The notes beneath the pieces were generated by a model. It was not told the origin of the DNA, did no database searches, and was given only the letters and a program-made list of their open reading frames with translations. Positions 1 through 64,000 of a DNA stretch of 64,000 nt are shown piece by piece. Where the stretch lies: the NCBI RefSeq assembly GCF_011043525.1, contig NZ_JAAKGO010000007.1:186001-250000 (forward strand), read 5' to 3'. The stretch is from Sphingobacterium sp. SGG-5 (GTDB lineage: Bacteria > Bacteroidota > Bacteroidia > Sphingobacteriales > Sphingobacteriaceae). A program made the position numbers and the translations under genes. Every line of letters starts with the position of its first letter. The stretch's first letter is position 1.

Positions 1-177
1 GACCGCAGCGCCGCTCAGCGAGCAAGTCGCGGTATTGTTGCCGGGAGTTAAAGTAATTGCCGGTGGCAATTGTGACGGTATCGGAGGCGATACCGTCTGT
101 GCCACACTTTGCCTATTCATCAGTAGCCCCAAGACCAATAGGCCGCATATTCGTAGAGTTGATAATAACAGTTTCAT
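1..177 (-). CDS. Secreted protein of unknown function, 3' end outside the window
   Basis: Reading the minus strand from an ATG at 177, 59 codons run without a stop to the window edge, so only the N-terminus is visible. It starts MKLLLSTLRICGLLVLGLLM and continues to SVAQ, a convincing signal peptide with cleavage expected just after AQ. A proline- and threonine-rich stretch follows. The start lies 11 bp downstream of the stop of the 684-residue exported protein at 189-2243, so the two are probably co-transcribed. No domain can be recognised from this fragment. Confidence rests on the signal peptide and the open frame. Confidence 0.7.
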   Translation of the reverse strand, partial: MKLLLSTLRICGLLVLGLLMNRQSVAQTVSPPIPSQLPPAITLTPGNNTATCSLSGAAV

Positions 178-188
178 GATCGTAAGAT

Positions 189-2243
189 TTATTGGTTGTC
201 AAATTGGAAACACTTCGTGAATACACACGACTTACAGGTATTCTCATCATAGTACACCACCACCCGGAAGCAAACTTCATAATTCAGCCTGCAACAGGAA
301 GCATCAAATCCCGCCAACGGACCAGGTAGACCAACGATAACATTCACCGGTATATTGCCCGTCATCGCACTGCCAGCCTGATACTTAATAACCTTGGCAG
401 CATTCCCATTTGCATTCGGGTTAGCGGTGCTGTTCATAAATTGCAGGGCAGTGCTGGAATTGATGGTCGTACCGGGACGCAATATCATGCCCGATTCTTC
501 CAGGATAGATACGCCCGACGAACATGGTGTTGGCTGTGCTGAATACGCAAAGGACAATACTTGTACTTCGACAGCATATAACGGATGGTTGGCTACTAAA
601 TCACCAGCAAACTGAAATTGATTGCCCTGTCCGTTATACGGCGTGATCTGCATATTTTGAAGGTCCATGGTCAGTTCATCACACTCTTTACAGATACATT
701 CCGGCAGGCTGTCCAGCGACAAAGCAACACCCGGCTGGCACAAGATCGGACTGGGATCCAGATCATCTCCCTGAAGCCCAATGCCTATACTGGTCACTGA
801 TGGCGGCACGAGCACTTCCACACAATACTGTACCGAGGACGATGTACTGCCCAGCTGTGTCTGTAAGGTTGTATTGGGTGCGACTAAGGTATAGCTCAAT
901 GCATTGTATCCCTGATCAAATAAGTTGAGACCAGAGCCCGGCTGTGCATAGGTCAGATCGCCCGACGTGCTGGAATACACCGAATTAAAACATATTCTGT
1001 ATTTCCTGTTCTCTCCTTCATAACCCATACAGGTAATGGTATCGTTTTCTATGCGAAACTGTATATCACAATTGCCTACTGAAAAAAATTGAGGACCAGA
1101 CGCCAAACCTGTGCTCGCCTCTCGCACCTGCCAACGGTACATACCATCGGGCAAGGCACCTTTGGCCATTTGCACAATGGAGACGGACAATGCTTCGGAT
1201 GTCGTATGATAGCTTTGTGCCGGGCGACCTTGAGCATCCACACGCTGGAGCTCAACAATATATTTCGGTGAAGGAATTTTATTCCCGAGGAGTTGCCACC
1301 GTAGCTCTTTGACCGGCTTTTCTTGCGAAAACCGGGCATTGTTCTTGGGCAGCACCGCAGTTAAAATCCGCTTCCTGTCCGGATTTTCATCAGATTTCAG
1401 CTTTTTACTTTCAAATAGTGGATTATCACCTTTTTGTTCACCTTCATAAAGTGGATTTTTGCTCTTCGCCACTTTTGGACGTTTTGTTTTACCCAATTGA
1501 AAGTTAAGCCCCAGCTGTACAGTAGAGATGTTCCAGTTTTCTTCTGTTTCACGATCAATAGACTTTGATTCGACAAAATTTCCATAGGTTTCCCCATTGA
1601 TCACCGTTCCTTCAGGAAGTCCCAAGGCTCTTTCCTTGACCTTCATTTGGGAAGTTATCAGGCTGCCTTCTGTCCATATCTGTATTCTATCCGAAAGCGG
1701 ATAAGCGATCCGTAATCGGGGTGAGACCAACCAGGAGGAGGACCTAACTTCCTCACGGGCATATATTTCTTTGCGGACCGGAGCACCCGCTGCACCTGAA
1801 ATTTCTTGTTCTAATCGATAATCCGCCTGCTTCCAGTATGATTGTCCGGTTTGTAAAATTCCAGACAGCAGAAATTTGCCGGCTTGAAAATTAGCCTGTG
1901 GTCCTATCCGCCATCCGTAATTGCTTTGTCCCGAAGAACTGTTGCTGCTCTCAAAAAGGCTTGAAGAGAACTTTTCGTCTACCGCAAAGCCCGACCGGGA
2001 AAAGGGAGAGGCTCCTTCCGAAAAAGCGTAATCCCCTCCTATAGCAGATCCGAGACTAAAATTTCCTTTTTTAAAGAAAGGATAATAAAAATGCAGTTGG
2101 GTTCCGAAAGCGGGTGAAAGGCTCTCTTTCGTCACGGGCATCTGATAGCCTGCTCCTATTCCTATACCAGGCAATCCCTGTCCGTTGAGACGCAGAGCTG
2201 AAAGTATAAAAAGGAAACAAATAAAGTAAATGTACTGTTTCAT
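189..2243 (-). CDS. Exported protein with barrel-like N-terminus and Fn3-like C-terminal part, function unknown
   Basis: A 684-residue protein with a signal peptide (MKQYIYFICFLFILS...LNGQG). The first ~250 residues look like an outer-membrane beta-barrel: alternating aromatic/glycine strands such as GIGAGYQMPV and YGWRIGPQANF. A charged, low-complexity linker (about 255-300) follows. The region at ~300-390 reads like a fibronectin-III or surface module (ELRWQLLG..., MYRWQVREA). The C-terminal part is Cys-containing (CICKECDELT, FDASCCRLNYEVCF, ENTCKSC) and could form disulfides or bind metal. I chose the ATG at 2243; the frame opens two codons earlier at a TTG. I do not recognise a named family. 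It precedes the partial exported gene at 1-177. Confidence 0.75.
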   Translation of the reverse strand: MKQYIYFICFLFILSALRLNGQGLPGIGIGAGYQMPVTKESLSPAFGTQLHFYYPFFKKGNFSLGSAIGGDYAFSEGASPFSRSGFAVDEKFSSSLFESSNSSSGQSNYGWRIGPQANFQAGKFLLSGILQTGQSYWKQADYRLEQEISGAAGAPVRKEIYAREEVRSSSWLVSPRLRIAYPLSDRIQIWTEGSLITSQMKVKERALGLPEGTVINGETYGNFVESKSIDRETEENWNISTVQLGLNFQLGKTKRPKVAKSKNPLYEGEQKGDNPLFESKKLKSDENPDRKRILTAVLPKNNARFSQEKPVKELRWQLLGNKIPSPKYIVELQRVDAQGRPAQSYHTTSEALSVSIVQMAKGALPDGMYRWQVREASTGLASGPQFFSVGNCDIQFRIENDTITCMGYEGENRKYRICFNSVYSSTSGDLTYAQPGSGLNLFDQGYNALSYTLVAPNTTLQTQLGSTSSSVQYCVEVLVPPSVTSIGIGLQGDDLDPSPILCQPGVALSLDSLPECICKECDELTMDLQNMQITPYNGQGNQFQFAGDLVANHPLYAVEVQVLSFAYSAQPTPCSSGVSILEESGMILRPGTTINSSTALQFMNSTANPNANGNAAKVIKYQAGSAMTGNIPVNVIVGLPGPLAGFDASCCRLNYEVCFRVVVYYDENTCKSCVFTKCFQFDNQ

Positions 2244-2366
2244 AATCAAAGACGTTTTGGTGTCCTCTATATATCCACAGTATAGTTGATTTGTTACCCC
2301 ACGCCTCCATACAATGTTTGTGAAGTAGTAAGTTAATTGTCGAAATATGGTTATTTTTGTATAAGC

Positions 2367-3101
2367 ATGACGTTAACGATACTATTTATTCTTATCATCA
2401 GTTTTATCGCTTCATTTGTAAGGTCTACCCTGGGTTTCGGCGAATCACTAATAGCAGTACCCTTATTCCTTCTCTTTTTACCTATAGAAACTGCTGTACC
2501 TTTATCAGTCATGCTATCCATTGTCATTGCGTTAATCATCGTCATACAAGATCATCAGAAGATTCATTTCCGTAGCGCAAAATGGCTGATTTTTTATGCT
2601 GTACTTGGCATTCCTTTAGGTATAGCCCTTCTCCTATATGGAAATGAGCTGTGGATCAAAATAGGACTTGGGGCACTCATCATACTGTATGCCCTTTACT
2701 CACTTTTCGGGAAAAACACAAAAAAGCTCCATAGCGACAATATGCTCTGGCTTTTCGGATGCGGGGTATTATCGGGAGTTTTAGGCGGCGCATATGGATT
2801 AAATGGTCCTCCTTTGGTTGTTTATGGCAATTTAAGACAATGGAGTGCAAAACATTTCAGGGCTACTTTACAGGCTTATTTTTTGCCCATTAGCATTATT
2901 ACGGTCGTAGGGTATGCTATCAAAGGACTTATTGACACCGAAGTTACCACATATTTCGCCCTGTGTTTAACGACGACCATTCCAGCGATTTTCTTAGGAA
3001 GATATGCAAACCATCGGTTAAAGGATATGACATTCTTTCGGTACGCTTACTGGGGGCTCGTGGGTATAGGTATAGTTCTCGTCATAACTTCATTCTTATA
3101 A
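2367..3101 (+). CDS. TSUP (TauE/SafE) family membrane permease
   Basis: A 244-residue integral membrane protein with about eight hydrophobic segments. It has the two-half architecture of the TauE/SafE (TSUP) family, proposed exporters or importers of sulfite, sulfonates and related anions. Family-like features are the N-terminal SFVRSTLGFGESLIAVPL segment and the second-half repeat GVLSGVLGGAYGLNGPPLVVY. The substrate cannot be told from sequence. I start at the ATG at 2367 (MTLTILFILIIS); the frame could extend upstream to a TTG at 2337, but the hydrophobic N-terminus fits the ATG. The AlkB-like gene follows after 3 bp, suggesting co-transcription. Confidence 0.85.
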   Translation: MTLTILFILIISFIASFVRSTLGFGESLIAVPLFLLFLPIETAVPLSVMLSIVIALIIVIQDHQKIHFRSAKWLIFYAVLGIPLGIALLLYGNELWIKIGLGALIILYALYSLFGKNTKKLHSDNMLWLFGCGVLSGVLGGAYGLNGPPLVVYGNLRQWSAKHFRATLQAYFLPISIITVVGYAIKGLIDTEVTTYFALCLTTTIPAIFLGRYANHRLKDMTFFRYAYWGLVGIGIVLVITSFL

Positions 3102-3104
3102 ATT

Positions 3105-3713
3105 ATGGACTTATTTAATCCGGTGACAGATAAAGCGACAAATTACCTACCGCAGGACGGTGAGGTAAATTATTACGGCAAATTACTATCGAAAGAAAAA
3201 GCTGACTTTTATCTGCATGTTTTATTGGAAACCATTCTATGGAAGAATGACGAGGCCATTATATTTGGAAAGAAAATCGTTACGAAGCGCAAAGTAGCAT
3301 GGTACGGCGAAAAGCCTTACGCTTATACCTATTCCAACGCTACCAAATATGCTTTACCGTGGACGGAAGAGCTAGTGTCACTTAAAACCCTGATCGAACA
3401 AGAAACAGGCGAGACCTTCAATTCATGCCTCTTAAATCTGTATCACAACGGCGAAGAAGGAATGACTTGGCATAGCGATGGGGAAACGGACTTAAAAAAA
3501 GACGGGGCTATTGCTTCTTTCAGCATGGGTGCAGCACGCAAGTTTGCTTTTAAGCACAAACAAACGAAAGCGAAAGTAGAATTGACCTTAGAGCATGGAA
3601 GCCTACTTGTGATGAAAGGCACAACACAATCCCATTGGCTCCACAGCCTTCCACCCACCAAACGCATAAAACTTCCCCGGATCAACTTAACTTTCCGCAC
3701 GATAGTGGAGTAA
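3105..3713 (+). CDS. AlkB-type 2-oxoglutarate/Fe(II) dioxygenase
   Basis: A 202-residue protein matching the AlkB superfamily, which oxidatively demethylates N-alkylated bases in DNA or RNA. Visible residues are the iron ligands H123 and D125 (in WHSDGE) and H180 (in HWLHSLP), then the 2-oxoglutarate-binding arginines in RINLTFR (R192, R198). The HWxHSLP context and the NLYHNGEEGMTWHSD segment resemble the ALKBH2/3-like branch more than E. coli AlkB. It probably repairs 1-methyladenine and 3-methylcytosine lesions; this is inferred from the family. It sits 3 bp behind the TauE-type permease gene and is convergent with the next gene, with 13 bp between the stops. Confidence 0.93.
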   Translation: MDLFNPVTDKATNYLPQDGEVNYYGKLLSKEKADFYLHVLLETILWKNDEAIIFGKKIVTKRKVAWYGEKPYAYTYSNATKYALPWTEELVSLKTLIEQETGETFNSCLLNLYHNGEEGMTWHSDGETDLKKDGAIASFSMGAARKFAFKHKQTKAKVELTLEHGSLLVMKGTTQSHWLHSLPPTKRIKLPRINLTFRTIVE

Positions 3714-3726
3714 ACACACCCTCCGG

Positions 3727-6432
3727 TTAGTTGACATTATAATAAAATTCTTTCCGCCCCACCCGGCCAGTCTCGTCCATCCCTTCTACGATAACTTTAT
3801 ATTTACCATTGCCATCCCCGTTATAATACTCCAGACTGATCTGTCCGTTTTCATCCGGTTGCACATCTGGATTCCAATAGATCGTCGTCCGGTAATCATT
3901 CGTCGCTTTACTTTGCGGTGTATCGTATTTGGGCATATAAAAAGTACGTTCCTTAATATACCCTAAGGGGTAAAGATCAATAATATTCGTTTTCGGGATC
4001 AAGGCCTCAATTTGCGACAGCGTCATGCGAGGGCCCTTGGGCTTCTCTTTTTTGGTAATAATGGATACGACACCATCATTTTGATACAGTCGGCTGACTG
4101 TACCCAAATCATCCCGCAAAAAGATTTCAATCGCTTCGATTTCAAAAGGCTGTATAGAATTCAGCGTATTTTCATCGATAGGCATACCATTCAGGAAAAA
4201 CTGCACCGGTACGCGGGAACCCTGATTATAGTTCCGGGTCACGTAGTATTTCAAGGTATTGTTGTCATACGTAATGCCCGTCAACATCGTGCTCAGACAC
4301 ATCGTCAATACATTACAGCCCGACAGCCTGTCCCCTTCCACCCGGTGATCCGCCATCGACAACCCCGACAGGGAAGAAAACTCCTTGCTCGTTCTGGAAA
4401 CCTGCACCGTCCGGCTCACGACTACCTCATCGATCAAAATCGACGTCCGGTATTCATTTTTACTATTCTCCAAGTAAGAAGTCAGTTGCTGGTCGATATT
4501 CAACACCTCATTAGCCGTATACGGATTACGTTCATCGACAGCGGGATAGAATGTCTGATCCATATTGATAACCAGATTCCGGTAATTATCATTCCCTCTC
4601 GCATTGATATTGACCTTTGACGAATCGGTAAAAACCAAATCTTCAAACGCAAACCGCCCTTTCTGATCCGTATACACATCCTTGCGGTAAGCCCGGGACG
4701 GAATAGAAAGCAACAATCCTCCATTGGGATAAGGTCGTCCGGTATTCAGAAAAAGTGTACCCGATAAACTAATTCCCTGCTCGGGCAGATAGCTCACCTT
4801 CGGCAGCTTCTCTGCCACCAAGTCATTATAGTCAAAACGTCTGAACCCCTGCGTCATCAAAAGCGCGTCGAGTGCCTCCTGCCTATTTTCCACCTCCGGA
4901 TCGAAATAGTAAGATGGCTTTTCCACATAACCTTTCAGGTCCGATGTCAGTAAGAGATCGCTGATAATCGTATTCTCCTTATGGTAATCATACGGCACCT
5001 TCACATCGTCAATAACGGCTACCGAAAGCGTACTGGCACTTTTCTCAGCCGTTAGGTTAGTAATATCCAACTTCACCTTTTCCTTACGGGCATAATTGGC
5101 CTTATCGGTCTTGATCCCTAAGGTCAATAATTCACCCGAAGAGTTAAACACCAACCGTTCACTTAAGACCTTTCCCTGCGGGCTCATCAACGTAAATTGC
5201 ATGATACCATTCGGAACATTCGCTTTGGGCACACGGATCGTTAAAGAAGGGTTCTTAAGCGTTGCCTGTGCACCATATATCAAATGGCCATTTAGCTGCC
5301 CAAAAATATAAAAAGCCGTATTTTGCACCTTGGAAAATGCTGCATCATTGGCTGTTATAGTTAGTCCCACCGACTCGGCATTATTATCCTGTACGATGAG
5401 ATTAACACCTTCCTCTTTGACCTCCGGAAGGTCAAAAGTCATTTCTTCGCCGTTAGCAAAGGTGGCCACCGCCTTATACACCTGGCCAGCTTCCGGCGTC
5501 ATTTTAAAATAGCCCATACCTAACCCTAAGTCAGCAAATTCGGCTACTGTCTTTTTCTTCGAATCGATAATTTTCCCTTTTACTGTCAGACCTTTACCAT
5601 TTTGCCCCACAGCTTTAAAAGCTACCTTCTTTTCCAGTCCAGCAAGCAGGTCGCCCCCTTCGGGGAAAAATTGCATATCAGCATCCCAGATCGCATGTTT
5701 CAACGCGAAATCACCGACAAGATTTCCCTCGCCCTCCAGCTTAACGATGAGCCTTCCTTTTTTTAACAGCTCCCGGTCTTTCGTTGAAAACGTAATCGTC
5801 GCTCTTCCCATATCATCCGTCTCTTCCCGCCCTTTGTCGAAAGGATCCCATCCATCTGTCGTTTCCCAGGTCAGTTTATTTCGTCCCAATAACGCTCCTT
5901 TACTATCTCTAAATTGTATCGTGGCTTTGGTCTTATTACCATGCGACACATATTCAATATTTGTCGACAATTTTTTATTAATCGCATCACCCACGGTGAC
6001 TATCTTATTGTAAAAATAAGCCGGATCAAAGTTCATCATCCATTTGGTATAACCCCGAAAGCGATAATTATCCTGCTTGATAATCTGCGGGTCCAAAACA
6101 AATTGCCCCTTGCCTACTCCTTTTTCTAAAGGAATTTTAAGGGTTTGTATTAATGAATCTTTTCCGTTTATGATATCGACATAGCCGATTTTACTGGGTA
6201 AATATTCCAACTGGTTATGGTATAGGTACATTTTAAACCAAAGCGTATCACCCACCGCATAATAAGGCTTGTCAAAATGAAGGTGGATTTTTTCAACCGG
6301 GTAGACATTTAAAAACTTCTGCACCCGTTCAACGACTGTATTTATAGGAATCGTAGGTAGCGTTTGGGCTTTTATCGTATATGAGGCACACAAAATAAAA
6401 ATCAGGAACAGAACAAATTTATTTCTTTTCAT
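3727..6432 (-). CDS. MG2-like and TonB-plug-domain exported protein
   Basis: A 901-residue exported protein (signal peptide MKRNKFVLFLIFILCASYTIKAQ). The N-terminal ~110 residues (EKIHLHFDKPYYAVGDTLWF) are typical of the macroglobulin MG2-like domain found in many Bacteroidota envelope proteins. The middle consists of beta-sandwich repeats. Near residue 560 there is a carboxypeptidase-regulatory-like segment (GISLSGTLFLNTGRPYPNGG). Residues ~690-800 resemble a TonB receptor plug (VPVQFFLNGMPIDENTLNSI, then NDGVVSIITKK). The C-terminus carries an extended segment (TTIYWNPDVQPDENGQISLE). There is no 22-strand barrel, so it is not a complete TonB receptor. ATG at 6432 is chosen over a TTG one codon upstream. 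The role is unknown. Confidence 0.82.
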   Translation of the reverse strand: MKRNKFVLFLIFILCASYTIKAQTLPTIPINTVVERVQKFLNVYPVEKIHLHFDKPYYAVGDTLWFKMYLYHNQLEYLPSKIGYVDIINGKDSLIQTLKIPLEKGVGKGQFVLDPQIIKQDNYRFRGYTKWMMNFDPAYFYNKIVTVGDAINKKLSTNIEYVSHGNKTKATIQFRDSKGALLGRNKLTWETTDGWDPFDKGREETDDMGRATITFSTKDRELLKKGRLIVKLEGEGNLVGDFALKHAIWDADMQFFPEGGDLLAGLEKKVAFKAVGQNGKGLTVKGKIIDSKKKTVAEFADLGLGMGYFKMTPEAGQVYKAVATFANGEEMTFDLPEVKEEGVNLIVQDNNAESVGLTITANDAAFSKVQNTAFYIFGQLNGHLIYGAQATLKNPSLTIRVPKANVPNGIMQFTLMSPQGKVLSERLVFNSSGELLTLGIKTDKANYARKEKVKLDITNLTAEKSASTLSVAVIDDVKVPYDYHKENTIISDLLLTSDLKGYVEKPSYYFDPEVENRQEALDALLMTQGFRRFDYNDLVAEKLPKVSYLPEQGISLSGTLFLNTGRPYPNGGLLLSIPSRAYRKDVYTDQKGRFAFEDLVFTDSSKVNINARGNDNYRNLVINMDQTFYPAVDERNPYTANEVLNIDQQLTSYLENSKNEYRTSILIDEVVVSRTVQVSRTSKEFSSLSGLSMADHRVEGDRLSGCNVLTMCLSTMLTGITYDNNTLKYYVTRNYNQGSRVPVQFFLNGMPIDENTLNSIQPFEIEAIEIFLRDDLGTVSRLYQNDGVVSIITKKEKPKGPRMTLSQIEALIPKTNIIDLYPLGYIKERTFYMPKYDTPQSKATNDYRTTIYWNPDVQPDENGQISLEYYNGDGNGKYKVIVEGMDETGRVGRKEFYYNVN

Positions 6433-6500
6433 CAATCAGATCAGTTTAAGCTAAAAGTAAGACCCTCCTACTACTCAAAAGTAAAATTAAAAATCAGAAA

Positions 6501-7979
6501 TTACAACAGCGGAGCCAAGAGTCGGAATACGGAGTCCAGCCCCCTCTTCCACCGGGGACGCTTCTGCCATTCTTTCAGTGTGAAATGATGGCTATCTAAT
6601 TTATCCAGCTCAAACTGATCGCTGATCTGCCTGCACATCTGCTTATCGGACACGACCGCAGCGATTTCATAGTTGATATAAAAACTGCGGATATCCAGAT
6701 TCACTGTACCTACAAAGGCCAGCTTGTCGTCTACATTGACCGTTTTCGCGTGCAGGAACCCTTTCTTATACAGGTATACTTTCACACCGCGCTCCAGCAA
6801 GGGCTTCAAATACGAAAAGGAAGCAAAATGTACGAGGTTCGAATCCGACCGCTCAGGGATCATCAATTCGACCTCTACTCCCGAGGCTGCGGCAATAATC
6901 AAGGCCCGCTCCAATTCTTCCCCGGGAATATAATAAGGTGTACACAACTGAATCTTCGTATTGGCTTCCCCTATCGCCATCAACAGGGCCTCCAGATTAA
7001 AAGGTCCCCGGGAAGCCGGGTCGCACGAGACAAAGCCCACACTCGCCTCTCCTTCTGCTCTGCCCCGATCTCGAATAATCCTTAGGTAACCTTCCTCCAA
7101 CACAAACGGCTCGCCCTCGGTCTGATTCCACGAATTCCAAAAGCTGATCTGAAGCATGTTGACAGCCAGTCCTTCCACACGAACCGAGGTGTCACGCCAA
7201 TAGACTTTATTGCCCAGACTCGGGTCATTGCTGTAACGATCTGAGATGTTTATCCCGCCCACATAGCCGATACAGGCATCGATAACGGCTATTTTACGGT
7301 GGTTGCGGTAGTTGGAGTTGGCCAGGGAGGTGAAGGTAACCGGCAGGAAAGCCTGAAACAGTATCCTGCTCTCTTTCGTCCTACGCATATACTTGACAAG
7401 CTCGGGCGATCCGAAGCTGTCGACAATGAGACGTACGGCGACGCCCTCTGCGGCCTTTTGCTCCAATATGTTTAGCACTTCCAGCCCTATCCGATCCAAT
7501 TCGAAGATATAGTACTCCATGTGGATGGAATGACGAGCCTGCGCCAGGTCAGCTTTCAAGGAAGTAAATTTCTCCTCTCCATTGATTAAAAGCCGAACGT
7601 CATTATCCAAGGTAGGCGACGATAGCCTTTCATTTTTCATGAGGCGGAAGACCCGGGAAAGATCGCCGATCCTATCGTAAATATCCCGGATAAAAAGCTC
7701 CATATCCGGCTCCAGCAGCTCCCATTGATGCTTTAATCGCAGGGCTTGCTGTTTATTGATTTTCTTGATTTTCTGGACCTTGACAAATTTCTGTCCGAAG
7801 AAATAATAAAACACCAAACCTAAAACCGGCAAAAAGACAATAACCAATATCCAGGCGATGGTCTTTGTCGGGTTCCTATTCTCAATCAATATGGCACTGA
7901 TCACACCCGTGTAGAGCACTACTAACGGCACCCAATACCAATCCAACGTAAAATGAATAAAAGGTTCAAGGACGTGCAT
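6501..7979 (-). CDS. cls: Cardiolipin synthase
   Basis: A 492-residue membrane-anchored phospholipase-D superfamily enzyme that joins two phosphatidylglycerol molecules into cardiolipin and glycerol. Two N-terminal transmembrane segments (about 15-60) precede the catalytic half. Both HKD motifs are intact: H227/K229/D234 in NHRKIAVID and H410/K412/D417 in HAKTVNVDD. Length and architecture match ClsA-type enzymes. It is divergent from nhaA across a 70-bp AT-rich gap and lies 68 bp downstream of the MG2/plug gene's start on the same strand. Confidence 0.95.
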   Translation of the reverse strand: MHVLEPFIHFTLDWYWVPLVVLYTGVISAILIENRNPTKTIAWILVIVFLPVLGLVFYYFFGQKFVKVQKIKKINKQQALRLKHQWELLEPDMELFIRDIYDRIGDLSRVFRLMKNERLSSPTLDNDVRLLINGEEKFTSLKADLAQARHSIHMEYYIFELDRIGLEVLNILEQKAAEGVAVRLIVDSFGSPELVKYMRRTKESRILFQAFLPVTFTSLANSNYRNHRKIAVIDACIGYVGGINISDRYSNDPSLGNKVYWRDTSVRVEGLAVNMLQISFWNSWNQTEGEPFVLEEGYLRIIRDRGRAEGEASVGFVSCDPASRGPFNLEALLMAIGEANTKIQLCTPYYIPGEELERALIIAAASGVEVELMIPERSDSNLVHFASFSYLKPLLERGVKVYLYKKGFLHAKTVNVDDKLAFVGTVNLDIRSFYINYEIAAVVSDKQMCRQISDQFELDKLDSHHFTLKEWQKRPRWKRGLDSVFRLLAPLL

Positions 7980-8049
7980 AGCATAAAAATAATAAAAATT
8001 CTCTATTTTAGCGGACTATTATAAAACAGACCGTATATAAAAAACAGCC

Positions 8050-9252
8050 ATGAATCAGCTCATCAACCCACACGTGTTCAAAGATTTTTTCAAATCTAGT
8101 AATGCGGGTGGTATCCTTCTCTTTATCTGTGTAGTCTTTTCACTTATCTTAGCCAATAGCCCTTTAGCCCAGAATTTACAGAATCTACTGGACCATCAGA
8201 TGGGGTTTGAAAATGAAGATATTCATCTGCGCTATTCCGTACTGATGTGGATTAATGACGGTCTTATGGCTATTTTCTTTCTTCTTGTAGGGTTAGAAAT
8301 CAAGCGGGAAATTGTTGAAGGCGAGCTATCCTCTCCTAAAAAAGCATCACTACCTATTCTTTGTGCCATAGGGGGAGCCGTTGTGCCCGCTTTGATTTAT
8401 TTGAGCTTGAATGCAGGAAAAGAAACTGCCGGCGGCTGGGGTATCCCGATGGCTACGGATATCGCCTTTGCTTTAGCCGTCATCAGCTTGTTAGGTAATA
8501 AAATACCGGGAAGCCTTAAAATATTTTTGGCGGCCTTAGCTATTGTCGACGATCTGATCGCTATTTTGGTTATTGCCCTCTTTTACTCTTCGGGGCTTGA
8601 AACGACGTACCTGATGTACGCTGCCGTGGGCATGGCCGTATTGGTGAGTATGAACAGGTTAAACATACAAAACCCTTATCTCTACCTGATACCGGGCGTA
8701 TTTATCTGGTATTTCATTCATCATTCAGGCATTCACGCCACTATCGCAGGGGTATTGGTGGCTATGACAATACCCACGAACGATACCGATATTGAATCAC
8801 CGTTAGAAAGACTTGAACATGCACTGACTAAACCCGTCAATTTTTTAATCATCCCGCTTTTTGCGTTCGCCAACACGAATATCACCTTTGAAAGCGAGAT
8901 GGTCAGCGGACTAACCTCTTCCTTGGGATTGGGGATTTCACTGGGATTGCTGTTGGGAAAACCGATCGGTATCTTGCTCACATCTTTTATCTGCACCAAA
9001 TTAAGAATCAGTGCCCTTCCCGAGGGAAGTTCCTGGAAGCATATCATTGGCGTAGGATTGTTGGCCGGAATAGGTTTCACGATGTCTATATTCATTGCCC
9101 TCCTATCCTTCAACGATGCACTACATATTGCAGAAGCCAAGTTATCCATATTGGTAACGTCTTTTTTAGCGGGGATATTAGGGTATACATTCTTGAATAT
9201 GACGCGCAAGAAGGTCTCTCCCGGAAGCGACCAACAGGAAAGCCCAATATAA
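8050..9252 (+). CDS. nhaA: Na+/H+ antiporter NhaA
   Basis: A 400-residue inner-membrane antiporter that exchanges cytoplasmic Na+ (or Li+) for protons in pH and salt homeostasis. The ion-binding aspartate pair is present as D167-D168 in AIVDDLIAI, corresponding to D163/D164 of E. coli NhaA. The family segments WINDGLMAIFFLLVGLEIKRE and GIPMATDIAFALAVISLLG are also clear. Length is normal for the family. The ATG at 8050 precedes the amphipathic N-terminal helix typical of NhaA. A strong intrinsic terminator lies 18 bp downstream, so it is probably monocistronic. Confidence 0.97.
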   Translation: MNQLINPHVFKDFFKSSNAGGILLFICVVFSLILANSPLAQNLQNLLDHQMGFENEDIHLRYSVLMWINDGLMAIFFLLVGLEIKREIVEGELSSPKKASLPILCAIGGAVVPALIYLSLNAGKETAGGWGIPMATDIAFALAVISLLGNKIPGSLKIFLAALAIVDDLIAILVIALFYSSGLETTYLMYAAVGMAVLVSMNRLNIQNPYLYLIPGVFIWYFIHHSGIHATIAGVLVAMTIPTNDTDIESPLERLEHALTKPVNFLIIPLFAFANTNITFESEMVSGLTSSLGLGISLGLLLGKPIGILLTSFICTKLRISALPEGSSWKHIIGVGLLAGIGFTMSIFIALLSFNDALHIAEAKLSILVTSFLAGILGYTFLNMTRKKVSPGSDQQESPI

Positions 9253-9270
9253 ACGACTTTTGTATATAAG

Positions 9271-9335
9271 GGATAAAATCCTGCCAAAATCAAAGAACTA
9301 CTAAAAACTTTTTGGCAGGATTTTATCCTTTTTTT
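9271..9335 (+). terminator. Intrinsic terminator after nhaA
   Basis: A perfect 19-bp inverted repeat (9271-9289 and 9310-9328, GGATAAAATCCTGCCAAAA and its complement) encloses a 20-nt loop and is followed by seven T (9329-9335). It begins 18 bp after the nhaA stop. Confidence 0.9.
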
Positions 9336-9429
9336 GGCCAAATGTTAGGCTTAAAATCGCCAAGAATCTTTATTTAAATCATTTGAAGTAGGATTTTTGG
9401 GGTTATCATTCCAATTTCGACCGCTTCGT

Positions 9430-10005
9430 CAACCCGAGGGGAATTTTGCTTCCCCCTTGGGGTATTTTGAAAACCACAACGGGAGACGACCTAACCCCTC
9501 GGTATATACACAAGATCCAAGAGGATATTTGAAACACCCTTTGGGGTTACCGCAAGAGCAGAAGGGAAATTTTGCCTACTCCTCGGGATGTGGTGAATAG
9601 CCAAGAGGGTTTCTTCCGTACTCTTTGGGGTTACCGCAAGAGCATAAGGGAAACTTTGCTTACCCCTCGGGATGTGGCGAATAACCAAGAGGGTTACTTC
9701 CGTACTCTTTGGGGTTACCGCAAGAGCAGAAGGGAAATTTTGTCTACCCCTCGGGATGTGGCGAATAACCAAGAGGGTTACTTCCGTACTCTTTGGGGTT
9801 ACCGCAAGAGCAGAAGGGAAATTTTGTCTACCCCTCGGGATATTTTGAAAACCACAAGGGGAGACACCTTGACCCCTCGGTATATACACAAGATCCAAGA
9901 GGATATTTGAAGTACCCTCTGGGGGTTACCCCGTGAGAAAAAGGGAAATTTGATTCCTCCCTCGGGATGTTACGAATAGCCAAGAGAGTTTCTTCCGCAC
10001 CTTTT
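9430..10005. repeat. Array of 42/84-bp repeats
   Basis: This gene-free stretch is built from tandem units. Three consecutive copies start at exactly 84-bp intervals (9540, 9624, 9708), and a fourth begins at 9792 before switching type. Each 84-bp unit has two 42-bp halves, each opening with a C-run/G-run core (CTTTGGGGTTACC, CCTCGGGATGTGG). A second unit type (TATTTTGAAAACCACAA..., CCTCGGTATATAC) flanks the array at about 9455-9539 and 9834-9916; its two copies are nearly identical and lie 378 bp (9 x 42) apart. A degenerate copy ends near 10005, just before the ClC gene's stop codon. 84 bp equals 28 codons, and reading frames stay open on both strands, but I do not call a protein. Confidence 0.92.
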
Positions 10006-10011
10006 GTGATA

Positions 10012-11841
10012 TCACGCATAATACTCCGCCTGTCGCATCAACAAGGCCCTGTACTTATTAAACACGGCAGACTTTGAAATAAAGCCCAGATACTTCCCAT
10101 CATCATCCACCACAGGCAGCATCCACACATCTTCCCTATTCATTTTCTGCATGACGACATCCATACGCAATGAGATATTGACGATATCTACAGGCTTTTG
10201 CATAATCTCCTGCATAGGCTTCTCCTGTGCAGAAACATCTTCTCCCAATAAGATCTCCAGCAACCGCTCACTATGGATAATTCCCAAAAACTTTCCCTCA
10301 TCATCTACAATAGGAAAGATATTCCGCTTGGTGTGAATAATATCATGCCGCCTATCCATCGCTTTTTCATTGGGTTTCAAGATGGTAAAATTTTTCTCCA
10401 GCAGATACCGGAGCTTCATCATACTTAGCACCGTACCGTCTTTGTCTTCAAGGCTGAGCAGATCTCCCTGTTCGGCAAGCACCTTGGTATATATCGAGTG
10501 CTTCATGATGGCCTTATTAATTAGGTAGGATATAGCGGTCACAATCATCAGCGGCACCATCAATGCGTAGCCGCCGGTGATCTCTGCACTGAGGAAAATA
10601 GCAGTTAAAGGGGCGTGCATAATACCACTCAAGGTCGCTGCCATCCCGACTACAGTAAAGTTTACAACATTTAATTCTGCCCAACCCGTCAGATTGATCC
10701 CATATGCAAAGGAAAAACCCAGCAAGCCGCCCAGCACTAAGCTTGGTGCGAATATACCGCCGTTACCTCCGCTACTCAGGGTGACCAGTGAAGCCACGGT
10801 TTTGAACAATGCCGTCAGCACGACAAACAACAGTAAAGCTATACCTATACCCTGGTATGGGGCAAATATACTGTTGCCCAATAGAGCTTCATGTTTACCG
10901 TCCAAAATCTGCTGAATAGTAATATAACCTTCACCGTAGAGGGCTGGAAAAAGAAAGATGAGAATACCCAGAATTGCACCGCTGATCCATACTTTGCGAT
11001 ACGGATTCTTAATCCCATCCAGCCACCGTTTAATACGTATGCTCAACTTGGCAAAGAAAATGGAATAGACCCCCACAACCAAAGCCAGTATGATATAATA
11101 AAACACCCCATTCATCGCCCAATCACCTGTTACCAAATGAAATAGTGGCTCTGCATAAAGCGCTTTCGAGATGACCGAAGAGGTAGCCACGGCAATCAAC
11201 AGCGGGATGAATGCCGGTATGGAAAACTCAGGGAGCAACACCTCTATAGCGAAAATCATCCCTGCGATAGGGCTATTGAAAGCTCCTGCAATACCTGCAG
11301 CTGTACCACAGGCCAGCAATAACGTAATTTCCCGATAGTTAAGCCCAAAGAAAGAGCCGATATTTGATCCGATCGCTGCACCCGAATAAGCTATCGGGGC
11401 TTCAAGCCCGGCAGAACCACCAAAACCGACGGTGATAGCACTGGTTATAATCTGAGAATAAGAATTATGAACGGGAATTTTACTGGATCTCCGCGATATA
11501 GCATATATAATCGGTGTTATGCCATGCTCCATTTTCTTGCCCTTAATAAATCGGCGGACGTACATGACACTGAGCAAAATTCCGATTAAGGGGAATAGCA
11601 GGTAGATATAATATTTGTATTCGATCTGTACATCATCTTGCAAGAATGCCGCAATACTATGTGTCATACCTTTCAACAGCGCTGCCGCCAATCCACTCAC
11701 GATACCGACTAATACAGCCAAAAAGACCAAAAAATTGCGATTGGAGATCTTTTGCATTCTCCAACGGTTTATTCGTTTGACAAATCGGTTTACTTGGGCT
11801 AACACTCGCCAAGATATAATGTATAGTTTTTCCCTGCTCAT
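10012..11841 (-). CDS. ClC-family chloride channel/transporter with CBS pair
   Basis: A 609-residue membrane protein of the ClC family of chloride channels and Cl-/H+ antiporters. Family motifs are GSAGLEAPIA (selectivity-filter region, with the gating glutamate kept), AGIAGAFNSPIAGMIFAIEVLL and GGNGGIFAPSLVLGG. After ten or more hydrophobic helices, the C-terminal ~140 residues form two CBS domains (HDIIHTKRNIFPIVDDEGKFLGII and REDVWMLPVVDDDGKYLGFI), which usually sense adenine nucleotides. Whether it is a channel or an exchanger cannot be read with certainty. Its 3' end abuts the 42/84-bp repeat array. Confidence 0.94.
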   Translation of the reverse strand: MSREKLYIISWRVLAQVNRFVKRINRWRMQKISNRNFLVFLAVLVGIVSGLAAALLKGMTHSIAAFLQDDVQIEYKYYIYLLFPLIGILLSVMYVRRFIKGKKMEHGITPIIYAISRRSSKIPVHNSYSQIITSAITVGFGGSAGLEAPIAYSGAAIGSNIGSFFGLNYREITLLLACGTAAGIAGAFNSPIAGMIFAIEVLLPEFSIPAFIPLLIAVATSSVISKALYAEPLFHLVTGDWAMNGVFYYIILALVVGVYSIFFAKLSIRIKRWLDGIKNPYRKVWISGAILGILIFLFPALYGEGYITIQQILDGKHEALLGNSIFAPYQGIGIALLLFVVLTALFKTVASLVTLSSGGNGGIFAPSLVLGGLLGFSFAYGINLTGWAELNVVNFTVVGMAATLSGIMHAPLTAIFLSAEITGGYALMVPLMIVTAISYLINKAIMKHSIYTKVLAEQGDLLSLEDKDGTVLSMMKLRYLLEKNFTILKPNEKAMDRRHDIIHTKRNIFPIVDDEGKFLGIIHSERLLEILLGEDVSAQEKPMQEIMQKPVDIVNISLRMDVVMQKMNREDVWMLPVVDDDGKYLGFISKSAVFNKYRALLMRQAEYYA

Positions 11842-11936
11842 ATATCATTCAACGCTCAAAACGGTCAAAAGTAAGAAAAACAGAACAAAAAGTGTATTTG
11901 TATATATATTTGCTTTTGAATAATGTAACAATCCAC

Positions 11937-13229
11937 ATGAATAAACTGTTTGATTTTTTTGATCTGCATAGAGGTGAAGACCAAAAGGAGAAAGTATTGG
12001 AAAATGTTGTCAACAACATTTCTTTTCGAGGTGCAAATGCCTGGATTTTAGCTTGTGCTATCGTCATTGCCTCGGTGGGACTAAATGTTAACTCAACGGC
12101 CGTCATCATCGGAGCAATGCTTATATCTCCGTTAATGGGCCCTATTTTGGGTGCTGGATTTGCATTGGGCACTTTTGACTTTCCACTATTGAAAAAATCA
12201 ATTAAAAACCTCTTGATCGCAACTGTGATAAGTCTGGTTGTTTCCTTTCTTTATTTTATAATAAGCCCCTTCAAAGAAGCTCAATCAGAGTTATTGGCGC
12301 GCACCTCGCCCAATATATACGATGTACTGATCGCCTTTTTCGGCGGTCTGGTCGGTGTCATAGCCATCACGAGGGTCGATAAGGGCAACCCTATCCCTGG
12401 AGTCGCTATCGCTACAGCGCTCATGCCTCCGCTCTGTACTGCCGGCTATGGATTAGCTATAGGAAATATACCTTTTTTTGCTGGAGCTATCTATCTTTAT
12501 ATTATAAACTGTGTTTTTATCTGTCTATCTACCTTTACGATCGCCAAATATCTGCGTTATCCCAAAGTACGTTATGTGGACAAGCAAAGAGAGAAGCGAA
12601 TTGGACAGAGCATTACCCTATTGACCATCGTATTGATTGCACCAAGTCTGTATTTTGCATACAACCTGTTGCAGGAAAAAAAGTTTAGTGATCGCATTAA
12701 ACAGTTCATCCAGCATGAGTTCATCGAAAAAGGTTATACAATCGTTTACGAAAGAACGCAATTCAACAAAAATCCGAAGCAATTGGAATTAGCATTCCTC
12801 ACAAAAAAGTTCCAACCCGGAGAAATCAAACAACTCCAAAAATCGATGGAATCTTACGGTATCGAAAACACAGCGCTCGTCATCAAACAGGATAGTATAG
12901 ACCTCAGATCCGCCATATTAAGCGAAATAGATAAACATACAGTCTCGGTCAACGCAAAAGACCTTACCATACGGAGCCTGAACCAGCGCCTCTCCCGATA
13001 TGAGCTGGCGAACACACAACTTAGCCATGACATCCAAATATTATTTCCACAGATAACACATTATAGTATAGGTGTGCAACAATATCACAACCAACGTGAC
13101 AGCTTGGTGCATTATATCGCCTTCGTTTATCAGACAACAGATGATTTTTCATCAGAGGAAGATAAAAAATTAAAAAAATGGCTATCTATCCAGCTTCCAA
13201 AGGACAGTTTAGCGTTTATAAAGTACTAA
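11937..13229 (+). CDS. DUF389 family membrane protein
   Basis: A 430-residue protein with the DUF389 hydrophobic core: VNNISFRGANAWILACAIVIASVGLNVNSTAVIIGAMLISPLMGPILGAG is split over residues ~30-85, followed by further helices to ~240 (GVAIATALMPPLCTAGYGLAIG). The C-terminal ~190 residues are soluble and charged. The function of DUF389 proteins is not established. I start at the ATG at 11937 (MNKLFDFFDLH); the frame could extend 15 codons upstream. It is divergent from the ClC gene, with 95 bp between starts. Confidence 0.85.
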   Translation: MNKLFDFFDLHRGEDQKEKVLENVVNNISFRGANAWILACAIVIASVGLNVNSTAVIIGAMLISPLMGPILGAGFALGTFDFPLLKKSIKNLLIATVISLVVSFLYFIISPFKEAQSELLARTSPNIYDVLIAFFGGLVGVIAITRVDKGNPIPGVAIATALMPPLCTAGYGLAIGNIPFFAGAIYLYIINCVFICLSTFTIAKYLRYPKVRYVDKQREKRIGQSITLLTIVLIAPSLYFAYNLLQEKKFSDRIKQFIQHEFIEKGYTIVYERTQFNKNPKQLELAFLTKKFQPGEIKQLQKSMESYGIENTALVIKQDSIDLRSAILSEIDKHTVSVNAKDLTIRSLNQRLSRYELANTQLSHDIQILFPQITHYSIGVQQYHNQRDSLVHYIAFVYQTTDDFSSEEDKKLKKWLSIQLPKDSLAFIKY

Positions 13230-13408
13230 TTAATTAAAAAGTACTAACTCTTATTAAATACACCGTGCTCAGATACCGTTGGGACTTTTCTTGCGAACTG
13301 AATGCATTTGTAACATTTTTCACAAAAGAGTACTCTTTTTTTTCTAATAATCCATCAAAAACCATTTGCTTTCCTTATTTTGCGCCCTTTAAAAATAAAC
13401 CCTAATCC

Positions 13409-14881
13409 ATGAAAGAAACACTAAACAGCATAAATGACCTTGTATGGAGCAATGGCTTGATATACTTATGTATAGTGGCAGGAATATACTTTACGATCCG
13501 TTTTGGTATACCCCAGCTGCGATACCTCAAAGAAATGATAAGACTCCTTTTTTCGGGAGGGAGCTCCGCGAAGGGTATCTCCTCGTTCCAGGCGTTTTCA
13601 TTAGCAATATCGGGACGTGTCGGTACGGGCAATATCGCGGGCGTGGCAACGGCTATCGCCATGGGGGGACCGGGCGCTGTTTTTTGGATGTGGGTCATTG
13701 CTTTTCTAGGCAGTTCTTCGGCGATCGTGGAAGCAACTTTAGGTCAGATGTACAAAGAGGTCAAAGACGGCCAGTATCGAGGCGGTCCGGCCTTCTATAT
13801 TCTCAGAGGCTTGCGATCAAAAGTATTCGCCTGGGCTTTTGCAATTGTAACTATAGCAAGTACAGGCTTCTTATTACCAAGCGTACAAAGTAACAGCATT
13901 GCGTTAGCTTCTACAGCTTCTTTTGGTCTTTCAGCAAGTACAGTCGGTATTATTTTAATTGTTTTATTAAGTATTATTATTATCGGAGGTGTCAAGCGCA
14001 TCAGTCGTATCGCAGAGTTTGTCGTTCCTTTTATGGCAGGAGCCTATATTTTAATGGCATTGATCATTATCGCCATGAACTTCACCAAAATCCCCGAAGT
14101 GATGAGCCTGATCGTCCGCTCTGCTCTCGATATGGATGCTACTTTTGGCGGAATTGTAGGTATGGCCATATCGTGGGGCGTCAAGCGCGGAATTTACAGT
14201 AACGAAGCCGGACAGGGTACCGCCCCACATGCCGCTGCTGCTGCCGAAGTGTCGCATCCGGTCAAACAGGGTCTGGTACAAGGTTTTTCCATCTATGTGG
14301 ATACGTTATTTGTCTGTACAGCCACGGCGTTTATGATTCTCTTTACGGGACAATATAATGTTGTTCATCCCGAGGGGGGATTTATTGTACAAAACCTTTC
14401 TGACACGATACAAGCAGGACCCGAATTCACGCAGTATGCCGTAAGTCACCATTTCCCGACAATAGGAGGTGGTTTTGTGGCGTTGGCGCTGTTTTTCTTT
14501 GCGTTCACGACCATCATGGCCTACTACTATATCGCGGAAACAAACGTCAGCTTTATTGCTGGAAAAGGTAAGGCTATGATTGGGGTCTGGATCCTGCGTG
14601 TTTTAATTCTGATTTCCGTATATATGGGTTGTGTTACCACAGCGGAGGCTGCATGGACATTGGGTGATATTGGTGTTGGGTTAATGGCATGGCTGAACTT
14701 CATTGCTATCATCCTTTTGCATAAAAAAGTTGTGGTATTATTCAAAGATTATAATGAACAGCTGAAACAAGGCATAGATCCGGTGTTTGATAATGCTAAA
14801 TTCAATTTTCCCAACATGGAAATCTGGAATCGCAAAACATCAAAAGAAACACAAGAGGTATCACCCCAAGACCACGTCTAA
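13409..14881 (+). CDS. Alanine/glycine:cation symporter (AGCS family)
   Basis: A 490-residue sodium- or proton-coupled amino-acid importer of the AGCS family. Diagnostic segments are GRVGTGNIAGVATAIAMGGP, FLGSSSAIVEATLGQMYK, GGPAFYI and the substrate-site region RGIYSNEAGQGTAPHAAAAA. Eleven or so membrane helices are visible. Alanine, glycine or D-alanine are likely substrates by family. The stop overlaps the 3' end of the convergent ZIP gene by 21 bp, leaving no room for a separate terminator. The 179 bp upstream holds only AT-rich sequence without a clear promoter match. Confidence 0.94.
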   Translation: MKETLNSINDLVWSNGLIYLCIVAGIYFTIRFGIPQLRYLKEMIRLLFSGGSSAKGISSFQAFSLAISGRVGTGNIAGVATAIAMGGPGAVFWMWVIAFLGSSSAIVEATLGQMYKEVKDGQYRGGPAFYILRGLRSKVFAWAFAIVTIASTGFLLPSVQSNSIALASTASFGLSASTVGIILIVLLSIIIIGGVKRISRIAEFVVPFMAGAYILMALIIIAMNFTKIPEVMSLIVRSALDMDATFGGIVGMAISWGVKRGIYSNEAGQGTAPHAAAAAEVSHPVKQGLVQGFSIYVDTLFVCTATAFMILFTGQYNVVHPEGGFIVQNLSDTIQAGPEFTQYAVSHHFPTIGGGFVALALFFFAFTTIMAYYYIAETNVSFIAGKGKAMIGVWILRVLILISVYMGCVTTAEAAWTLGDIGVGLMAWLNFIAIILLHKKVVVLFKDYNEQLKQGIDPVFDNAKFNFPNMEIWNRKTSKETQEVSPQDHV

Positions 14882-15679
14882 GCTCATCATCACCAAAAAC
14901 CCACCGATAAACCCTAACGTGGCGATATCGGAGTTTTTGTTCTGTTGCGCTTCGGGAATAACCTCCTCCAAAACAACGAAGATCATCGCTCCTGCTGCAA
15001 ATGCCAGCGCATAAGGCAATATGGGTGTAAATAAGGTCACGGCAAAAGCCCCGAGAACGCCGGCCATAGGTTCTACAATGGCCGACAACTGTCCATAAAA
15101 GAAACTCTTGCGACGGCTAAGCCCCATTCTCCGTAAAGGCATAGCGACGGCAATACCTTCCGGAAAATTCTGTAGACCAATACCAAGCGCCAAGGTGGCT
15201 GCTCCTGCAATACTGGCTTCAGGAATACCGGCAGCTACTCCGCCAAATAATACCCCTACGGCCAAACCCTCCGGAATATTATGCAATGTAATGGCTAAAA
15301 TCAACAAGGTCGTCTTCTGCCAAGGTGATTTGATTCCTTCTACTTTCTTGAAATTAGCATGGAAATGCGGTAGGATTTTATCCAATCCAAACAAAAAGAA
15401 CGCACCCAGCAAGAAACCGACTACTGCAGGTACAACTTTGACAAAACCTTCGCCCTCGCTCATGTTCATCGCCGGTATAAGCAGGCTCCATACACTTGCT
15501 GCTACCATGACACCGCCTGTGAAGCCCAACATACCGTCCATGACATTCTTGTTGGTTTTATTAAAGAAAAAGACCAATCCTGCTCCTAACGCTGTAACAA
15601 GCCAGGTAAATATGGTGGCGTATAGCGCGCCTAAAATAGGGTCTATACTTTCCAAATATGAGATAACAGACTCCATCAT
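14861..15679 (-). CDS. ZIP-family divalent metal transporter
   Basis: A 272-residue, eight-helix membrane protein of the ZIP family, importing zinc and sometimes iron or other divalent metals. The two metal-binding signatures are HNIPEGLAVGVLFGG (helix 4) and GLQNFPEGIAVAMPL (helix 5); the second has N in place of the more usual H-x-x-x-E opening. The start (tandem ATGs at 15679 and 15676) is 1 bp past the stop of the E2 gene, so it is translated from the cinA-E2 operon. The 3' end overlaps the AGCS gene by 21 bp. Confidence 0.92.
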   Translation of the reverse strand: MMESVISYLESIDPILGALYATIFTWLVTALGAGLVFFFNKTNKNVMDGMLGFTGGVMVAASVWSLLIPAMNMSEGEGFVKVVPAVVGFLLGAFFLFGLDKILPHFHANFKKVEGIKSPWQKTTLLILAITLHNIPEGLAVGVLFGGVAAGIPEASIAGAATLALGIGLQNFPEGIAVAMPLRRMGLSRRKSFFYGQLSAIVEPMAGVLGAFAVTLFTPILPYALAFAAGAMIFVVLEEVIPEAQQNKNSDIATLGFIGGFLVMMSLDVVLG

Positions 15680-15680
15680 A

Positions 15681-17039
15681 TCAGATAATCCGTTCTTTAT
15701 CCCAGTTTTCCAAATAATCCGCTACCTTCCGAATAAATGAACCGCCCAATGCACCATCGATGACACGATGATCGTAGGACATGGTAAGATACATTTTATG
15801 ACGGATAGCGATAACATCTCCATGCTCGGTTTCCAGGACGGCAGGTTTTTTCGTAATCGTGCCGACTGCCAGTATAGCGGCCTGTGGTTGGTTGATAATC
15901 GGCATACCAAAGATATTGCCAAATGCACCGATATTGGTAAATGTGAACGTTCCACCCTGTGTGTCATCCGGCTTAAGCTGATTCGCCCGGGCTCTTCCGG
16001 CCAGATCATTGACCGCCTTGCTCAAGCCTACCAGACTAAGCTGATCGGCATCTTTGATCACTGGAACAATGAGGTTGCCTGACGGCAGTGCTGCCGCCAT
16101 ACCGATGTTGATATGCTTACGCTTAATGATATTGTAGCCATCTACGGATACATTGATCATGGGAAAATCTTTCAGTGCCTTGGTAATAGCTTCGATAATC
16201 AGCGGTGTAAACGTTATATTTTCGCCTTCCCGCTTCTTGAAATCGTTTTTTACCTTATTTCGCCAATGCACCAGATCAGTCACATCGGCTTCGACGACCG
16301 AAAAAACATGTGGTGACGTATGTATGCTGTGTACCATATGGTCAGCGATAAGCCGACGCATGCGATCCATTTCGATGATTTCATCTTCTCCAGAATCGCC
16401 AACAAACCGTGCTGGCGGTACACCGGTCCTACCTTCTGAGCCCACAGCCCGCACATCCGATTTCACTTCTTCCACCACAGGTGTGGTCCCAACGGCTCCT
16501 TTAGCCGAAAGGTAAGCCAAAATATCGTGCTTGGTCACCCGGCCTTCCGCTCCGGATCCCGGAATACGTTCCAGTTCTTCGGGACGAACACCTTCCTGTT
16601 CAGCAATACTTTTTACGAGTGGCGAATAAAAACGGCTGTCACTTGTCTTTTGTATCGGTTCTATCGGAGTGACTGTCTCCTCTGTATGCGGTTGCGTCAA
16701 TTGCTCGATACCAGGAATAACAGCCTGCGGTTCTTCGTCAAAAGCAACTTCGGATGCAGGCTCTTCTTCTTTCTCCGCAGATGCTTCTTCTTCCTCACCA
16801 GCAATCTCAATCAAGGCAATGGCGTCACCGACCTGAACAACATCTCCCTCTTCAAATAACAGCTCTTTTACGGTACCCTCTACTGGTGACGGCACATCTG
16901 AATCGACTTTATCAGTCGCTATTTCAACTACCGCATCATCTTCTTGAACCGTATCTCCCACCGTTTTTAACCACTTGGTCAGTGTGGCTTCGGATACGCT
17001 CTCACCCATTTTCGGAAGTAGAAGTTTATATATTGCCAT
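15681..17039 (-). CDS. Dihydrolipoamide acyltransferase, E2 of a 2-oxoacid dehydrogenase complex
   Basis: A 452-residue E2 core enzyme. The lipoyl domain (1-80) carries the lipoylated lysine K44 in ATDKVDSDV. An acidic/proline linker follows, then the E1/E3-binding domain (~138-175, SPLVKSIAEQEGVRPEELE). The acyltransferase domain ends with the active-site H424 and D428 in SYDHRVIDGA. A single lipoyl domain plus this catalytic domain is usual for branched-chain or broad 2-oxoacid dehydrogenases, so the acyl group (acetyl, isobutyryl or other) is uncertain. No E1 or E3 genes lie nearby. It sits 21 bp downstream of cinA and 1 bp upstream of the ZIP gene. Confidence 0.95.
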   Translation of the reverse strand: MAIYKLLLPKMGESVSEATLTKWLKTVGDTVQEDDAVVEIATDKVDSDVPSPVEGTVKELLFEEGDVVQVGDAIALIEIAGEEEEASAEKEEEPASEVAFDEEPQAVIPGIEQLTQPHTEETVTPIEPIQKTSDSRFYSPLVKSIAEQEGVRPEELERIPGSGAEGRVTKHDILAYLSAKGAVGTTPVVEEVKSDVRAVGSEGRTGVPPARFVGDSGEDEIIEMDRMRRLIADHMVHSIHTSPHVFSVVEADVTDLVHWRNKVKNDFKKREGENITFTPLIIEAITKALKDFPMINVSVDGYNIIKRKHINIGMAAALPSGNLIVPVIKDADQLSLVGLSKAVNDLAGRARANQLKPDDTQGGTFTFTNIGAFGNIFGMPIINQPQAAILAVGTITKKPAVLETEHGDVIAIRHKMYLTMSYDHRVIDGALGGSFIRKVADYLENWDKERII

Positions 17040-17060
17040 AATTATTTCGTGTAGCAGCTG

Positions 17061-18323
17061 CTAAATTACAAAATTAAATTCCTTTTTATATAACATCCAC
17101 AGCATAATTAAAGCTTGCATACGGCTGCGCTCTATATTAATAGCCCGCGAATTGGCGAACTGAAACTTCTTGGCGATAGTCTCTCCCTTGCCGGCTACCG
17201 CAATCCACACCGTGCCCACAGGTTTCTCGGCACTGCCTCCCGATGGGCCGGCAATACCGCTCGTGGCGATACCATAATCTCCCCCGCTCAACTGTTTGAC
17301 ACCTTCGGCCATCTGCCGGACGGTCTGTTCGCTAACGGCTCCAAACTCGGTTAAGGTGCTTTCGTTCACTCCTAAAACTTCACTTTTGATCTTATTATGA
17401 TACGCGACAATACCACAATCAAAAACCTGACTTGCACCTGCTATCTGCGTGATGCAGGCTGCAATTGCACCTCCGGTACAGCTCTCCGCCGTCGCTATTT
17501 TTAAACCCTGACGGGTAAACTCTTCGACAATAGCTTGTTCGAAAGAAATATCCTGGTGCGATACGATATATGGCCGCAACCTATCGGCAATTTGTCGTGT
17601 GTAGGAGTCTGTTTCTTCTTTTAAACGCTCGGCATCTGTCCCTTTAGCGGAAAGTCGTAGCCGAATCAAACCTATTTTGGGCAGATACGCCAGTTTAATC
17701 GTGGCAGGCAAGGCGTTTTCAATGTCGGCAATCTTCTCCGCCAGATAGGACTCGCCCAGTCCGACAGTCAGCAGATAAGCATGATATGTATGCTCTCCAT
17801 TGCGCAGCTGTGCCAATCTGGGCAAGACCCGATGCTCCATCAGAAACTTCATCTCAAAGGGCACTCCGGGTAAAAAGATATAGCGCACGCCTTGATCTTC
17901 TACCCACATGCCGGGAGCGGTGCCTACGTCATTGAACAATACTTCACAACGGGCCAGAACTTCCGCTTGGGCATAATTAGACAGTGGCACCTCCCGCTGC
18001 GGAGCATGGCGTGCAAACAGAGCTTTGACATGCGCCAGGACTTCCGGGTCAAGATGTAGCTCGGTATCAAAATACTGCGCTATCGTCTTTTTGGTTACGT
18101 CATCCTTTGTCGGCCCCAATCCACCTGTAACGATCACCAGTTTGCTCCGCTTCGCGGCCTGATCTAAAGCCGTAATAATAGCCTGTGCTTCGTCCGGGAT
18201 AGATGTTATTTGGACAACCTGTATATCTAAAGGGGTAAGCTGTTCCGCAATCCATGCCGAATTGGTGTCAACAATCTGACCCAATAGTATTTCATCGCCT
18301 ATAGTTATAATTTCTGCACCCAT
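17061..18323 (-). CDS. cinA: CinA-like protein with nicotinamide-nucleotide amidase domain
   Basis: A 420-residue, two-domain CinA protein. The N-terminal half is a MoCF/COG1058 domain (EIITIGDEILLGQIVDTNS, VTGGLGPTKDD), linked in other bacteria to ADP-ribose hydrolysis. The C-terminal half is the PncC amidase domain (ATAESCTGG, GIVAYHNKIKSEVLGV, ATSGIAGPSGG), which deamidates nicotinamide mononucleotide in pyridine-nucleotide recycling. Length is normal. It is first in a cinA-E2-ZIP operon. AT-rich decamer repeats begin directly upstream of its start codon. Confidence 0.95.
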   Translation of the reverse strand: MGAEIITIGDEILLGQIVDTNSAWIAEQLTPLDIQVVQITSIPDEAQAIITALDQAAKRSKLVIVTGGLGPTKDDVTKKTIAQYFDTELHLDPEVLAHVKALFARHAPQREVPLSNYAQAEVLARCEVLFNDVGTAPGMWVEDQGVRYIFLPGVPFEMKFLMEHRVLPRLAQLRNGEHTYHAYLLTVGLGESYLAEKIADIENALPATIKLAYLPKIGLIRLRLSAKGTDAERLKEETDSYTRQIADRLRPYIVSHQDISFEQAIVEEFTRQGLKIATAESCTGGAIAACITQIAGASQVFDCGIVAYHNKIKSEVLGVNESTLTEFGAVSEQTVRQMAEGVKQLSGGDYGIATSGIAGPSGGSAEKPVGTVWIAVAGKGETIAKKFQFANSRAINIERSRMQALIMLWMLYKKEFNFVI

Positions 18324-18360
18324 TATTAATTACGAATTATGAATTACGAATTACGAATCG
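18324..18360. repeat. AT-rich decamer repeats, left flank of the IVS gene
   Basis: Between the cinA start and the IVS gene's stop the sequence consists of repeated AATTACGAAT-like units (ATTAATTACGAATTATG, then AATTACGAATTACGAAT). The last copies form the end of the IVS reading frame, including its stop codon. Confidence 0.8.
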
Positions 18361-18697
18361 TTTTTTGGATAGAACCAATAATTTTCAATAATTCGGTTGT
18401 ATCATCCAATAAACTTTCACTTTGTTCGCTTGTCAAATAACCTGTGTCTCTTAACAGCCTAATCCAATAATGTGTTTCCCTCGCTTCCTTATAGGCTATT
18501 GTCAATTTAGCAAAAAAATCTTTACCTGATTGCCCGCCGATAGCTTCCTCGATATTTGCTCCAATAGAAGTGCCACAACGCAATAGCTGTCTGCTCAATA
18601 CAAACTCCTTTTGATGTTCTGACAAAAATTGATAAACTTTTACAATTCTAACCGCAAAAGCATAACTTTTGACTTGAACAACGTTATCTTCCCTCAT
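18344..18697 (-). CDS. Four-helix-bundle protein of the 23S rRNA IVS family
   Basis: A 117-residue protein matching the four-helix-bundle family (S23/IVP, TIGR02436-like). Typical segments are YQFLSEHQKEFVLSRQLLRCGTSIGANIEEAIGG and FFAKLTIAYKEARETHYWIRLL. The family was first seen inside intervening sequences of 23S rRNA genes and includes the Avd protein of diversity-generating retroelements; most stand-alone members have no known role. No rRNA or reverse transcriptase is near. The gene sits inside AT-rich decamer repeats on both sides, and its last codons are made of that repeat, suggesting insertion as a cassette. Confidence 0.9.
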   Translation of the reverse strand: MREDNVVQVKSYAFAVRIVKVYQFLSEHQKEFVLSRQLLRCGTSIGANIEEAIGGQSGKDFFAKLTIAYKEARETHYWIRLLRDTGYLTSEQSESLLDDTTELLKIIGSIQKTIRNS

Positions 18698-18699
18698 TT

Positions 18700-18815
18700 G
18701 TGAACTATTAATTACGAATTCTAAATTAGGAATTACGAATTAGAAATGGAGAATTAGGAATGGGGAATTTAAAAATTCGTAATTCATAATTCTCTGATTC
18801 GTAATTAATAATTAT
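18700..18815. repeat. AT-rich decamer repeats, right flank of the IVS gene
   Basis: About 115 bp of degenerate AATTACGAATT units in both orientations (for example TTAATTACGAATTCTAAATT, AATTCGTAATTCATAATTC, GATTCGTAATTAATAATT). They occupy the gap between the IVS gene start and the lptD stop, and the array reaches the lptD 3' end. It matches the repeats at 18324-18360. Confidence 0.8.
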
Positions 18816-21474
18816 AGTGGCTGTTTTGCTTCGTCAATTTCAAGTCTTGCAGAATCGACGCTTTCGCACGAATCGTGATGTTATAACTTTGGTACCGACC
18901 AAAAGGCACCCATCCTACCGACATATCCCAACAGTGTAAATCCCGGTAAATCGAGAATCGGGTCAGCGAAACTTCCTTTTGCTTGAAGTCATAACCGGAG
19001 TTAAACTGTATCTTCCATTTGGGCGTAACATTCAGATCGCCGTGCACCTGTACGGTCGCTGTAAAATCTGCCTTCTCCCGGCGCTCTGCCGAATCAAAAC
19101 GTTTGAAATATTGCATACTGAACGATCCGGCCAAATTCCATGGAATTTTAAAATCGACGAAAGCGTTGGGATCTGCGCTGACGCGTGCCAAGGCTTCAGC
19201 CTGTTCCTGCGTCATATTCGGCATATCATTCCGTAGGGAGTCAATATTTCCATTACGGCTTTTCGCCGCATCGGGGTTAAAGCTGTAGTCAAATGACATC
19301 CCAAAATTTGTCAACCTCGCCAACTTACCATCCTCTACCGTAAAACGGTTAATGCGTTGACCCCGGCTATCCAACATGTAGGGATCAAAAGACCCGTTGA
19401 AATTCAAGTTGATCTTTTGATTAAAAAGGCTGGTTCTTCCTGAAAAGCTTATCGTGGAAAGTTTTAACGAATCCGCAGCAAAGTTATAATTCCCACTAAA
19501 CGATAGCCCCGATAGGATCGGAATCTTCTTGAAAGCTTCTTTCCCTGTTGTATCGTTTGCATTTTTGATTTTAGCTTCGATATTGTTATCTACCGAAAAA
19601 CCTATCCCCATCGAGCGTCCTGACGACGGTGAACCAAATATAGCACCTTCAAAAATCGAGTATTCCCGCAGTCGTCCAGTCTCATCAACATATGATTTAT
19701 AAAAGCCATACATCGGATCTGAAAAATCGGGACGATAATTGAAATTTACCGAAGGCGTAATCACGTGACGTATCGCTTCGATCTTACCCATTTTCGGATA
19801 CATACCGTATACCTTTGTCGACAATCCCGAAGACATGGAGTAATCGTAGGCCCGGCGAAACCCACCGATCGTATCCCGCACGCTTTCATAACCGTTTATC
19901 GTGTTCTCCAACCCGTTACGTATCGTTTGGAGATACCATCGTTCCGTATAATTGACCGACGTATTGAATTGGAAAAATTTAAATGCATTTAAGCTCAGGC
20001 TGACTGGAACATTATGTTGAAAACCATTGGTAAATTGACTTAAAGCCTTTTTGGTGAATAATGTCGAATCGCCTGTCGAAATCGAGTTTCGCCCCTGCAG
20101 GCTATATCCCACCGTAATACGCTGATACCACTTCTGTTCCCCTACCCGATCTTTCGAATCAAAAGGATTGAAAGTCGATACGTTCAAGCTAAAGGTCGGC
20201 AGCTCGAGATCGACCTTACCGGAGGCCATATCCTGTCGATGGCTTAAACTCGATGTAAAATTCACTTTCCCATCGGCGAAAACTTTACCGTAGCTGATGG
20301 ACGAAGACATGTTGTTCCGGGTCAGCTGATCATAGTCATATGTACTGTTTGCACCCGTATTCCTAAAGTAAGACGCCGTACCAAAGTTTACCGACGCCGA
20401 AAAAGACGTCCCCGGGTTGGCTTCCTGACGTTGCGTATGATTCCAGGTGACGTTAAAATCGCGGTTTGTCCCATAATTATCCGACCCCTCTACACCCGTT
20501 TTCGTGGAGGCATAGCGGATATTAAACCCGCCGTTATACTTGTAATTGACGATATAATTTGTCCGGACCGAGGTTTCCCAGGATCCCTTCGAATACACTG
20601 TTCCCCGTATTTCACTATCCCAATAATCGTTAAATGTCAGATACCAGCCCATATCCCGCAGCGCAAATCCCCGAGCCATATCTTCGCCAAACGAAGGAAA
20701 AAGAAACCCTGAAGTCTTCTTATTCTGTTTGGGAAAGAAACCAAAAGGCAAGGCCAGAAATTTGAACGGTATATTCTGTACAACAAGATAGGAATAACCC
20801 GCCACGATCTGATTTTTAATGGCTACCCCTTTGGAAATATGTATTCCAAAATGCGTATGCGGATACGGAAGGTCACAGGTACTGTATAAGCCGTGATAGA
20901 TCGACATTTCATCGTACATATTCTTCCGGACTTCACGAGCTTGTATAAAACCGCCATCCATTTCGGTCATGATGCTGTAGGTCTTGGCCTGCTGGGTTTT
21001 ATAATTATAACGCAGAGAGTCCACCGCTTTGGGCGTATCGTTGGGGAATAGCACCACCGGACGGCCGACATATTTTCCGTTGTGATCCGTGACACCACTA
21101 GCAAACAAGGTATTGGTATTACGGTCCAGACGGATATAATCTGCTGAAAGCTCAAAATCCAAATACTTGACCTTTGCTCCTTTATAAAGATGGACAATAT
21201 TTTTCTTCACTTCATTCCACGACGAATCGTTGGCGACGATCGTCACGACCGTTTCCAGCCCACTCTCCCCCTTCATAACAACCGTATCCTGACCAGTAGC
21301 TGTTTTTAAATGATTTGCAGCCGTGTCTGCCGCTAATGAGTCCACGACAGCTTTTGTCGTGTCCTGTACACCGTTTACTACTGTTTTTGTGGTATCATTT
21401 TGCTGTGCGAACAGGGCGTTATTTCCTCCCCAGAGGAAGACAAACAGAATTAAAAAACTCGTTAGTGTCTTCAA
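18805..21474 (-). CDS. lptD: LptD-like outer-membrane LPS assembly protein
   Basis: An 889-residue outer-membrane protein that by family inserts lipopolysaccharide into the outer leaflet. A signal peptide (LILFVFLWGGNNALFAQ) leads to an OstA/LptA-like beta-jellyroll (about 75-190: KKNIVHLYKGAKVKYLDFELSADYI split, then GKYVGRPVVLF). A large beta-barrel follows, with LptD-like features such as FKFLALPFGFFPKQNKKTSGFLFPSFGE and a C-terminal strand. The predicted start is a TTG (21474, TTG AAG ACA); no ATG fits the signal peptide. It is divergent from the amidase gene, with a Bacteroidota-type promoter for the latter in between. Confidence 0.9.
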   Translation of the reverse strand: MKTLTSFLILFVFLWGGNNALFAQQNDTTKTVVNGVQDTTKAVVDSLAADTAANHLKTATGQDTVVMKGESGLETVVTIVANDSSWNEVKKNIVHLYKGAKVKYLDFELSADYIRLDRNTNTLFASGVTDHNGKYVGRPVVLFPNDTPKAVDSLRYNYKTQQAKTYSIMTEMDGGFIQAREVRKNMYDEMSIYHGLYSTCDLPYPHTHFGIHISKGVAIKNQIVAGYSYLVVQNIPFKFLALPFGFFPKQNKKTSGFLFPSFGEDMARGFALRDMGWYLTFNDYWDSEIRGTVYSKGSWETSVRTNYIVNYKYNGGFNIRYASTKTGVEGSDNYGTNRDFNVTWNHTQRQEANPGTSFSASVNFGTASYFRNTGANSTYDYDQLTRNNMSSSISYGKVFADGKVNFTSSLSHRQDMASGKVDLELPTFSLNVSTFNPFDSKDRVGEQKWYQRITVGYSLQGRNSISTGDSTLFTKKALSQFTNGFQHNVPVSLSLNAFKFFQFNTSVNYTERWYLQTIRNGLENTINGYESVRDTIGGFRRAYDYSMSSGLSTKVYGMYPKMGKIEAIRHVITPSVNFNYRPDFSDPMYGFYKSYVDETGRLREYSIFEGAIFGSPSSGRSMGIGFSVDNNIEAKIKNANDTTGKEAFKKIPILSGLSFSGNYNFAADSLKLSTISFSGRTSLFNQKINLNFNGSFDPYMLDSRGQRINRFTVEDGKLARLTNFGMSFDYSFNPDAAKSRNGNIDSLRNDMPNMTQEQAEALARVSADPNAFVDFKIPWNLAGSFSMQYFKRFDSAERREKADFTATVQVHGDLNVTPKWKIQFNSGYDFKQKEVSLTRFSIYRDLHCWDMSVGWVPFGRYQSYNITIRAKASILQDLKLTKQNSHYNY

Positions 21475-21581
21475 AATAAATTCTGAATATTAAATTCGCA
21501 GCTAAATAAACTCTTTGGCACAAAAGTAGTCAAAAAACAAATAGAAAGGGTCGATATTTTCATGATATATATGATATCCCT

Positions 21582-21589
21582 TATCTTTG
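21582..21589 (+). promoter_or_regulatory. -7 element of the amidase-MCE operon promoter
   Basis: TATCTTTG matches the Bacteroidota -7 consensus TAnnTTTG exactly. AT-rich sequence with a TTTTC about 20 bp upstream is a weak -33. It lies 49 bp before the amidase ATG at 21638, which argues against starting that gene at the TTG inside this element. Confidence 0.65.
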
Positions 21590-21637
21590 CGTTATTTACA
21601 TATTGAACCGTTTTGCAAAATTGTTAAAAATATAAAA

Positions 21638-22507
21638 ATGAATTTTTTAAATAGTGTTAAAAGAATTTACCTGCCCCTCGTTTCCATATCGATACTAACC
21701 ATTTCCACATCCGCTGTCCCATTTCCGACACCTTCTGATCCGATGAAAAGTTCGTCTATAGGTAAGGTACAGATTGTCTGCCTGGATGCCGGCCATGGGG
21801 GACATGACCACGGTGCTGTTGGGCGCAAAGCCAAAGAAAAGGATATTGCGCTGGCTGTGGTGCTAAAGTTAGGGAAGCGTATTGAAGAAGGGCTTCCAGG
21901 GGTAAAGGTCATCTACACACGCACCACTGATGTATATCCGAAACTCTACGAAAGGCCAGCCTTAGCCAATAAACATAAGGCGGACTTATTTATATCTGTG
22001 CACTGTAACTCCGCAGACCGCGATGTACGTCGAAAAAATAGCCGAGGAAGATATTATAATGCCATACAACGTAATCCTTCGGTAAGAGGAACGGAAACAC
22101 TGGTCTGTGGTATCCATCGCTTGGACCAACAGGACGTGGCCATTCGGGAAAACGCGTCGATTTTATTGGAGGAAAACTACAAAGAAAACTATAATGGTTT
22201 CGACCCAAAAGATCCGTCCAGTTATATTGTCTTTAAGCTGATGAAAAGGCAGTATCGTGATCAAAGTATCCGTTTAGCCAGCTATATGCAACACGAATTC
22301 AGTGCAGCATCCCGTGGCAACCGCGGTGTAAAAGAACAAGGATTGGCCGTACTGGCTACTGCAGGTATGCCTGCGGTCCTTACCGAAATAGGTTTTATCA
22401 GCAGTCCGGACGAAGAGGATTATATGCTTTCAGACGCCGGACAGAAAGAAATCGTAGAAAATTTGTTCCAATCAATAAAAACTTACAAAAACAATGTAGA
22501 GAAGTAA
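21638..22507 (+). CDS. N-acetylmuramoyl-L-alanine amidase (Amidase_3)
   Basis: A 289-residue exported, zinc-dependent amidase that cleaves the MurNAc-L-Ala bond of peptidoglycan. A signal peptide (residues ~1-28) is followed by the catalytic domain with the zinc ligands in LDAGHGGHDHGAVG (His), YERPALANKHK (Glu) and FISVHCNSA (His). The catalytic glutamate is in VLTEIGFISSPDEE. There is no SPOR or SH3 targeting domain. The ATG at 21638 is chosen because the upstream in-frame TTG lies in the promoter. It is followed after 67 bp by the MCE gene, a common pairing in this phylum. Confidence 0.94.
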   Translation: MNFLNSVKRIYLPLVSISILTISTSAVPFPTPSDPMKSSSIGKVQIVCLDAGHGGHDHGAVGRKAKEKDIALAVVLKLGKRIEEGLPGVKVIYTRTTDVYPKLYERPALANKHKADLFISVHCNSADRDVRRKNSRGRYYNAIQRNPSVRGTETLVCGIHRLDQQDVAIRENASILLEENYKENYNGFDPKDPSSYIVFKLMKRQYRDQSIRLASYMQHEFSAASRGNRGVKEQGLAVLATAGMPAVLTEIGFISSPDEEDYMLSDAGQKEIVENLFQSIKTYKNNVEK

Positions 22508-22574
22508 ACTTTTCTTACATTAGTAATGTATATTGACTTAGATAGTATTGGAATAAATTTAAAAACTTACGATT

Positions 22575-23522
22575 TTGAAGATTTCTAACGAAACAAAGGT
22601 TGGTGCACTGACGATTATCGCTTTGGCAATTCTATTCATTGGCTACAGCTTTTTAAGAGGAAACGATATATTCAGCCGCGACCATATTTTTTATACGGTA
22701 TATGATAATGTCGACGGACTTACGGTATCGAAGCCGGTAATGGTCAACGGTTATCAGATTGGCCGTGTATCTCAAATGGATCTTCTGGAAAATGGCAAAA
22801 TCCAGGTAGCGTTTAAGATTAACAGCGACTATGACATTCCAACGAATACCATTGCTCGCATCGTCAGTGCGGATCTACTCGGCAGCAAAGCTATTGTCTT
22901 CGACTTGGGAAATAGCCCCACTATGGCAAAGAATGGTGGCATCCTGCAATCGGACGTGCAGGCCAATTTGTTAGAAAAAGTGGAACCTTTACAACTCAAG
23001 ATCGAAAATTTAGTCGTTAAACTGGATTCGGTCCTCACCGGCGTGAATTCTGCTTTGAATGACGAATTCCAAACGAATTTCCGGAATAGTCTAAGGAGTA
23101 TTTCGGTTTCCCTAAATAATATGGAGAAAATCACTTCGGACGTAGAAGAGCTGATGGGATCGGAAAAAATACGGCTGGCTAAAATCATGCAAAATGTTGA
23201 ATCGATATCAAATAACCTGAGAAACAACAATGCACGTATAAACTCTATTTTAACGAATTTTGATCGTCTATCAAACGACTTGGCATCCATGGAAATCAAG
23301 TCAACCGTTGACAATGCCAATCAGGCTATGCAGTCTGTACAATCCATTACAGATAAAATCCAGCGAGGAGAGGGTTCCCTTGGTATGCTGGTTAACGACG
23401 ATCGGCTCTATACCAACTTAAGTAACGCTTCAGAAGAATTAGATGCATTGATACGGGATTTAAAGACAAATCCTGGTAAATATCTTAAGCTGTCCATTTT
23501 TGGCAAAAAGGATACGAGGTAG
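22575..23522 (+). CDS. MCE/MlaD-family lipid transport protein
   Basis: A 315-residue periplasmic protein anchored by one N-terminal helix (VGALTIIALAILFIGYSFLRG). The MCE domain follows (about 40-120: FYTVYDNVDGLTVSKPVMVNGYQIGRV), then a long helical/coiled-coil tail. MCE proteins ferry lipids between inner and outer membranes. The start is a TTG at 22575 (TTG AAG ATT TCT), giving MKISNETKVGA, the usual N-terminus of Bacteroidota homologues; no ATG is available. Its partner ATPase and permease (MlaE/MlaF) are not in this window. A 23-nt stretch at 23409-23431 recurs in the intergenic region at 37976-37998. Confidence 0.93.
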   Translation: MKISNETKVGALTIIALAILFIGYSFLRGNDIFSRDHIFYTVYDNVDGLTVSKPVMVNGYQIGRVSQMDLLENGKIQVAFKINSDYDIPTNTIARIVSADLLGSKAIVFDLGNSPTMAKNGGILQSDVQANLLEKVEPLQLKIENLVVKLDSVLTGVNSALNDEFQTNFRNSLRSISVSLNNMEKITSDVEELMGSEKIRLAKIMQNVESISNNLRNNNARINSILTNFDRLSNDLASMEIKSTVDNANQAMQSVQSITDKIQRGEGSLGMLVNDDRLYTNLSNASEELDALIRDLKTNPGKYLKLSIFGKKDTR

Positions 23523-23539
23523 GAATATCAAAATAATAG

Positions 23540-23702
23540 GAGGTGTCTCAAAAGAGCTGACAGTTCACTCTTCGTCATTTCGAACGAAGAGAGAAATCTA
23601 TGGATAAATTCGAATTAACTAATTTTCAAAATTACTTAACCATAGATTTCTCGTCGTCCCTCCTCGAAATGACGGTAAAACAAACTTTTGGTACAGCCCC
23701 GA
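23540..23702. repeat. Palindromic MITE-like intergenic repeat
   Basis: A ~160-bp imperfect inverted repeat fills the gap after the MCE gene. Inner arms are 23573-23603 (CGTCATTTCGAACGAAGAG... ending AAATCTATGG) and 23640-23674 (CCATAGATTTCTCGTCG... ending GAAATGACG), differing mainly by a 4-nt indel. Outer arms are GGTGTCTCAAAAG near 23542 and CTTTTGGTACAGCC near 23688. It has no coding capacity. The form matches dispersed CATTTCGAACGAAG-type repeats common in Bacteroidota genomes. Its base-paired arms may also serve as a terminator between the convergent MCE and DUF1080 genes. Confidence 0.85.
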
Positions 23703-23710
23703 AATCAATC

Positions 23711-25678
23711 TTACAGTCTCTTTACACGCATATTTCTAAAGTAGACCTGATCACCATGACCAAGGAAGGCAATATGTCCCGATGTACGGAATAATCCCGG
23801 ATGTTCTTTGCTATCCAACGTCCCATTTGCTTTTGCATCCGCAATACTTCCATCTAAAATCACATTTCCATTTAGAATAACTTTGATATGGTCTCCTTTC
23901 ACCTGGACTTCCTGGTAATTCCACATCCCTACTGGATTTAGAAATCCTTTCTTTGCAGCCATAATCCCATACAGTGATCCATGATATTGATAAGGTTTCA
24001 GGTATTTATACTTTTCGGCATCATTGTCTATAATTTGGATTTCAATACCTTCGTAAGCCGCATTTCCCGTCAACGGCGTGCGTATCCCCAACCCATTATT
24101 AGCACCTGGGCTTAACTTAAACTCGAAACGGAATGTAAAATCAGAAAACTCTTCTTTCGTATAGAGATTCCCACCCGACCCTTTACTCGGATTAATTACC
24201 ATTTCACCATACTCAATGGTGTAATCACGTGTATTTCCTTGCCATTGATCCATATCCGTTCCATCAAACAACACATGGAATCCGTCCTTCTTCTCGGCTT
24301 CTGCATCAAACTCCTTTACAGCATAGACTTGTGCGGACTCCTTTTCTTCAACGCTTTTAAGTACAGACAGTACGGTGGCTTTGGATGCCCATGGTAATGT
24401 AGGTAATGCTTCCTGCAATGCCATATTCACTTTTTTACTGCGCATGGTTAGCAAAGCATGCTTTACCGCCGCAATTTCTTTCGCTTCTCCTTTTTTCAAG
24501 ATCGCCAGAAAATCGGAAAGCAAAGCTTCGCCACCTAGCCGTCCCGCCGCTCTAATAGCCGCTTCTTTTACATCAATATCCGAAGAGTTCATCAATTCCT
24601 TGATAGCCGGTAAAGCAGCAGGCATGTCCGTTGTAGCCATAACTTTCAGCATTTCGATCTGTAATTCGGATTGGCTGTTTTTCAGTAATTTTACCCAGAA
24701 ATCGACATGATGTGCATTCATATAAGATGTTGCCAACCGCAACGCCGCTATCCGGTAGGTTTTATTAGGTCCGTTAAATGCCGTTTCCAACAGCGGTAAA
24801 CTTTTCTCTCCTTGCAGATCAACGACCAATGTCAATGCAGCGATACGCGCTTGCATTTCATGGCTATCTGTCTTCCGCATTAAATCGCTTGCGAGTTGTT
24901 CTGCCAACTTTTGATCTTTTTTACTTAAGTTTTTAATATAATTCAAATACGCTCCAAAAGCATGACTTGTATCAAACCGATAGTTACTCTCATCCGCAAT
25001 TTTTGTTAATACGTCTTTCGATTGCGGATCGGCTATTGCGGCTAAAGCAAAGTATGTAGCCTTACGTACATTTTCATTCTTGTTGTTAACATAAGGCATA
25101 ATCGCCTTTACCGCTTTGTTATCTTTCAAATAGCCTAAGGCCTGCACTATAAAAATCAAATTGTGCTGTTTGGCATCCGATAGGGCCTCTCGGAGGATCT
25201 TTTTTGCCAAATCCCCACCTACCGCGACTAACACTCTACTCGCGGGGTCGGCTAGCTGATTATCGGATAAAAAGGGAGCAACGTATGCTACAACGTCGTC
25301 TTGTGCTATACCTTGCAGCTGACTCAATATAAAGGACTGCGCGTCCTTGTCGGTACTCTTCTGTAAAGATTTAGCATAAGCTAAGGCTACTCTCTTACGT
25401 AAGTCATCCCTGCCCGGTACACCGACATAAGCGGAAAGTCCAGATAATGCGTATTCTACCACTGCATTCTCTCCTGTGTTCATAGGTTTCAACAGATGGG
25501 CTAAAGCGATCAAATCTTCCTCCCCCCATGTCGCCACCTTAGCCATCGTGACGTCCAACTGATGAAAATCCTGGGCAGGAAGCTGCGCCATAAGCGTAGC
25601 TATGTTCTTATTCTCCTGTGCTTGTGTCGATAAGCCCCAAGCCAGTAGACAGATTATAATAGTGTGTATTTTTCTCAT
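23711..25678 (-). CDS. HEAT-repeat protein with C-terminal DUF1080 (3-keto-disaccharide hydrolase-like) domain
   Basis: A 655-residue exported protein (signal peptide to TQAQ). Residues ~30-450 are helical HEAT-like repeats (VRKATYFALAAIADPQSKDVL, VKEAAIRAAGRLGGEALLSDF). Residues ~465-655 are a DUF1080 jelly-roll domain: GFHVLFDGTDMDQWQG, LYTKEEFSDFTFRFEFKL, NNGLGIRTPL, GIEIQIIDND, HIAFLGHGDQVYFRNMRV. DUF1080 members act on 3-keto-glycosides or 3-keto-glycals in oxidative glycan breakdown; that is family knowledge, and the activity here is inferred. It is last in the SusCD operon, 17 bp after the Gfo/Idh gene, which could supply the 3-keto substrate. Confidence 0.9.
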   Translation of the reverse strand: MRKIHTIIICLLAWGLSTQAQENKNIATLMAQLPAQDFHQLDVTMAKVATWGEEDLIALAHLLKPMNTGENAVVEYALSGLSAYVGVPGRDDLRKRVALAYAKSLQKSTDKDAQSFILSQLQGIAQDDVVAYVAPFLSDNQLADPASRVLVAVGGDLAKKILREALSDAKQHNLIFIVQALGYLKDNKAVKAIMPYVNNKNENVRKATYFALAAIADPQSKDVLTKIADESNYRFDTSHAFGAYLNYIKNLSKKDQKLAEQLASDLMRKTDSHEMQARIAALTLVVDLQGEKSLPLLETAFNGPNKTYRIAALRLATSYMNAHHVDFWVKLLKNSQSELQIEMLKVMATTDMPAALPAIKELMNSSDIDVKEAAIRAAGRLGGEALLSDFLAILKKGEAKEIAAVKHALLTMRSKKVNMALQEALPTLPWASKATVLSVLKSVEEKESAQVYAVKEFDAEAEKKDGFHVLFDGTDMDQWQGNTRDYTIEYGEMVINPSKGSGGNLYTKEEFSDFTFRFEFKLSPGANNGLGIRTPLTGNAAYEGIEIQIIDNDAEKYKYLKPYQYHGSLYGIMAAKKGFLNPVGMWNYQEVQVKGDHIKVILNGNVILDGSIADAKANGTLDSKEHPGLFRTSGHIAFLGHGDQVYFRNMRVKRL

Positions 25679-25695
25679 TTTCGTTTTTTATGCAA

Positions 25696-26973
25696 TTACA
25701 AACTCCAAGGTGCCCGCATGGGTGGATCGATATATCGGTTGGCCGTTTCATCATTTAGAAACAGTTGCTTCTCCGAATCAAAATGTAATACTGACCTACC
25801 TAACCTCAACCCCACTAATGCCATATTAATAAGCGTACAGGAACGATGTCCATTTTCTTCATTAAGTGCAAATTTTGAGCGGTTTCTTACCGCATCCGAA
25901 AAATTCACAACCTGTTCCGGCGGTTCCGGAAATTCCGACAGCTTCGCATTGAGGTCCGGGATATCGGAGCGAAAGCCCGGGTATAACTTACCCTTTGGAC
26001 CTTGTATATACGGCACATTATTGATCTTCCCCTCTCCGTCCAGCACAATCTTACACCCGTCGGCGTAGGTGTACACGATTTTGCGCCAAGTACCTACGGC
26101 GTCGGGATGCTGCTGTGGTGCATCAATCTCGACCTTCACGGGACTTTCGTTATCTTTTCCTAAAAAATACTGCACAGGATCCAGATAATGTTGCCCCATA
26201 TCAGCCAGTCCACCACCGTCATAATCCCAGTAACCCCTGAACGTAGAATGTACCCGATGTGTGTTGTAGGGTTTGTAAGGTGCCGGACCTAACCAGAAAT
26301 CGTAATCCAATTCATCCGGAACAGGCTCGGGCTTTAGATTTTCCTTACCCACCCAGTAAAATTTCCAGTCAAACCCGGTATGTTTCCCGACGGTAACTGT
26401 CAATGGCCAGCCGAGAAGCCCGCTTGCGACGAGCTTCTTGATCGGTTGTACCGGCGTGCCCATTCCATAAAAATTACTTTGAAACCTAAACCAGGTATTC
26501 AACCGGAAGATATTACCATACTGGCGCACCGCTTCCATTACTTTTTTTCCTTCACCAATAGTATGGGTCATGGGCTTTTCACACCAGATATCTTTACCCG
26601 CACGGGCGGCATCAACCGCCATGATGCCGTGCCAGTGAGGAGGTGTGGCAATATGTACGATATCGACTTCCGGCAGCTGGATAAGGTCGCGGTAATCGCC
26701 AAAAGTTTTTACACCTTCACCGCCGCCGAGTTTTTCAAGTGCGATGTTGATATGTCGGGTATCCACGTCGCATATGGCCACCACCTTGGTGCCTTCATAG
26801 GGGATGTGATTTCGGCCCATTCCACCTACGCCGATTATCCCTTTTGTCAGGTGGTCACTCGGTGCCAAAAACCCTTTCCCACCCAATACAAAGCGTGGCA
26901 CTATACTGAATGCGGTAGCAGCCAGGGCGGATTTCTTAATGAAATCACGCCTGGATTCTCTTATTTTCTTCAT
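25696..26973 (-). CDS. Tat-exported Gfo/Idh/MocA-family oxidoreductase
   Basis: A 425-residue NAD(P)-dependent sugar oxidoreductase or NAD-cycling glycosidase-like protein. The N-terminus has a twin-arginine signal (ESRRDFIKKSALAATAF), so it is probably exported folded with cofactor. The Rossmann motif is GIIGVGGMGRNH, followed by CDVD and the family EKP motif in WCEKPMTHTIGEG. The C-terminal domain has YDYDGGGLADMGQHYLDPVQY with the conserved histidine. Tat-exported members include 3-dehydrogenases and GH109-like enzymes; I cannot distinguish them. It lies between the EEP gene (25 bp upstream) and the DUF1080 gene (17 bp downstream). Confidence 0.92.
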   Translation of the reverse strand: MKKIRESRRDFIKKSALAATAFSIVPRFVLGGKGFLAPSDHLTKGIIGVGGMGRNHIPYEGTKVVAICDVDTRHINIALEKLGGGEGVKTFGDYRDLIQLPEVDIVHIATPPHWHGIMAVDAARAGKDIWCEKPMTHTIGEGKKVMEAVRQYGNIFRLNTWFRFQSNFYGMGTPVQPIKKLVASGLLGWPLTVTVGKHTGFDWKFYWVGKENLKPEPVPDELDYDFWLGPAPYKPYNTHRVHSTFRGYWDYDGGGLADMGQHYLDPVQYFLGKDNESPVKVEIDAPQQHPDAVGTWRKIVYTYADGCKIVLDGEGKINNVPYIQGPKGKLYPGFRSDIPDLNAKLSEFPEPPEQVVNFSDAVRNRSKFALNEENGHRSCTLINMALVGLRLGRSVLHFDSEKQLFLNDETANRYIDPPMRAPWSL

Positions 26974-26998
26974 GTGCTTATTAACTTATGATAAAGGC

Positions 26999-27775
26999 TT
27001 ACAACAGTTCTAATTCTGCAACAACGGGTCTTTTATCCGAAGCGTAGTCCAGCTTCTCATCAATGACGTTATGCGACAAAGTCTTAAAAGAATTCGGGGT
27101 ATACATAATGTGGCTTATTGCTCGTGTCGGCGCCTTGACCGGATAGACTTTAGGACAATCTTCTGTTGGACAGGTTCTGGTAAAGTTTTGATCTAATGCA
27201 TTTATTTCAGGAGCACCTGGCATAGTTCCAAAATCTCCAGCCAAAATAATGGGCAGATCGGTCGACTTACTGGCGTTAATAATTCCTTCCACATGGGCTA
27301 ACTTATCCGCTTGCGATCCGGCGATATTCGTATTCATAAATACGATATTCTTTTTATTGGGAAGCTCGACCTGTACACCAGAGAGCACACGTTGCTCACC
27401 TGATTTTCGAGGCAATTCTATTCGAAACGAATCTTTGATCGGGAATTTCGAGAGAATAAGAATACCGTATTCTCCTCCTTGAAGATCTATGCCTTTTGCA
27501 AAGTGGTGATACGGCATCTGCGTAAGCTTCGCCAGCTCTTTTGCTTGGTCTACATTTCTGGTCCTTTTCGTGTTAACATCGACTTCCTGTATAGCAGCGA
27601 GATCTACATTCGCATCAGCAATCACTTTTGCAGTTTTTGCGACATCTACATTACCTGCTTCGTTTCTACAGGCATTAACATTATAGGTCAATACATTGAT
27701 CTGCTGTGCGTCAGCGCGTTCTATCGTTACAAAAGAAAGCATACATACAATACATAATAAAAAGAGTTTGTTCAT
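26999..27775 (-). CDS. EEP-fold secreted protein with degenerate active site
   Basis: A 258-residue exported protein (signal peptide to ADAQ) with the endonuclease/exonuclease/phosphatase fold: VLTYNVN, AAIQEVD, GEYGILILSKFPI, IILAGDF. It keeps N32, E64 and D181. Compared with the family signatures NTHL, GDFN, IDYI and SDH, it reads NTNI (H to N150), GDFG (N to G183), ISHI (D to S221) and SDK (H to K248). Loss of both histidines and the DxN asparagine predicts no hydrolase activity. A Cys pair in TCPTEDCPKVY may form a disulfide. It is operonic with the lipoprotein EEP gene (54 bp) and the Gfo/Idh gene (25 bp). A binding or scaffold role is inference. Confidence 0.88.
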   Translation of the reverse strand: MNKLFLLCIVCMLSFVTIERADAQQINVLTYNVNACRNEAGNVDVAKTAKVIADANVDLAAIQEVDVNTKRTRNVDQAKELAKLTQMPYHHFAKGIDLQGGEYGILILSKFPIKDSFRIELPRKSGEQRVLSGVQVELPNKKNIVFMNTNIAGSQADKLAHVEGIINASKSTDLPIILAGDFGTMPGAPEINALDQNFTRTCPTEDCPKVYPVKAPTRAISHIMYTPNSFKTLSHNVIDEKLDYASDKRPVVAELELL

Positions 27776-27829
27776 GGTTCTGTGTTTTAGTTTAAATTAT
27801 AGATTTGTTTTTTATTTGCGATAGACAGA

Positions 27830-28651
27830 CTATTGCGCTACTTTAAATTCAGCGTAGACCAGCATTCCCCGTGTAGGCGAATCCAGGATTTCATATTTGA
27901 CAGGTATGACATCATGCCGGGTACTGGTCTTGTATAAGATGATATCTTGAATACTAACAGGGTCTTCTTTGGGAAAGGTATATTCACAATTGTAACAGCC
28001 GGTTTCATATTGCTGCGCCAAGACCTCCAAAGTGGGGTCGGTAAACGAGTTGTCGATATAAAAGCCCGCGGCAAGAAAAGCGGGATTTTGAATTCCTTTG
28101 GTATAGTTCAATAATAGTCCGGCGTGTTCTATCCGGATTGTCTTGTACGAATCACTACCCGTTCTATCCTCAAACTGGGCGCCCACAAAACTAAAATTCT
28201 TCCCATCCGGAAACTCGGCAGTTATTACGGCTACGGGCCTGTTGCCGCCATATTGTACTTTGGACTCTTCAATAATTGGATATTTTGAAAGTAAAGATAC
28301 TCCGTAGAGACCCGTATTATAAACTTGGGATCCTCCAAAATAGTGATTCATATTAGCACCTGTCGCAATGATCTCTCCCTGCATTACCCCTTTGCCCGAA
28401 CGTGTGTTATCATGATCAACTTCACGCACCAATACGAAATCAGGATCCAAATCACTGATAATAGCAGCAACCTCCGTCAGTACCGCATTGTTATGGAAAA
28501 TACCTACAGACACCACCTTAATTAAAGTTGTATCGGTACGTTCCTGCTTATCCCGGAGATCTTCCGGTATTTCATAATGTTTCCAGGGTTCTTTCGAACA
28601 AGTAATCAAAAAAGCGCTAAGTACGACACTTAGATATATAATTTTTTTCAT
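27830..28651 (-). CDS. EEP-fold lipoprotein, degenerate active site
   Basis: A 273-residue lipoprotein (lipobox LITC, C18) related to the neighbouring EEP-fold protein by order of elements: LTEVAAIISDLDPDFVLVREVD, LYGVSLLSKYPIIEES, FSFVGAQFED, AFLAAGFYIDN, SIQDIILYK. E77 and D236 remain. The metal/catalytic positions are otherwise lost: TYN becomes SVG, NTHL becomes GAQF, GDFN becomes GFYI and SDH becomes SPT. It is more diverged than the downstream copy. The Cys pair in TGCYNCEY resembles that in the neighbour. It sits 11 bp after susD and is probably surface-exposed like other SusCD-associated lipoproteins (inference). Confidence 0.82.
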   Translation of the reverse strand: MKKIIYLSVVLSAFLITCSKEPWKHYEIPEDLRDKQERTDTTLIKVVSVGIFHNNAVLTEVAAIISDLDPDFVLVREVDHDNTRSGKGVMQGEIIATGANMNHYFGGSQVYNTGLYGVSLLSKYPIIEESKVQYGGNRPVAVITAEFPDGKNFSFVGAQFEDRTGSDSYKTIRIEHAGLLLNYTKGIQNPAFLAAGFYIDNSFTDPTLEVLAQQYETGCYNCEYTFPKEDPVSIQDIILYKTSTRHDVIPVKYEILDSPTRGMLVYAEFKVAQ

Positions 28652-28662
28652 CAGTATTCAAA

Positions 28663-30252
28663 TTAATAGTTTGGATTTTGTTCCATATTCGGATTGGCTA
28701 ACATCGCTTCCAACGGAATCGGCCAAAAATAATCCCGATCCTTGCTTGCCTTCCGTACTTCGACCTGGACAAACTCTTGGGTGTTGGGGTTATAAGCACC
28801 TTCCACTACTCCATTCATCACGTCTTCAAATATTCCCCAACGCCGGATATCAAAATAACGTACGCCTTCAAATGCCAATTCCACGCGCCGTTCCCTCCGT
28901 ACCAACTCCCGCAGTTTCTCCTGCGAATTGTAGACGGACACGTCGACGTCAGGCATACCTACCCGATTACGGATTTCATTGAGATACTTGACCACATCCG
29001 GATGATCCCATTCACCGGTTTCAATTAAGCTTTCGACATACGTCAAAAGGATCTCCGCATAACGGATAATGGCAAAATCTAAGTTTCGGGTGCCTGCTTT
29101 ATCCCTTTCATCGATATATTTCTTGACCCAATAACCGGTAAATGTCGAATACGACTCCCCGATGCGATCCCGGTTTCCGGGAGAAGGGTCAAACGGATTT
29201 AGTGTGCTGGTCATGAACTTATCTCCGGGCAACATAATCGAATAAGTCAACCGAGGATCACGATTGCCTTTGTAGTTGGGATCCTTTCTATATATGTTTA
29301 ACGAATCGGGTCCAAGCTCCTGGATGGTTTTCCCTTGAAGTGTTTCGTAAGCATCCACGATAGACTGTGTCGGCGACAACACGGTTTTTCCTCCTTGGCT
29401 CTGCGGTACTAAGGTATTCCAGACCTCTTTCGCTCCACTCGCACTAAAATATACTCGTTCACCATTCTGTTCTCCTGTATATAGAAACAGATTTTGGTAT
29501 CCATTGATTGCGCTCGATTTATGTAATCCATAAATTTTCGAATCAATGATCTTCTTTGCAGCCATTTTAGCGGTTTCATATTCTCCGCTAAACAACGCCA
29601 TTCTCGAAATAATAGCCCAAGACCTCCCGGAAGCTATTCTATTCTGATCTACCGTACTGTACCGTGCCGGCAGAAAGTTGGCTGCTTCCGTTAACTCCGC
29701 CAACACAAAATCATACACCTCTTGATAAGTATTCCGCTTGACATCGGCATGTGCGGGACTTAATACCGTCGTCACCAAAGGTACACCACCAAACAAAACC
29801 AATAACTCATAATAATAGTATGCCCGCAGGGCACGAGCTTCGTAAATATAGCGTGTCTTCAACGCATAATCCTCCATCACGACGCGATCTATATTGGCTA
29901 AAAAACGATTGGCTCTGCGGATATTCCTATAGTTATCCCGATAGATGTGAAGTGCCATATCCCAGGACGAGTTCTGTATACCCTTGACATAGTCTTCATA
30001 ATGTCCATAGGCACTTTGGCGTTGGACCAAATTATCCGATAAGGCATCAAGAAATGCAACTTTCCGGCCATGAAAACCATGTGGAATACCAGCATAGATG
30101 GATTGTAACGCATCCGTAGCGTTTTTCTGTGTCAACCACCAGTCCTCGTCTGAGATATCTGTAGGATGGTCGTGTGTCAGGAATTCTTCACAACTGCTGA
30201 AGCTCAGCAAGCAGAACATACCTAATACATAAATAAAATATTTTGATTTCAT
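28663..30252 (-). CDS. SusD/RagB-family glycan-binding outer-membrane lipoprotein
   Basis: A 529-residue lipoprotein (lipobox in LLSFSSCEEFL, C21) of the SusD/RagB family, the surface lid that captures ligands for its SusC partner. Typical segments are YIYEARALRAYYYYELLVLFGGVPLVT and the TPR-like helices. The C-terminal signature is FAIIRYAEILLTYVESLIETGE, then YLNEIRNRVGMPDV, LVRRERRVELAFEGVRYFDIRRWG and YFWPIPLEAMLANPNMEQNPNY. It begins 3 bp after the susC stop. The ligand is not readable, but the enzymes downstream suggest a glycoside rather than a peptide. Confidence 0.97.
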   Translation of the reverse strand: MKSKYFIYVLGMFCLLSFSSCEEFLTHDHPTDISDEDWWLTQKNATDALQSIYAGIPHGFHGRKVAFLDALSDNLVQRQSAYGHYEDYVKGIQNSSWDMALHIYRDNYRNIRRANRFLANIDRVVMEDYALKTRYIYEARALRAYYYYELLVLFGGVPLVTTVLSPAHADVKRNTYQEVYDFVLAELTEAANFLPARYSTVDQNRIASGRSWAIISRMALFSGEYETAKMAAKKIIDSKIYGLHKSSAINGYQNLFLYTGEQNGERVYFSASGAKEVWNTLVPQSQGGKTVLSPTQSIVDAYETLQGKTIQELGPDSLNIYRKDPNYKGNRDPRLTYSIMLPGDKFMTSTLNPFDPSPGNRDRIGESYSTFTGYWVKKYIDERDKAGTRNLDFAIIRYAEILLTYVESLIETGEWDHPDVVKYLNEIRNRVGMPDVDVSVYNSQEKLRELVRRERRVELAFEGVRYFDIRRWGIFEDVMNGVVEGAYNPNTQEFVQVEVRKASKDRDYFWPIPLEAMLANPNMEQNPNY

Positions 30253-30255
30253 AAC

Positions 30256-33200
30256 TTAAAAATTAACTCTGGCTCCTATTGAATATAACTTGGTGATTGA
30301 ATATGTCCGTTGGTTACCCCTGCTTTCGGGATCAGTTAGCTCCACCGAAGTGAAAGTGAATGGGTTTTGCGCATTGAGATAAACCCGAACACCCGAAACA
30401 CCGATCTTCCGCAATGTCGATTTCTTAACGTTGTAGCCCAGCTGTATGTACTTGACACGAAGATAAGCTCCATTTTGAAACCAAAAATCAGACGAAAGCT
30501 TGTTGACGGTAGGGTTTGTATTCAACCGTGGGAAGCGGGCATCGGTCCGTTCCGGTGTCCAGTATCTCCCGTCGTAAAACGTCGTCGGTACACCGCCATC
30601 AAAACTTTGATCCAACGGTAAGGCAAACATACCCAATAGCGTCGCATCACTCTTACCCGTCCCCTGCACCAGAAAGTCCAGATCGAAATTCTTGTAATTC
30701 AACGTTACATTCCCAAAGTAATTGATCTCCGGCGTCGGATTTCCTATCTGGCCTTGATCTGCGTCATCAATGATTCCGTTACCACTCAAATCCAGGTAAC
30801 GGATATCTCCCGGCTTTTGTCCTGTTGTAATGGGGATTAAAGCGTTACCCATCTCATCAAAATCTCTTTCCTGAAGAAGACCAGCGGTCTGATAGCCGTA
30901 CACGCTCCCTATACTGTACCCTTCCTGATGGATACGGGTAGCACTTTCCTCTACATACGGGCCATTCACTAACCGTTCGATCGTATTTTTATTGTAGGTA
31001 ATACCCGGTCTGAAGCTTAGTCTAAAATCCCGGCTAAAACGTTCATTATAATTCACCGAGAACTCTATCCCCCGATTTCTTACTCTACCCGCATTAATCG
31101 GTGTTGCCCGCTCAAAACCTCCCGCTAAGGGTAAGGTAGGCGAGAGTATGATATCTTTGGTGAGCTTGTCGTAATAATCAAAGGTAAGTTCGATCTTATT
31201 TTGTTTAAACAGCCCCAAATCCACACCGGCATTCAACATATCTACCGTTTCCCAGGTAATATCCGGGTTACCGTGGCTCGTTTCCAATCCATTGGAGGTG
31301 TTGATGAGCGATTGATACAAGTAAGCTGCAATGTTCTCATTCCCTAACCTACCGTAAGACAGCCTCAGTTTCAAATTGTTAATTGCTTTTATGTGCCGCA
31401 TGAAACTTTCATTATGCAAATTCCAGCCGACAGCTACCGACGGGAAAAAGCCAAACTTATTATTCGGCCCAAAGCGTGACGAACCATCCGTACGTGCGGT
31501 GCCTTCAAACAGGTATTTATCTTGATAACTGTAATTAACTTTACCAAAACCCGACATCAACGAATAGATATTCCAGTTGCCACTATTGTTTTCCTCCTGC
31601 GTATACCCCGCCATACCAAAAAGATAATGATTGCCTTTACGCCAGGTATAGTCTGCCGAAGCTGAGACGAAGTAATAAGCTGTGCGCCCCATTTTTGCCG
31701 AGCGCTCAAAAGCCCATTCTCTCAAAATCGCAAAGGTATTGTAATCGTAGTGGACGAAGTTTGGTTTTGTAGTTTGTTCGGCATCGCTGTTTAACCGGAA
31801 ACTAATTTGTCCGCGGAGGTTTAAGTTTGGCAATACTTCCCATCGTGGCTGCAAGTTAAGGCTTGATTGTGCCTGCTCACTTTCATGTTTTCCTCCTTGC
31901 TCTGTCCAGGCAATTGGATTGACTATGTCTGCATATTGACCGTAAAAAGCGTAACCGCTCCGATCCGGATAGCGTGGCAATATATTCGGCGGTACCCGAT
32001 AAATATCTTCGATCAACCTATAGGCACGTGGTTGGTTGAAAACATTCCGTCGGATAGCCAATAAATCTAGTTTAACATCAAATTTCTTCCCGAAAGAAAT
32101 GGACGTATTGGCCCTGAAGTTCAATCGCTTGTATCCCGATTTGGGAAGCATCCCTTGTTGGTTCATGTAATTTCCGGTGATGGCAAATCTCGCCAAGTCA
32201 TTTCCACCTGTTACGGACAAAGAATTACTCGTCAGCGGTGAATATTGGCGAATCATTAAGTCCATCCAATTTGTATTCGGATAATTCAACGGATCTTCCC
32301 CACTGCGCGTTTTATCAATAACCTCTTGGGTAAAAGGTCCCGCATTACCGGAGTTCTGTTCAGCTTCATTGAACATTTGCATATAACGAGGAGCGTCTAC
32401 CGTCCGTGGCATCACTGTCGGTGTTGCCACGGCATAATACCCGTCATAGGCGACGTTCATCTTCCCCGGCACTCCCCGTTTCGTCGTCACCAGAATAACC
32501 CCGTTGGCTGCGCGAGCCCCATATATAGACGCTGCCGCAGCATCTTTAAGCACGGTAACGCTTTCAATCGTTACCGGATCAATATTATTCATATCCATGG
32601 GTAATCCATCGACCAGTACCAGAGGATTGGAATTGTTCAACGTCGTAATACCCCGGATTCGAATGGTCACGGCATCGCCTCCCGGTGTTCCTGAACCTTG
32701 ATTGACCTGAATACCCGTAACGCCTCCTTGTAAGGCTTGGCCTAAAGAGGTAATAGGCTTACCGGCCACATTGGACTCCATGTTCAGACTGGAAACAGCA
32801 CTGGCCATATGCTTCTTTTGCATCTCCGTCATTCCTACCACGACGACTTCTTCCAAGGCTGAAATCTCGGCCTCTAAACTCAGTGAAATATTGCGTTGAT
32901 CACGCCGGAAAGTCCGTTCTAACGGCAAAAACCCGGTTATAGAGAATAATAATGTAGTCCCTTTAGGAACGGTTATGCTAAAATTCCCATCCTGATCTGT
33001 CTTTGTGCCAATGGTAGTTCCTTTAACCGCCACACTAACGCCGGATAACGTATTGGGAGGTTCGTTGGTGTCATAGATCCGTCCGGAAATGACAACTTCT
33101 TCCTGCTGCGCATCAGCTCGATTATCGTCTTTCGTAATAATGAGCGTGTTTTTATCGATCGCATATCTTAAAGGCTGCGTGTGAAAAATCGACATCAATG

Positions 33201-33549
33201 CTTTATCTAAACTCACATTGGAGAGCGCTACGGTGACAGGTTTTGCGGACTTCAGCACGTCTTCGTTATAGATAAAATAATAACCGGTTTGCTTGTTCAG
33301 TTCTTTGAAAACCTCTTTCAAAGAACTATTACGCACCTTTAGTGTTACTTTTTGTGCCAGGCTGTTTGCGCTCAAATGCATACCGCTTATCAGCAAAAGA
33401 AGGGTGGTTAACTTCATAATTCGAAAAATTCGTTGGTTTACAGATCGATTTCTGTGTTTTTTCTGCTTTACATTTCGACTTTTAAACAATGAAAGTTTAA
33501 AATGTAATAGTTCTTTCATACTTTTGAGTGTTTTGGTTAATGAATACAT
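30256..33549 (-). CDS. SusC/RagA TonB-dependent transporter with STN signalling domain
   Basis: About 1097 residues. A positively charged cytoplasmic leader comes before the signal anchor MKLTTLLLLISGMHLSANSLAQ. Then come an STN domain (KVTLKVRNSSLKEVFKELNK, ~75-145), a carboxypeptidase-regulatory domain (~155-235), the plug (~240-370, VTIRIRGITTLNN, DAAAASIYGARAANGVILV) and the 22-strand barrel ending SIGARVNF. The STN domain marks it as a signal-transducing transporter that contacts FecR. The frame opens at a TTG (33567); ATGs at 33549 and 33519 are better starts, and the choice between them is uncertain. It is followed by susD after 3 bp and preceded by fecR, with a strong hairpin between. 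Confidence 0.95.
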   Translation of the reverse strand: MYSLTKTLKSMKELLHFKLSLFKSRNVKQKKHRNRSVNQRIFRIMKLTTLLLLISGMHLSANSLAQKVTLKVRNSSLKEVFKELNKQTGYYFIYNEDVLKSAKPVTVALSNVSLDKALMSIFHTQPLRYAIDKNTLIITKDDNRADAQQEEVVISGRIYDTNEPPNTLSGVSVAVKGTTIGTKTDQDGNFSITVPKGTTLLFSITGFLPLERTFRRDQRNISLSLEAEISALEEVVVVGMTEMQKKHMASAVSSLNMESNVAGKPITSLGQALQGGVTGIQVNQGSGTPGGDAVTIRIRGITTLNNSNPLVLVDGLPMDMNNIDPVTIESVTVLKDAAAASIYGARAANGVILVTTKRGVPGKMNVAYDGYYAVATPTVMPRTVDAPRYMQMFNEAEQNSGNAGPFTQEVIDKTRSGEDPLNYPNTNWMDLMIRQYSPLTSNSLSVTGGNDLARFAITGNYMNQQGMLPKSGYKRLNFRANTSISFGKKFDVKLDLLAIRRNVFNQPRAYRLIEDIYRVPPNILPRYPDRSGYAFYGQYADIVNPIAWTEQGGKHESEQAQSSLNLQPRWEVLPNLNLRGQISFRLNSDAEQTTKPNFVHYDYNTFAILREWAFERSAKMGRTAYYFVSASADYTWRKGNHYLFGMAGYTQEENNSGNWNIYSLMSGFGKVNYSYQDKYLFEGTARTDGSSRFGPNNKFGFFPSVAVGWNLHNESFMRHIKAINNLKLRLSYGRLGNENIAAYLYQSLINTSNGLETSHGNPDITWETVDMLNAGVDLGLFKQNKIELTFDYYDKLTKDIILSPTLPLAGGFERATPINAGRVRNRGIEFSVNYNERFSRDFRLSFRPGITYNKNTIERLVNGPYVEESATRIHQEGYSIGSVYGYQTAGLLQERDFDEMGNALIPITTGQKPGDIRYLDLSGNGIIDDADQGQIGNPTPEINYFGNVTLNYKNFDLDFLVQGTGKSDATLLGMFALPLDQSFDGGVPTTFYDGRYWTPERTDARFPRLNTNPTVNKLSSDFWFQNGAYLRVKYIQLGYNVKKSTLRKIGVSGVRVYLNAQNPFTFTSVELTDPESRGNQRTYSITKLYSIGARVNF

Positions 33550-33585
33550 AGTGAATCGATTATTCAATCGATAGTTAATTTAATC

Positions 33586-33629
33586 AGACATCTGAACCTT
33601 TCCGGTCGCGACCCGGAGAGGTTCTGTCT
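33586..33629. other. GC-rich hairpin between fecR and susC
   Basis: GAACCTTTCCGG at 33594-33605 pairs with CCGGAGAGGTTC at 33613-33624 (one wobble position), extended by AGACA (33586-33590) and TGTCT (33625-33629). On the plus strand it is followed by a T-run (33629-33634), but in the direction of the operon (minus) no T-run follows. It lies in the leader of susC, 37 bp or more before the start, and could attenuate read-through or protect the susCD mRNA 5' end. Confidence 0.7.
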
Positions 33630-33657
33630 TTTTTACCTGGATTCTATTTTTTTCATA

Positions 33658-34887
33658 TTATTTTGATTTAAATTGGCGAACAATTATTTTATTTCCTTCA
33701 ATAGCAAAATTTACTTTCCCCGCCTTTTCCAAAATGCCGAGCAATCTTTCGAGCGAGTCTTCTCTGGAAACCATCCCTGCTAATACAATGGATGGTATTT
33801 CCTCTTCATATATAACATCCACATCATACCACCGTGCTACCTGTTGCATGATTTGCTCTAACTTCTCTCCATCGAAAATGAAGACGCCGTTTTTCCAAGC
33901 CATTATTTTTTCGATGTTAGCAGTCCTTACCGTAACACCTTTTCCTCCACTCCAAGTTTCGGCCTGCTCACCAGGTTCTAGCAAAACCTCTTCTCCGTCG
34001 TTCCGGATTTTTACCTGTCCTTCCAACAGGGTTGTCTGACTTATCTGCTCTTCCGGATAGGCCATAACGTTGAAATGTGTCCCCAAAACTTCCACCTCAT
34101 ACTGTGGTGTCTTCACCCGAAACGGCTTTGTTTTATCCGGTGCTACTTCAAAGTATGCCTCACCACTGATTTCAACCCTTCTTTCTTTTTCCGGAAAGAC
34201 AGGCGAAAAGGTGAATATAGAAGCCGAATTCAACCATACTTTCGTTCCATCAGCGAGAATAACCTCCAATTTACGTCCTCGTGGAACGGTGATGGTATTT
34301 TTAGGAGCTATTTCATTATATTGACTTACAGGTTTGTCCACATCAATTTTATACACCACTCTATCCTCATCCAACTTCGAGATGATCATACCTAATTCTT
34401 GTACGGTCTCGCCTTGTTTTAACGCATTCAAAACAATTTGCTTACCGCTGTATAAAGTTAGAATGACATCATTTTTTTTTGTCAATATCTGAACTTTATC
34501 TCCCATAGTCGCAACGGTATTTGAATTGAATGCGATAGACCAGTTTGTCTGATACATATAAACGATGAATGCAACGGCTGACATTAACAACAATACTGCT
34601 GCAACACGTATAAATGTATGGAGCCGACTTCTCCAATGTCGCCGTTGTGATTCCCTTTCGTCAATAACCTGTACTATTTTATGGTAAAGCCTATCCATTT
34701 GACCAGGACTGGCTTCAATGGAGGCTTCATATACATCGCTATTGAGCTCTTTGCGGATAAGTTCTTTTAGCAAGACCTCATTTTGATCGATATCAAAATA
34801 TTTTAAGAGAAAAAAAATCTCTTCTGCCGTACATCGCCCATGTACATATTTCCGAAACAATTCGTTTATATCTTCTTGTTTATTCAC
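33658..34887 (-). CDS. FecR-family anti-sigma factor
   Basis: A 409-residue single-pass membrane regulator. The N-terminal cytoplasmic part (1-90) binds the sigma factor, a transmembrane helix follows (about 97-113, VAAVLLLMSAVAFIVYMY), and the periplasmic FecR domain contains TVPRGRKLEVILADGTKVWLNS, GEAYFEVAPDKTKPFRVKT and EVLGTHFNVMAY. The C-terminal STN-like end (VARWYDVDVIYEEEIPSIVLAGMVSREDSLERLL in pieces) contacts the transporter. The start is a GTG at 34887 with no nearby ATG. It lies between the sigma gene (117 bp upstream) and susC, forming a sigma-FecR-SusC signalling chain. Confidence 0.95.
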   Translation of the reverse strand: MNKQEDINELFRKYVHGRCTAEEIFFLLKYFDIDQNEVLLKELIRKELNSDVYEASIEASPGQMDRLYHKIVQVIDERESQRRHWRSRLHTFIRVAAVLLLMSAVAFIVYMYQTNWSIAFNSNTVATMGDKVQILTKKNDVILTLYSGKQIVLNALKQGETVQELGMIISKLDEDRVVYKIDVDKPVSQYNEIAPKNTITVPRGRKLEVILADGTKVWLNSASIFTFSPVFPEKERRVEISGEAYFEVAPDKTKPFRVKTPQYEVEVLGTHFNVMAYPEEQISQTTLLEGQVKIRNDGEEVLLEPGEQAETWSGGKGVTVRTANIEKIMAWKNGVFIFDGEKLEQIMQQVARWYDVDVIYEEEIPSIVLAGMVSREDSLERLLGILEKAGKVNFAIEGNKIIVRQFKSK

Positions 34888-35004
34888 AATAATATATCTT
34901 GCTTTTTATCTTAATACGCTCGTAACAGAAAAACCATCTGCTCCATTTTTATTTTTTTTTATTTTAAAAAGAATCGTACTATGTCTATGGTGGCTTTGCA
35001 GACC

Positions 35005-35601
35005 TTACATAGAAAGTAAAATAAGCAATGGAATATAATAGCGTGTGTTAAGCAGATACTCTTTTACAACTTTAGAGGCTTTTACAATATGGTCGTTAAC
35101 AGTGGCAGGAGAAATACCTAACATCTTGCTGATCTGGTCATAAGAATAGCCTTCGAGCTTACACAATTGATAGATTTGTTGCCTTTTGGGAGACAACTGT
35201 GCAATAGCTTTTTCTAAGATAGCTTTGTTTTCCTTTTCATCTACCCATTTTTCAATATGCTGATAACTATTCTCTCCATGTAACATCATTTTCGACAGCA
35301 TATTCCTATCTCTGGCTGCTTTACGAAAATAGTCATAAACAATATTCTCTGCGACACGGTAAAGAAAAGATTTAAATGATTTTTCAGTGTCTAATACGGC
35401 TCTCTTGTCCCACACTTTTAGGAAGACGACCTGTAACAGGTCTTCTGCGGTTTCGACAGATTTAACCATTCTCAATATATTACGGTATATCGCGCTGCTA
35501 TATCGGCTATACAATAGCTCAAATGCATGCTGGTCGCCTTGTTGCAGAGAAGTCAATAAATCGACCTCAGCACTATCCACATCTATATTATCAGCGTTCA
35601 T
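35005..35601 (-). CDS. ECF RNA polymerase sigma factor for the SusCD locus
   Basis: A 198-residue sigma-70 family ECF factor of the Bacteroidota SusCD-linked type. Region 2 is visible as AFELLYSRYSSAIYRNILRMVKSVETAEDLLQVVFLKVWDKR. Region 4 is LSPKRQQIYQLCKLEGYSYDQISKMLGISPATVNDHIVKA, a helix-turn-helix for -35 recognition. It starts at the ATG at 35601. The adjacent FecR gene and the STN domain on SusC imply cell-surface signalling: ligand on SusC, signal through FecR, release of this sigma factor, transcription of susC onward. Confidence 0.96.
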   Translation of the reverse strand: MNADNIDVDSAEVDLLTSLQQGDQHAFELLYSRYSSAIYRNILRMVKSVETAEDLLQVVFLKVWDKRAVLDTEKSFKSFLYRVAENIVYDYFRKAARDRNMLSKMMLHGENSYQHIEKWVDEKENKAILEKAIAQLSPKRQQIYQLCKLEGYSYDQISKMLGISPATVNDHIVKASKVVKEYLLNTRYYIPLLILLSM

Positions 35602-35793
35602 TAAACCAATTATCCTAGCTTTATTGCGACTTAGAATCTGCTCACAAAATATGAATTATTTGTAATATTATGAGTTTTGCTGTATTAAACTTCTGTTATC
35701 AACTAATACAGGTTCAAATTGATATTGCTAATGTATCAAAAATGATTTACAAAACCAATCATCGATCCGAGTGTAGATTGCGGTATCCAATAC

Positions 35794-37893
35794 TTACAAT
35801 GTCTCTTGCAGCCAAGCAAAAAACTCCCGGTGCCAGACTTGTGCATTGTGTCCCGTCAATACCCGATGGTTTTCATCTGGAAAATAGACGAGCCTACTTT
35901 TAATGCCCTTTAGTTGTGCAGCCTGAAAAGCCTCTAATCCTTGTTCTATAGGCACTCGATAATCTTTACCCCCCTGGAAAATAAGTATGGGCGTATCCCA
36001 CTTATTAATATATGTAATTGGATTAAACGTCGTATATGTCTTTTCATTGGCCTTATCCCAATACGGGCCGCCCAATTCATGGTCTGCAAAGAATAACTCC
36101 TCAGTCGTCCCATACCATGAAGTCATATCAAACAATCCACAATGCGAGATAAAAGTCTTAAATCTTCCTTCATGTACACCGGCTAACATAAACACCGAAT
36201 ACCCACCGTAGCTTCCTCCTACAGCACCTAATCTATCCTTGTCTACATACGGCTCTTTGGCGATATCGTCAATCGCCGACAGATAGTCCCGGATAGACTG
36301 TCCGCCCCAATCGCCCGATATTTCCTCATTCCACGCTACGCCCCAACCGGGCATTCCACGCCTATTCGGCGCGATCACGATATAGCCTTGAGAAGCGATA
36401 AGCTGTAAGTTCCAACGAAAAGAATAAGCTTGCGTGAGCACAGACTGTGGACCACCCTGACAATATAGCAAGGTTGGATATTTTTTACCGGGATCAAAAT
36501 CGGGCGGATACACAACCCAGGAAAACAGGTCTTTACCATCTGACGCTTTTGTTGTGCGTCCTTTCACCGGTGTTTCTTTAATCGACGCATTCATGACATC
36601 ATTGACGCCTGTAAGAGGCCGTAATGTCTTTGATTGGAACGAATAATGATAAATTTCGGCAGCTTGTGTCAACGTTGTAGAACTAACGATCAGCCCATCC
36701 TTCATCTCTCCAACAATTCCGGCAATATCAAATTGCCCTGCACTGACCTGTTGTATCCTCGGTAAAGACCGCATACGCATTGTCGACGGAATATCGACGA
36801 CAAATAGCTGCACAGTGCCCTGTGTTGGTGCTGTAAAGTAGATTTTCCGATTGTCTTTGCTCCAGAAGAAAGCATTGACTGCCCCATCCCAGTGCGCAGT
36901 AAGGTTCAATTTTTGATGCGTGCCAGCATCTCGTAAAACGATATCATTCTTGTCTGCCTCGTAACCATCGGTTTGCATGCTTAACCAGGCTAATCGCTGA
37001 CCATCGGGACTGAAACTTGGGTTGGTATCATAACCATTCATACCCGTCGTGAGATTTTGGGTAGTACCGGTCGTCAGGTCATATTGATAAATATCCGTAT
37101 TGGTGCTACGTGCATAAGTTTTTCCAAAGCTTTTCTTGCAAACATATAAGATAGACTTGCTGTCAGGAGCCCATACAAAGTCTTCCGACCCGCCAAAAGG
37201 CATTTGTGGAGAATAAAAAGGTTCTTTCCCCATGATATCTTTCACCTCGCTTATCTTACCATCGACATAACGAGCAACAAAGGGATGGTTAAAGCGTCCA
37301 TCATTAAATTTATCCCAATGACGGTAATCCAGGTCGTCATAAATGTACGCGTCGGATTTGGGTATATCTTTGTATTTATCTACGCTATGAAAATTCTTTA
37401 TTAACACAGCTTGGCTATACAGTATATATTGTCCATTCGGGGAAAATTTCACATTCTCCAAGCCGCCTTCGACATTGGTAAGCTGAACAGGGTCTCCGAC
37501 ATGTATATTTTTCTTCCACAACTGCCCACCCAGGAGATAAATGACATCACCGTTATTGTCTATCCGCACCACAGACTCCGCTCCTTTGGTTGTTGTCAAT
37601 TGGACAGGATTTCCCGTTGGAAGGGGCAAAGCATATAGATTTTTTTCGGATGTATTGTCTTCAAAGGAATAGCGGGAGACACTGTACACCACAAAGGATC
37701 CGTCGGCAGCCATCCCTTCAGCGGACACACGTCCCAATTTCCATAAAGTTTCGGGCGATAAAGGTTGTGCCGAGAGACTCTGCTTTATTTTTTCTCTTAT
37801 TAAGGATTGCTCAATTATTCGTTCGGGCACACGTTGACCAAAAGAGAAAGGATTTATCATAAATATGAGGGCTAATAGGGATAATCTATGCAT
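35794..37893 (-). CDS. S9 family serine peptidase (dipeptidyl/acylaminoacyl type)
   Basis: A 699-residue exported peptidase (signal peptide to FSFGQ). The N-terminal ~400 residues form a WD/beta-propeller-like domain with TolB-like repeats (LENVKFSPNGQYILY, NPSFSPDGQRLAW). The C-terminal alpha/beta-hydrolase domain has the nucleophile motif GGSYGGYS, the aspartate in FQGGKDYRVPIEQG and the histidine in DENHRVL. Such enzymes trim short peptides in the periplasm, releasing dipeptides or acylated residues. It is separated from the sigma gene by 192 bp of AT-rich sequence without other genes. Confidence 0.94.
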   Translation of the reverse strand: MHRLSLLALIFMINPFSFGQRVPERIIEQSLIREKIKQSLSAQPLSPETLWKLGRVSAEGMAADGSFVVYSVSRYSFEDNTSEKNLYALPLPTGNPVQLTTTKGAESVVRIDNNGDVIYLLGGQLWKKNIHVGDPVQLTNVEGGLENVKFSPNGQYILYSQAVLIKNFHSVDKYKDIPKSDAYIYDDLDYRHWDKFNDGRFNHPFVARYVDGKISEVKDIMGKEPFYSPQMPFGGSEDFVWAPDSKSILYVCKKSFGKTYARSTNTDIYQYDLTTGTTQNLTTGMNGYDTNPSFSPDGQRLAWLSMQTDGYEADKNDIVLRDAGTHQKLNLTAHWDGAVNAFFWSKDNRKIYFTAPTQGTVQLFVVDIPSTMRMRSLPRIQQVSAGQFDIAGIVGEMKDGLIVSSTTLTQAAEIYHYSFQSKTLRPLTGVNDVMNASIKETPVKGRTTKASDGKDLFSWVVYPPDFDPGKKYPTLLYCQGGPQSVLTQAYSFRWNLQLIASQGYIVIAPNRRGMPGWGVAWNEEISGDWGGQSIRDYLSAIDDIAKEPYVDKDRLGAVGGSYGGYSVFMLAGVHEGRFKTFISHCGLFDMTSWYGTTEELFFADHELGGPYWDKANEKTYTTFNPITYINKWDTPILIFQGGKDYRVPIEQGLEAFQAAQLKGIKSRLVYFPDENHRVLTGHNAQVWHREFFAWLQETL

Positions 37894-37975
37894 AATCTAA
37901 TCTTTATACCTGTCGCAAGATAAGAAATATTGAGGTAATACAATATTGCAAAAACCGACGAAATCATTATCTCTA

Positions 37976-38131
37976 TATACCAACTTAAGTAACGCTTCGA
38001 AGCGGATTCGACGCTGGTTGGGTCACGTTCACCTTGAGTCAGATCGGATTCAACTCTAGTCAGATTGCTTTTGACTCAAGGTAGGTCACGTCTACCTTGA
38101 GTCAGATCGGATTCGACTTTAGTCAGATCGG
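37976..38131. repeat. 63-bp tandem repeat with 13-bp hairpin and a copied MCE-gene fragment
   Basis: Two copies of a GGTCACGT-ACCTTGAGTCAGATCGG unit start at 38021 and 38084 (period 63) and differ at a handful of positions; a shorter remnant (CGGATTCGAC) precedes them at 38002. A perfect 13-bp inverted repeat, TGACTCAAGGTAG at 38072-38084 and its complement at 38092-38104, has a 7-nt loop and no T-run. Positions 37976-37998 repeat exactly 23 nt of the MCE gene (23409-23431). The region lies downstream of the symporter gene and upstream of the S9 peptidase. Confidence 0.85.
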
Positions 38132-38134
38132 GAG

Positions 38135-39418
38135 TTATTCATTCAATGCCTTATCCAATTGCTCTTTATCCAGTTGCTTTTCCCATCTGGCGACAACTAT
38201 ACTAGCCACTCCGTTTCCAACCAGGTTTGTCAAGGCCCGGCATTCGGACATGAAACGATCTATTCCCAGAATTAAGGTCATACCTGCGACGGGAACTTCC
38301 GGCACAATAGCGAGTGTTGCAGCTAAGGTGATAAAACCCGCTCCAGACACTCCTGCTGCTCCTTTAGAACTTAGCATAGCCACAAGCAGAAGCAATATTT
38401 CATGCTCCCAACTTAAATCAATATTACAAGCCTGAGCGATAAATAACGAGGCCAAAGTCATATAAATATTTGTTCCGTCCAGATTAAATGAATATCCTGT
38501 CGGCACGACCAATCCCACAACCGATTTAGCACAGCCTGCTTTTTCCATCTTTTGCATTAATGTAGGAAGAGCCGCTTCTGATGAGCTTGTACCTAGGACC
38601 AACAACAATTCATCTTTAATATAACGCAAGAATTTAAAAATAGAAAACCCGTTATATCGCGCTACCGCGCCAAGCACAATTAATACAAACAAGAGTGAGG
38701 TGATATAGAATGTTCCGACCAACATCCCTAAATTGGCAACCGCATCTATCCCATATTGGCCAATCGTAAAACCCATTGCACCAAATGCCCCTATAGGTGC
38801 TGTTTTCATTAATATTTCAACGACTTTGAAGATAGGATGTGTCACAGCATGTAGGAAATCAATGACTACCTTGCTCTTGTCTGCTGTCAAGGCTAAACCT
38901 ATCCCAAACAATATGGCGGCAAAAAGGACTTGTAAGATATTCTCCCCGGTGAGGGGGCTCATCATTGTTTTAGGAATAATTTCAAATACAAAACCGACAA
39001 AAGATTGTTCATGCGCTTGCGTCACATACTTGGCGATCGCACTGGCATCCAATGTCTCCGGATCGATATTCATACCCGCCCCCGGCTTTATCACCTTACC
39101 GACAAGCAGCCCGATAACTAATGCCAAGGTAGAAAACGTAAGAAAATACATAAATGCCTTGCCCGCAACTCTCCCGACTTTTTTCATATCATTCATACCG
39201 GCGATTCCAGTAGTCACGGTCAGGAATATCACAGGCGCGATAATCATCTTGACTAACATGATAAAACCGTCTCCCAACGGTTTCATGCTCACGCCGATCT
39301 CCGGAAAGAAATGGCCTAACAAAATACCCGCTATAATGGCGACAATAACCTGAAAGTATAAAACTTGATAGATTTTCTTTTTTTTAACGAGGGGTGGTTT
39401 TAAATCGATTTGTACCAT
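38135..39418 (-). CDS. Dicarboxylate/amino acid:cation symporter (DAACS family)
   Basis: A 427-residue sodium/proton-coupled carrier for glutamate, aspartate or C4-dicarboxylates. Visible signatures are the serine-rich reentrant loop ([18 protein letters not shown]), the NLDGT motif in [15 protein letters not shown], and HP2 ([21 protein letters not shown]). Eight helices plus hairpins are evident. The AAGVSGAGF loop does not by itself decide amino acid against dicarboxylate. It is divergent from the NEW3 gene; the gap of 132 bp is AT-rich. Confidence 0.94.
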
Positions 39419-39485
39419 TTGGTTTCTGTTACTATTATAAAAGGCCTAAAATTAGAAAATTATTTGTAAAAAAATGTTAAATATA

Positions 39486-39516
39486 TTGACACCGTTTTTT
39501 TTGATTTTTAACTTCG
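39486..39516 (+). promoter_or_regulatory. Possible promoter of the NEW3-ABC operon
   Basis: TTGACA at 39486-39491 is followed after 17 bp by TAACTTCG at 39509-39516, one mismatch from TAnnTTTG. It lies 34 bp before the first gene's ATG. Confidence 0.45.
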
Positions 39517-39550
39517 ATCATCTTTTAATTTCTTATTAAAATCATTTTTT

Positions 39551-40690
39551 ATGTCAACCAACGTAAACAAGCTAAAATTAGTTTTATGGAGTGTTCTATT
39601 GATGGCTTTTGTTCGGGTAGATGCTCAAAGTGTGCAATTATACACTACTTATCCAAAGATTACGGTTTCTCCGGGAGAAGTCGTCGAGTATAATATAGAG
39701 TTGATTAATAATAGCAGCGCAATCAAGACGAGCGAAATTGCCGTAGAGGCTCTGCCTAAAGAATGGCATTACGAGCTCAAATCAGGCAACTACACCGTAG
39801 ATCGGGTATCCGTGTTGCCAAAAGACCGAAAGACCTTGAACTTACGTGTGTTTATGTCGGGCAAGCAATCGAAAGGTTCGCACACATTTTATGTTTCAGC
39901 CAAAGGTCAGTATAGATTACCGCTAACTGTTAACATCGATAAAGACGGTATATCGATAGGTGAACTATCTTCAAAGCAAACTAATATGGAAGGGGCAGCC
40001 AATTCGACTTTTACCTACAACGCGACTTTGTTTAACCGTTCGTCTGAAAGCCAGGTATATGCGCTCTCGGCGAATACCGAAGAAGGATGGGGTGTGGTTT
40101 TTAAATCCGCTGGAAAACAAGTCAGTTCCGTCAATGTCGATCCCAATCAACGTCAGGATATTTTGGTTGAAATCAATGCTCCTGAAGGTACAAAAAAAGG
40201 ATCTTATAAAATACCTGTTCGTGCTACGAGTAGCACAGGACAGTCTGAAATTGTTTTTGATATCGTTGTAACAGGTTCTTACAAGCTCGAACTCACAACA
40301 TCTTCAGGACGATTGAATTTTGATGCCAATGCCGGTTCGACACATAAACAGCAGCTCATCGTCAAAAACACAGGCAGCTCAGACATCAACCAGATCAACT
40401 TCTCTTCGGAAGCGCCAAGTCATTGGGAAGTCGTATTTGAACCCGCGCGGATAAATACAATCAAAGCCGGAGAAACGGCCAATATTAACGCAACGGTAAA
40501 ACCACCTAAAAATGTGATGGCTGGTGATTATATGGTAACCTTTTCTGCCAAATCCAGTGACGCAAGTGCAAAAAGCCAATTCCGCGTAACGGTAGAAACC
40601 TCCTTATTAAGTGGCTGGATCGGGCTATTATTCATTATAATCGCCCTCGGAAGTGTTTATCTTTTAATTCGTAAATATGGAAGGAGATAA
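39551..40690 (+). CDS. NEW3-domain exported protein, membrane-anchored partner of an ABC exporter
   Basis: A 379-residue protein with an N-terminal signal/anchor (LVLWSVLLMAFVRVDAQ) and a C-terminal transmembrane helix (LLSGWIGLLFIIIALGSVYLLIRKYGRR in part). Between them are three Ig-like NEW3/alpha-galactosidase-associated beta-sandwiches (YTTYPKITVSPGEVVEYNIEL, VNVDPNQRQDILVEINAPEGTKKGSYKIPV, NTIKAGETANINATVKPP). It is followed after 2 bp by the ATPase gene. NEW3-ATPase-permease cassettes recur in Bacteroidota; the substrate is unknown, and the role as periplasmic accessory is inference. Confidence 0.85.
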   Translation: MSTNVNKLKLVLWSVLLMAFVRVDAQSVQLYTTYPKITVSPGEVVEYNIELINNSSAIKTSEIAVEALPKEWHYELKSGNYTVDRVSVLPKDRKTLNLRVFMSGKQSKGSHTFYVSAKGQYRLPLTVNIDKDGISIGELSSKQTNMEGAANSTFTYNATLFNRSSESQVYALSANTEEGWGVVFKSAGKQVSSVNVDPNQRQDILVEINAPEGTKKGSYKIPVRATSSTGQSEIVFDIVVTGSYKLELTTSSGRLNFDANAGSTHKQQLIVKNTGSSDINQINFSSEAPSHWEVVFEPARINTIKAGETANINATVKPPKNVMAGDYMVTFSAKSSDASAKSQFRVTVETSLLSGWIGLLFIIIALGSVYLLIRKYGRR

Positions 40691-40692
40691 TC

Positions 40693-41637
40693 GTGGCTAC
40701 CCCTATTATAGATATAAAAGGCCTGCATAAACAGTATGGCACATATAAAGCTGTTGACAACCTGGATCTTCAGGTTCAACAGGGTGAAATATTTGGGTTA
40801 CTAGGACCGAACGGTGCGGGAAAGTCGACGACGATACTGATGATGATGGGTTTGAGTGAGGCCTCCGCCGGCCATATTTCTATCGCTGGCATAGACCCAC
40901 AACGTAACCCTATAGATGTAAAAAAAGTCATCGGCTACCTCCCGGACAATATAGGCTTCTACGAACAGCGATCTGGCCTAGAAAATCTCGAATTGATCGG
41001 ACGGCTTAATGGGCTGTCAACCAAGGAGACCCGGCAGAGAGCACATCTCCTATTTGAAAAAGTAGGTTTACAAAATGTGATGAATAAAAAGGTAGGGGCG
41101 TATTCGAGAGGAATGAAACAACGTCTTGGACTGGCAGAAACACTGATTAAAAAACCCAAGATTTTAATCTTGGATGAACCTACTTTAGGATTAGATCCTA
41201 ACGGGGTAAAAGAATTTTTACAACTCATCCAGGAATTGAACCGCCAGGATCAACTCACCGTGCTCCTGGCATCACATCATCTCCATCAAGTTGAGGAAGT
41301 CTGTAACCGGGTAGGACTCTTTGTCAAAGGTAAACTTGTTGCCCAGGGCACTATCCAACAACTCGCTGATCAGCTATTTGCCCAAATGAATCCTACGGTA
41401 ACCATCGAAACGAACCTGACTGATGTGCCACAGCTCGAAAACATATTACGCAGCCAAGAAAATGTCATTGCAGTGGATTTTAACGATAATCGGTTTATTA
41501 TACAACATACTTATCCGAACACACTGCCTATCGTAGAAATATTTGTTAAGGCACACGTGCCTATCCATTCCTTATTTGAACGGACGTACGGATTAGATGA
41601 CATATATTCATTCTATTTTAAAGACAGTAACATATGA
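40693..41637 (+). CDS. ABC transporter ATP-binding protein
   Basis: A 314-residue ABC-2-type exporter ATPase. Motifs are Walker A GPNGAGKST, signature YSRGMKQRLGL, Walker B ILILDEPTLGLDP and the switch histidine in LLASHH. The start is a GTG at 40693, set by an unusually good ribosome-binding site for this phylum, AAGGAG at 40681-40686, that lies inside the end of the NEW3 gene. Its stop overlaps the permease start (ATGA at 41634-41637), so the two are translationally coupled. Confidence 0.96.
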   Translation: MATPIIDIKGLHKQYGTYKAVDNLDLQVQQGEIFGLLGPNGAGKSTTILMMMGLSEASAGHISIAGIDPQRNPIDVKKVIGYLPDNIGFYEQRSGLENLELIGRLNGLSTKETRQRAHLLFEKVGLQNVMNKKVGAYSRGMKQRLGLAETLIKKPKILILDEPTLGLDPNGVKEFLQLIQELNRQDQLTVLLASHHLHQVEEVCNRVGLFVKGKLVAQGTIQQLADQLFAQMNPTVTIETNLTDVPQLENILRSQENVIAVDFNDNRFIIQHTYPNTLPIVEIFVKAHVPIHSLFERTYGLDDIYSFYFKDSNI

Positions 41638-42617
41638 AACTGAAACAATTCTTTAATATAAACACGGATAGCATGAAGTCCATGGGGGTTTTGATCGACA
41701 AGGAAGTTTCAGACTATATCCGCAGCAAGAAATTTATCGTTTTGCTACTTATTGTTTTGTGCACCAGCGTTGCATCGTTATATAGTGCGTTAACTACCTT
41801 GCGCCATAACCCGCCTTCACCGGACAGCGCACAGGCTTCGTTTTTCTTTTTGCAGGTATTTACACATTCCGATGGCACCTTACCTCCATTTCATGTCTTT
41901 ATCAGCTTCTTAGGCCCCTTACTTGGGATATGCCTCGGATTCGATGCCATAAACGCGGAATATACAAACCGATCGTTGACCCGTATACTTGCTCAACCTA
42001 TTGCCCGTGATGGCTTGTTAAATGCGAAGTTCATTGGCGCATTGATTATTTTGGTATTTATTTTTGCTAGCCTTATCTGTATGACGGTCGGATTGGCTGT
42101 ATTTTGGACGGGATTGACTCCTTCTTTTCATGAATGTTTGCGGCTTGGATTATTTTTATTCGTGACCGTAGCCTATGTCGGCTTCTGGCTTAACCTTGCT
42201 CTTCTATTTTCTGTACTATGGAAACACCCGGCTACATCGGCATTAGTAAGTATTGCAGTCTGGCTGTTTTTTATGGTTTTTTACCCGATGATTATCGGTG
42301 TAATTGCAAAAGGCATGGCACCCGGCATGTACGCATCGAATCAGGAAATACAAAGTTTTCAAAATTTTATCTTATCTATTATGCGTCTGGCCCCAAATCA
42401 GCTGTATGAAGATGGGACTCTTGTCTTACTCATGCCAAAGGTGCGGAGTTTAAGTCCATTATCGATGGAACAAATGCAAGGTGCTATACCCACAGCGTTA
42501 CCAGTATGGGAAAGCGTAAAGGTCGTATGGACACAAGTCACTGCGTTAATAGCCAGTACGGTGATATGCTTCGCCTGTTCTTACTTTGTCTTCATGCGAC
42601 GGGAAATACGAGCCTAA
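41634..42617 (+). CDS. ABC-2-type transporter permease
   Basis: A 327-residue membrane protein with six hydrophobic segments and an N-terminal cytoplasmic elbow (LIDKEVSDYIRSKKFIVLLLIVLC). The ABC-2 pattern is clear in NAEYTNRSLTRILAQPIARDGLLNAKFIGALIIL. A sizeable periplasmic loop between helices 5 and 6 (about 220-295) holds an LRLAPNQLYEDG-like segment. It overlaps the ATPase gene by 4 bp and completes the NEW3-ATPase-permease exporter. Confidence 0.92.
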   Translation: MKLKQFFNINTDSMKSMGVLIDKEVSDYIRSKKFIVLLLIVLCTSVASLYSALTTLRHNPPSPDSAQASFFFLQVFTHSDGTLPPFHVFISFLGPLLGICLGFDAINAEYTNRSLTRILAQPIARDGLLNAKFIGALIILVFIFASLICMTVGLAVFWTGLTPSFHECLRLGLFLFVTVAYVGFWLNLALLFSVLWKHPATSALVSIAVWLFFMVFYPMIIGVIAKGMAPGMYASNQEIQSFQNFILSIMRLAPNQLYEDGTLVLLMPKVRSLSPLSMEQMQGAIPTALPVWESVKVVWTQVTALIASTVICFACSYFVFMRREIRA

Positions 42618-42676
42618 GAATGCAAACAATTCCGCGGTAGGACTGTTCTTAGCTATACATCAATACGATTAAAGCT

Positions 42677-42970
42677 ATGGATAAATTAAAAAAATTCGAT
42701 TTAATGACAAAGATTGCCCGTGAGCTGGAAGACGTACGGAATAGTTTCCAAGCTGTGTTGGAGAAAATCGGAAAAATTGAAGTAGATAATATCGAGTTGG
42801 GTGACAAAACTATTGAAAGCAAACTACCCGATATTTACCAGGAAACAGCAACCCAAGTAGATACTATTAAAGACATTCTTGATGCTTTTTTAGAAAAAAC
42901 GGAAGACTTTGGAGACAAGAATAATGTAGATAAACTTCGTGAGCAACAAGAAATTAACAATTTAAAATAA
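42677..42970 (+). CDS. Small helical protein of unknown function
   Basis: A 97-residue, highly charged, helical protein (ELEDVRNSFQAVLEKIGKIE, then DTIKDILDAFLEKTEDFGDK), likely to form a coiled coil. No signal peptide or membrane segment. It starts at an ATG 60 bp after the permease stop and ends before a convergent hairpin, so it is probably the last gene of the exporter operon. I do not recognise a family. Confidence 0.6.
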   Translation: MDKLKKFDLMTKIARELEDVRNSFQAVLEKIGKIEVDNIELGDKTIESKLPDIYQETATQVDTIKDILDAFLEKTEDFGDKNNVDKLREQQEINNLK

Positions 42971-42986
42971 ATTGTCCCTAAGTAAA

Positions 42987-43032
42987 AGACTGTCTCCTAC
43001 GGTTGCCTTTGATAACCAGTAGAAGACAGTCT
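42987..43032. terminator. Hairpin between convergent genes
   Basis: AGACTGTCTCCTAC at 42987-43000 pairs with GTAGAAGACAGTCT at 43019-43032 (one mismatch); an inner GGTT/AACC extends the stem. The plus side is followed by CCTTAAC and the minus side by CTTTTAC, so U-tracts are weak. It probably ends transcription of the exporter operon and of creD. Confidence 0.55.
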
Positions 43033-43124
43033 CCTTAACTCAAAGCCTTATTTCTTTCTCCACATCATATATAATGCTGTCAGATACATCGTGACAAAGC
43101 TCCTACTATGGCGTGGATTGACCA

Positions 43125-44570
43125 TTATCTTCTATCAAATTGATTCCAATTGATTTTGGTAGACAGTCTCATCATCACGGCTAGAATAATAAATATACCG
43201 ATTGTGCCAACCAATAAAGAAAAGTCCTGAAGTTGCATAAGTACGAATATAAAGCCATAAAAAAGCGTTAAGATTCCACTGAAAAGCAGACATATTTTTT
43301 TGTCTTTAGTAATCCAATAAATAAATGCAGATATCAAGGCGGTCGTAGCTACGAACGAAATCAAGTAGCTAGTATTGAAAACCACATGTTCACCAAAAGC
43401 CAGAAGTAGAGAATAAAATAACACCATAGCACAGCCGATCAATATGTACTGAATGATATGGATATGTCGCTTTTTAATAATTTCTGTGAAAAATAACGAT
43501 GAAAATGTAAGCAAAATGACCAATAATCCATACTTTGCAACACGGGTAGTTTGCTGGTAATTATTGATAGCTTCCAAAAAATTCACTTGTACCATATCTT
43601 TTTCGGTTGCACGAACTTGGTTGTCGGTCGAAGGAACCACTGTATCTTCTACAATTTCATAATTGTTCACAATCTGGTATAATGCCCCTTTGTGATTAGC
43701 CCATTGATGAGGGAACTTACGGTCAAAACTTGGAATGTTCCATTCTGCTCTAAATTCATTCAAGTTTACATCCCTATTCTCCGGCAAATAAGATCCGTTG
43801 AAACTAGGATTACTCCACTTCCCTTCCACTAAGATCTGATTTTGGTCGGCTAAAGGAAATACATTCAAAGATTTTGACCCGCGCAATTCATAATGTATAT
43901 CAAACTTATTTACAGTAGACTGTGACGACAGATCCAGCGAGACTGACATCGTACGCTCAAACAGGTTAATAAGCGTGGTATTACCCTCAAAAGCTACGTT
44001 ATGCAAACCAATTTGCATCGTCGGATTAGCCTTTAGCCCCTTCGTATCACTCATCCCAATAAAAATCTTTGCATCAGTCCATTTTACTTTTGCAGGGTCC
44101 ACGCCTAATTTCTTGAGATCAAGTTCATCAAATTCGCCAGATAAGTACAAATCTGAATTATACACCACACTTCGGTAGATTCCCCTACTCAGGTATTCTG
44201 GCTCGACCTGAGCATACACCTTCATAGACTTCGGCACAATGAAAATGTAATCTTCATCTGTCAAAGTCTCTTTCATTATCCGTCCTTTTTCATCAGAAAT
44301 ATTAGAAGTATGTGGAAAATTATACGGTATTCCTATAACGGGTCCTGAAATAACTTGCGGTCCTCCCCATTTACCTGCAATTTCTACCTTCACACTTTCA
44401 TCTCTTAATTTTCGCTCACTAATCAAATCCTTAACCCAGCTCATCGGAATAAGCAAGAGGAGTAATAGAATCAAAATAATCAATAGTTTTGCAATAATGG
44501 AATTGCTGATTTTTTCGAACGTAGAGACCTGCTGAGGTAGCTCTGATTCATTTTGATGTTGTGTTTTCAT
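43125..44570 (-). CDS. creD: CreD-like inner membrane protein
   Basis: A 481-residue CreD/CET-family membrane protein. It has one N-terminal helix (IAKLLIILILLLLLLIPMSW), the family motif SWVKDLISERKLRDESVKVEIAGKWGGPQ, a large beta-rich periplasmic domain (about 55-310) and five C-terminal helices. CreD proteins are induced by envelope or beta-lactam stress in other bacteria; the biochemical role is unknown. The frame opens further upstream, but the ATG at 44570 (MKTQHQNESEL) is the sensible start. No CreBC two-component genes are adjacent. Confidence 0.92.
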   Translation of the reverse strand: MKTQHQNESELPQQVSTFEKISNSIIAKLLIILILLLLLLIPMSWVKDLISERKLRDESVKVEIAGKWGGPQVISGPVIGIPYNFPHTSNISDEKGRIMKETLTDEDYIFIVPKSMKVYAQVEPEYLSRGIYRSVVYNSDLYLSGEFDELDLKKLGVDPAKVKWTDAKIFIGMSDTKGLKANPTMQIGLHNVAFEGNTTLINLFERTMSVSLDLSSQSTVNKFDIHYELRGSKSLNVFPLADQNQILVEGKWSNPSFNGSYLPENRDVNLNEFRAEWNIPSFDRKFPHQWANHKGALYQIVNNYEIVEDTVVPSTDNQVRATEKDMVQVNFLEAINNYQQTTRVAKYGLLVILLTFSSLFFTEIIKKRHIHIIQYILIGCAMVLFYSLLLAFGEHVVFNTSYLISFVATTALISAFIYWITKDKKICLLFSGILTLFYGFIFVLMQLQDFSLLVGTIGIFIILAVMMRLSTKINWNQFDRR

Positions 44571-44737
44571 TGTTATTAAATTTAAAAATACGCCAGCACA
44601 ATCTCTAAAGGACATAGCCCCAGTCCCTCTTTGAAAGTAAATATACTTTTTTCTTTTTCTTCAACATAAAAAAGATACTGATGCTGAAACCGTTACCTTA
44701 ATGTTAGCAACATCTATCTTTATTTTCTAAAAAAAAC

Positions 44738-44769
44738 TTGACATATATCATTCCAGTTCCTTATCTTTG
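44738..44769 (+). promoter_or_regulatory. Promoter of tRNA-Leu
   Basis: TTGACA at 44738-44743 and TATCTTTG at 44762-44769 match the Bacteroidota -33 and -7 elements with an 18-bp spacer. The tRNA begins 22 bp downstream. Confidence 0.8.
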
Positions 44770-44791
44770 TGACACTATAAAAATCCTAACT

Positions 44792-44873
44792 GCGGAAGTG
44801 GCGTAATTGGTAGCCGCACCAGACTTAGGATCTGGCGCCGCAAGGCGTGGGGGTTCGAGTCCCTTCTTCCGCA
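44792..44873 (+). tRNA. tRNA-Leu (anticodon UAG)
   Basis: The acceptor arms GCGGAAG and CTTCCGC pair. The anticodon stem is CCAGA/TCTGG with loop CTTAGGA, giving anticodon TAG and reading CUN leucine codons. A long variable arm (CGCCGCAAGGCG) is typical of class II leucine tRNAs, and the T-arm loop TTCGAGT is normal. CCA is not encoded. Confidence 0.96.
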
Positions 44874-44879
44874 CTTGAT

Positions 44880-44915
44880 ATCCTCCCGACCAAAATATAT
44901 CGGGAGGATTTTTAT
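44880..44915 (+). terminator. Intrinsic terminator after tRNA-Leu
   Basis: ATCCTCCCGA at 44880-44889 and TCGGGAGGAT at 44900-44909 form a 10-bp stem followed by TTTTATTT. The trigger factor start lies 36 bp beyond the stem, so the gene may rely on read-through or its own promoter. Confidence 0.85.
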
Positions 44916-44945
44916 TTATAATGCGAAAATAACGCGAAGAAAAGT

Positions 44946-46283
44946 ATGAATATTTCACACCAGAAAATCGACGATGTCAATGCTAATATTACCGTAGAAT
45001 TAGCTCCTGAAGATTACAACCCAGCTGTCGATAAAGCAATTAAAGAACAAGCAAAAAAAGCTAAACTACCAGGATTTCGCCCAGGAATGGTTCCTGCGGG
45101 ACATATCAGACGCACCTATGGTAAGTCTATTTTATTTGACGAAATCAACCGTATAATCAACGACAAGATTGCAACTTATATCTCTGACGAAAAGTTTGAA
45201 GTGTTGGGTCAGCCGTTACCTATTGACAGTGATCAGGATTCCTCATACGCTTGGGATTTCAAGGATAATTTCAAATTCAATTATGAAATAGGCTTAGCCC
45301 CTGCATTTGATATTCCTTTTAGCAATGAGACGGAGTTCATCGAATACGCGATCAAAGCTGACGATGCGACTTTAGCAGAGCGCATCAAAAACTTACGTCG
45401 CAGCTATGGTAAAATGACAAATCCTGAGGTTTCGGAAGAAGGCGATGTGCTTTACGCAACGCTGAAGCAAGATAAAGAAGGTGGAATAGAGCAAACAACT
45501 TCCCTACGTACAGATCTTGTCGAAGATGCAAAAATAAAGAAATCATTGACTGGCCTAAAAAAGGACGATACGATTACGATAGATATCAAGAAAGCTTTTA
45601 AAGTGGCTGATATAGCTCGTATTTTAGGAATAAATGAGGATGAAGCGGAAAGCCTGGATGTAACTAAATTCGAGATAACCGTCAAGAATATCAACCGTTT
45701 GGAAGAGGCTGACCTAAATCAAGAGTTTTTTGATAAAATCTTCCCAGCTGGCGATGTTACAACCGAAGAGCAGTTCAACGAGAAGGTGAAAGAAGAAGTT
45801 GAATCTCTTTTTAAACAAAACGCTGTTCAAAAGTTGCAAAATGATATGTATACTTTTGGAATGGACAAAGTTGATGTCAAATTTCCAGAAGACTTTTTGA
45901 AAAGATGGTTAAAAGCCACAAACCCTAATCTCTCGGAAGAAGAAATCGAAGAGGGCTTTGCTGATTTTGTAAGCAATTTAAAATGGACCATTATTGAAAA
46001 CCGTATCATTACGGCAAACAATCTGGAAGTCAAGTATGATGAAGTCATGGGCCTTGCAAAAGAGCGTATCTACGCACAGATCAAAATGTACAACAGTGGC
46101 GACGAGCCTACTGATGAACAGCTTGGTCAATTTGCTATGCAGTTACTTTCTGATAAAGAGCAGGCCAATCGGCTATTCGAAGAAGTCAAAGCTTTGAAGG
46201 TATTTGACCATTTGAAATCGGTCGTCAAAATAAAATCTAAAAAAATTGACTACGATAAATTCGAAAAATTAGATAGCAAATAA
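44946..46283 (+). CDS. tig: Trigger factor
   Basis: A 445-residue ribosome-associated chaperone and peptidyl-prolyl isomerase. The N-terminal ribosome-binding domain has the characteristic KQAKKAKLPGFRPGMVPAGHIRR loop (split, residues ~34-58; GFRPG is the ribosome signature, slightly altered from GFRKG). A central FKBP-like PPIase domain (~150-250) is followed by a long helical C-terminal chaperone domain. Length is typical of Bacteroidota trigger factors. The ATG at 44946 follows the tRNA-Leu terminator. Confidence 0.95.
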   Translation: MNISHQKIDDVNANITVELAPEDYNPAVDKAIKEQAKKAKLPGFRPGMVPAGHIRRTYGKSILFDEINRIINDKIATYISDEKFEVLGQPLPIDSDQDSSYAWDFKDNFKFNYEIGLAPAFDIPFSNETEFIEYAIKADDATLAERIKNLRRSYGKMTNPEVSEEGDVLYATLKQDKEGGIEQTTSLRTDLVEDAKIKKSLTGLKKDDTITIDIKKAFKVADIARILGINEDEAESLDVTKFEITVKNINRLEEADLNQEFFDKIFPAGDVTTEEQFNEKVKEEVESLFKQNAVQKLQNDMYTFGMDKVDVKFPEDFLKRWLKATNPNLSEEEIEEGFADFVSNLKWTIIENRIITANNLEVKYDEVMGLAKERIYAQIKMYNSGDEPTDEQLGQFAMQLLSDKEQANRLFEEVKALKVFDHLKSVVKIKSKKIDYDKFEKLDSK

Positions 46284-46307
46284 AACAACATACGGAAAAC
46301 AAGAAAG

Positions 46308-46335
46308 AAGGTTAGCAGTCATGTTAACCTTTTTT
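46308..46335 (+). terminator. Intrinsic terminator after tig
   Basis: AAGGTTA at 46308-46314 and TAACCTT at 46325-46331 pair around a 10-nt loop and are followed by T5. The short stem lies 24 bp after the tig stop, before the convergent DUF3943 gene. Confidence 0.6.
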
Positions 46336-46341
46336 GTTTGT

Positions 46342-47775
46342 TTAAAATTGAATATTATAGCCTAAAGAAATTCTGCCATAGGGAAAATCCCGTTGAAAAT
46401 CGGGATATTGCTCCTCTTCAAATTCGCCTTTCAAAGCAAAATATCCCGAAGCTAAATTAACCGAGAAGCGTTTGAATATCCGTAGGCTTGCTTCGAGACC
46501 TAAAACATGTAAGACATAGTACGAATCTGTGCCACTTATCGTATAAAATACCCCTCCGTTATAATCTGTTGTAAAAAGAAGTCGATTTAGCAAACTCAGT
46601 TCTCCCCGGAAGCGATAGGAAGCTCCCGAACCGTAATTATAATTACGACTTTCTCCATATAAAAGATACGGATCCGGTACAGCTGCCAAAAGAACTGCTC
46701 CAGCACCCACACTTATATTCAATTTATTCTCCCGTTTATAGCTAAATTCGGAAAGCCAGTTGTAATTTATACTCTGTGCACCGTAAAAAAAGGCATCATT
46801 GTTATAAAAGTCATAATGTGCATTCAGTGTACCGTAATGTGTGCCCCTTTTTGATTTAAAAAACTCTGCGCCACTTAACAGTGCATGAACATTGACCGCA
46901 TTAATAAAGGTACTGTCCCCACTTCCTACCTCAAAATTTACCGAGAACTGATCAAAAGGCCGTTTGTAATTGTGATCGCCATTGCTGTATCTAAAGCGTA
47001 GCCGGCTATAAAGTGAATTTTTTCCTTTTTGCAAAAAATCACCTTCTCTGGCGTCGAAGCGACGAAACCCAGCATCAAACTCCGCTGTAATGATAGACGA
47101 ATCCACGGCATAGTAATCATCGATATGTTTACCCCACTTCCCATCCAACAACCTATTTAATCCATTAACCGGATTGACCAGAAAAGCGACGATCTCATTG
47201 CCTGTTTTATTATGACCATTCCTGCTCCTCGCTAAAATATTTCGCGACACTCGGTGCGTCATCTCACCCAAAATAATACCACCGAAAGTTGTATTGACAA
47301 AATCATTGATTGCCGGGTGTTGTGTTTCCCCAGCAGTCTCCCAGATATAACTTCCTAATACGGCCGCTGCACTGGACTGATAGAAGTTATATCCATTACT
47401 CCGAAAAGCATTGAAATACAGTTGTCCGTGATAAGGATGATCGATCTGATTCGTCGTGAACTGATTATCATCCCAATCCCATGCGCTTATGCGCTGGTGA
47501 TCAATAAAATTTGGAAAAGTGATATAAGAATAAGGGTCCTGTGTAATGAACCGATTAAAAGAGGCTGGAATAGCTTGTGCTAAAAACCATTCCGTCCCTG
47601 CTCTCCAAATTTTTTTCTCCCGATATGGATCAAATTTTTCCTGTTGGACTACCGTGTCTATCTCTATATTCTCTATGTGACTGCTGTCTGGGAAAGAAGG
47701 TACCGAAGCAGCAATCACAGAAAATTGGTGAATTAAAACCCATAATAAAATAAGTTTAAGCGGAGTGATAGACAT
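46342..47775 (-). CDS. DUF3943 outer-membrane protein
   Basis: A 477-residue exported protein (signal peptide near residues 1-24). The conserved DUF3943 core is YSYITFPNFIDHQRISAW with DWDDNQFTTNQIDHPYHGQLYFNAFRSNGYNFYQS (about 80-135), then INDFVNTTFGGIILGEMTHR. The C-terminal half alternates polar and aromatic residues and ends SLGYNIQF, as expected of an outer-membrane beta-barrel. The function is unknown. It is 12 bp downstream of the pirin gene. Confidence 0.88.
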   Translation of the reverse strand: MSITPLKLILLWVLIHQFSVIAASVPSFPDSSHIENIEIDTVVQQEKFDPYREKKIWRAGTEWFLAQAIPASFNRFITQDPYSYITFPNFIDHQRISAWDWDDNQFTTNQIDHPYHGQLYFNAFRSNGYNFYQSSAAAVLGSYIWETAGETQHPAINDFVNTTFGGIILGEMTHRVSRNILARSRNGHNKTGNEIVAFLVNPVNGLNRLLDGKWGKHIDDYYAVDSSIITAEFDAGFRRFDAREGDFLQKGKNSLYSRLRFRYSNGDHNYKRPFDQFSVNFEVGSGDSTFINAVNVHALLSGAEFFKSKRGTHYGTLNAHYDFYNNDAFFYGAQSINYNWLSEFSYKRENKLNISVGAGAVLLAAVPDPYLLYGESRNYNYGSGASYRFRGELSLLNRLLFTTDYNGGVFYTISGTDSYYVLHVLGLEASLRIFKRFSVNLASGYFALKGEFEEEQYPDFQRDFPYGRISLGYNIQF

Positions 47776-47787
47776 GAAACAAAATTA

Positions 47788-48501
47788 CTATTTCTCCATC
47801 GGAACTTCTATTAACAGCAAAGAAGTTGCTGTTTTTGCCTGAAAGTTTGCGGTCGTAACATCGGTTATCCCGATGGCATCTCTCCGTTCCAGTATCTCTC
47901 CCGCTACACTAACACTTCCTTCCAATACAAAAACATAAATCCCATTCGTAGAATCTTTCAATTCATAATCTACGGAAACGCCTCCCTCCATATCCGCCAA
48001 ATGAAACCATGCTTGCTGATGTATCCACGTTCCGTCGTCATCCGGATCTGGAGAAACAACTTGTTGGAATTTATTTTTTCTATCTTCCGGTTCTAACACA
48101 ATCTGATCATAACGAGGCGTGACCTGTTGCTCATTAGGCAATATCCATATCTGTAAAAACCGCACAGCATGATCTGCACTTCCGTTGAATTCGCTATGAT
48201 GTACTCCTGTCCCAGCACTCATTACCTGAATTTCATTTGGACGAATAGTTCCTCTGTTGCCCATACTATCCTGGTGTACGAGCTCTCCCTCTAGGGGAAT
48301 AGAAATGATCTCCATATCATGGTGAGGATGCATCCCAAATCCCTGCCCTCCTGCAACATAATCATCATTCAACACACGCAATGCACCAAATTGAATCCGC
48401 TCTGCATTGAAATAACTTCCGAAGCTAAAGGTATGAAAGCTCTTCAACCATCCATGATCAGCGTGGCCTCTGGTGTGTGCCTTATGCAATACTATTTTCA
48501 T
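47788..48501 (-). CDS. Pirin family protein (YhhW-like)
   Basis: A 237-residue bicupin. The N-terminal cupin contains the metal ligands: MHPHHDMEI supplies two histidines, and GTGVHHSEFN supplies the third histidine and the glutamate. Family segments include RGHADHGWLKSFHTFSFGSYF. Related enzymes such as YhhW have quercetin 2,3-dioxygenase activity, while the physiological role is usually unknown. It is preceded by the Crp/Fnr gene (88 bp) and followed by DUF3943. Confidence 0.94.
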   Translation of the reverse strand: MKIVLHKAHTRGHADHGWLKSFHTFSFGSYFNAERIQFGALRVLNDDYVAGGQGFGMHPHHDMEIISIPLEGELVHQDSMGNRGTIRPNEIQVMSAGTGVHHSEFNGSADHAVRFLQIWILPNEQQVTPRYDQIVLEPEDRKNKFQQVVSPDPDDDGTWIHQQAWFHLADMEGGVSVDYELKDSTNGIYVFVLEGSVSVAGEILERRDAIGITDVTTANFQAKTATSLLLIEVPMEK

Positions 48502-48589
48502 TTTAAGTCCTCCATTAATTTATACTACAAAGATAGCTGCTTGTCTGTTTGCAATTCTTAACCTAACTTAAGAAAAACGTAATAGCGCC

Positions 48590-49159
48590 TTAATATTCCG
48601 AGCGAAGCTTGCTCAGGAATTCGGGAGTAATGCCGATATATGACGCTATATACTTCTGGGGAATGGTATGAATCAAAGTAGGATATAAAGTACAGAATTT
48701 CTGATATCTGATTTTAGCCGGTAAGCTGAGATAATCTATTGTACGATGATTACTGGAAGCTAGGGCATTTTCCGTCAATATCCGAAAATACCGCTCCAAT
48801 TTGGGGATCCGATCAAAGATACTTAACTGACACGAACGACTCAGTAGTAATACATTAGTGGGCAATAATGCATCGATATTCAACTCGCTGGGCTGATTTT
48901 TGACAAAACTATACATATCTGAAATCCACCAATTCTCTGGGGCAAACTGTAAAATATGTTCAAATCCATTCTGATCAATGGCATAGGATCGCAAACAGCC
49001 ATCAACGACAAAAGCTGAATATTGGGCGACCTCTCCAACTCGATGTAAAAACTGCTTTCTCTTCAACGTTTTTTCACGGACCAGCTCTCTAACAGTCAGC
49101 TCTTCTTGCTCCGTCAGTCGCATTATACCGTTAATATGTTGTATAAGCCTATCAATCAT
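48590..49159 (-). CDS. Crp/Fnr-family transcriptional regulator
   Basis: A 189-residue regulator with an N-terminal cyclic-nucleotide-binding-like domain (VREKTLKRKQFLHRVGEVAQYSAFVVDGCLRSYAIDQNGFEHILQFAPENWW in pieces) and a short C-terminal helix-turn-helix (KYIASYIGITPEFLSKLRSEY). It lacks Fnr cysteines and ends abruptly after the recognition helix, as is common in Bacteroidota members. The ATG at 49159 (MIDRLIQHING) overlaps the end of the prolyl oligopeptidase gene by 8 bp, suggesting coupled translation. The longer frame upstream lies inside that gene and is ignored. Confidence 0.9.
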   Translation of the reverse strand: MIDRLIQHINGIMRLTEQEELTVRELVREKTLKRKQFLHRVGEVAQYSAFVVDGCLRSYAIDQNGFEHILQFAPENWWISDMYSFVKNQPSELNIDALLPTNVLLLSRSCQLSIFDRIPKLERYFRILTENALASSNHRTIDYLSLPAKIRYQKFCTLYPTLIHTIPQKYIASYIGITPEFLSKLRSEY

Positions 49160-51302
49160 GATGCGTAATATATCCCATTTCCATATTCTGCAACATAAAA
49201 GCCCATTTATCGGCGTACTCTGCAATCACCATGTTGGTCGATTTCCCAGCCCCGTGTCCTGCTTTCGTGTCGATACGGATAAGTACAGGATTGTCACCCG
49301 TATTATATTCTTGTAGCCGCGCAGCAAATTTAAATGAATGGGCCGGGACGACGCGATCATCATGATCGGCCGTGAGCACTAATGTTGCCGGATAAGCCGT
49401 CTTAGGTCTTAAGGCGTGATAAGGAGAATAACTGTGTAAGTATTCAAACATATCTTTGCTATCTGCTGACGTACCGTAATCGAACGCCCAACCCGCTCCT
49501 GCAGTAAATTGATGATAACGTAGCATATCCAATACGCCCACAGCCGGAAATGCAACTTTAAACAATTCGGGCCGCTGCGTCATACATGCCCCGACGAGGA
49601 GGCCACCATTTGAGCCGCCTGCGATAGCCAGCTTTTCTGATGAGGTGTATTTTTCATGGATGAGATATTCTGCCGCAGCTATGAAATCGTCAAATACATT
49701 TTGTTTATTCATTTTTGTTCCTGCAATATGCCACGTCTCTCCATATTCACCACCTCCACGGATATTTGCTACAGCATAAATACCTCCCTGTTCTAATAAA
49801 ATAATATTGGCCGTACTAAATGCCGGTCTTAAACTAATATTAAATCCACCATAGCCGTACAATAAGGTAGGACTCGTACCATCTGTTTTTATTCCTTTTC
49901 GATGGGTAATAATCATTGGAACTTTCGTACCGTCTTTCGAGGTATAGAAAATCTGTTTGGACACATAGCGTGACGGATCAAATTTGACACCGGATTTTTT
50001 ATAGCGTTCGGATACGCCCGTTGCAATATTATATTTATAAATGGTACCTGGATGGATGTATGACGTAAACGTATAATACAAATATTTTTCCTCCTTTTTT
50101 GCGTCAAATCCGGATGCCGTACCTATCCCAGGAAGTTCGATTTCGCGTTCTAACCGGCCTGACAGGTCGAATTGCTTCACGACCGAAATCGCATCTTGCA
50201 GATAAGATGCAAAGAGCTTGCCGCCGCCCAAGGAAGGGCTTAGTACGTTTTGTGTCTCCGGAATAAGATTATCCCATGTTGTCGGGCGAGGGTCTGCAAT
50301 AGTTGTTGTGACGACTTTACCATTAGGTGCTCCTAATTCTGTATATATAAACAACCGTGAGCCCTCATTTCCCAAGATATCGTGGTTTTTCTCGAAATTA
50401 TCAACTATCGCAACAAAAGAAGACGATATATCGGATAAATCCTTGATATATAATTCATTTCCGGAAGTCGTATTCGCTGCGGACACCACAAGAAAACGCT
50501 CATCTTCTGTCAGATAAGCATTTATATATCGGCGCGGCATCGCTGTCCCACCGAAAACGAGCTCATCGGCAGACTGAGAAGTATTTAAGCGATGGAAATA
50601 CAGCTTGTGTTGGTCTGTCATAGCCGATAAAGCGGAACCTTCTTCCGGCTTATCATATGAACTATAGTAAAATCCGTTATTTCCGTGCCATGCTAATGCA
50701 CTAAACTTCACGTCGACAAGAGTGTCTCCAACTATACTTTTATCGGCGGTCTGCCGTACAATGACTTTACGCCAGTCTGATCCGCCTTCTGAAATTTGAT
50801 AAGCGACCAAGGAACCGTCTTTGCTAAAGGAGACCCCAGCAAGCGACGTCGTACCGTCCTCCGAAAAGCTATTGGGATCCAAAAACACCTCTTCAATTCC
50901 CTCTTCTCCTTTTTTTCGATAAAGCACGGCTTGGTTTTGCAATCCGTCATTTTTATAAAAATAGATATACTCGCCCTCTTTGAAAGGTGCGGAATAACGC
51001 TCATAATTCCATAGATTCGCCAACCGCGATCGAATGGCTTCCCGGAAGGGTATCTGTGATAAGTAGTCTTCGGTAACCTTATTTTCTTCCGCAACCCAAG
51101 CTTTTGTCTTAGCGGATAGATCGTCCTCTAACCATCGATAGGGATCATCTATGGTCACACCAAAATAAACATCCGTATGCGCTATTTTCTCCGTCTCCGG
51201 ATAAGGTTTTAATTTCATTTGTGGATTAGCTTCAATCATTTTCTCCCGATTACATCCTATAAGCCCGAGTGCTAAAATAACAATACTCCATTTTTTATGC
51301 AT
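49152..51302 (-). CDS. Prolyl oligopeptidase family lipoprotein (S9A)
   Basis: A 716-residue lipoprotein (lipobox in ALGLIGC, C17). The N-terminal S9 propeller begins HTDVYFGVTIDDPYRWLEDD, the standard prolyl-oligopeptidase opening. The catalytic domain carries the serine in AIAGGSNGGLLVGAC, the aspartate in TADHDDRVVPAHS and the histidine in KAGHGAGKS. It hydrolyses proline-containing oligopeptides, here probably in the periplasm or at the cell surface. Its last 8 bp overlap the Crp/Fnr gene. The 81-bp gap to lpxH holds the divergent promoter region. Confidence 0.95.
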   Translation of the reverse strand: MHKKWSIVILALGLIGCNREKMIEANPQMKLKPYPETEKIAHTDVYFGVTIDDPYRWLEDDLSAKTKAWVAEENKVTEDYLSQIPFREAIRSRLANLWNYERYSAPFKEGEYIYFYKNDGLQNQAVLYRKKGEEGIEEVFLDPNSFSEDGTTSLAGVSFSKDGSLVAYQISEGGSDWRKVIVRQTADKSIVGDTLVDVKFSALAWHGNNGFYYSSYDKPEEGSALSAMTDQHKLYFHRLNTSQSADELVFGGTAMPRRYINAYLTEDERFLVVSAANTTSGNELYIKDLSDISSSFVAIVDNFEKNHDILGNEGSRLFIYTELGAPNGKVVTTTIADPRPTTWDNLIPETQNVLSPSLGGGKLFASYLQDAISVVKQFDLSGRLEREIELPGIGTASGFDAKKEEKYLYYTFTSYIHPGTIYKYNIATGVSERYKKSGVKFDPSRYVSKQIFYTSKDGTKVPMIITHRKGIKTDGTSPTLLYGYGGFNISLRPAFSTANIILLEQGGIYAVANIRGGGEYGETWHIAGTKMNKQNVFDDFIAAAEYLIHEKYTSSEKLAIAGGSNGGLLVGACMTQRPELFKVAFPAVGVLDMLRYHQFTAGAGWAFDYGTSADSKDMFEYLHSYSPYHALRPKTAYPATLVLTADHDDRVVPAHSFKFAARLQEYNTGDNPVLIRIDTKAGHGAGKSTNMVIAEYADKWAFMLQNMEMGYITHHD

Positions 51303-51364
51303 AGCCTAAGTTTTCGATCAAGCACCAAAGTAAGGCTTTTTCGCGAATTTTAAGAGATATTATA

Positions 51365-51372
51365 TACTTTTG
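51365..51372 (+). promoter_or_regulatory. -7 element of the lpxH promoter
   Basis: TACTTTTG matches TAnnTTTG exactly, 12 bp upstream of the lpxH ATG. A T-rich -33 (CTTTTTCG) lies about 20 bp further upstream. Confidence 0.55.
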
Positions 51373-51383
51373 TATCCTGTGCC

Positions 51384-52133
51384 ATGGGAGATAAAATATA
51401 CTTTGCCTCGGATTTTCATTTAGGCTCGTTTCCGTACGACAAATCCGGCCTTCGCGAAAAGACGGTTGTCGCTTGGTTGGATTCGATAAAAGATGATGCC
51501 GCGGAACTCTATCTGGTAGGAGATATTTTCGATTTTTGGTTTGAATATGAAACGGTCGTGCCCAAAGGGTATATTCGCTTCCTCGGCAAATTGGCGGAGC
51601 TGGCAGATAGGGGTATAAAAATCACACTTTTCAAGGGTAACCATGACATGTGGATGTTTGGCTATCTTGAAGAAGAGTTGAATGCTCGTATCGTTGATAA
51701 TGAGTTTATATTCATCGATCATGGCAAATCCTTTTACATCCATCATGGTGATGGATTGGGTGACGGTGACAAGTCCTATAGGTTGCTCAAAAAAATATTT
51801 CGCAGTCGTTTGTGCCAATGGCTATTTGCACGTCTGCATCCTAACCTCGGTATTAGCATCGCCCGAAAATGGTCAAAACACAGCCGCGCAGCAAATCTCG
51901 TGAAGGAAGAATTTTTAGGGGAAGACCGGGAATGGCTGATTCAATATGCGCAAAGTATACTCCAGAGCACGCATTACGATTATTTTATCTTTGGCCACCG
52001 CCACCTTCCTTATGATCTTCCATTAGGTAAAAATAGTCGCATCATTAACCTCGGAGAATGGATTAATTATTTTACATATGCGGTCTGGAACGGGGAAGAA
52101 TTAAAAATGAAGAACTTTAAAACCTATAATTAA
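51384..52133 (+). CDS. lpxH: UDP-2,3-diacylglucosamine diphosphatase
   Basis: A 249-residue calcineurin-like metallophosphatase that cleaves UDP-2,3-diacylglucosamine to lipid X and UMP in lipid A synthesis. All metal motifs are present: SDFHLGS, LVGDIFDFWFEY, KGNHDMWMF, IHHGDGLGDGD and FGHRHLP. The protein acts peripherally at the inner membrane. It is followed 5 bp later by the SMR gene, with prfA next, forming a short plus-strand run. Confidence 0.95.
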   Translation: MGDKIYFASDFHLGSFPYDKSGLREKTVVAWLDSIKDDAAELYLVGDIFDFWFEYETVVPKGYIRFLGKLAELADRGIKITLFKGNHDMWMFGYLEEELNARIVDNEFIFIDHGKSFYIHHGDGLGDGDKSYRLLKKIFRSRLCQWLFARLHPNLGISIARKWSKHSRAANLVKEEFLGEDREWLIQYAQSILQSTHYDYFIFGHRHLPYDLPLGKNSRIINLGEWINYFTYAVWNGEELKMKNFKTYN

Positions 52134-52138
52134 TAAAA

Positions 52139-52468
52139 ATGAATTGGATTATCTTGGTTATCGGTGGCTTGTTTGAAGTCGTGTTTACCTTTTGCATCGG
52201 TAAGGCAAAAGAAACAAACGGTACAGAAATGTATCTCTGGTATTTAGCTTTTCTACTTTCAGTAAGTATAAGCATGGGGCTTTTAATCAAAGCAACGCAG
52301 ACATTGCCATTAGGAACTGCCTACGCCGTGTGGTCGGGAATTGGTGCAGTAGGTACGGTCTTAATGGGAATTGTAATCTTTAAAGAGCCAACAGATTTCT
52401 GGCGCATTTTCTTCATTTTCACATTAATCGCCTCCATTGTGGGCTTGAAAACAGTATCCAGTCATTAG
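52139..52468 (+). CDS. SMR-family exporter, Gdx/SugE subtype
   Basis: A 109-residue, four-helix small multidrug resistance protein. The essential glutamate is E13 in GGLFEVVF. The sequence LPLGTAYAVWSGIGAVGTVLMG closely follows the guanidinium exporter Gdx (SugE) rather than EmrE, so guanidinium or small quaternary ammonium export is the likely role by family. It begins 5 bp after lpxH with no room for a guanidine riboswitch. Confidence 0.92.
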   Translation: MNWIILVIGGLFEVVFTFCIGKAKETNGTEMYLWYLAFLLSVSISMGLLIKATQTLPLGTAYAVWSGIGAVGTVLMGIVIFKEPTDFWRIFFIFTLIASIVGLKTVSSH

Positions 52469-52511
52469 CAAAAAAGCTTCTTTTCAAACTGGAGGAAACA
52501 TAAATTTTAAG

Positions 52512-52519
52512 TACTTTTG
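52512..52519 (+). promoter_or_regulatory. -7 element of the prfA promoter
   Basis: TACTTTTG is an exact TAnnTTTG match 40 bp before the prfA ATG. The upstream -33 region is AT-rich and not clear-cut. Confidence 0.5.
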
Positions 52520-52558
52520 TACTCTTCAAGGCAAATAGGCTTTGTTGATTGTAAAATT

Positions 52559-53632
52559 ATGTTAGAAAAACTACAAGCTATTAAGGAACGATGGGAAGAG
52601 GTCGAAGCGGAATTGAGCAATCCGGATACCATCAGCGACATGAAACGCTTTGCAAAACTAAACAAGGAGTATAAAGACCTTGCCAAAATCGTCGAGCAAT
52701 ATCATATTTATAGAAATATAGTTAGCAATATTGATGCTAATAAAGATATTTTGGTCAATGAAAAAGACCAAGAGCTGCGTGAAATGGCAAAAGAAGAGCT
52801 TGACATTTTATACGTACAAAAAGAGGAAAAGGAAGATGAAATACGGCTTATGCTGATTCCAAAGGATCCGGAAGATGCCAAAAATGCCATTATTGAAATC
52901 CGAGGAGGTACTGGGGGTGATGAAGCGGCTCTCTTTGCAGGAGATCTCTATCGGATGTATACTCGTTATTTTGAGACGAAAGGGTGGCGCAACGAAGTCA
53001 TGGACGTAACGGAAGGAACCTCAGGCGGTTATAAAGAAGTTGTCTTAAAAGTTATCGGAGAAGACGTATATGGACAGCTAAAATATGAATCGGGTGTACA
53101 TCGGGTACAACGTGTTCCGGACACCGAGACTCAAGGGCGTGTACATACTTCGGCTGCTTCTGTTGCCGTATTGCCTGAAGCGGAAGAGGTTGATGTATAC
53201 ATCAACCCAGGCGATATTGAGATGCAGACGTCTCGTTCTGGCGGTGCCGGAGGACAAAACGTTAATAAAGTAGAGACGAAGGTACAATTAACGCACAAGC
53301 CATCGGGCATAGTCGTCGTATGCCAGGTTGAACGATCTCAGCTGGCAAATCGGGAATTAGCTATGGAGATGCTTCGTAACAAGCTTTATGAGCTGGAAGT
53401 ACAGAAGAAGCACGGTGATGTTGCTGCCAAGCGAAAGACAATGGTGTCTACAGGCGACCGTTCTGCCAAAATCAGGACCTACAACTATCCGCAAGGTCGT
53501 GTTACCGAACATCGCATCGGCTTGACCATGTACAATTTACCTGCCATTATGGATGGTGATATTCAGGAAATTATAGATGCTTTACAGTTTGCCGAGAATG
53601 CCGAAAAGATGAAAGAAGGCGCTGTAGACTAA
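52559..53632 (+). CDS. prfA: Peptide chain release factor 1
   Basis: A 357-residue class I release factor that ends translation at UAA and UAG. The PxT stop-codon recognition motif is PDT (187-189) in [12 protein letters not shown]. The GGQ motif (231-233) in [20 protein letters not shown] enters the peptidyl-transferase centre; its glutamine is usually methylated by PrmC. I start at the ATG at 52559 ([16 protein letters not shown]), the standard N-terminus, not further upstream where the frame is open. Confidence 0.97.
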
Positions 53633-53672
53633 GGTTTTTTTACTTTTTTTTAGAAAATATAGAAATAAGAAC

Positions 53673-53680
53673 TATATTTG
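53673..53680 (+). promoter_or_regulatory. -7 element of the tRNA-Asp promoter
   Basis: TATATTTG matches TAnnTTTG, 37 bp upstream of the first tRNA-Asp. The -33 region (TTTTAGAAA) is weak. Confidence 0.6.
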
Positions 53681-53717
53681 CACACCTTCTTAAAAGAAGG
53701 AAGTAAAGAGGAATTTA

Positions 53718-53791
53718 GGTCTGGTAGTTCAGCTGGTTAGAATACATGCCTGTCACGCATGGGGTCGCGGGTTCGAGTCCCGTCCAGACCG
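53718..53791 (+). tRNA. tRNA-Asp (anticodon GUC), first copy
   Basis: A 74-nt tRNA. Acceptor arms are GGTCTGG and CCAGACC with discriminator G. The anticodon stem is CATGC/GCATG with loop CTGTCAC (anticodon GTC). T-arm GCGGG-TTCGAGT-CCCGT is canonical. CCA is not encoded. Confidence 0.97.
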
Positions 53792-53825
53792 CTAAAATTC
53801 TCTTACAAAATACATAATAATAATA

Positions 53826-53899
53826 GGTCTGGTAGTTCAGCTGGTTAGAATACATGCCTGTCACGCATGGGGTCGCGGGTTCGAGTCCCGTCCAGACCG
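53826..53899 (+). tRNA. tRNA-Asp (anticodon GUC), second identical copy
   Basis: This is identical over all 74 nt to the copy at 53718-53791, with a 34-nt spacer between them. The pair is presumably co-transcribed and processed. Confidence 0.97.
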
Positions 53900-53904
53900 C
53901 TAAC

Positions 53905-53937
53905 AAAAGGTGTCACAAAACTGTCGACACCTTTTTT
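53905..53937 (+). terminator. Intrinsic terminator after the tRNA-Asp pair
   Basis: AAAAGGTGTC at 53905-53914 and GACACCTTTT at 53926-53935 form a 10-bp stem with an 11-nt loop, running into T6. The remaining stretch to the sigma gene at 54102 is AT-rich and holds no other gene. Confidence 0.88.
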
Positions 53938-54024
53938 ATTTTCCATCTGTTTCATGTCTCCTTCTCAATTACTGACACAACTAAAAAACACAACTTTTTT
54001 ATGGCAATTGTTTAAAAATACTAT

Positions 54025-54032
54025 TACGTTTG
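54025..54032 (+). promoter_or_regulatory. Possible -7 element for the sigma/protease operon
   Basis: TACGTTTG matches TAnnTTTG 69 bp before the sigma factor start. The -33 is unclear; the TTG at 54008-54010 is spaced too closely. Autoregulation by the encoded sigma factor is possible but not shown. Confidence 0.4.
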
Positions 54033-54101
54033 AATAAAGAATTTCATATATTAAATTTGAGATATTAAGGGTTACTATTTCCATATTTAAGGTATTAACA
54101 A

Positions 54102-54695
54102 GTGAGTAAGATAAAGCATATATTACCATATGAAGTTTCCGATCAAGAATTGATAACGGGAATAGCACAAGGTGATAGTAGGGCTATCAATAAATTGTAT
54201 AAATTCTTCTTCCCGTCGATATCTCGTATGATTATCAACAACAACGGGTCTGACGATGAAGCAAAGGATATATTTCAGGATGCTGTGATGGTTTTATATG
54301 ACAGACTTACTCAAGGTAAATTTGAGCTAAATAGTAAGCTTAGTACTTTTTTGTATGCTGTCAGTAGACGACTGTGGTTGAAGCACCTTACCCGGAAAGG
54401 AGTAACCTCGAAAACATCGGATATATCAGATTTTGAGGATATTCTAAAAATAGAGGATGATGTCGAACGACACGAAATTATTGAGAGCAACTTTAGACAA
54501 ATGAGTTTTGCATTAGAACAGCTTGGTGAACCTTGCAAGACTTTACTACATGACTTTTATATAGTAAATATGTCTATGCAAGAAATCAAGGAAAAGTTTG
54601 GTTATACGACTACCGACAACGCAAAGACACAAAAGTACAAGTGCTTGCAGCGGCTCAAAAAACTGTTTTTTAATACAAGTAAATTAGACAAGTAG
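54102..54695 (+). CDS. ECF-type RNA polymerase sigma factor
   Basis: A 197-residue ECF sigma factor. Region 2 is visible in LYKFFFPSISRMIINNNGSDDEAKDIFQDAVMVLYDRL (pieces), and region 4 in GEPCKTLLHDFYIVNMSMQEIKEKFGYTTTDNAKTQKYKCLQRLKKLF, with the helix-turn-helix near 160-190. The start is a GTG at 54102; no ATG lies close in frame. Unlike the sigma factor at 35005-35601, it has no FecR or SusC partner. Its stop is only 2 bp before the start of a membrane protease with an anti-sigma-like N-terminus, its probable regulator. Confidence 0.9.
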   Translation: MSKIKHILPYEVSDQELITGIAQGDSRAINKLYKFFFPSISRMIINNNGSDDEAKDIFQDAVMVLYDRLTQGKFELNSKLSTFLYAVSRRLWLKHLTRKGVTSKTSDISDFEDILKIEDDVERHEIIESNFRQMSFALEQLGEPCKTLLHDFYIVNMSMQEIKEKFGYTTTDNAKTQKYKCLQRLKKLFFNTSKLDK

Positions 54696-54697
54696 TC

Positions 54698-55786
54698 ATG
54701 AGGCGACAAGATTTTTTGGATTGGGCAGACCAATACATGAGAGGGGAATTATCAAAAGAAGACCAGATTGCATTTGAAGAATATTGCAAAGAACATCCTG
54801 AAATAACTGTATTGCTAGAAGAACATACCTCGTTCTTAAAACTCTGGAAAGATACAGAGGAAAGAAAAGCACTTCGTCTTGCACTGGCTAAGGAAGGTAA
54901 AAATATTAAATCAAATTCTTCTCTTTTTTCCAGTCAGAAAATACTTTCATTGTGGAGCCGTTTACAGATTAATGCGGCTGTTGCAGCAACCGTTGCATTA
55001 GTGTCCGTATTTTCTACATTATGGTTGACAGGATATTTTACAAACATCAAGAAAGCCACGACAGATTACAGTGCTTTACGCCGAGAAATGAATTCGGTAA
55101 AGAGAAATGTAAATGAACAAAACAAGGTCATCCGGGATATTAACAATAATAAAACAAAAAACACAACACCCATACACTTTGGTGCGACAGGTTTTATGCT
55201 AACAAAAGACGGATATGTAGTAACCAACAACCATGTCATTAACGGTGCAGATTCGGTACATCTTCAAAACAGTAAGGGACAATCGTTTCGCGCGAAAATT
55301 GTGTATTCAGATGCCATCAAGGATCTGGCAATCCTCCATATTGACGATACCGGTTTTAAACCGCTCAAAAACGTGCCTTACACCTTCAAAAAGCAAAAAT
55401 CTGAACTCGGAGAGGATATCTATACAATTGGTTTTCCACGCGACGAGGCCGTATATGGTCAAGGCTATTTAAGTTCTAATACAGGATATGTCGGCGATAC
55501 TATAGCCTATCAGATTTCTATACCGGTCAATCCAGGGAATAGTGGTGGCCCCGTATTGGATAACCAAGGGAATATTATCGGAATAATATCGGGTAAACAA
55601 AAAGGTATCGATGGGGCAGCCTTCGCTATTAAAACAAAAGAATTAATAGAAACCTTGAATCGGATACCTGCCGACTCCCTGAAAGGAAATATTGTATTGA
55701 ATAATAAAAATACGTTAGCTAACCTGCCTCGGACAGAGCAAATCAAGAAATTACAAGATTATATCTATATTGTCAAAGTATTTTAA
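54698..55786 (+). CDS. Membrane-anchored trypsin/HtrA-like protease with anti-sigma-like N-terminal segment
   Basis: A 362-residue protein with three parts. Residues 1-60 (WADQYMRGELSKEDQIAFEEYCKEHPEI in part) resemble the N-terminal helical segment of Bacteroidota anti-sigma factors but lack the HxxxCxxC zinc site. Residues ~92-113 are a transmembrane helix, followed by a short coiled coil (~124-150). Residues ~158-325 are an S1C trypsin-like domain with the triad H179 (TNNHV), D209 (IKDLAIL) and S282 (NPGNSGGP). No PDZ domain follows. Topology puts the protease outside and the N-terminus inside, beside the co-transcribed sigma factor. The regulatory role is inference; the protease assignment is secure. 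Confidence 0.88.
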   Translation: MRRQDFLDWADQYMRGELSKEDQIAFEEYCKEHPEITVLLEEHTSFLKLWKDTEERKALRLALAKEGKNIKSNSSLFSSQKILSLWSRLQINAAVAATVALVSVFSTLWLTGYFTNIKKATTDYSALRREMNSVKRNVNEQNKVIRDINNNKTKNTTPIHFGATGFMLTKDGYVVTNNHVINGADSVHLQNSKGQSFRAKIVYSDAIKDLAILHIDDTGFKPLKNVPYTFKKQKSELGEDIYTIGFPRDEAVYGQGYLSSNTGYVGDTIAYQISIPVNPGNSGGPVLDNQGNIIGIISGKQKGIDGAAFAIKTKELIETLNRIPADSLKGNIVLNNKNTLANLPRTEQIKKLQDYIYIVKVF

Positions 55787-55871
55787 TGGATACTTTCTCT
55801 TTTTCAGGTTGGCCTATGTAAAAGATAGGCTTTGATAATCAGAAAATTAATCATTAACTTTAGGCAATCTT

Positions 55872-56075
55872 ATGCGGACCTTTTGGATATATTTTTTTAT
55901 CTTTTTGTGTTTGTCGGTCTTGACACAAGCTTTCCTTTATCTTTTTGGCACAGATCAATACAACTTAGACTTCCTACACGGGCTAGGCCAAATAGTTATT
56001 ATCACATTGATAGCTCTAATTGCCTCTTATACCCTACGAAAAAAGAAAAACGAATATAAAGAGAAAGCCAACTAA
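55872..56075 (+). CDS. Small two-helix membrane protein
   Basis: A 67-residue protein with two hydrophobic helices (WIYFFIFLCLSVLTQAFLYLF and GQIVIITLIALIASYTL) and a lysine-rich C-terminal tail, giving an N-in/C-in hairpin. It begins with an ATG 86 bp after the protease stop, and its stop lies inside a terminator-like hairpin. No family is recognised; it could be part of the protease operon. The good hydropathy pattern and the terminator support a real gene. Confidence 0.55.
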   Translation: MRTFWIYFFIFLCLSVLTQAFLYLFGTDQYNLDFLHGLGQIVIITLIALIASYTLRKKKNEYKEKAN

Positions 56076-56090
56076 ACAGCTGGCTTTTCT
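56062..56090. terminator. Hairpin overlapping the end of the small membrane gene
   Basis: AAAGCCAACT and AGCTGGCTTT pair with one mismatch around AAAC, followed on the plus strand by TCTATTAAAT. It covers the stop codon at 56073-56075 and probably serves both this gene and the convergent peroxiredoxin gene. Confidence 0.6.
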
Positions 56091-56114
56091 ATTAAATAAT
56101 ACAGTCTAAATACC

Positions 56115-56750
56115 TTAATTATTTGGCTGTGGGGTAGTACGTAAATAGGACTTGATCTCTTTAAATCCTTTTGGAAATTTTGCAGGAATATCCGCTGTTG
56201 GAATAGCCGTCGATATAATAACGTCCTCTCCCTGATTCCAGTCTGCTGGAGTAGCAACAGAATAATCAGCTGTCAATTGCAATGAATCAATTACACGCAA
56301 AATCTCATTAAAATTACGTCCTGTTGATGCTGGATAGGTCAGTGTAAGTTTAATTTTCTTATCTGGCCCTATCACAAACACCGATCTTACCGTTGCTGTG
56401 GCTGACGCATTGGGATGAATCATATCGTACAACTGTGCAACCTTACGGTCTTCATCTGCTATGATCGGAAATTCGACATTTGTATTTTGCGTTTCATTAA
56501 TGTCTTTTATCCAATCTAAGTGATCGGGAACACTATCAACACTTAACGCCAATACTTTAACGTTACGCTTTTCAAATTCCGATTTTAATTGTGCTGTACG
56601 CCCCAATTCCGTTGTACAAACGGGTGTAAAATCTGATGGGTGCGAGTATAAAACTGCCCAGCTACCATCAATAAAGTCATAGAAATCAATGTCCCCTACC
56701 GAGGTCTTGGCCTGAAAATTTGGCGCATCATCGCCTAATCTTAAACTCAT
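56115..56750 (-). CDS. 1-Cys peroxiredoxin (Prx6 type)
   Basis: A 211-residue thiol peroxidase that reduces hydrogen peroxide and organic hydroperoxides. The peroxidatic cysteine is C45 in HPSDFTPVCTTELG. There is no resolving cysteine, and the C-terminal extension (VATPADWNQGEDVIISTAIP, then FPKGFKEIKSYLR) is diagnostic of the Prx6 subfamily. It starts at the ATG at 56750. It has its own promoter with a palindrome over the -7 element, and it is convergent with the small membrane gene. Confidence 0.96.
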   Translation of the reverse strand: MSLRLGDDAPNFQAKTSVGDIDFYDFIDGSWAVLYSHPSDFTPVCTTELGRTAQLKSEFEKRNVKVLALSVDSVPDHLDWIKDINETQNTNVEFPIIADEDRKVAQLYDMIHPNASATATVRSVFVIGPDKKIKLTLTYPASTGRNFNEILRVIDSLQLTADYSVATPADWNQGEDVIISTAIPTADIPAKFPKGFKEIKSYLRTTPQPNN

Positions 56751-56784
56751 ATCGTTAATGATTAATGTTAAAAAATATATTAGT

Positions 56785-56819
56785 CTACAAATGTAGTAGA
56801 TTAAATTTTATATATCAAA
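56785..56819 (-). promoter_or_regulatory. Peroxiredoxin promoter with overlapping palindrome
   Basis: On the minus strand, TTTG (56819-56816) and TACATTTG (56795-56788) match the Bacteroidota -33 and -7 elements with a 20-bp spacer. CTACAAATGTAG (56785-56796), a perfect palindrome with 5-bp arms, covers the -7 element and could be an operator for a redox regulator. Confidence 0.65.
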
Positions 56820-56897
56820 TTATACAATATTTTTTAATTATTCTATGACATATCCCCTTGGGCGACTGTGTTACTCATGATTAAGAGAATTATATTT

Positions 56898-57290
56898 CTA
56901 AAATTTCAGTTCGTTATCAATCTTTGCTAAAAACCCATAATCCTCAAATGAGAAGCTCCCACTTTGACGCATATTAAGCTCAAACAGAAATTTTGCTTTT
57001 TTCAAAAGGCCGCGATCATCAGATAGCAATCCATCGTACATAAAAAGCTGTGCCAATGGGCGAATTTGCTCAGGTTCGAGCGTAGATATAAAAAGTTCGA
57101 GCTCACCATTATCTAATCCAATCAAGTAGGATCTATCTTGTCGGAAGTACTCTTTGTACCCACTCTCTATATCTATTGGTGTGGACTCTTCTTCTAAACT
57201 GCCCTCCCACTTATCTACCAAGAGACGGAGGAACTTCCCCATCTCGTTGATCCAATTCAAGATTGTATCTTTCTCGTAACGAATGCCCAT
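56898..57290 (-). CDS. Protein of unknown function downstream of proA
   Basis: A 130-residue soluble protein beginning MGIRYEKDTILNWINEMGKF. It is rich in helices with acidic stretches (EEESTPIDIESGYKEYF, PEQIRPLAQLFMYDGLL). No signal peptide, membrane helix or known catalytic motif. The start lies 3 bp after the proA stop, so it is the third gene of a proB-proA operon. The C-terminal part (KKAKFLFELNMRQSGSFSFEDYGFLAKI) looks like TPR-type helices. I do not recognise a family. Confidence 0.75.
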   Translation of the reverse strand: MGIRYEKDTILNWINEMGKFLRLLVDKWEGSLEEESTPIDIESGYKEYFRQDRSYLIGLDNGELELFISTLEPEQIRPLAQLFMYDGLLSDDRGLLKKAKFLFELNMRQSGSFSFEDYGFLAKIDNELKF

Positions 57291-57293
57291 ATT

Positions 57294-58541
57294 CTACCTC
57301 ACCTGTCCATCTCCAGTTACAAACCACTTCTCCGTCACCAGCTTTTCCAATGCAAAAGGACCCCGTGCATGTAACTTCTGCGTCGAAATACCTATTTCTG
57401 CCCCTAAACCAAATTCTCCGCCATCTGTAAAACGGGTGGAAGCGTTGGAATATACTGCTGCCGCATCTACCGCGTTCATGAAATCCGCAATATGTACCGG
57501 ATCGTTAGACACAATACACTCCGAATGCTTCGAAGAATAAGTTGCAATATGCTCCAATGCATCCGCTAATCCATCAACCGTTTTGATAGAACATTTTAGA
57601 TCTAAAAACTCTTTACCAAAATCCGATTCCTTTGCCTGATTAAGGAAAGGATAGCCGAGCTGTGCCAATAGACCATATAGTTCAGCTGAAGCATAGACCT
57701 CCACTTTAGCTTCCTCAAAATGCGGCAGCAATTTAGGTATGAAAGCATCGGCAACCGCAGCGTCAACCAGCACCGTATCCAAAGCATTACATACCGAAGG
57801 CCTAGAAATTTTGGCATTGGCAACAATCTTTGCTGCTTTATCCAAATCTGCCGTTTCGTCGACATAGGTATGACATACACCAGCGCCGGTTTCGATTACA
57901 GGCACCTTCGCATTATCACGCACAAAGTCTATTAATGATTGCGAACCACGGGGAATGATAATATCGACAAAATCTGTAGCCGTCAGCAATTCCTGAACAA
58001 ACTCGCGGTCTGTGGGAAGAAGCTGTACAATATTTGGATCTATAGAAAAAGAAGTAAAAGCATCCCTGATCATGTCAACCAAATAAGAATTAGTAAACCA
58101 TGCATCCGATCCTCCTCTCAACAAACAAACATTTCCCGACTGTAGACATAATGCTGCAACATCTACCGTAACATTCGGACGAGACTCGTAGATAACGCCT
58201 ACAACACCCAATGCAACTGTCTTTTTCTCAATCTTCAATCCATTATCCAAAATCTTTGAACTCAGTATCTGACCGGTAGGGTCTTCCAGGTTAGCAACAT
58301 CAATAATACTTTGTGCAAGCCCGTTTATTCTTTCATCGGTCAGTTTAAGTCGGTCAAATTTTGGATCTGTAGGGTCCATCCTTTCCAAATCCTTTTTGTT
58401 TTCCTGGATAATAGTTTCTTTGTGATCGAGTAGTCCCTTCGCTATTTTATTCAGGATATTTTTCTTATCCTCCCGGGATAGCATGCGGACGGCTTGTTTT
58501 GCCTTCCGCGCATTTAACAATTGTGACTGGATATTTTGCAT
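57294..58541 (-). CDS. proA: Glutamate-5-semialdehyde dehydrogenase
   Basis: A 415-residue enzyme that reduces gamma-glutamyl phosphate to glutamate-5-semialdehyde with NADPH, the second step of proline synthesis. Family motifs are GVVGVIYESRPNVTVDVAALCLQSGN (split), LLRGGSDA, VIETGAGVCHTYVD, and the active-site cysteine in SRPSVCNALDT. The ATG at 58541 (MQNIQSQLLNARK) gives the usual length; the frame opens earlier at a TTG (58562). It is 33 bp downstream of proB. Confidence 0.96.
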   Translation of the reverse strand: MQNIQSQLLNARKAKQAVRMLSREDKKNILNKIAKGLLDHKETIIQENKKDLERMDPTDPKFDRLKLTDERINGLAQSIIDVANLEDPTGQILSSKILDNGLKIEKKTVALGVVGVIYESRPNVTVDVAALCLQSGNVCLLRGGSDAWFTNSYLVDMIRDAFTSFSIDPNIVQLLPTDREFVQELLTATDFVDIIIPRGSQSLIDFVRDNAKVPVIETGAGVCHTYVDETADLDKAAKIVANAKISRPSVCNALDTVLVDAAVADAFIPKLLPHFEEAKVEVYASAELYGLLAQLGYPFLNQAKESDFGKEFLDLKCSIKTVDGLADALEHIATYSSKHSECIVSNDPVHIADFMNAVDAAAVYSNASTRFTDGGEFGLGAEIGISTQKLHARGPFALEKLVTEKWFVTGDGQVR

Positions 58542-58574
58542 GGTATTAATAAGTTCTTCCAAATTTATTTACAT

Positions 58575-59606
58575 TCATAGCAACACGATATCATCCGCAT
58601 GCGCTATTTCTACATTTTTTGTTTTATGGCCATTTTTTAATAGGGCAGAATCAACTTTTGACTTCGCAACCGCCTGTATAATGCCGTCTTCGTCAGCAAT
58701 GTGAAACACCTCACCGACTTCAAACCCTTCAACGACCTGCGCGATACCGACTGCCAACAGGCTCTTCCTTCTTCTTAAAGCATCAATGGCACCTTTATCT
58801 ACTTCTACCAACCCCGTAATCAAACTTCCACTGGCCAACCATTTTTGGCGAGATGAAACTTTCTTCTTTTGCGCCAAACAAACAGTTCCCGTCTCACCGT
58901 TCAAAGCTTTCAAAATACCATTTTCCGTTTGCATACTAAAAATGACTACTTTTATTCCCATCTGCGTAGCCAACCGAGCAAAATTCAATTTCGATATCAT
59001 TCCCCCTAATCCTGCAGTAGATTTTTCCTTTCGGGCTAGTGACAATGTTGATTTATCAATTTCTTTGATTTCTGCTATCACTTCACCTTTTTCATCCAAT
59101 ACACCCGGGACAGAGGTGCATAAAAGTAATTGTTCCGCACCAAAACCTACAGCAATTAAAGTTGCTAACTCATCGTTATCTGAGAATTTTAACTCTTTGT
59201 TACTTACCACATCGTTTTCATTTGCAATTGGAATGACATTATTTTTCCACAGCGTTTCATACGTGCTTTTCAACTGCAAAAATTGACCTCTATTTGAAAA
59301 ATGATGTCGTTCACATAAGCTCTGTGCAAGTGCAATCCCGAACGGCTTAAAATATGTTGCATATTTACGCACCAACAATGGATTCCCAATAGCTGCCGCA
59401 GCCTTACGTTCAGCCAATGTTCCCTTGTATTTGGGAATATATTTTTTACCTGCCGCTACTGCACCGGAGGAAACTAAAACAATATTATAATTCGATTGTA
59501 ATATAGAAGTCTGACGGGCGATTTCCAGTATGATGCGTTCATCAATTTCTCCTTGCGAGGTAACAGATGCCGAGCCGAATTTGATAACAAGAACTGGTTT
59601 TTTCAT
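58575..59606 (-). CDS. proB: Glutamate 5-kinase
   Basis: A 343-residue enzyme that phosphorylates glutamate at the start of proline synthesis and is usually feedback-inhibited by proline. The amino-acid kinase domain (1-250) shows VLVIKFGSASVT, VSSGAVAAGKKYI, ANENDVVSN, DNDELATLIAVGF and GLGGMISKLNFA. The C-terminal ~80 residues are a PUA domain (VDKGAIDALRRRKSLLAVGI, FEVGEVFHI). The ATG at 59606 (MKKPVLVIKFGSA) is preferred over extension to 59642. It heads the proB-proA operon. Confidence 0.95.
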   Translation of the reverse strand: MKKPVLVIKFGSASVTSQGEIDERIILEIARQTSILQSNYNIVLVSSGAVAAGKKYIPKYKGTLAERKAAAAIGNPLLVRKYATYFKPFGIALAQSLCERHHFSNRGQFLQLKSTYETLWKNNVIPIANENDVVSNKELKFSDNDELATLIAVGFGAEQLLLCTSVPGVLDEKGEVIAEIKEIDKSTLSLARKEKSTAGLGGMISKLNFARLATQMGIKVVIFSMQTENGILKALNGETGTVCLAQKKKVSSRQKWLASGSLITGLVEVDKGAIDALRRRKSLLAVGIAQVVEGFEVGEVFHIADEDGIIQAVAKSKVDSALLKNGHKTKNVEIAHADDIVLL

Positions 59607-59768
59607 CGTAATTATTATTTCTTCATGCGATGAAGCTTGCAAGAATTAGTTATTTTTCTTTTATGGCATTCATGCAGGTTTCAATTTAAAATTTAACAAA
59701 GAGAAATTTCACACTTTTAATAACGTAAAAATAGGCAATGTTATCAATAAAATAAAATTCTACCCGTT

Positions 59769-60212
59769 ATGAAAGCGATACATCTAATCCCATTATGGAC
59801 ATTTGGCATTTTCACCTTTGGATGCCAATCTACGAATACGACCTCTTCCGCAACTGCGGATACGCTAATGACCTCGACGGCTGTCGGCAGCGACACTGAT
59901 TCGCTGGGTTGTAAAGGATCAGCCGGATATATCTGGTCTCAAATCAAAAAGACGTGTATCCGGCCCTGGGAAGAGGGAATCGAACTTCGCGTTATGAACA
60001 CCTCGTCGTCGTTTCAGACCGCGGCTTATGTTGTTGTGGATTCCATCCAAAGAGAAGCTGAGGTATTTATGGCAGAAGATCAAAACAGCATTCTCCTAAA
60101 ACAAATGTCAGCTCAGAATTATTCCAATGGAAATTTCAATCTGACAAAAGAGGATCATTGCTGGACGCTGAGTCTCAACGACACAAAGCTTTATCAAGAA
60201 CCTATTATGTAG
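59769..60212 (+). CDS. Small lipoprotein of unknown function
   Basis: A 147-residue lipoprotein with its lipobox ending at C19 (FTFGC), then a Ser/Thr-rich linker. A conserved-looking core reads CKGSAGYIWSQIKKTCIRPW (about 53-72) with two cysteines likely to be disulfide-bonded. The remainder looks like a small beta domain. Similar CxGSAGYxWSxxxxxCIR proteins occur widely in Bacteroidota without assigned function. It stands alone, convergent with uvrB (10 bp between stops). Confidence 0.8.
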   Translation: MKAIHLIPLWTFGIFTFGCQSTNTTSSATADTLMTSTAVGSDTDSLGCKGSAGYIWSQIKKTCIRPWEEGIELRVMNTSSSFQTAAYVVVDSIQREAEVFMAEDQNSILLKQMSAQNYSNGNFNLTKEDHCWTLSLNDTKLYQEPIM

Positions 60213-60222
60213 CTCCCGTTTA

Positions 60223-62250
60223 CTAGAAGCGTTCCTTATAAGCTTTTTCCAACGAGAACATTTCGTCCCGAAGTTTTGCAGCTTCCAGGAAATCCATGTC
60301 TTTGGAGGCTTTCTCCATTTTCTTCCGCACCGTATCGATTGCTCTTTTTAACTCTTTCTCACTCATATATTCAATGAGTGGGTCGGCGGCAATAGAGGTT
60401 GTCGGATCCGGTTCTACATACATTTTTGCTTCTCCCGGTCTGTAGTCCGCAACGGCCGTCTGTTCTAATATCTCTTCACGTGTTTTCCCTACGGTACGAG
60501 GTGTAATACCATGCTCCTCATTATATGCAAGTTGTTTCTCCCGTCTTCTGTTGGTTTCGTCTATCGTCACACGCATACTATCCGTCATCTTATCGGCATA
60601 CATAATAACGCGTCCTTTATCGTTCCGTGCAGCACGACCGATAGTCTGTATAAGAGAACGTTCTGACCGCAAAAAACCTTCTTTATCGGCATCCAGAATG
60701 GCTACCAAAGTCACTTCCGGCAAATCGAGGCCCTCCCTCAGCAAGTTGACCCCCACCAATACATCAAATTCCCCTAGCCGGAGACCACGCAAAATATCGA
60801 CACGTTCTAAAGTCTTCACCTCCGAATGGATATATCGGACTTTGATATTTAGACGACTCATATATTTGGTCAATTCCTCTGCCATTCTCTTCGTCAGCGT
60901 CGTAGCTAATATACGCCCACCTCCCTTTATGGCTATCTCAACCTCTTCCAGAAAGTCGTCTACCTGATTTATCGCAGGACGCACTTCAATCACGGGATCT
61001 AACAGGCCGGTCGGACGGATGACTTGTTCGACGACGACCCCTTCGGTTTGTTGCAGTTCATAATCTCCCGGCGTTGCGGATACATATATGGTTTGATTGG
61101 TCAAAGATTCAAATTCAGGGAAATTCAATGGTCTATTATCCAATGCTGCTGGCAAGCGAAACCCATGCTCTACTAATGATATTTTCCGTGATCTGTCTCC
61201 CCCATACATCGCCCGTAGTTGAGGTAAAGTCACATGACTTTCATCAATGACAAGCAGATAATCATCTGGAAAATAATCCAACAAACAGAAAGGCCGCATT
61301 CCCGGACTCCGGCCATCAAAAAAACGGGAATAGTTTTCGATCCCGGAACAGTATCCCAGTTCGCGCATCATTTCCAGATCGTAGTTAACACGCTCTTCCA
61401 GCCTTTTAGCCTCCAACAACTTACCTTCCTCCTCCAACTGTACTTTTCGTTGTACAAGCTCATCCTGAATCGCCCATATAGACTGTGTAAACTTTTCTTT
61501 AGGTGTTACAAAGAGATTGGCAGGAAACAGTGACAAAGCCTCATGCTTGAGAATAGTCTTACCCGTCATCGGATCTATTTCACTCAATTCATCGATTTCG
61601 TCTCCAAAAAACGAGATCCTATATGCATTATCTAAATATGCCGGATAAATATCCACCGTATCACCTTTGACACGAAAAGTGCCACGCTTGAAATCCGAAG
61701 TGGTCCGTGCATACAAAATTTCTACTAGACGATGTAAAAAAGCATTGCGGGAAATGACCGTACCTACGCCAAACCGAAAGATAGAACGTGAGAAATCTTC
61801 TGGATTTCCCATACCATAGATACAAGACACGGAGGATACAACGATAACGTCTCGCCTGCCGGACATCAACGCCGAGGTAGTGGCTAATCTTAATTTTTCA
61901 ATCTCATCGTTTATCGCAAGGTCTTTCTCTATATATGTATTCGACGACGCAATAAAAGCCTCCGGCTGGTAATAGTCGTAATAGGACACAAAATAATTGA
62001 CTGCATTATTTGGAAAAAACTGTTTAAACTCACCATATAGTTGCGCCGCTAATGTTTTGTTGTGGCTCAAAACCAATGTTGGTTTCTGTGTCTGCTGAAT
62101 AACATTAGCAATGGTAAAGGTCTTTCCCGATCCTGTAACGCCTAATAGTGTCTGATACTGTTCACCCTGACGAATACCTGCGACCAACTCCGTTATAGCT
62201 TGGGGTTGGTCTCCGGTGGGTTTATATTCTGAAGTAAGTTGAAATTCCAT
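60223..62250 (-). CDS. uvrB: Excinuclease ABC subunit B
   Basis: A 675-residue helicase-like core of nucleotide excision repair. It loads from UvrA at damage and recruits UvrC. Walker A is GVTGSGKTFT, the damage-probing beta-hairpin is YYDYYQPEAFI, and the DEAD-box equivalent is LLVIDESHVTLPQ. The helicase C-terminal motif is SLIQTIGRAARN, and the UVR motif for UvrC binding is at the C-terminus (MDFLEAAKLRDEMFSLEK). The ATG at 62250 (MEFQLTSEYKPTGDQP) is the standard start; the longer open frame upstream is not. Confidence 0.97.
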   Translation of the reverse strand: MEFQLTSEYKPTGDQPQAITELVAGIRQGEQYQTLLGVTGSGKTFTIANVIQQTQKPTLVLSHNKTLAAQLYGEFKQFFPNNAVNYFVSYYDYYQPEAFIASSNTYIEKDLAINDEIEKLRLATTSALMSGRRDVIVVSSVSCIYGMGNPEDFSRSIFRFGVGTVISRNAFLHRLVEILYARTTSDFKRGTFRVKGDTVDIYPAYLDNAYRISFFGDEIDELSEIDPMTGKTILKHEALSLFPANLFVTPKEKFTQSIWAIQDELVQRKVQLEEEGKLLEAKRLEERVNYDLEMMRELGYCSGIENYSRFFDGRSPGMRPFCLLDYFPDDYLLVIDESHVTLPQLRAMYGGDRSRKISLVEHGFRLPAALDNRPLNFPEFESLTNQTIYVSATPGDYELQQTEGVVVEQVIRPTGLLDPVIEVRPAINQVDDFLEEVEIAIKGGGRILATTLTKRMAEELTKYMSRLNIKVRYIHSEVKTLERVDILRGLRLGEFDVLVGVNLLREGLDLPEVTLVAILDADKEGFLRSERSLIQTIGRAARNDKGRVIMYADKMTDSMRVTIDETNRRREKQLAYNEEHGITPRTVGKTREEILEQTAVADYRPGEAKMYVEPDPTTSIAADPLIEYMSEKELKRAIDTVRKKMEKASKDMDFLEAAKLRDEMFSLEKAYKERF

Positions 62251-62329
62251 GAAGCTCCCGCAAAAGGATAAAGTTACTATTTTTTGTGATATTTTTTTAG
62301 TAAATTGGGGGTAACAAAATCTATAAAAG

Positions 62330-62974
62330 ATGATTACTATACTCTCCAAGCAAAATTCCGTTGTCAATGATTTTATCGCAGAATTGCGTGATGTGAATAT
62401 CCAAAAGGACAGACTTAGATTTCGTAGAAACTTAGAAAGAGTAGGGGCGGCTATGGCTTATGAAATCAGCAAAACATTGGGTTTTGCTAAAAAAGATATT
62501 GAAACACCCTTGGGCATAGCATCAATGAGCACCTTGGAGGAACAACCTATATTAGTCACTATTATCCGCTCGGGGCTACCTTTTCATCAAGGTTTTTTGA
62601 ATGTATTCGATCGTGCCGACAGCGGATTTATAGCAGCTTTTAGACACACAAAAAAAAGTGGGGAATTTGAGATCCGCAAAAAGTATAGTAACATCCCACC
62701 ATTAGACGAAAAAACGGTCATCATCAGCGACCCATTAATTGCTACAGGTAAAAGTTTGGTTCTCACATGTAAGGAAATACTTAGTGAATATAACATCAGA
62801 GAACTCCATATTGCCTCCATTATAGCTACCGAAGAAGGGATGCAGCATATCCGGGCGTATATCCCCGAAGCACATATATGGACAGGCGATGTTGACAATG
62901 AATTGACCAGTAAATCCTTTATTGTCCCTGGACTTGGTGATGCGGGCGACCTTGCTTTTGGGAATAAGGAGTAA
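62330..62974 (+). CDS. upp: Uracil phosphoribosyltransferase
   Basis: A 214-residue salvage enzyme that converts uracil and PRPP to UMP. The PRPP-binding motif is VIISDPLIATGKS, and the uracil-binding C-terminal segment is IWTGDVDNELTSKSFIVPGLGDAGDLAFGN, present in full (split here: WTGDVDNEL, PGLGDAGDLAFG). It starts at the ATG at 62330, 79 bp from the divergent uvrB start. The 127 bp downstream to the YkuK-like gene contains no recognisable feature. Confidence 0.95.
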   Translation: MITILSKQNSVVNDFIAELRDVNIQKDRLRFRRNLERVGAAMAYEISKTLGFAKKDIETPLGIASMSTLEEQPILVTIIRSGLPFHQGFLNVFDRADSGFIAAFRHTKKSGEFEIRKKYSNIPPLDEKTVIISDPLIATGKSLVLTCKEILSEYNIRELHIASIIATEEGMQHIRAYIPEAHIWTGDVDNELTSKSFIVPGLGDAGDLAFGNKE

Positions 62975-63101
62975 TGAATATCGAATAAGGGAAAGAAAGG
63001 CAGATCGGTGAGGAGAAAACAGGAAATTATTAAAAACATAAAACGAAATTAACAGAAAATGAACATTATAACACGAAATTCAATTAAAAATCAAATGAAT
63101 T

Positions 63102-63575
63102 ATGGAGTGGCAAAAATACAATGGAGAATACCTGCGGTTATCTATCGCCGATGCTGTTGAAGCGGCAATCCTACGAGAAAAGAAACAAGGAAATCTTCTT
63201 AAGGTTTTCATCGGAACAGATTCCCAGGTCAAACGTGGTGTTGTCGAATTCGCTACCGTCATCGTTTTTCTCCGACAGCACAAAGGCGGTTTTATGTTTA
63301 TCCACAAAGACCGCAAGAACCATAACATGAGTATTAAGGAACGCATGCTCCTCGAAGTACAAAAATCCATCGATACCGCCTATCAGCTCTGCCCTCTTCT
63401 GGAACAATATCATATTGACCTCGAAGTACATGCAGATATTAACACGAACCCCACATTTGAATCACATGTCGCGCTAAAAGATGCTATGGGATATATCTTA
63501 GGCATGGGGTTTTGTTTTAAAGCTAAGCCCGAGTCGTTTGCCAGCACAAATTGCGCCAACAAACTCGTACAATAA
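63102..63575 (+). CDS. YkuK-family RNase H-like protein
   Basis: A 157-residue protein of the YkuK/DUF458 family, predicted to have an RNase H-like fold. Candidate acidic active-site residues sit in VFIGTDSQVKRG (D42) and EVHADINTNP (D125), near the ends of the first and fourth core strands; whether it cuts nucleic acid is unproven. Length is usual for the family. It lies 51 bp before the partial P-loop gene. Confidence 0.85.
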   Translation: MEWQKYNGEYLRLSIADAVEAAILREKKQGNLLKVFIGTDSQVKRGVVEFATVIVFLRQHKGGFMFIHKDRKNHNMSIKERMLLEVQKSIDTAYQLCPLLEQYHIDLEVHADINTNPTFESHVALKDAMGYILGMGFCFKAKPESFASTNCANKLVQ

Positions 63576-63626
63576 AAGGGCTATTTTTCCTTTATCCCAC
63601 AAAATTTTCAGTATTATTGTCCTGAT

Positions 63627-64000
63627 ATGTACAGTAGGGAAAACAGGAACGACTTGTTAAAAATAGCAGTAATAGGTCCCGAGTCGACAGGGAAATCGAC
63701 AATGGCAACCTATTTGGCTGATAAATTCAATACCGTGTGCATACCGGAATACGCCCGCTATTATTGTCATAATCTTCACAACCAATATACTCTTCAGGAC
63801 GAAATTAATATGTTCTATGGCCAGCTCGCTTTAGAAGATGCTTTGCTTCCCTTAGCACAAAATAATATTGTGATCTGTGATGTGACAATAATGACGATCA
63901 AAATATGGTGCGATTACCTTTTTGGTGACACACCTCGAGAAGTACAACAAGAAATCCTCAATAGGAAATATGATCTCTATCTGCTTATGGATATCGATCT
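63627..64000 (+). CDS. NadR-like P-loop ATPase/ribosylnicotinamide kinase domain, 3' truncated by the window
   Basis: An open frame from the ATG at 63627 runs to the end of the window (124 codons). It starts MYSRENRNDLLKIAVIGPES and carries the P-loop GPESTGKST (residues ~17-25), then CIPEYARYY and VICDVTIMTIKIWCDYLFG. These match the AAA_28/NadR kinase domain that phosphorylates nicotinamide riboside in NAD salvage. NadR's adenylyltransferase domain is absent at the N-terminus, so it is a stand-alone kinase form. The rest lies outside the window. Confidence 0.88.
   Translation, partial: MYSRENRNDLLKIAVIGPESTGKSTMATYLADKFNTVCIPEYARYYCHNLHNQYTLQDEINMFYGQLALEDALLPLAQNNIVICDVTIMTIKIWCDYLFGDTPREVQQEILNRKYDLYLLMDID

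Follow-up and report, generated by a model that had tools for sequence, protein, structure and literature searches.

We analyzed a window of 64,000 nucleotides from Sphingobacterium sp. SGG-5 (contig NZ_JAAKGO010000007.1, positions 186,001 to 250,000), in which an ECF sigma factor gene is followed, after a gap of 2 bp, by a gene whose product joins an N-terminal cytoplasmic domain, one membrane helix, and a periplasmic trypsin-like protease (Table 1). The sigma protein matches the sigma70-ECF model above its cut-off, as do residues 163 to 296 of the fusion protein the Trypsin_2 model, and the AlphaFold2 model of the 362-aa fusion has a mean pLDDT of 87.8. A first-pass annotation of this DNA had reported the gene pair at these coordinates, with an intact catalytic triad, a single transmembrane helix, and an anti-sigma-like segment devoid of a zinc site. 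We recovered both genes exactly as placed there and located the three triad codons; the sole hydrophobic stretch of the protein lies at about residues 92 to 113, and the Hx3Cx2C motif occurs at the N-terminus of 0 of 202 homologues. The anti-sigma-like segment is also present, but not with the extent of residues 1 to 60 first given to it, as it reaches about residue 76. Upstream of the sigma gene lies a tandem pair of tRNA-Asp (GTC) genes (53718-53792 and 53826-53900), and downstream of the pair a small predicted membrane protein is encoded at 55872-56075 (MRTFWIYFFIFL...RKKKNEYKEKAN), with relatives in the corresponding position in L070, L072, and L089.

Table 1. Features of the sigma-protease locus, in window coordinates.
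Feature	Position	Strand	Basis
ECF-type promoter GGGTTAC-N16-GTATTAA	54069..54098	+	Exact motif match
ECF sigma factor gene, 197 aa, GTG start	54102..54695	+	TIGR02937, E=1.9e-17
Anti-sigma/protease fusion gene, 362 aa, ATG start	54698..55786	+	PF13365, E=6e-25
Predicted class I anti-sigma domain, residues 1-76, without zinc motif, cytoplasmic	54698..54925	+	Profile homology; sigma plus domain model
Transmembrane helix, about residues 92-113	54971..55036	+	Hydropathy, alignment; helix 80-110 in model
xAA motif V95-A96-A97, cytoplasmic end of membrane helix	54980..54988	+	A96 and A97 in 265/265
Coiled-coil linker, periplasmic, about residues 114-160	55037..55177	+	Model: helix 124-149
Trypsin-like HtrA/DegS-type protease domain, about residues 161-322	55178..55663	+	PF13365; fold of DegS-deltaPDZ
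Catalytic H179	55232..55234	+	280/280
Catalytic D209	55322..55324	+	280/280
Catalytic S282, within NPGNSGGP	55541..55543	+	280/280
C-terminal helix and strand, residues 344-362, conserved, no PDZ there	55727..55783	+	Model, conservation

Nearly all genomes surveyed from two large bacterial families carry the sigma-protease pair. Of 301 genomes in the order, 299 have a homologue of the fusion protein (the matches listed are almost all full length), and so do 114 of 119 from a second family in the same class, probably Chitinophagaceae; named relatives come from Sphingobacterium, Parapedobacter, and Pedobacter. The gene immediately before the fusion gene, in the same orientation, is a sigma gene in 202/202 complete loci and then, in a larger set, in 280/280 (265 distinct), at gaps of -17 to +94 (median, 7), and therefore the layout is not due to chance. 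Four loci on incomplete contigs (L091, L096, L119, and L384) were left out of this scoring. Homologues routinely found without an adjacent sigma gene, an outcome set beforehand as refuting the first-pass interpretation, thus did not appear. In 395 genomes sampled across the phylum, the fusion protease and the sigma orthologue (E<=1e-47) were found in the same 29 when both genome lists were compared by hand, and seven genomes without the fusion protease also lack the sigma orthologue; the two genes are gained and lost together. Distant matches without the sigma gene (L001, L062, L097, L098, L181-L188, L195-L198, and L383) align mainly over the protease region and lack the anti-sigma half, and therefore they are not counterexamples; those inspected start with a lipoprotein- or signal-peptide-like sequence. 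Some of these related proteases (L181, L184, and L188, as well as L062) carry a lipoprotein-like N-terminus and an extra N-terminal region, and their genomes have no orthologous sigma gene beside them.

We then traced the nearest other sigma factors (n = 17) and inspected the gene after each. Eleven are followed, in the position of the fusion gene, by a gene for a protein that spans the membrane once and resembles the fusion at its N-terminus (L291-293, L296, L298-300, L302-304, and L306); the periplasmic parts of these proteins are unrelated to that of the fusion and are not trypsin-like proteases, and five of the eleven carry the Hx3Cx2C zinc motif. A profile built from the fusion family alone and run on 203 open reading frames placed 9 of these 11 proteins at the top (E from 3.6e-10 to 3e-4), the tenth-best frame reaching only E=0.15, and hhalign gave a 98% probability for the match between the fusion N-terminus and the sister anti-sigma factors. 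Profile comparison found no homology between the membrane and linker segment of the fusion and that of the sister proteins. Whole-genome scans with the zf-HC2 model matched the N-termini of the orthologues weakly but independently, and no Pfam or NCBIfam match to the N-terminal or autocleavage domains of RsgI or FecR was found in the fusion family. In the sigma tree, protease-paired sigma factors form one group (support, 0.68) that adjoins those paired with membrane anti-sigma factors (joint support, 0.94). The sister anti-sigma factors themselves look like a modular family in which sensor domains have been swapped.

Further evidence comes from an AlphaFold2 model of the sigma factor with the anti-sigma domain, in which the domains are confidently placed (pLDDT, 90; pTM, 0.84). 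This model joined both proteins into a single chain through a short linker and drew on 139 paired and single rows, without a sigma-alone control; in some genomes both genes are in frame, so that reading through the stop codon gave natural one-chain pairs. Foldseek returned the AlgU/MucA, BldN/RsbN, and sigmaE/RseA complexes among its best matches, all with TM-scores below 0.5, and the predicted arrangement is therefore no copy of any of the three. Coevolution by mean-field DCA (Neff, 180) was weak, with a top-10 excess over shuffles of 31% between sigma and residues 1 to 75, 23% between sigma and the linker, and 7 to 13% between sigma and the protease; it points only weakly to an interaction and is not decisive. 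Judged from profiles and model, residues 1 to 76 are a predicted zinc-free class I anti-sigma (ASDI) domain. The Hx3Cx2C motif is optional in this class and absent from about 44% of its members, and class I domains occlude sigma2 and sigma4 (PMC7406223). The profile homology and the confident model thus uphold the anti-sigma reading, and anti-sigma function is very likely, although no binding data exist and inhibition in cells is inferred.

The protease half keeps its catalytic residues. Its H-D-S triad is intact in 280/280 complete loci and invariant among 116 proteins of less than about 80% mutual identity, for which mean column identity is 43%, and the GNSGGP motif is kept with it throughout the homologues. 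A degenerate protease is thereby ruled out, and by these residues, in the absence of cleavage data, we regard the domain as conserved in active form. The domain model is closest to DegS-deltaPDZ (E=5e-13). As the first-pass annotation had it, there is no C-terminal PDZ domain: no PDZ model matches the protein or its 115 divergent homologues, 116 family members with the query, and where such a domain would begin the model has a helix (345-355) and a strand (356-361) at pLDDT 93 to 97. The fusion protease therefore has the DegS protease fold, yet is not a DegS. Between membrane and protease, the modeled linker is partly disordered, being of low confidence at residues 120 to 129 and 150 to 156; the whole linker is a candidate site-1 cleavage region. 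Apart from the fusion, the genome encodes a single HtrA-type protein that passes the family cut-off, a DegP-like protein (L001).

Within the membrane helix, which is commonly preceded by basic residues, A96 and A97 are the sole fully invariant residues across the 265 distinct sequences, and position 95 is restricted to V, I, A, M, or L. In RsgI of C. thermocellum, xAA motifs in the membrane helix become a tail recognized by ClpXP, and such tails are its substrates in vitro (PMC12203970). Given this precedent, the invariant A96-A97 is the best sequence evidence for regulated intramembrane proteolysis, and V95-A96-A97 is by analogy a candidate site-2 cut and ClpXP tag. Both criteria for a substrate of such proteolysis, an xAA motif and a genomic site-2 protease, are met, the latter by a single gene in this genome (PF02163, E=3e-60).

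Regions upstream of the sigma gene share a promoter-like signal. GGGTTAC occurs in 237 of 262 regions (2.2 expected from shuffles) and GTATTAA in 232 of 262 (15.3 expected), and both stand near the start codon with a 15- or 16-nt spacer, the range allowed in our regulon pattern, in 232/265 loci. The -10 element of the window promoter stops 3 nt before the GTG start; across loci this half usually stops 2 to 3 nt or otherwise mostly 10 to 14 nt before the start codon. Elements so close to the start suggest that across the two families transcripts of the sigma gene probably have little or no leader. A shortened motif has 171 copies in 71 genomes of the genus, with at least one in each, against 54 for the reversed control. 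Among non-sigma copies near examined loci, 133 precede a small lipoprotein gene (most, 57 to 86 aa); 36 first counted as non-sigma belong to sigma genes of untagged loci, and four are others. In the Sphingobacterium sp. SGG-5 genome, a gene for a 70-aa lipoprotein follows the copy at C52:217042-217070, and its product scores 42.7 bits against the NCBIfam PG1828-family lipoprotein model, below its cut-off of 50. An exact copy at C50:130632 and matches with two mismatches were rejected as targets, being no commoner than the control and so ascribed to chance. From these motif counts, and without expression data, the sigma factor appears to autoregulate its own operon; its main other target is predicted to be the approximately 70-aa lipoprotein, and its regulon to be very small. 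Lipoproteins of this kind (e.g., L388:1243-1455) are rich in Thr, Ala, Ser, Asp, and Lys after the lipobox Cys, and several genera have one to three copies placed divergently beside the sigma gene.

The pairing, the homology and docking of the anti-sigma domain, the invariant triad, the xAA motif, and the shared promoter are each supported computationally, and the explanation we favor, with moderate confidence, is a self-regulated two-gene envelope-signaling module in which a one-protein anti-sigma factor and site-1 protease acts through regulated intramembrane proteolysis. On the model of what is known for sigmaE, the anti-sigma domain would keep the sigma factor inactive at the inner membrane, and the DegS-like periplasmic half would serve as both sensor and site-1 protease. 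On a stimulus, the nature of which is inferred, the protease would cut the linker on the periplasmic side, either in its own chain or, with greater likelihood, in an adjacent copy. A site-2 protease (RseP) would next cut the trimmed stump in the membrane near A96-A97, in an order of events that is likewise inferred, and the xAA tail left behind would lead ClpXP to destroy the stump and free the sigma factor, which would then transcribe the operon that encodes it along with one to a few lipoprotein genes. Cleavage of the linker in cis or in trans is an inference without cleavage data, and it fits the invariant xAA motif as well as HtrAw of Brevibacillus, whose copies process one another's membrane anchor once unfolded substrate is supplied (PMC5359297), by analogy a direct precedent for a cut between neighbors. 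Only tentatively do we propose the fuller version, in which one chain holds the sigma factor, senses envelope stress, and cuts in trans, its output being itself and a feedback lipoprotein whose inferred role may be that of ligand, substrate, or inhibitor of the protease domain.

One objection to this self-regulated module is that another protease could make the site-1 cut. If that were the DegP-like protein or a processing peptidase, the N-terminus would remain an anti-sigma domain and the trypsin domain would serve to degrade damaged proteins of the envelope, as an effector whose production rises with sigma activity. The second HtrA protein in the genome, the position of the protease gene in a sigma-driven operon, and the usual role of HtrA proteases in quality control all speak for such an effector; we nevertheless think it unlikely, though a real contender, since it gives no account of why all 265 distinct sequences should keep an effector fused to the anti-sigma domain and leaves a fixed 1:1 ratio of effector to inhibitor without reason. 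The protease domain might otherwise be mainly a ligand sensor, in which binding of a peptide or lipoprotein shifts the chain and frees sigma or bares the linker, catalysis serving only to end the signal or remove the ligand. A lipoprotein under the same promoter is what a feedback ligand would look like, and the S1C peptidase-like domain of RsgI9 is reported to bind cellulose (PMC12203970), but retention of the full triad and GNSGGP would be unusual in a pure binding domain and the xAA motif indicates proteolysis, so that we judge this improbable.

Two further readings deny the N-terminus an inhibitory role. That it recruits or protects sigma at the membrane cannot be dismissed outright, inhibition being unmeasured in the fusion family, and yet its homology to class I domains, which occlude sigma2 and sigma4 (PMC7406223), together with the confident joint model, makes this very doubtful. 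That the protein is an ordinary HtrA protease with a sigma gene beside it by coincidence would suit a protease domain that is unremarkable on its own; the adjacency survey refutes it, and with 280/280 adjacency, joint loss, and a homologous anti-sigma domain to explain we give it practically no credence.

In the sigmaE pathway, the anti-sigma factor RseA and the sensing protease DegS are separate proteins. The present system shares with sigmaE/RseA/DegS of E. coli and with AlgU/MucA/AlgW an ECF sigma factor, a class I domain on a single-pass protein, a DegS-type protease, and a sigma-driven operon, and a site-2 protease is likewise present in its genome; it differs in that anti-sigma factor and putative site-1 protease are one chain, without a PDZ domain or an RseB-like gene in the operon, and with an apparently very small regulon. 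RsgI is likewise an anti-sigma factor with one membrane pass; it performs the first cut itself, as is only proposed for the fusion, and leaves an xAA tail read by ClpXP, and RsgI9 has an S1C domain as well, a reported cellulose binder (PMC12203970); RsgI, however, self-cleaves through a dedicated autocleavage domain rather than a protease, pairs with SigI rather than an ECF sigma factor, and has a different N-terminal domain. HtrAw, through the intermolecular removal of its N-terminal anchor (PMC5359297), resembles the fusion as proposed here, but it has a PDZ domain and no link to a sigma factor. Autoproteolytic FecR-type anti-sigma factors are known, as far as a citing article conveys (Bastiaansen et al. 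2015, cited in PMC10202637); they have no protease domain and are coupled to TonB-dependent transducers. The annotation's remark that no system of this build had been described agrees with our literature search, which found no description of an anti-sigma/protease fusion, although mention in a major ECF classification paper is not excluded. We thus regard the fusion as an apparently undescribed variant of RseA/DegS logic.

A survey found class I anti-sigma domains beside only 6% of Bacteroidetes ECF sigma factors, leaving control of the rest open (PMC7406223). The fusion system, which almost all genomes of two large families retain, is a candidate form of such control; its promoter is defined and its predicted regulon tiny. 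With sensor, inhibitor, and protease in one chain, the activation of an HtrA protease during signaling could be tested by point mutations in one gene and a single reporter.
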